This document shows, piece after piece, positions 1 through 10,310 of a stretch of 10,310 nucleotides of DNA; within the stretch, counting starts at the first letter, position 1; each line of letters begins with the position of its first letter. The translations under genes and the position numbers were made by a program. The notes under the pieces are model-generated. The model was given only the letters and a program-made list of their open reading frames with translations, did not search any database and was not told where the DNA came from. The stretch covers positions 6,347 through 16,656 of the forward strand of contig JAMCYN010000067.1 of the NCBI GenBank assembly GCA_023474015.1. Direction: 5' to 3'. This stretch comes from Armatimonadota bacterium. Its GTDB lineage: Bacteria > Armatimonadota > UBA5829.

Positions 1-463
1 CGAATATGACGCCGATATTGGTGTCTTTTACAGCCTCGTTGTACTCTCGTAGATACTGGAGACGCTCTTCCATATCCTCTTGGGTGGGCCAGATTATGTT
101 CTCTAGGTCGGCTCGAGTCTTGACGCTGCGGTCTGTGATGGGTCTTGGAGTGCCATCAGGAGCAATTCGCTTGAACGGCGTCCAAAAAGCTTCCATGGCG
201 ATGGCGTCCTGCCCGATGAGCCGACATACCTCAACGTAGTCCTTGGCATACATCGGGCGCACCCCTTCGGCGGCCTCGCTTCCCTTGGCGGGATCACCGC
301 CGACTCCCAGTGTATTGCCTGCCTTTCTCCCAAGAAGCCGCTCGACGTGTTCGTCCTCGATCAGAATCTCGAAGTTCGGCACTCGGTCGGTCTTCTCGCC
401 CTTGAATGCCGCTCGCAGACGCTCTTTGCTCGATCCACATTCAAAGGGCTCGATCTGTAACAT
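1..463 (-). CDS. Uroporphyrinogen decarboxylase (URO-D) family protein, N-terminal part, cut by window edge
   Basis: An open frame of 154 codons runs on the minus strand from an ATG at 463-461 off the left edge. A strong Shine-Dalgarno (GGAGG, 7 bases before the ATG) fixes the start. The first residues, after a short leader, read SSKERLRAAFKGEKTDRVP, the opening typical of URO-D family proteins (Arg-rich helix, then G-E-x-x-D-R-V-P). Later come YAKDYVEVCRLIGQDAIA and TRADLENIIWPTQED, also typical of the family. Many such proteins outside heme synthesis are corrinoid-dependent methyltransferases of the MtaA/CmuA type or uncharacterised relatives. The opening resembles these more than HemE, but the metal- and substrate-binding C-terminal half lies outside the window, so no substrate can be named. 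No cognate corrinoid protein is visible. The family is confident from motifs; the specific role is unknown. Confidence 0.85.
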   Translation of the reverse strand, partial: MLQIEPFECGSSKERLRAAFKGEKTDRVPNFEILIEDEHVERLLGRKAGNTLGVGGDPAKGSEAAEGVRPMYAKDYVEVCRLIGQDAIAMEAFWTPFKRIAPDGTPRPITDRSVKTRADLENIIWPTQEDMEERLQYLREYNEAVKDTNIGVIF

Positions 464-582
464 AGTAGGACCTCCTAATATAACCACCGACAACAAAAAT
501 CAACGCCGCCGCGTCTACTCTTTCCTTGACAGCGATGGATCACATTGCCATGTCGTAACCACCAGATTACCAGGACTTTACC

Positions 583-771
583 ATGACAAGCACATCATGT
601 CAAGTGCTTACAGAGTTCAAGAGTCTGCTCAATATGATGAACAATAGGACCACGAGCGGTGGAAACACGAGTGGCTACGGCGGCATGGGCAGCGGTATGG
701 GCTCAATGATGGGCGGGATGAGTGGAATGAGCGGCTATGGCAGCGGCGGCAGCTACGGACGTAGCTGGTGA
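583..771 (+). CDS. Possible small Gly/Met/Ser-rich protein (62 aa), doubtful
   Basis: This short frame lies in the 326-base gap between the start of the URO-D gene and the stop of the GGDEF/HD-GYP gene, both on the minus strand. An AGGA lies 8 bases before the ATG, a weak ribosome site. Residues 1-25 are ordinary; from about residue 26 the product is low complexity, with Gly, Met, Ser and Tyr in runs such as GGMGSGMGSMMGGMSGMSG. It has no signal peptide, membrane segment or known domain. A Met-rich, Gly-rich tail can suggest metal binding or a disordered adhesive or RNA-binding tail, but this is speculation. A start at the Met-Met pair near residue 18 is also possible. I recognise no homologue. 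A TTGACA at 526-531 lacks a convincing -10 partner. The frame may be chance. Nothing else was seen in the gap. Confidence 0.3.
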   Translation: MTSTSCQVLTEFKSLLNMMNNRTTSGGNTSGYGGMGSGMGSMMGGMSGMSGYGSGGSYGRSW

Positions 772-789
772 GGAAGCGCCAGATGCGAC

Positions 790-2205
790 TTACGCCGCCT
801 CGCTCTTTTTCGGTTCGGCCTGAAGTTGAGCTATGAACAGCTCGACCAGTTCGGGGTCGAACTGCGTCCCGGCTCCGCGCCTGAGTTCGTCTAACGCCTC
901 TTCGACGCTTAGAGCCTTGCGGTAGGAGCGGGAGTTGGTCATTGCATCGTAGGCGTCCGCGATGGCGATAATGCGGGCGAGCAGAGGAATGTTCTTTCCC
1001 GAAAGGCCGTTGGGGTATCCTTTGCCGTCGTAACGCTCGTGATGGTGCTTGACCCCGGGAATAATCGAGCCCATTTGCTGGACGTGTTTCAGAATGCGCG
1101 AGCCGAGCTTGGCGTGGTTCTCAATCATTTTCCACTCATCATTCTCTAGTGGCCCTGGCTTGGACAGGATTTCCTCGGGGGTGCCAATCCGACCAAGGTC
1201 GTGAAGAAGCGCGGCGGCTCGTAGATTGCTAATTTCCTCAGCCGACATTCCCAGGCCTTCACCCACGGCGATTGACATTTGCATGACGGCGGTGGAGTGT
1301 CCTCGCATGTGACTGTCCTTGGCGTCCGCGGCGGCGGCGAGCGCCTCTATTGCCTCCATGTCTTCCTCGTAAAGAAGGGGTTTCACATGGCTGGCAGTGG
1401 CGCGGTAGGAACGATGGCATTCCTCCTCATAGATAAAGCAATGGTTCTTGCCGCGCTGTTTGGCATAGTAGAGGGCCGCGTCGGCGTTTAGGACCAGACC
1501 GTGATGGGTTTGGCCGTGCTGTGGATAGCTTGCGACTCCCGCGCTGACCGTGGTTACCTTGTTTTGACCGAATGCAATCTGGCTGTGCTTCTGGGTGGCC
1601 TGACGGATACGCTCCGCAACCTCCAAGGCCTCTTTGGAATCCGTTTCCGGAAGTATGACCACAAACTCCTCGCCGCCGTAGCGCGCGAGAACATCAATGT
1701 TGCGGATGCACTTGTCGCATATAGCCCCGAACCACTTAAGTAGCCTGTCGCCTTCCTGGTGACCCCAGGTGTCGTTGAAGCTCTTGAAGTTATCCAGGTC
1801 CAACATTATGACCGAAAGAGTGTGATCATAGCGTGATGCTCTCTCGATTTCCGCGCAGAGCCTCTCCTGGAAGTAACGGTGGTTGTATATCTCGGTAACA
1901 CCGTCGATGTTGGCTCTGAGTTCGGCTTTTCGCCGGTGGTAGACTTCCTGGTCGAAGAGATGGCCTATCACTCCGGCGATGCTGATGCAAATTGCCTGCC
2001 AGATGAAAAACGAGATCGAGTGGCTCTGGAATGAGTCGAACAGGTCCCGAAGGAGTGTCTTGTAAAGCTCGATGTCGCCCCAACTGGCGGACTCCATGCC
2101 GAAAGCCAGGAGCCCGACTATGTAAGAGGTCGTGGCGAAAAGGAATCCACCGAAGTAGAAGATTAAGCGGTATTTGAGGCCGAGTCTCGTTTTGCTGCCG
2201 GTCAT
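790..2205 (-). CDS. Membrane-anchored GGDEF/HD-GYP bifunctional c-di-GMP protein
   Basis: The 471-residue protein joins a diguanylate cyclase (2 GTP to c-di-GMP) to an HD-GYP phosphodiesterase that degrades c-di-GMP. I chose the ATG at 2205-2203 because AAGGAG lies 5 bases upstream; the frame stays open 25 codons further, to 2280, but the extra residues look non-native. Two membrane helices (about 12-35 and 63-84) enclose a loop of about 27 residues, too short for a classical sensor domain. The GGDEF domain spans about 97-258: the metal-site segment DLDNFKSFND starts at D136, the active-site motif is GGEEF (177-181), and a product-inhibition I-site RNID (168-171) lies five residues before it. 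The HD-GYP domain spans about 290-465: H303, HD at 335-336, H364, HHHE at 387-390 and GYP at 396-398. All key residues of both halves are present, so both could be active. It is a single gene, divergent from the c-di-AMP-riboswitch operon. The input signal is unknown. Confidence 0.93.
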   Translation of the reverse strand: MTGSKTRLGLKYRLIFYFGGFLFATTSYIVGLLAFGMESASWGDIELYKTLLRDLFDSFQSHSISFFIWQAICISIAGVIGHLFDQEVYHRRKAELRANIDGVTEIYNHRYFQERLCAEIERASRYDHTLSVIMLDLDNFKSFNDTWGHQEGDRLLKWFGAICDKCIRNIDVLARYGGEEFVVILPETDSKEALEVAERIRQATQKHSQIAFGQNKVTTVSAGVASYPQHGQTHHGLVLNADAALYYAKQRGKNHCFIYEEECHRSYRATASHVKPLLYEEDMEAIEALAAAADAKDSHMRGHSTAVMQMSIAVGEGLGMSAEEISNLRAAALLHDLGRIGTPEEILSKPGPLENDEWKMIENHAKLGSRILKHVQQMGSIIPGVKHHHERYDGKGYPNGLSGKNIPLLARIIAIADAYDAMTNSRSYRKALSVEEALDELRRGAGTQFDPELVELFIAQLQAEPKKSEAA

Positions 2206-2393
2206 TCGTGCTCCTTGTGGTCCGACCGGCGATCCCCACGCAAGCGGCAATAACGGACGCCGCCATCGAGCAGTCATCAAACTCGGGTCGGGCCAGAGAA
2301 GTTTACTAACTAATAGTATTATCGTGGATTTGGGCTTTCAGCTTGAGGGCGGAAATGTTGGGATGTCGGTTTGGATTATTTTGCATATAAGGG

Positions 2394-2423
2394 TTGACAA
2401 GGCAGCTTGGCTGCGTCTATAAT
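2394..2423 (+). promoter_or_regulatory. Sigma-70-type promoter for the riboswitch/nuclease operon
   Basis: A perfect -35 hexamer TTGACA (2394-2399) and a perfect -10 TATAAT (2418-2423) are separated by 18 bases. Transcription would start near 2430, leaving a leader of about 235 bases before the terminator tract. A short hairpin, GAGG/CCTC, starts at 2431. The position just ahead of the riboswitch supports the call. The AT-rich interval 2206-2393 upstream should hold the promoter of the divergent GGDEF/HD-GYP gene, but I saw no clear -35/-10 pair for it. Confidence 0.85.
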
Positions 2424-2502
2424 AACGGATGAGGTGAAATACGCCTCTCCGATACCACACAACTGCAACCTTACAACCGAATACATAACCTAATAAACAA
2501 CA

Positions 2503-2624
2503 TAGCGCCGAGTCTCTTTAAGAGAGCGGAGGACCCGACCCTTTAAGGGGGCAAATCCGGAAACGGAGGGGGTCCTTCCTACCCTAGCCCGACAGCTAAC
2601 TCCGCAGGCGTGGAAGGAAGATAC
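2503..2624 (+). ncRNA. c-di-AMP riboswitch (ydaO/yuaA class)
   Basis: The conserved blocks of the ydaO/yuaA aptamer appear in the right order. These are GCGCCGAGTCT (about 2505-2515), a CTCT/AGAG hairpin leading into AGAGCGGAGGACCC (2523-2536), GGGGGCAAATCC (2547-2558), a hairpin with a GAAA tetraloop (TCCG-GAAA-CGGA, 2556-2567), a GGGTCC block (2570-2575) that can pair with GGACCC (2531-2536), and the hallmark CCCGACAGCTAACTCCGCAG (2588-2607), followed by GCG. The match is to the Bacillus ydaO leader as I recall it. The class senses cyclic di-AMP and usually turns genes off by forming a terminator when the ligand is bound. The exact ends and the closing P1 helix could not be fixed by eye. 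It lies between a consensus promoter and an intrinsic terminator, just before the SbcD-like gene. Genes of this class are usually potassium, osmolyte or cell-wall functions, so the target here is unusual. Confidence 0.9.
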
Positions 2625-2634
2625 CTTTGAAATC

Positions 2635-2665
2635 AGGCCGCGTGTTCACTGCTCGCGGCTTTTTT
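2635..2665 (+). terminator. Intrinsic terminator, expression platform of the riboswitch
   Basis: A perfect 6-bp GC-only stem, GCCGCG (2637-2642) with CGCGGC (2654-2659), encloses an 11-base loop and is followed directly by six T (2660-2665). G2636/T2660 and A2635/T2661 could lengthen the stem. It sits about ten bases after the aptamer and only ten bases before the ATG at 2676, as expected of a ligand-controlled terminator. The competing antiterminator pairing was not identified by eye. Confidence 0.88.
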
Positions 2666-2675
2666 GATGCGTGCG

Positions 2676-3848
2676 ATGAGATTCGTTCAATTCTCTGACG
2701 TCCACCTAGACTCCACGGTCGGCGGCTCGATGAACCTGCCCGAGGACAAGAAATCCACCCTGCGGCGGGACATGCGAACCGCCCTCGCGCGTGCCTGCGG
2801 CCTGGTCTCCGAGTACAAGGCCGATCTGGTGCTGATTCCCGGCGACCTGTTCGACCACGAAACCGTGCGCGCCGACACCGCGACGTTCATCGCCGACTTG
2901 TTCCGAAGCATGGCCCCGATCCCCATCTTCATAGCCCCAGGCAACCACGACAGCCTCCGCCCAGGCAGCCCGTATATGCCCGTGGGCGGGGTCGAATGGC
3001 CCGCCAATGTTCACATCTTCACATCAGCCGACTTCGAGAGCGTCGCTATCGATGAACTGGATTGCGGCGTGACGGGCATGGGTCACGCGCACAGGGGCGT
3101 CACGGATCGCCTGCTTGCCGGAGAGGTTGGGCGCGCGGGGAAGTCGGTTAATCTGCTTATCTTCCACGGATCGCGGGACGGTTACAAGCCATCGGAAAAA
3201 GAGAGCGTGATACCGTTTTCCGATCAGGAGCTTCTGGCCCAGGGCTTTACTTATGCCGCCATCGGGCACTATCATTCATTGAGCCGGATAACGGACCCGA
3301 ACGGCTGCGTGCGCGGGGCCTACTCGGGGTGCGTGCAGGGCAGAGGGCTGGACGAGGCCGGAGAAAAGTGCGTGATTATCGGCGAGATTACTGCCGATGG
3401 TCGCGTTACGCTCGATAAGGTGGAGGTCGCGCCGAGGCGGGTTATAACCGTGGAAGTCGATGTCACCGGCACGCGGAGCGACACTGAAATGCTGGGCAAG
3501 ATCGACGCCGCGCTGACGGCTAGCGGCGCGCGGCCATGCGACATGGTGAATATATCGCTCTACGGCGCGATCGCGCCGAATCTCACGCTGGACACTTCGC
3601 AGCTCGAAAACTCCGCGCGGTTCTTCCACGTGAGCATCAATCGATCACGCGTGCGGCCCGATTACGATCTCGAATCGCTTGTCGGGGATAACGCCGCGCC
3701 GTCGTTGAAATCTGAGTTCGTGCGTGGGATGCTCGAACTCGAGCGGGGCGCGACGGACGATGTCGAGCGGCGGGCACTACGCGATGCGATCTATTATGGC
3801 CTTTACGCGCTGGATGGCCGGAAGCTGGAGCCGCTTGATGCGGATTAA
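2676..3848 (+). CDS. SbcD/Mre11/YhaO-like metallophosphoesterase, DNA repair nuclease subunit
   Basis: The 390-residue protein is the likely nuclease partner of the ATPase encoded next to it, forming an Mre11-Rad50 (SbcCD or YhaO-YhaN) type complex that trims DNA ends or hairpins. The calcineurin-like metal motifs are complete: DVH (D8, H10), GDLFD (D57), GNHD (N90, H91), H164 in LLIFHGSRDG, and GHYH (H198, H200). About 190 residues of capping and adaptor region follow. The length is close to E. coli SbcD (about 400). The ATG at 2676 is chosen because MRFVQFSDVHLD is the normal family opening. TTG at 2664 and ATG at 2667 are in frame, but TTG overlaps the T tract of the terminator. No Shine-Dalgarno is visible for any of the three, so translation may be weak or need another element. 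The gene follows the c-di-AMP riboswitch and overlaps the next gene by 11 bases, implying translational coupling. Confidence 0.92.
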   Translation: MRFVQFSDVHLDSTVGGSMNLPEDKKSTLRRDMRTALARACGLVSEYKADLVLIPGDLFDHETVRADTATFIADLFRSMAPIPIFIAPGNHDSLRPGSPYMPVGGVEWPANVHIFTSADFESVAIDELDCGVTGMGHAHRGVTDRLLAGEVGRAGKSVNLLIFHGSRDGYKPSEKESVIPFSDQELLAQGFTYAAIGHYHSLSRITDPNGCVRGAYSGCVQGRGLDEAGEKCVIIGEITADGRVTLDKVEVAPRRVITVEVDVTGTRSDTEMLGKIDAALTASGARPCDMVNISLYGAIAPNLTLDTSQLENSARFFHVSINRSRVRPDYDLESLVGDNAAPSLKSEFVRGMLELERGATDDVERRALRDAIYYGLYALDGRKLEPLDAD

Positions 3849-6036
3849 GTCGATCCACATCAAGGGATTCGGCTGCCTGGTTGAACGGAGCTATGAGTTC
3901 CCCGAAGGCAAGGCCGCGTTGGTGCTCGAAAACAACGAGCGCGGGAAGTCCACGCTGGCCGCGGCTATCTTCGCCGGGCTGTGCGGGTTTCCGAAACGCA
4001 AGGTCGCCGGGGAGTTGGTTAAGCTCAAGGATGTCTACAAGCCCTGGAACGGCGAGAACTACGCGGTCGATATGGAGATCGAGGCGGCGGGCAAGCATCT
4101 GAGGCTCGAGCGCGACTTCGCCCGAGACCGCTGCGTCATCAGAGATGCATTGACCAACAAGGACATCAGCGCCGAGTACGATCAGGACCTCACCCTGCAT
4201 TTCCTGCGCCTGCCCAGAGACGACTTCCAGCGCATCGCCTTCATATCGGGCAAGGAGGTTCACAGGTTCAGCTCTTCGCCGAACATCCAGGCCCGGCTGT
4301 CGGCGATGATCGACGCGGGGGCCGAGTCCGGAGCGGAGAATGCAATAGCGGCGCTCGATGACGCCAGGTATACCCTCGCCGGCAAGTCTCTCAAGATCGA
4401 ATCGGCAATCTCGCGGCTGGCCAAGGACGTTGACAGCAAGCAGCGGCGGATGCGCGAACTTGACACGGCGCTTGATGCGGTCGCGGACGAAGTCCGGGAG
4501 TTGGAGCGAGCACAGGGGCAGTGCGGGGAACTGTCGGCGCGTCTCGATGAACTTGACCGCGAATACGCCGCCGCAAGGTTAAAAGAATTGCGCGAGCAGA
4601 TAAGCGCCGCCGAAACTCTGGATAGCGAGGCAGCCGGGCTCCGCGAAGAGCTTGCGGGCCTGGAGCAATTCGCCGCGTTCCCCGCCGAACGTAAGACGCA
4701 GCTCGCGAAAGCCGTGGCGCGAATCGATGAGCGCCGGGATCAAATCGCGCAAATGGAAGCCGAATCGGAGGAACTGCGGCGGGAGTTTGAGCGGATCAGC
4801 TCCGAAAGGCTGCGCGTGATGGACGGCGAGCAGATTTCGTCACGCATGGTCGGATATGTCATGCTCACAGCCGGAGGCTTGTGTGGGCTCACGTGCCTGG
4901 GGCTAATGATTCTGAAGATTGTCGGCATCGTGCCCAGCCTGATCGGCACGCTGATCGGCGTCATTGTCGCCGCCACCGGGGCCGTTCGGAGCGCGCACTC
5001 GAAGACGGGGCGGTCGGAGTCTGTGATCTCTCTTGAAGCGCGATTGCAGGAAATCGGACGGAGGCTGGCCGAGCTGGCACGTAATATTGAGACTCGAGGG
5101 CGCGATATTGATGAAGAACGCGAGATCGTGCAGTCGATTGCTCAAGACGCCGGGATCGACGATTCACCGGCATGTGACGACGTTCTCAGGCGGTTCGAGG
5201 AAATCGAGGCGCATTATCGCCGCTATAGGCATATAAAGGATTCTCTTCTGCCCGCCGTGCTCAAATATGTGGCCAAAGACGAAGATATGAAGGCGCTTAG
5301 GGCAGAGGAAGCTGAGCTTGCTGCACGGACCGCATGCACCCATAATGAAGCATTCCCCTCCCAGAACCGGTCATCGTCTTCAATCGACAGCGACCGGCAA
5401 GCCGTCAGAACTAAGCTCGACCAGACTCAGGCGGCGATACGGGACCTGGAAAAGAGCGTTGGGGTGTGCATCGAAAACTACCGCCGCGAGTATCCGGCGC
5501 TCGCCGAGGAGCTTGAAGCGCTGCAAAGCGAGATGGAGCGTGCGGCGAGGTTCGGCAAGGCAATCGAGGCGGCAAGTGGGGTTATGAGAGAGGTAGCTGA
5601 GAAATCGCACCGCAGGTGGGCGTCGGCGCTGAACGAGCGGGCGTCGGCAATGCTTCCGAATCTCAATCCGGACTACGATACGCTTCGATTCGACGATTCC
5701 CTGTCATTCACCATCAGGCACGTCGCCGACAACCGGATAATCGAGCGGGCGGATATCGACTCGTGTCTGAGCACGGGCGCGAAGGACCAGATCTACCTGG
5801 CGGTGCGGATGGCGTGCTGCGAGGAGCTATCGCGGGCGGCGGAACCGATGCCGATCATCCTGGACGACCCGCTGATTGCCGCCGACGACACACGCTTCAC
5901 CGAAGGCTTTCGATATCTCGCGCGCGGCGCAGCCGACGGCCGGCAGATCATCATCCTGAGCTGCCATAAATCCCGGCATGAAGCGTTCTTGCGCGAGCCA
6001 TGGTTCTCGGATAGCGTATCGGTTCTCAACCTTTGA
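3838..6036 (+). CDS. SbcC/YhaN-like SMC-type ATPase with central transmembrane pair
   Basis: The 732-residue protein should be the Rad50-like ATPase partner of the preceding nuclease. The ATG at 3838 is chosen because MRIKSIHIKGFG is the standard family start; GGAG lies upstream inside the partner gene. The order is: N-terminal ATPase half with Walker A ENNERGKST (31-39), coiled coil (about 195-335), two adjacent hydrophobic segments (about 337-360 and 362-383), second coiled coil (about 390-600), then the C-terminal half with ABC signature LSTGAKDQ (644-651), Walker B IILDDP (D676, D677) and switch histidine H710 in SCHKS. No CxxC zinc hook is present; the hydrophobic pair sits where the hook would be, so the complex is probably tethered to the membrane. 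It is shorter than SbcC (about 1050) or YhaN (about 960). Walker A is odd: the first glycine of GxxxxGKS is glutamate (E31). The 3' end overlaps the convergent anti-sigma gene by 11 bases. Confidence 0.88.
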   Translation: MRIKSIHIKGFGCLVERSYEFPEGKAALVLENNERGKSTLAAAIFAGLCGFPKRKVAGELVKLKDVYKPWNGENYAVDMEIEAAGKHLRLERDFARDRCVIRDALTNKDISAEYDQDLTLHFLRLPRDDFQRIAFISGKEVHRFSSSPNIQARLSAMIDAGAESGAENAIAALDDARYTLAGKSLKIESAISRLAKDVDSKQRRMRELDTALDAVADEVRELERAQGQCGELSARLDELDREYAAARLKELREQISAAETLDSEAAGLREELAGLEQFAAFPAERKTQLAKAVARIDERRDQIAQMEAESEELRREFERISSERLRVMDGEQISSRMVGYVMLTAGGLCGLTCLGLMILKIVGIVPSLIGTLIGVIVAATGAVRSAHSKTGRSESVISLEARLQEIGRRLAELARNIETRGRDIDEEREIVQSIAQDAGIDDSPACDDVLRRFEEIEAHYRRYRHIKDSLLPAVLKYVAKDEDMKALRAEEAELAARTACTHNEAFPSQNRSSSSIDSDRQAVRTKLDQTQAAIRDLEKSVGVCIENYRREYPALAEELEALQSEMERAARFGKAIEAASGVMREVAEKSHRRWASALNERASAMLPNLNPDYDTLRFDDSLSFTIRHVADNRIIERADIDSCLSTGAKDQIYLAVRMACCEELSRAAEPMPIILDDPLIAADDTRFTEGFRYLARGAADGRQIIILSCHKSRHEAFLREPWFSDSVSVLNL

Positions 6037-6496
6037 GTCGCACCGGCGCGCGGAGAACGGTTTCGCGCATGCGCTTGGTCATCCTGATTCGCGTGCCCTG
6101 GCGCGGCATCGAAGTGTAGTTCACGCTGTCCATCAGGCACTTGATGAGTATGATCCCGATTCCACCCTCGCGGTCCAAATCGACCTCGGGGGTTATGCCG
6201 TCCGGCGGAGCCGCGAAGCCTCGGCCCCGGTCAATTACTTCGACAGTCAGACCCTCTCTGCCGCAAGCGCACTTCACCCATACCGGCATGGTCTTCTCGC
6301 AGCCGGAGTAGGCGTGCCTCACAATATTCGCCACCGCTTCAGAGGCGGCTATCTCCAGTTCCTCCACGGCGGAGTCCGGCATATCAGCGGAGTGCGCAAA
6401 GTCCGCCACGGTCCGTCGGACCGTGCGAACATATTCAGCCTTGCACGGGACCTTGATTTCTATCTTGTCGCGAATATAGCTATCTCCTGAAACCAT
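6026..6496 (-). CDS. RsbW/SpoIIAB-like anti-sigma factor, GHKL-type serine-protein kinase
   Basis: The 156-residue product has the HATPase_c_2 fold of anti-sigma factors that bind a sigma factor and phosphorylate a STAS-domain antagonist. The N box is E53-x3-N57-x3-H61-A-Y, the G1 box is D89-R-G-R-G93 and the G2 box is G111-G-I-G114, so ATP binding looks intact. I prefer the ATG at 6496-6494, where GAGGAA lies 7 bases upstream. An in-frame ATG at 6541 would add 15 poorly conserved-looking residues. No STAS antagonist or PP2C phosphatase gene is in the window. The divergent neighbour, 233 bases away, encodes a sigma factor, so the pair may be cognate, though RsbW-type proteins usually hold SigB/SigF-type rather than ECF-type factors. 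Its stop lies inside the end of the convergent ATPase gene, with no terminator between them. Confidence 0.87.
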   Translation of the reverse strand: MVSGDSYIRDKIEIKVPCKAEYVRTVRRTVADFAHSADMPDSAVEELEIAASEAVANIVRHAYSGCEKTMPVWVKCACGREGLTVEVIDRGRGFAAPPDGITPEVDLDREGGIGIILIKCLMDSVNYTSMPRQGTRIRMTKRMRETVLRAPVRLKG

Positions 6497-6729
6497 CGGC
6501 GCGTTCCTCTCGTTTTGGGCGGCGGAACATCGCATACCCATTCTGTACCCCCAACGTCACGGCGCGAAACACTGAACTGATTGGGCTTGGGTATTTGGGT
6601 GACCTTTGCAGGAACCTATCGATATGCGGCGAAACATCTTATTATCGATGGTCGTCATAACACTGACTCCGTGGTCTATACAAAAGCAGCGGCTTGAAGC
6701 GTCTATAGTATTGGAAGCAGCAAAAAACT
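6497..6729. promoter_or_regulatory. Divergent intergenic region between anti-sigma and sigma genes
   Basis: This 233-base region must hold the promoters of both divergent genes. No convincing TTGACA/TATAAT pair was seen on either strand. GGAACC at 6611-6616 resembles an ECF-type -35 element, but the expected -10 motif about 16 bases on is poor. TCTATAC and TCTATAG occur near 6674-6712, and ATCGAT occurs twice (about 6618 and 6643). None of these is strong enough to name. An open frame across the region is judged not coding. Confidence 0.35.
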
Positions 6730-7281
6730 ATGATCACACAGACGAAAACCAAGAGCGGAGCAAATCTGTTGACAGGAAGACCCGATGCGGTGGAGATTTG
6801 GCTGCGGTCAATTCACGAGCAGAATGCGCAGTCTTTGTTTCGCTATGCACTGGCGCTGACCTGCTCGGTTGAGGATGCCGAGGACGCCGTGCAAGAGGTA
6901 TTCGCGCGAATTTCCCGTGAGTGGAGGCGGTTCATGGAGGTGCGCAACGCAAAGGCCTACCTCTACTCCGCCACCCGAAACGCCGCGTACAGTATCCTGA
7001 GGGGACGCAGGCGCTGTGAGGCCTTGCACGAGGCAATATGCGCCGACCTTGCCACCGTCTGCGCGCCGGAAGTCAAACAGACCTCCGCAACCATTATCTC
7101 GATCCGCGAAGCCTTTATCGAGCTTACCATCGAGCAGAGGGAAGTCGTGGTGCTCAAGATACTCAATCAGATGACTTTCAAGGAGATTGCCGAGACGGTG
7201 GGGACATCGGTCAACACGTGCGCGGGGCGATATCGCTACGGAATCGAAAAGTTGCGCCAGGCAATAACTGTTTCTCAGTAA
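6730..7281 (+). CDS. RNA polymerase sigma factor, ECF type (sigma-70 regions 2 and 4)
   Basis: The 183-residue protein has the two-domain layout of extracytoplasmic-function sigma factors, which direct RNA polymerase to a dedicated promoter set. Region 2 covers about residues 30-95, with DAEDAVQEVFARI (49-61) for core binding and AKAYLYSATRNAA for -10 recognition. Region 4 covers about 123-178, with LTIEQREVVVLKI and the helix-turn-helix FKEIAETVGTSVNT ahead of the RYRYGIEKLR end. The region 3 domain is absent, as usual for ECF factors. The ATG at 6730 lacks a good Shine-Dalgarno (GGAAG lies 14 bases upstream); a TTG about 13 codons later has GGAG 8 bases upstream and is a fair alternative. 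No membrane anti-sigma (zinc-finger type) gene follows. The divergent RsbW-like gene is the only visible candidate partner. The stop codon lies in the left arm of an inverted repeat. Confidence 0.9.
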   Translation: MITQTKTKSGANLLTGRPDAVEIWLRSIHEQNAQSLFRYALALTCSVEDAEDAVQEVFARISREWRRFMEVRNAKAYLYSATRNAAYSILRGRRRCEALHEAICADLATVCAPEVKQTSATIISIREAFIELTIEQREVVVLKILNQMTFKEIAETVGTSVNTCAGRYRYGIEKLRQAITVSQ

Positions 7282-7391
7282 TTCACGGTAGAAAACTAGC
7301 ACTTTGTCATGCTGAACTCGATTCAGCATCAGCGCACAGACCCTGAAACAAGTTCAGGGTGACAAATGCAAGCGATGAAGCGTGAATTACT
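7277..7391. repeat. Nested inverted-repeat element between sigma and secretion genes
   Basis: An outer perfect 11-bp inverted repeat, AGTAATTCACG (7277-7287) and CGTGAATTACT (7381-7391), encloses an inner 64-bp unit (7303-7366). The inner unit has its own imperfect terminal inverted repeats, TTTGTCA-TGCTGAACT and AGTTCAGGG-TGACAAA, and each end also folds into a small hairpin (TGCTGAA/TTCAGCA and CCCTGAA/TTCAGGG). The inner unit resembles a dispersed hairpin repeat (GTCATGCTGAACT type) that I recall from many bacterial genomes, so it is probably a REP- or MITE-like element. The left outer arm includes the TAA stop of the sigma gene. No run of T follows, so it is not a standard terminator. Confidence 0.8.
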
Positions 7392-7401
7392 CATGATGAG
7401 T
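7389..7401. promoter_or_regulatory. Short palindrome upstream of the GspF-like gene, possible operator
   Basis: ACTCAT-G-ATGAGT is a perfect 6-bp inverted repeat around a single base, ending 14 bases before the ATG at 7416. It is too tight for a hairpin and could be a protein-binding site, or chance next to the repeat element. The ribosome site GAGGTG follows, with 5 bases to the ATG. Confidence 0.3.
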
Positions 7402-7415
7402 GTTGAGGTGAAACA

Positions 7416-8621
7416 ATGCCGCGTTACCATTATACAGCGCAAATCGGCGTCGGCGAGAGGGTCAGCGCCGTAGCTGAAGCGCCGAACCTGCCTGCTCTGG
7501 CCGCGAGCCTGGCCGCCGAGGGGGCAAGGATCGATTCAGGTCGTGAGGTTCCGGAAAAAGCGCCGCGCATACGGGGCATCCCGTATTTCGAGATAATCGG
7601 ACTCTACCGGCAAATGGCGTCCTCGATGGAAGCAGGTTTGCCACTTGCGGAGACCATCGAGATGCTCTCGAACGAGTCCCGAAACGTCCGGCTCAAATCC
7701 CTTCTTTACTTTCTCAAGGCCAAGGTCAGTCAGGGCACACCCTTGAGCGAAGCCTTGGGAGCATTCCCCGATATATTCCCTCGGGTTCACGTAGCCGCCG
7801 TCAGATCGGGCGAAGAGGGCGACAATCTCGAAAAGGCGCTCGGGGACCTCGCGGACCAGGCCGAAGCGCTCTCGAACATGAACCGCCGGTTCGCATCCGC
7901 TCTTGTGTATCCGACGGTGATCGCGTTCTTCGCGCTCGGGTTGTTCAGTTTCAGCCTGATGGTCGTGGTCCCGCGATTCGCGACGCTCTTCAGCGATCTC
8001 GGCATCAGGGACTTGCCACCCATCACCAGATTCGTAATCTTCCTGACGAGCACGGTCCTGCCAACGGCGGTACCAATCGGCCTGGGATTAGTGGTCTTCA
8101 TGGCATTGATCCTAACGCAGCGAGAGGCCGCATCGGGGAGGCTGTGGCTCGACAGGTGGAAGCTGCGGATACCTATTCTTGGACAGATTGTCGAGAAGGC
8201 GGCGCTGGCGCGCTTCTCCGGAACGCTCGGGCTGCTGCTGGATTCGGGCGTGGAACTGCCCAGGGCTATCAGGCTGGCGTCCGAGGGCGCGGGGAATCGA
8301 GTGATTGAGCATTTGTTGAAAAACGTCTGCGCCGACGTGGAACTGGGCAATACCCTCAGCGAATCGATTGACCGGACAGGAGCAATGCCTCCGGCGCTGG
8401 CGTGGCGGATTGGGGTCGGCGAGGAATCCGGAGCGCTGTCGGACGCGCTGCTGAGAATGAGCCGCCTCCAGGCGAGCCAGGTGGAGAGCTTAGTGACCTC
8501 CGCCGCCGGCATCCTGGAACCCGCACTGATAATCTTCATTGGAAGCGGCGTCGCGATGCTGGTAGTTGGGCTGATTCTCCCGTTGGTGGCGATAATACAG
8601 AACCTGAGCGGGGGAGGCTAG
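7416..8621 (+). CDS. Type II secretion/type IV pilus inner-membrane platform protein (GspF/PilC family)
   Basis: The 401-residue protein matches the usual GspF/PilC length and layout: two T2SF repeats, about 61-188 and 265-390. Repeat 1 has YRQMASSMEAGLPLAETIEML and VAAVRSGEEGDNLEKAL; repeat 2 has FSGTLGLLLDSGVELPRAI and the matching GVGEESGALSDAL. Three membrane helices are visible, at about 163-186, 205-233 and 368-394. This protein is the inner-membrane platform that couples the cytoplasmic ATPase to pseudopilus or pilus growth. GAGGTG lies 5 bases before the ATG. The N-terminal 55 residues are short and family-typical. The ATPase gene begins 10 bases after its stop, so they form an operon, in F-then-E order rather than the commoner E-then-F. 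Secretion and pilus systems cannot be told apart from these two genes. Confidence 0.92.
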   Translation: MPRYHYTAQIGVGERVSAVAEAPNLPALAASLAAEGARIDSGREVPEKAPRIRGIPYFEIIGLYRQMASSMEAGLPLAETIEMLSNESRNVRLKSLLYFLKAKVSQGTPLSEALGAFPDIFPRVHVAAVRSGEEGDNLEKALGDLADQAEALSNMNRRFASALVYPTVIAFFALGLFSFSLMVVVPRFATLFSDLGIRDLPPITRFVIFLTSTVLPTAVPIGLGLVVFMALILTQREAASGRLWLDRWKLRIPILGQIVEKAALARFSGTLGLLLDSGVELPRAIRLASEGAGNRVIEHLLKNVCADVELGNTLSESIDRTGAMPPALAWRIGVGEESGALSDALLRMSRLQASQVESLVTSAAGILEPALIIFIGSGVAMLVVGLILPLVAIIQNLSGGG

Positions 8622-8631
8622 GAGGAAATCA

Positions 8632-10152
8632 ATGGCGGAAATTCTATATCACAAGCAGGGTTTTCTAGGACCGAAACTTGAGCTGCACATTGCCCCGGAA
8701 GGGCTTACGCTGGTTGGTCGCGGGGGCAAGGAGTCTGTCGAGTATGCCCCGGTGGCGGAGATCAGCGACGTAACGATCAAGCCGCGCGGTCGGAAGGCGA
8801 ATGTCAGCATTATGTTTGGCGGCGCGCGCCCGGCATGGCAACTTAACGGGCTGGCCGCGCCCGCCGCTGAGTGGGTGGAGGCCGTCATTGGTGAGGAGAA
8901 ATCGGCCGCCGACAAGCAGACCACACCGGCTTACTCCAAGAAGATGTTGATAGACGAAGTCCACGCCATGTGCTCGAATATCCTATCCACGAGCAAGGAG
9001 CATGCGGCGGTGGACCTGGTCGATTTCCTTCTGGCCCAGGGAATCCTGCACGGGGCAAGCGACGTCCACTTCGACCCCTACAGCGATTCGGTGGCGGTGA
9101 AGTTCAGACTGGATGGGGTCTTGAGCGATGTTGCACAGCTCGATTCGGGAATCAAACCGAAGCTGACCACACGGCTGAAGGTCGTCTCCCGCCTGGCTAC
9201 TTTCAAGAAATCAATCACCCAGGAGGGCCGCGCCGCCGTGCGCATGGGCAGCCGCACCGTCGATCTCAGGTTCTCCGCGATCCCGACTATCCACGGCGAG
9301 AAGGTCGCGGTGCGTATCTTCGACCCCGCCAAGGGCATCTTCGCAATCGACCAATTGGGGATGGGCGCGGAGATGGTTTCGACGTTCAGGAAAATGCTGA
9401 TGCAGCCGCAGGGCACCATCCTGCTCACCGGCCCCGCATCGAGCGGCAAGACCACCACGATGTACGCCGCGCTGACCTACCTGCGCGAGAACAGAAAGAA
9501 CCTTTCGAGCATCGCGACCGTCGAGGACCCCGTGGAGTATGACCTGCAAGTGGTCAACCAGACCCAGGTCAACAACACCGCCGGGCTTACTTTCGCTACT
9601 GCGCTTCGGACCGTGCTCCGGCAGGACCCTGAAGTAATTATGATCGGGGAGATACGCGACCGGGAAACGGCGGACATAGCGGTTCAGGCCGGGCTCACGG
9701 GGCACATGATTCTGAGCACGGTGCATGCGAGGAGCGCCGCCGGGGTACTGTTGAGAATGATCGATCTTGGGGTCGAGCCGTTTCTGCTGACATCGTCCGT
9801 GACGGCGGTGCTGTCGCAGAGACTGGTCCGCACGATCTGTAAGTCGTGCGCCAAAGATTGCGTGCCGACGGACGAGGAGCGCGAGAGGTTCGGCCTTAAG
9901 GGCAGCGACAGGTTCTATACGGGCCGGGGCTGCGAGAAGTGCGATCATACGGGATACTCGGGCCGAACGGGCATTTTCCAGCTCGCGCCGATAAGCGACG
10001 CCGTGCGCGACATGGTCCTCAGGCGGTGTTCGCTTGGCGAGCTCGAAACCCAGTTCGGACAAGAGCAGATCGGGACCATGCTCAAGGATGGGTTGGAAAA
10101 GGCCGGGTCGGGGATCACGACTCTGGAGGAACTGACCAGGGTGCTGGGGTAA
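8632..10152 (+). CDS. Type II secretion/type IV pilus assembly ATPase (GspE/PilB family) with unusual N-terminus
   Basis: The 506-residue ATPase powers pseudopilus or pilus assembly together with the preceding platform protein. AGGAGG lies 6 bases before the ATG. From about residue 125 it follows GspE/PilB: ASDVHFDP and FRLDGVLSDV (N2 domain), Walker A GPASSGKT (267-274), Asp box TVEDPVEY (297-304), Walker B IMIGEIRD with E340, His box TGHMILSTVHA (356-366), and a zinc-binding C403-x2-C406 with C434-x2-C437. All catalytic elements are intact, so it is an assembly ATPase rather than a degenerate one. Residues 1-90 do not resemble the usual GspE/PilB N1 domain. They alternate short beta-like strands and end in a helix with W81, a pattern reminiscent of a PH-like fold (inference only). 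A region rich in charged and polar residues (about 88-103) links it to the rest. Confidence 0.93.
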   Translation: MAEILYHKQGFLGPKLELHIAPEGLTLVGRGGKESVEYAPVAEISDVTIKPRGRKANVSIMFGGARPAWQLNGLAAPAAEWVEAVIGEEKSAADKQTTPAYSKKMLIDEVHAMCSNILSTSKEHAAVDLVDFLLAQGILHGASDVHFDPYSDSVAVKFRLDGVLSDVAQLDSGIKPKLTTRLKVVSRLATFKKSITQEGRAAVRMGSRTVDLRFSAIPTIHGEKVAVRIFDPAKGIFAIDQLGMGAEMVSTFRKMLMQPQGTILLTGPASSGKTTTMYAALTYLRENRKNLSSIATVEDPVEYDLQVVNQTQVNNTAGLTFATALRTVLRQDPEVIMIGEIRDRETADIAVQAGLTGHMILSTVHARSAAGVLLRMIDLGVEPFLLTSSVTAVLSQRLVRTICKSCAKDCVPTDEERERFGLKGSDRFYTGRGCEKCDHTGYSGRTGIFQLAPISDAVRDMVLRRCSLGELETQFGQEQIGTMLKDGLEKAGSGITTLEELTRVLG

Positions 10153-10159
10153 TTGGACA

Positions 10160-10267
10160 ATGCGCAATTCGTCCGACACAGTGCGAAGAGTGATTCAGGC
10201 GCGGTGGGTGATGTTATGGGCACTCGTGCTCTTCGTCACGTGCGCCCAAAACGCGGGGGCTGGGTGA
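10160..10267 (+). CDS. Possible secreted-protein start with early stop (35 aa), or a frameshifted gene running off the edge
   Basis: A frame opens with ATG at 10160, 8 bases after the ATPase stop. Its product has positively charged residues, then a hydrophobic core VMLWALVLFVTCA, then QNAGAG, which looks like a signal peptide with a cleavage site. It stops at TGA (10265-10267), just after a run of five G (10255-10259). One extra base in that run would carry the frame on to the window edge without a stop, giving GGWVRVAKSRGGGRVVLS after the signal. The gene may therefore be real and broken, or carry a sequencing error. Only a weak ribosome site is visible, and the true start or frame is uncertain. 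Confidence 0.3.
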   Translation: MRNSSDTVRRVIQARWVMLWALVLFVTCAQNAGAG

Positions 10268-10310
10268 GGGTCGCCAAGTCCCGTGGAGGGGGCAGGGTTG
10301 TTCTCTCCGA

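What the first reader, a model, noticed from the sequence alone, without database searches (positions are those of the whole stretch)
2394..6036. c-di-AMP riboswitch placed to control an Mre11-Rad50-type nuclease operon
The sequence shows a consensus promoter, a ydaO/yuaA-class aptamer, an intrinsic terminator and then an SbcD-like and an SbcC-like gene, in that order on one strand. Known ydaO-class targets are mainly potassium and osmolyte transport and cell-wall remodelling; I do not know of a DNA-end-processing operon among them. In Bacillus the c-di-AMP synthase DisA scans DNA and stops making c-di-AMP at branched intermediates. Since this class generally terminates when c-di-AMP is bound, a DNA lesion could lower c-di-AMP, allow readthrough and induce the nuclease complex. 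That circuit is inference.
Basis: partly seen in the sequence, partly recalled or inferred. Interest (0 to 1): 0.85.

Follow-up and report, generated by a model that had tools for sequence, protein, structure and literature searches.

The report
c-di-AMP riboswitch before YhaN-type nuclease operon
An RNA switch of the kind that senses the bacterial signal c-di-AMP sits directly in front of a two-gene DNA-end-processing operon in an uncultured bacterium, and the same arrangement recurs in distant relatives, which suggests that a DNA-repair-type machine can be wired to this osmotic and cell-envelope signal.

Summary
RF00379 matches window 2496-2625 at 77.9 bits, between a consensus promoter and an intrinsic terminator abutting an Mre11/SbcD-like gene that overlaps a Rad50-like gene. 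Promoter, leader, aptamer, terminator and both genes recur in two Armatimonadota genomes (L002, L003; one lineage) whose SbcD-like proteins are 52-54% identical to the window's and whose flanking genes differ. So the link is old, but not universal: L001 (63% identical) and the other 32 of 35 relatives scanned lack the aptamer.

Two corrections. The ATPase is YhaN/SbcE-type, with a predicted membrane hairpin at the coiled-coil tip and no zinc hook. The DisA circuit is not supported: the DisA linker domain is absent from 291 of 291 phylum genomes, and the single cyclase in the five nearest is CdaA. The window's own genome is not held.

Most likely, c-di-AMP made by CdaA terminates the leader; low c-di-AMP induces the operon. 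Ligand response is untested and an antiterminator is only weakly supported. I found no report of this target in the held papers.

The parts
2394..2423 (+). sigma-70-type promoter TTGACA-18-TATAAT
   Evidence: 12 of 12 matches; hexamers and spacer kept in L002 and L003
2424..2495 (+). leader upstream of the aptamer, with a small 5' hairpin and a segment (GAATACAnAACCnAATA) shared with the two relatives
   Evidence: alignment of three loci; fold. Not tested systematically against leaders of other aptamers
2496..2625 (+). c-di-AMP riboswitch aptamer, ydaO/yuaA class (RF00379)
   Evidence: 77.9 bits, E 3.5e-17; 0 deviations at 33 columns that are at least 94% conserved among 35 other Armatimonadota aptamers; one less conserved position departs (A where 31 of 36 have G)
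2636..2664 (+). intrinsic terminator (expression platform), U-tract ending 11 nt before the start codon of the first gene
   Evidence: -14.4 kcal/mol; counterparts 11-14 nt after the aptamer in L002 and L003
2676..3848 (+). SbcD/Mre11-like phosphoesterase (YhaO-type), 390 aa; start placed at the ATG of MRFVQFSD (an ATG at 2667 is in frame)
   Evidence: PF00149 49.6 bits; TIGR00619 36.6 bits, below its cut-off of 77.65; Asp57, Asn90, His91, Asp92, His164, His198, His200 invariant in 17 homologues, Asp8 and His10 nearly so; model pLDDT 86.9, the 50 Foldseek PDB matches shown are Mre11/SbcD entries
3838..6036 (+). YhaN/SbcE-type Rad50-like ATPase, 732 aa, with a predicted transmembrane hairpin (residues 337-385) in the coiled-coil tip, no CxxC zinc hook
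   Evidence: AAA_23 and AAA_27 over cut-off; hydrophobic segments 338-356 and 361-379, no CxxC; AlphaFold2 helices 337-358 and 364-385 (pLDDT about 65-73 there); Foldseek best match Rad50

Best explanation
A transcription-terminating c-di-AMP riboswitch of the ydaO class controls a two-gene operon coding for an Mre11-like phosphoesterase and a YhaN/SbcE-type, membrane-hairpin Rad50-like ATPase in an Armatimonadota bacterium. Shown: the aptamer, the promoter, the terminator between aptamer and first codon, the overlapping genes, and recurrence of this whole unit in a second lineage with different neighbours. Inferred from the class: c-di-AMP binding favours the terminator, so the operon is off when c-di-AMP is high and on when it falls. 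Inferred from relatives: the ligand comes from CdaA, a membrane cyclase tied to osmotic and envelope state, not from DisA, so the likely trigger is potassium, osmotic or envelope stress rather than direct lesion scanning. Inferred from the Bacillus YhaN (SbcE) literature: the product acts in double-strand-break or DNA-uptake processing, probably at the membrane.
For: RF00379 at 77.9 bits, no deviation at 33 conserved columns. RF00379 directly upstream of the orthologous gene in L002 (659-786, gene at 855) and L003 (5808-5934, gene at 6001). Shared promoter spacing and leader segment. Terminators 11-14 nt after the aptamer in 3 of 3 sbcD leaders, against 0 of 5 STAS leaders. Apart from the two genes no window ORF has a match (E 1e-5) among the ORFs of L002 and L003, so the unit was kept while its surroundings changed; L002 shows only 854 nt upstream. 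The window aptamer's closest relatives among 35 are the two sbcD aptamers, 68.1% and 67.9%. CdaA as the only DAC in 5 of 5 nearest genomes; DisA linker 0 of 291. YhaO and YhaN are listed as LexA/SOS genes and as a putative double-strand-break repair cluster in Bacillus pumilus (PMC3896406, passages). c-di-AMP riboswitches described as off-switches acting by termination (PMC9960051, passages).
Against: L001, the closest relative in genomes (63%, in a 10-leaf clade with the window, support 0.978), has no RF00379 at its sbcD even at E 10. L002 and L003 are 76% identical to each other, so the independent support is two lineages, not three. None of the other 32 loci has the aptamer, nor have 7 more distant Armatimonadota loci and one viral locus; some of these hold little upstream DNA (L030 none, L024 120 nt, L050 280 nt). 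In the aptamer tree the sbcD aptamers are not a clade of their own: L037 (STAS) falls among them, support 0.873. The antiterminator pairing is not better than shuffles at the usual level (fractions 0.082, 0.115, 0.151). The whole terminator stretch is not unusually stable, and in L002 4 of 40 shuffles did as well. The membrane hairpin is modelled at moderate confidence and flanked by segments under pLDDT 50. PADLOC's best hit to the ATPase is LmuB, 72 bits. In Deinococcus, loss of the CdaA homologue gives radiosensitivity without slower double-strand-break repair (PMC4401554, passages).
Confidence: 0.72

Rival explanations
1. One reading: DisA scans DNA, stops making c-di-AMP at lesions, and the fall in c-di-AMP induces the nuclease operon.
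For: The aptamer and the gene order would fit such a circuit; DisA exists in other phyla (control hits).
Against: DisA linker 0 of 291 genomes of the phylum; the only DAC in 5 of 5 nearest genomes is CdaA. MAGs are incomplete and the window's own genome is not held.
Confidence: 0.04
2. Same riboswitch control, but the operon is not a repair system: it is an anti-phage or plasmid-defence complex (Lamassu-, Jet- or Rad50-nuclease-like) or a phosphoesterase-ATPase with a membrane or envelope task, which would fit the usual c-di-AMP regulon better.
For: Best PADLOC hit of the ATPase is LmuB, 72 bits over residues 1-723; Foldseek also lists Lamassu and Jet chains; membrane hairpin; a second SbcD-YhaN-type pair without aptamer exists in 5 of 5 nearest genomes, so this copy may have a special task; other aptamers in the phylum precede mscS and NlpC/P60 genes.
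Against: PADLOC prints no cut-off and lists 18 SMC- or Rad50-like families for this protein; no LmuA- or LmuC-like gene among the neighbours that gave Pfam hits; the first gene's partner fold is Mre11.
Confidence: 0.25
3. The aptamer is degenerate or unlinked in function: a relic leader that no longer responds to c-di-AMP, the operon being read constitutively.
For: L001 does without it; one fairly conserved position departs (A where 31 of 36 have G); antiterminator pairing weak.
Against: 0 deviations at 33 conserved columns; full-length hit at twice the gathering score; terminators kept in 3 of 3 sbcD leaders.
Confidence: 0.1

Closest known systems
c-di-AMP riboswitch class, ydaO/yuaA (RF00379), e.g. 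Bacillus subtilis ydaO/kimA
   Same: Full-length covariance match, conserved core, promoter upstream and intrinsic terminator downstream
   Different: Target: known targets in the passages seen are ion, osmolyte and amino-acid transporters and cell-wall enzymes, here an Mre11-Rad50-type operon
Bacillus YhaO-YhaN (SbcE) pair
   Same: SbcD-like phosphoesterase gene followed by an AAA_27 ATPase gene; homologues are named YhaN by one source (P0133, P0147)
   Different: In Bacillus pumilus the pair is listed under LexA/SOS; here it sits behind a c-di-AMP riboswitch. No direct alignment with the Bacillus proteins was made
Canonical SbcCD / Mre11-Rad50
   Same: Mre11 fold and metal ligands, Rad50-like head
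   Different: Below the curated SbcD cut-off; no CxxC zinc hook; predicted membrane hairpin instead

Membership tests
c-di-AMP riboswitch (RF00379) | covariance-model match above the gathering score | tested here: met
   77.9 against 38 bits
c-di-AMP riboswitch (RF00379) | conserved core nucleotides | tested here: met
   0 deviations at 33 columns conserved at 94% or more among 35 other aptamers; one departure at a less conserved position
c-di-AMP riboswitch (RF00379) | expression platform: terminator between aptamer and gene | tested here: met
c-di-AMP riboswitch (RF00379) | mutually exclusive antiterminator | tested here: inconclusive
   pairing of the 3' P1 strand with the terminator arm: shuffle fractions 0.082, 0.115, 0.151
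c-di-AMP riboswitch (RF00379) | binds c-di-AMP and switches expression off | not testable with these tools
   needs in-line probing and transcription assays
Canonical SbcCD (Mre11-Rad50) | Mre11 phosphoesterase fold and metal-ligand residues | tested here: met
Canonical SbcCD (Mre11-Rad50) | curated SbcD model cut-off | tested here: not met
   TIGR00619 36.6 against 77.65 bits
Canonical SbcCD (Mre11-Rad50) | CxxC zinc hook in the coiled coil | tested here: not met
   no CxxC in the window protein; among 52 homologues one CxxC, near a C-terminus
YhaN/SbcE-type ATPase | AAA_27 domain | tested here: met
   PF13514 26.1 against 22 bits
YhaN/SbcE-type ATPase | hydrophobic hairpin in mid-protein (recalled as typical of YhaN; no call tested the Bacillus protein) | tested here: met
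   two segments in the window protein; two or more in 46 of 52 homologues, one in the other 6; helices in the model
YhaN/SbcE-type ATPase | LexA/SOS control as in Bacillus | tested here: inconclusive
   LexA DNA-binding domain in G001 and G224, none found in G002, G003, G004; no shared box recognised in L001
DisA lesion-signalling circuit | disA gene in the organism | tested here: not met
   by relatives only: PF10635 0 of 291, CdaA only in 5 of 5; own genome not held
Lamassu-type defence | LmuB ATPase with LmuA/LmuC partners | tested here: inconclusive
   LmuB model 72 bits (no cut-off printed); neighbours tested show no such partner

The most novel reading that the evidence does not exclude
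In Armatimonadota that lack LexA, c-di-AMP has taken over from the SOS system as controller of an SbcE-type DNA-end-processing complex, so that turgor, potassium or envelope state sets the dose of a membrane-tethered nuclease. The two genomes with a riboswitch-controlled copy (G002, G003) gave no LexA hit, while G001, whose copy has no riboswitch, gave three. This is three incomplete genomes and two lineages.
Probability: 0.15. Interest if true: 0.8.

Novelty: new variant of a known kind. Interest (0 to 1): 0.56.

Why it matters
The known c-di-AMP regulon is one of ion transport, osmolytes and cell wall; links between c-di-AMP and DNA integrity have rested on DisA. A riboswitch that ties an Mre11-Rad50-type operon to c-di-AMP in organisms that seem to have only CdaA would be a second, DisA-independent link, running from envelope or osmotic state to DNA processing, and it can be tested directly with one short RNA.

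Tried and rejected
DisA circuit: rejected, with the reservation that the window's own genome is not held. A small leader ORF starting after the aptamer: seen in the window by eye, not kept in L003, dropped. A LexA-type box in L001's sbcD promoter: no shared word of 9 or more with two lexA upstream regions, inconclusive. Antiterminator: inconclusive. A remnant aptamer in L001: none at E 10. One search read the window row from the wrong file, so its window figures were discarded and the analysis repeated. In one search the entry for L095 was overwritten by a reverse-strand ORF and is not used.
Full report
What is there. The window holds one Rfam match at gathering threshold, RF00379 at 2496-2625 (+), 77.9 bits, full length. 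It follows a perfect TTGACA-18-TATAAT and is followed by a GC-rich hairpin with six T (2636-2664, -14.4 kcal/mol) that the tool's scan did not list because its loop is too long. The ORFs behind it are a PF00149 phosphoesterase (2676-3848) and an AAA_23/AAA_27 ATPase (3838-6036) overlapping by 11 nt. The nearest named homologues are from Armatimonadota; the window's own genome is not held.

Is the linkage real? A genome scan with a profile of the SbcD-like protein gave 35 loci. I scanned all 35 with Rfam: RF00379 is present in 2, L002 and L003, in both directly before the orthologous gene. L001, 63% identical to the window protein, has none, even at E 10, nor has L004 (37%). Seven further, more distant Armatimonadota loci and one viral locus have none in the stretch held. 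L002 and L003 are 52-54% identical to the window protein and 76% to each other, so there are two lineages with the arrangement. In these three leaders the promoter hexamers and spacer, a leader segment, the aptamer core and a terminator 11-14 nt after the aptamer are kept. Apart from the two genes, no window ORF has a match among those of L002 and L003 at E 1e-5. In the protein tree the window groups with L001 (10 leaves, support 0.978) and apart from L002 and L003, so the simplest history is an old association lost in L001; two gains are not excluded. The window aptamer is closest to the two sbcD aptamers among 35 (68.1% and 67.9%, next 64.5%), but a STAS-gene aptamer (L037) falls within their clade (support 0.873), so aptamer descent is only roughly tied to the gene.

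What the genes are. The first protein has the Mre11 metal ligands, a confident model (pLDDT 86.9) and Mre11/SbcD entries as its 50 listed PDB matches, but stays below the curated SbcD cut-off. The second has a Rad50-like head, best PDB match Rad50, an AAA_27 domain, no CxxC hook, and two hydrophobic segments in the middle; of 52 homologues 46 have at least two such segments and 6 have one. The model places them as helices 337-358 and 364-385 at the coiled-coil tip, at moderate confidence with disordered flanks. This is YhaN-like. No direct alignment with Bacillus YhaN was made. PADLOC's best hit is LmuB at 72 bits among 18 SMC/Rad50-like families, so a defence role is a live rival. In Bacillus pumilus yhaO and yhaN are listed under LexA/SOS and called a putative double-strand-break repair cluster, with a reference whose title names YhaN as SbcE (PMC3896406, passages; the cited paper is not held). 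Each of the five nearest genomes has a second SbcD-YhaN-type pair on another contig; no RF00379 lies in those stretches.

Where the signal comes from. G001-G004 and G224 each have one DAC domain, and all five proteins pass the CdaA cut-off and fail the DisA one. The DisA linker domain is found in 0 of 291 genomes of the phylum, with control hits in three named genomes. RF00379 itself is in 120 of 291. Hence c-di-AMP signalling is present but DisA scanning is not a likely source. LexA's DNA-binding domain was found in G001 (three) and G224 (one) and not in G002, G003 or G004, which leaves open that c-di-AMP replaces SOS control in the genomes with the riboswitch; this is a handful of incomplete genomes.

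The regulon around it. G001 has one aptamer, G002 three, G003 three, G004 none. In G001-G003 one aptamer precedes a STAS-type gene (L038 confirmed by Pfam, L037 and L039 by eye) with no terminator; in G002 and G003 another precedes a 292-aa protein without Pfam match, and the third the sbcD-like gene. Elsewhere in the phylum aptamers precede hisB, dapB, mscS, NlpC/P60 and opine-dehydrogenase genes (35 aptamer loci looked at, of which 8 downstream proteins were run against Pfam).

Mechanism. The class is described as an off-switch acting by termination, with a translational case in Corynebacterium (PMC9960051, passages). The terminator in all three sbcD leaders and the lack of one in five STAS leaders argue for transcriptional control here. 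An antiterminator between the 3' strand of P1 and the terminator arm can be drawn in all three, but does not clearly beat shuffles. The sign and the ligand response are therefore inferred from the class.

Prior reports. In the held papers one paper has c-di-AMP, riboswitch and sbcC together (PMC4401554); the passages seen do not connect them. None has c-di-AMP, riboswitch and Armatimonad. Searches gave nothing on this link in the rows listed (20 of 136, 1 of 1, 20 of 39). The primary paper on the class (Nelson 2013) is not held, so its target list was not seen.

Noticed in passing
L037, L038, L039 (aptamers of G001, G003, G002): An RF00379 aptamer directly precedes a STAS-domain gene, starting about 9 nt after the aptamer in L038, without terminator; possibly translational control of an anti-anti-sigma factor by c-di-AMP.
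   Followed up: partly
L056, L059, L063, L066, L068, L070, L055: In other Armatimonadota, c-di-AMP aptamers precede hisB, dapB, a mechanosensitive channel, NlpC/P60 and an opine-dehydrogenase gene; histidine and lysine pathway targets are unexpected (L059 and L066 by eye).
   Followed up: partly
G001-G004, G224: LexA DNA-binding domain in G001 (3) and G224 (1), none found in G002, G003, G004; the two genomes with riboswitch-linked sbcD are among those without.
   Followed up: partly
window 6026-6541 (-): RsbW-like anti-sigma ATPase gene convergent with the end of the ATPase gene; not present beside the operon in L002 or L003.
   Followed up: no
window 7416-10152 (+): PilC/GspF-like and PilB/GspE-like genes behind a sigma-70-family gene at 6730-7281.
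   Followed up: no
window 790-2205 (-): GGDEF-HD protein gene divergent from the riboswitch operon, so a c-di-GMP-type gene faces a c-di-AMP leader.
   Followed up: no
window 2664-2680: No evident Shine-Dalgarno sequence between the terminator and the start codon of the first gene (by eye).
   Followed up: no
L002 4493-5176, L003 9645-10328: A second, small calcineurin-like phosphoesterase gene follows the ATPase gene in both relatives (Pfam run on L002's), absent from the window.
   Followed up: no
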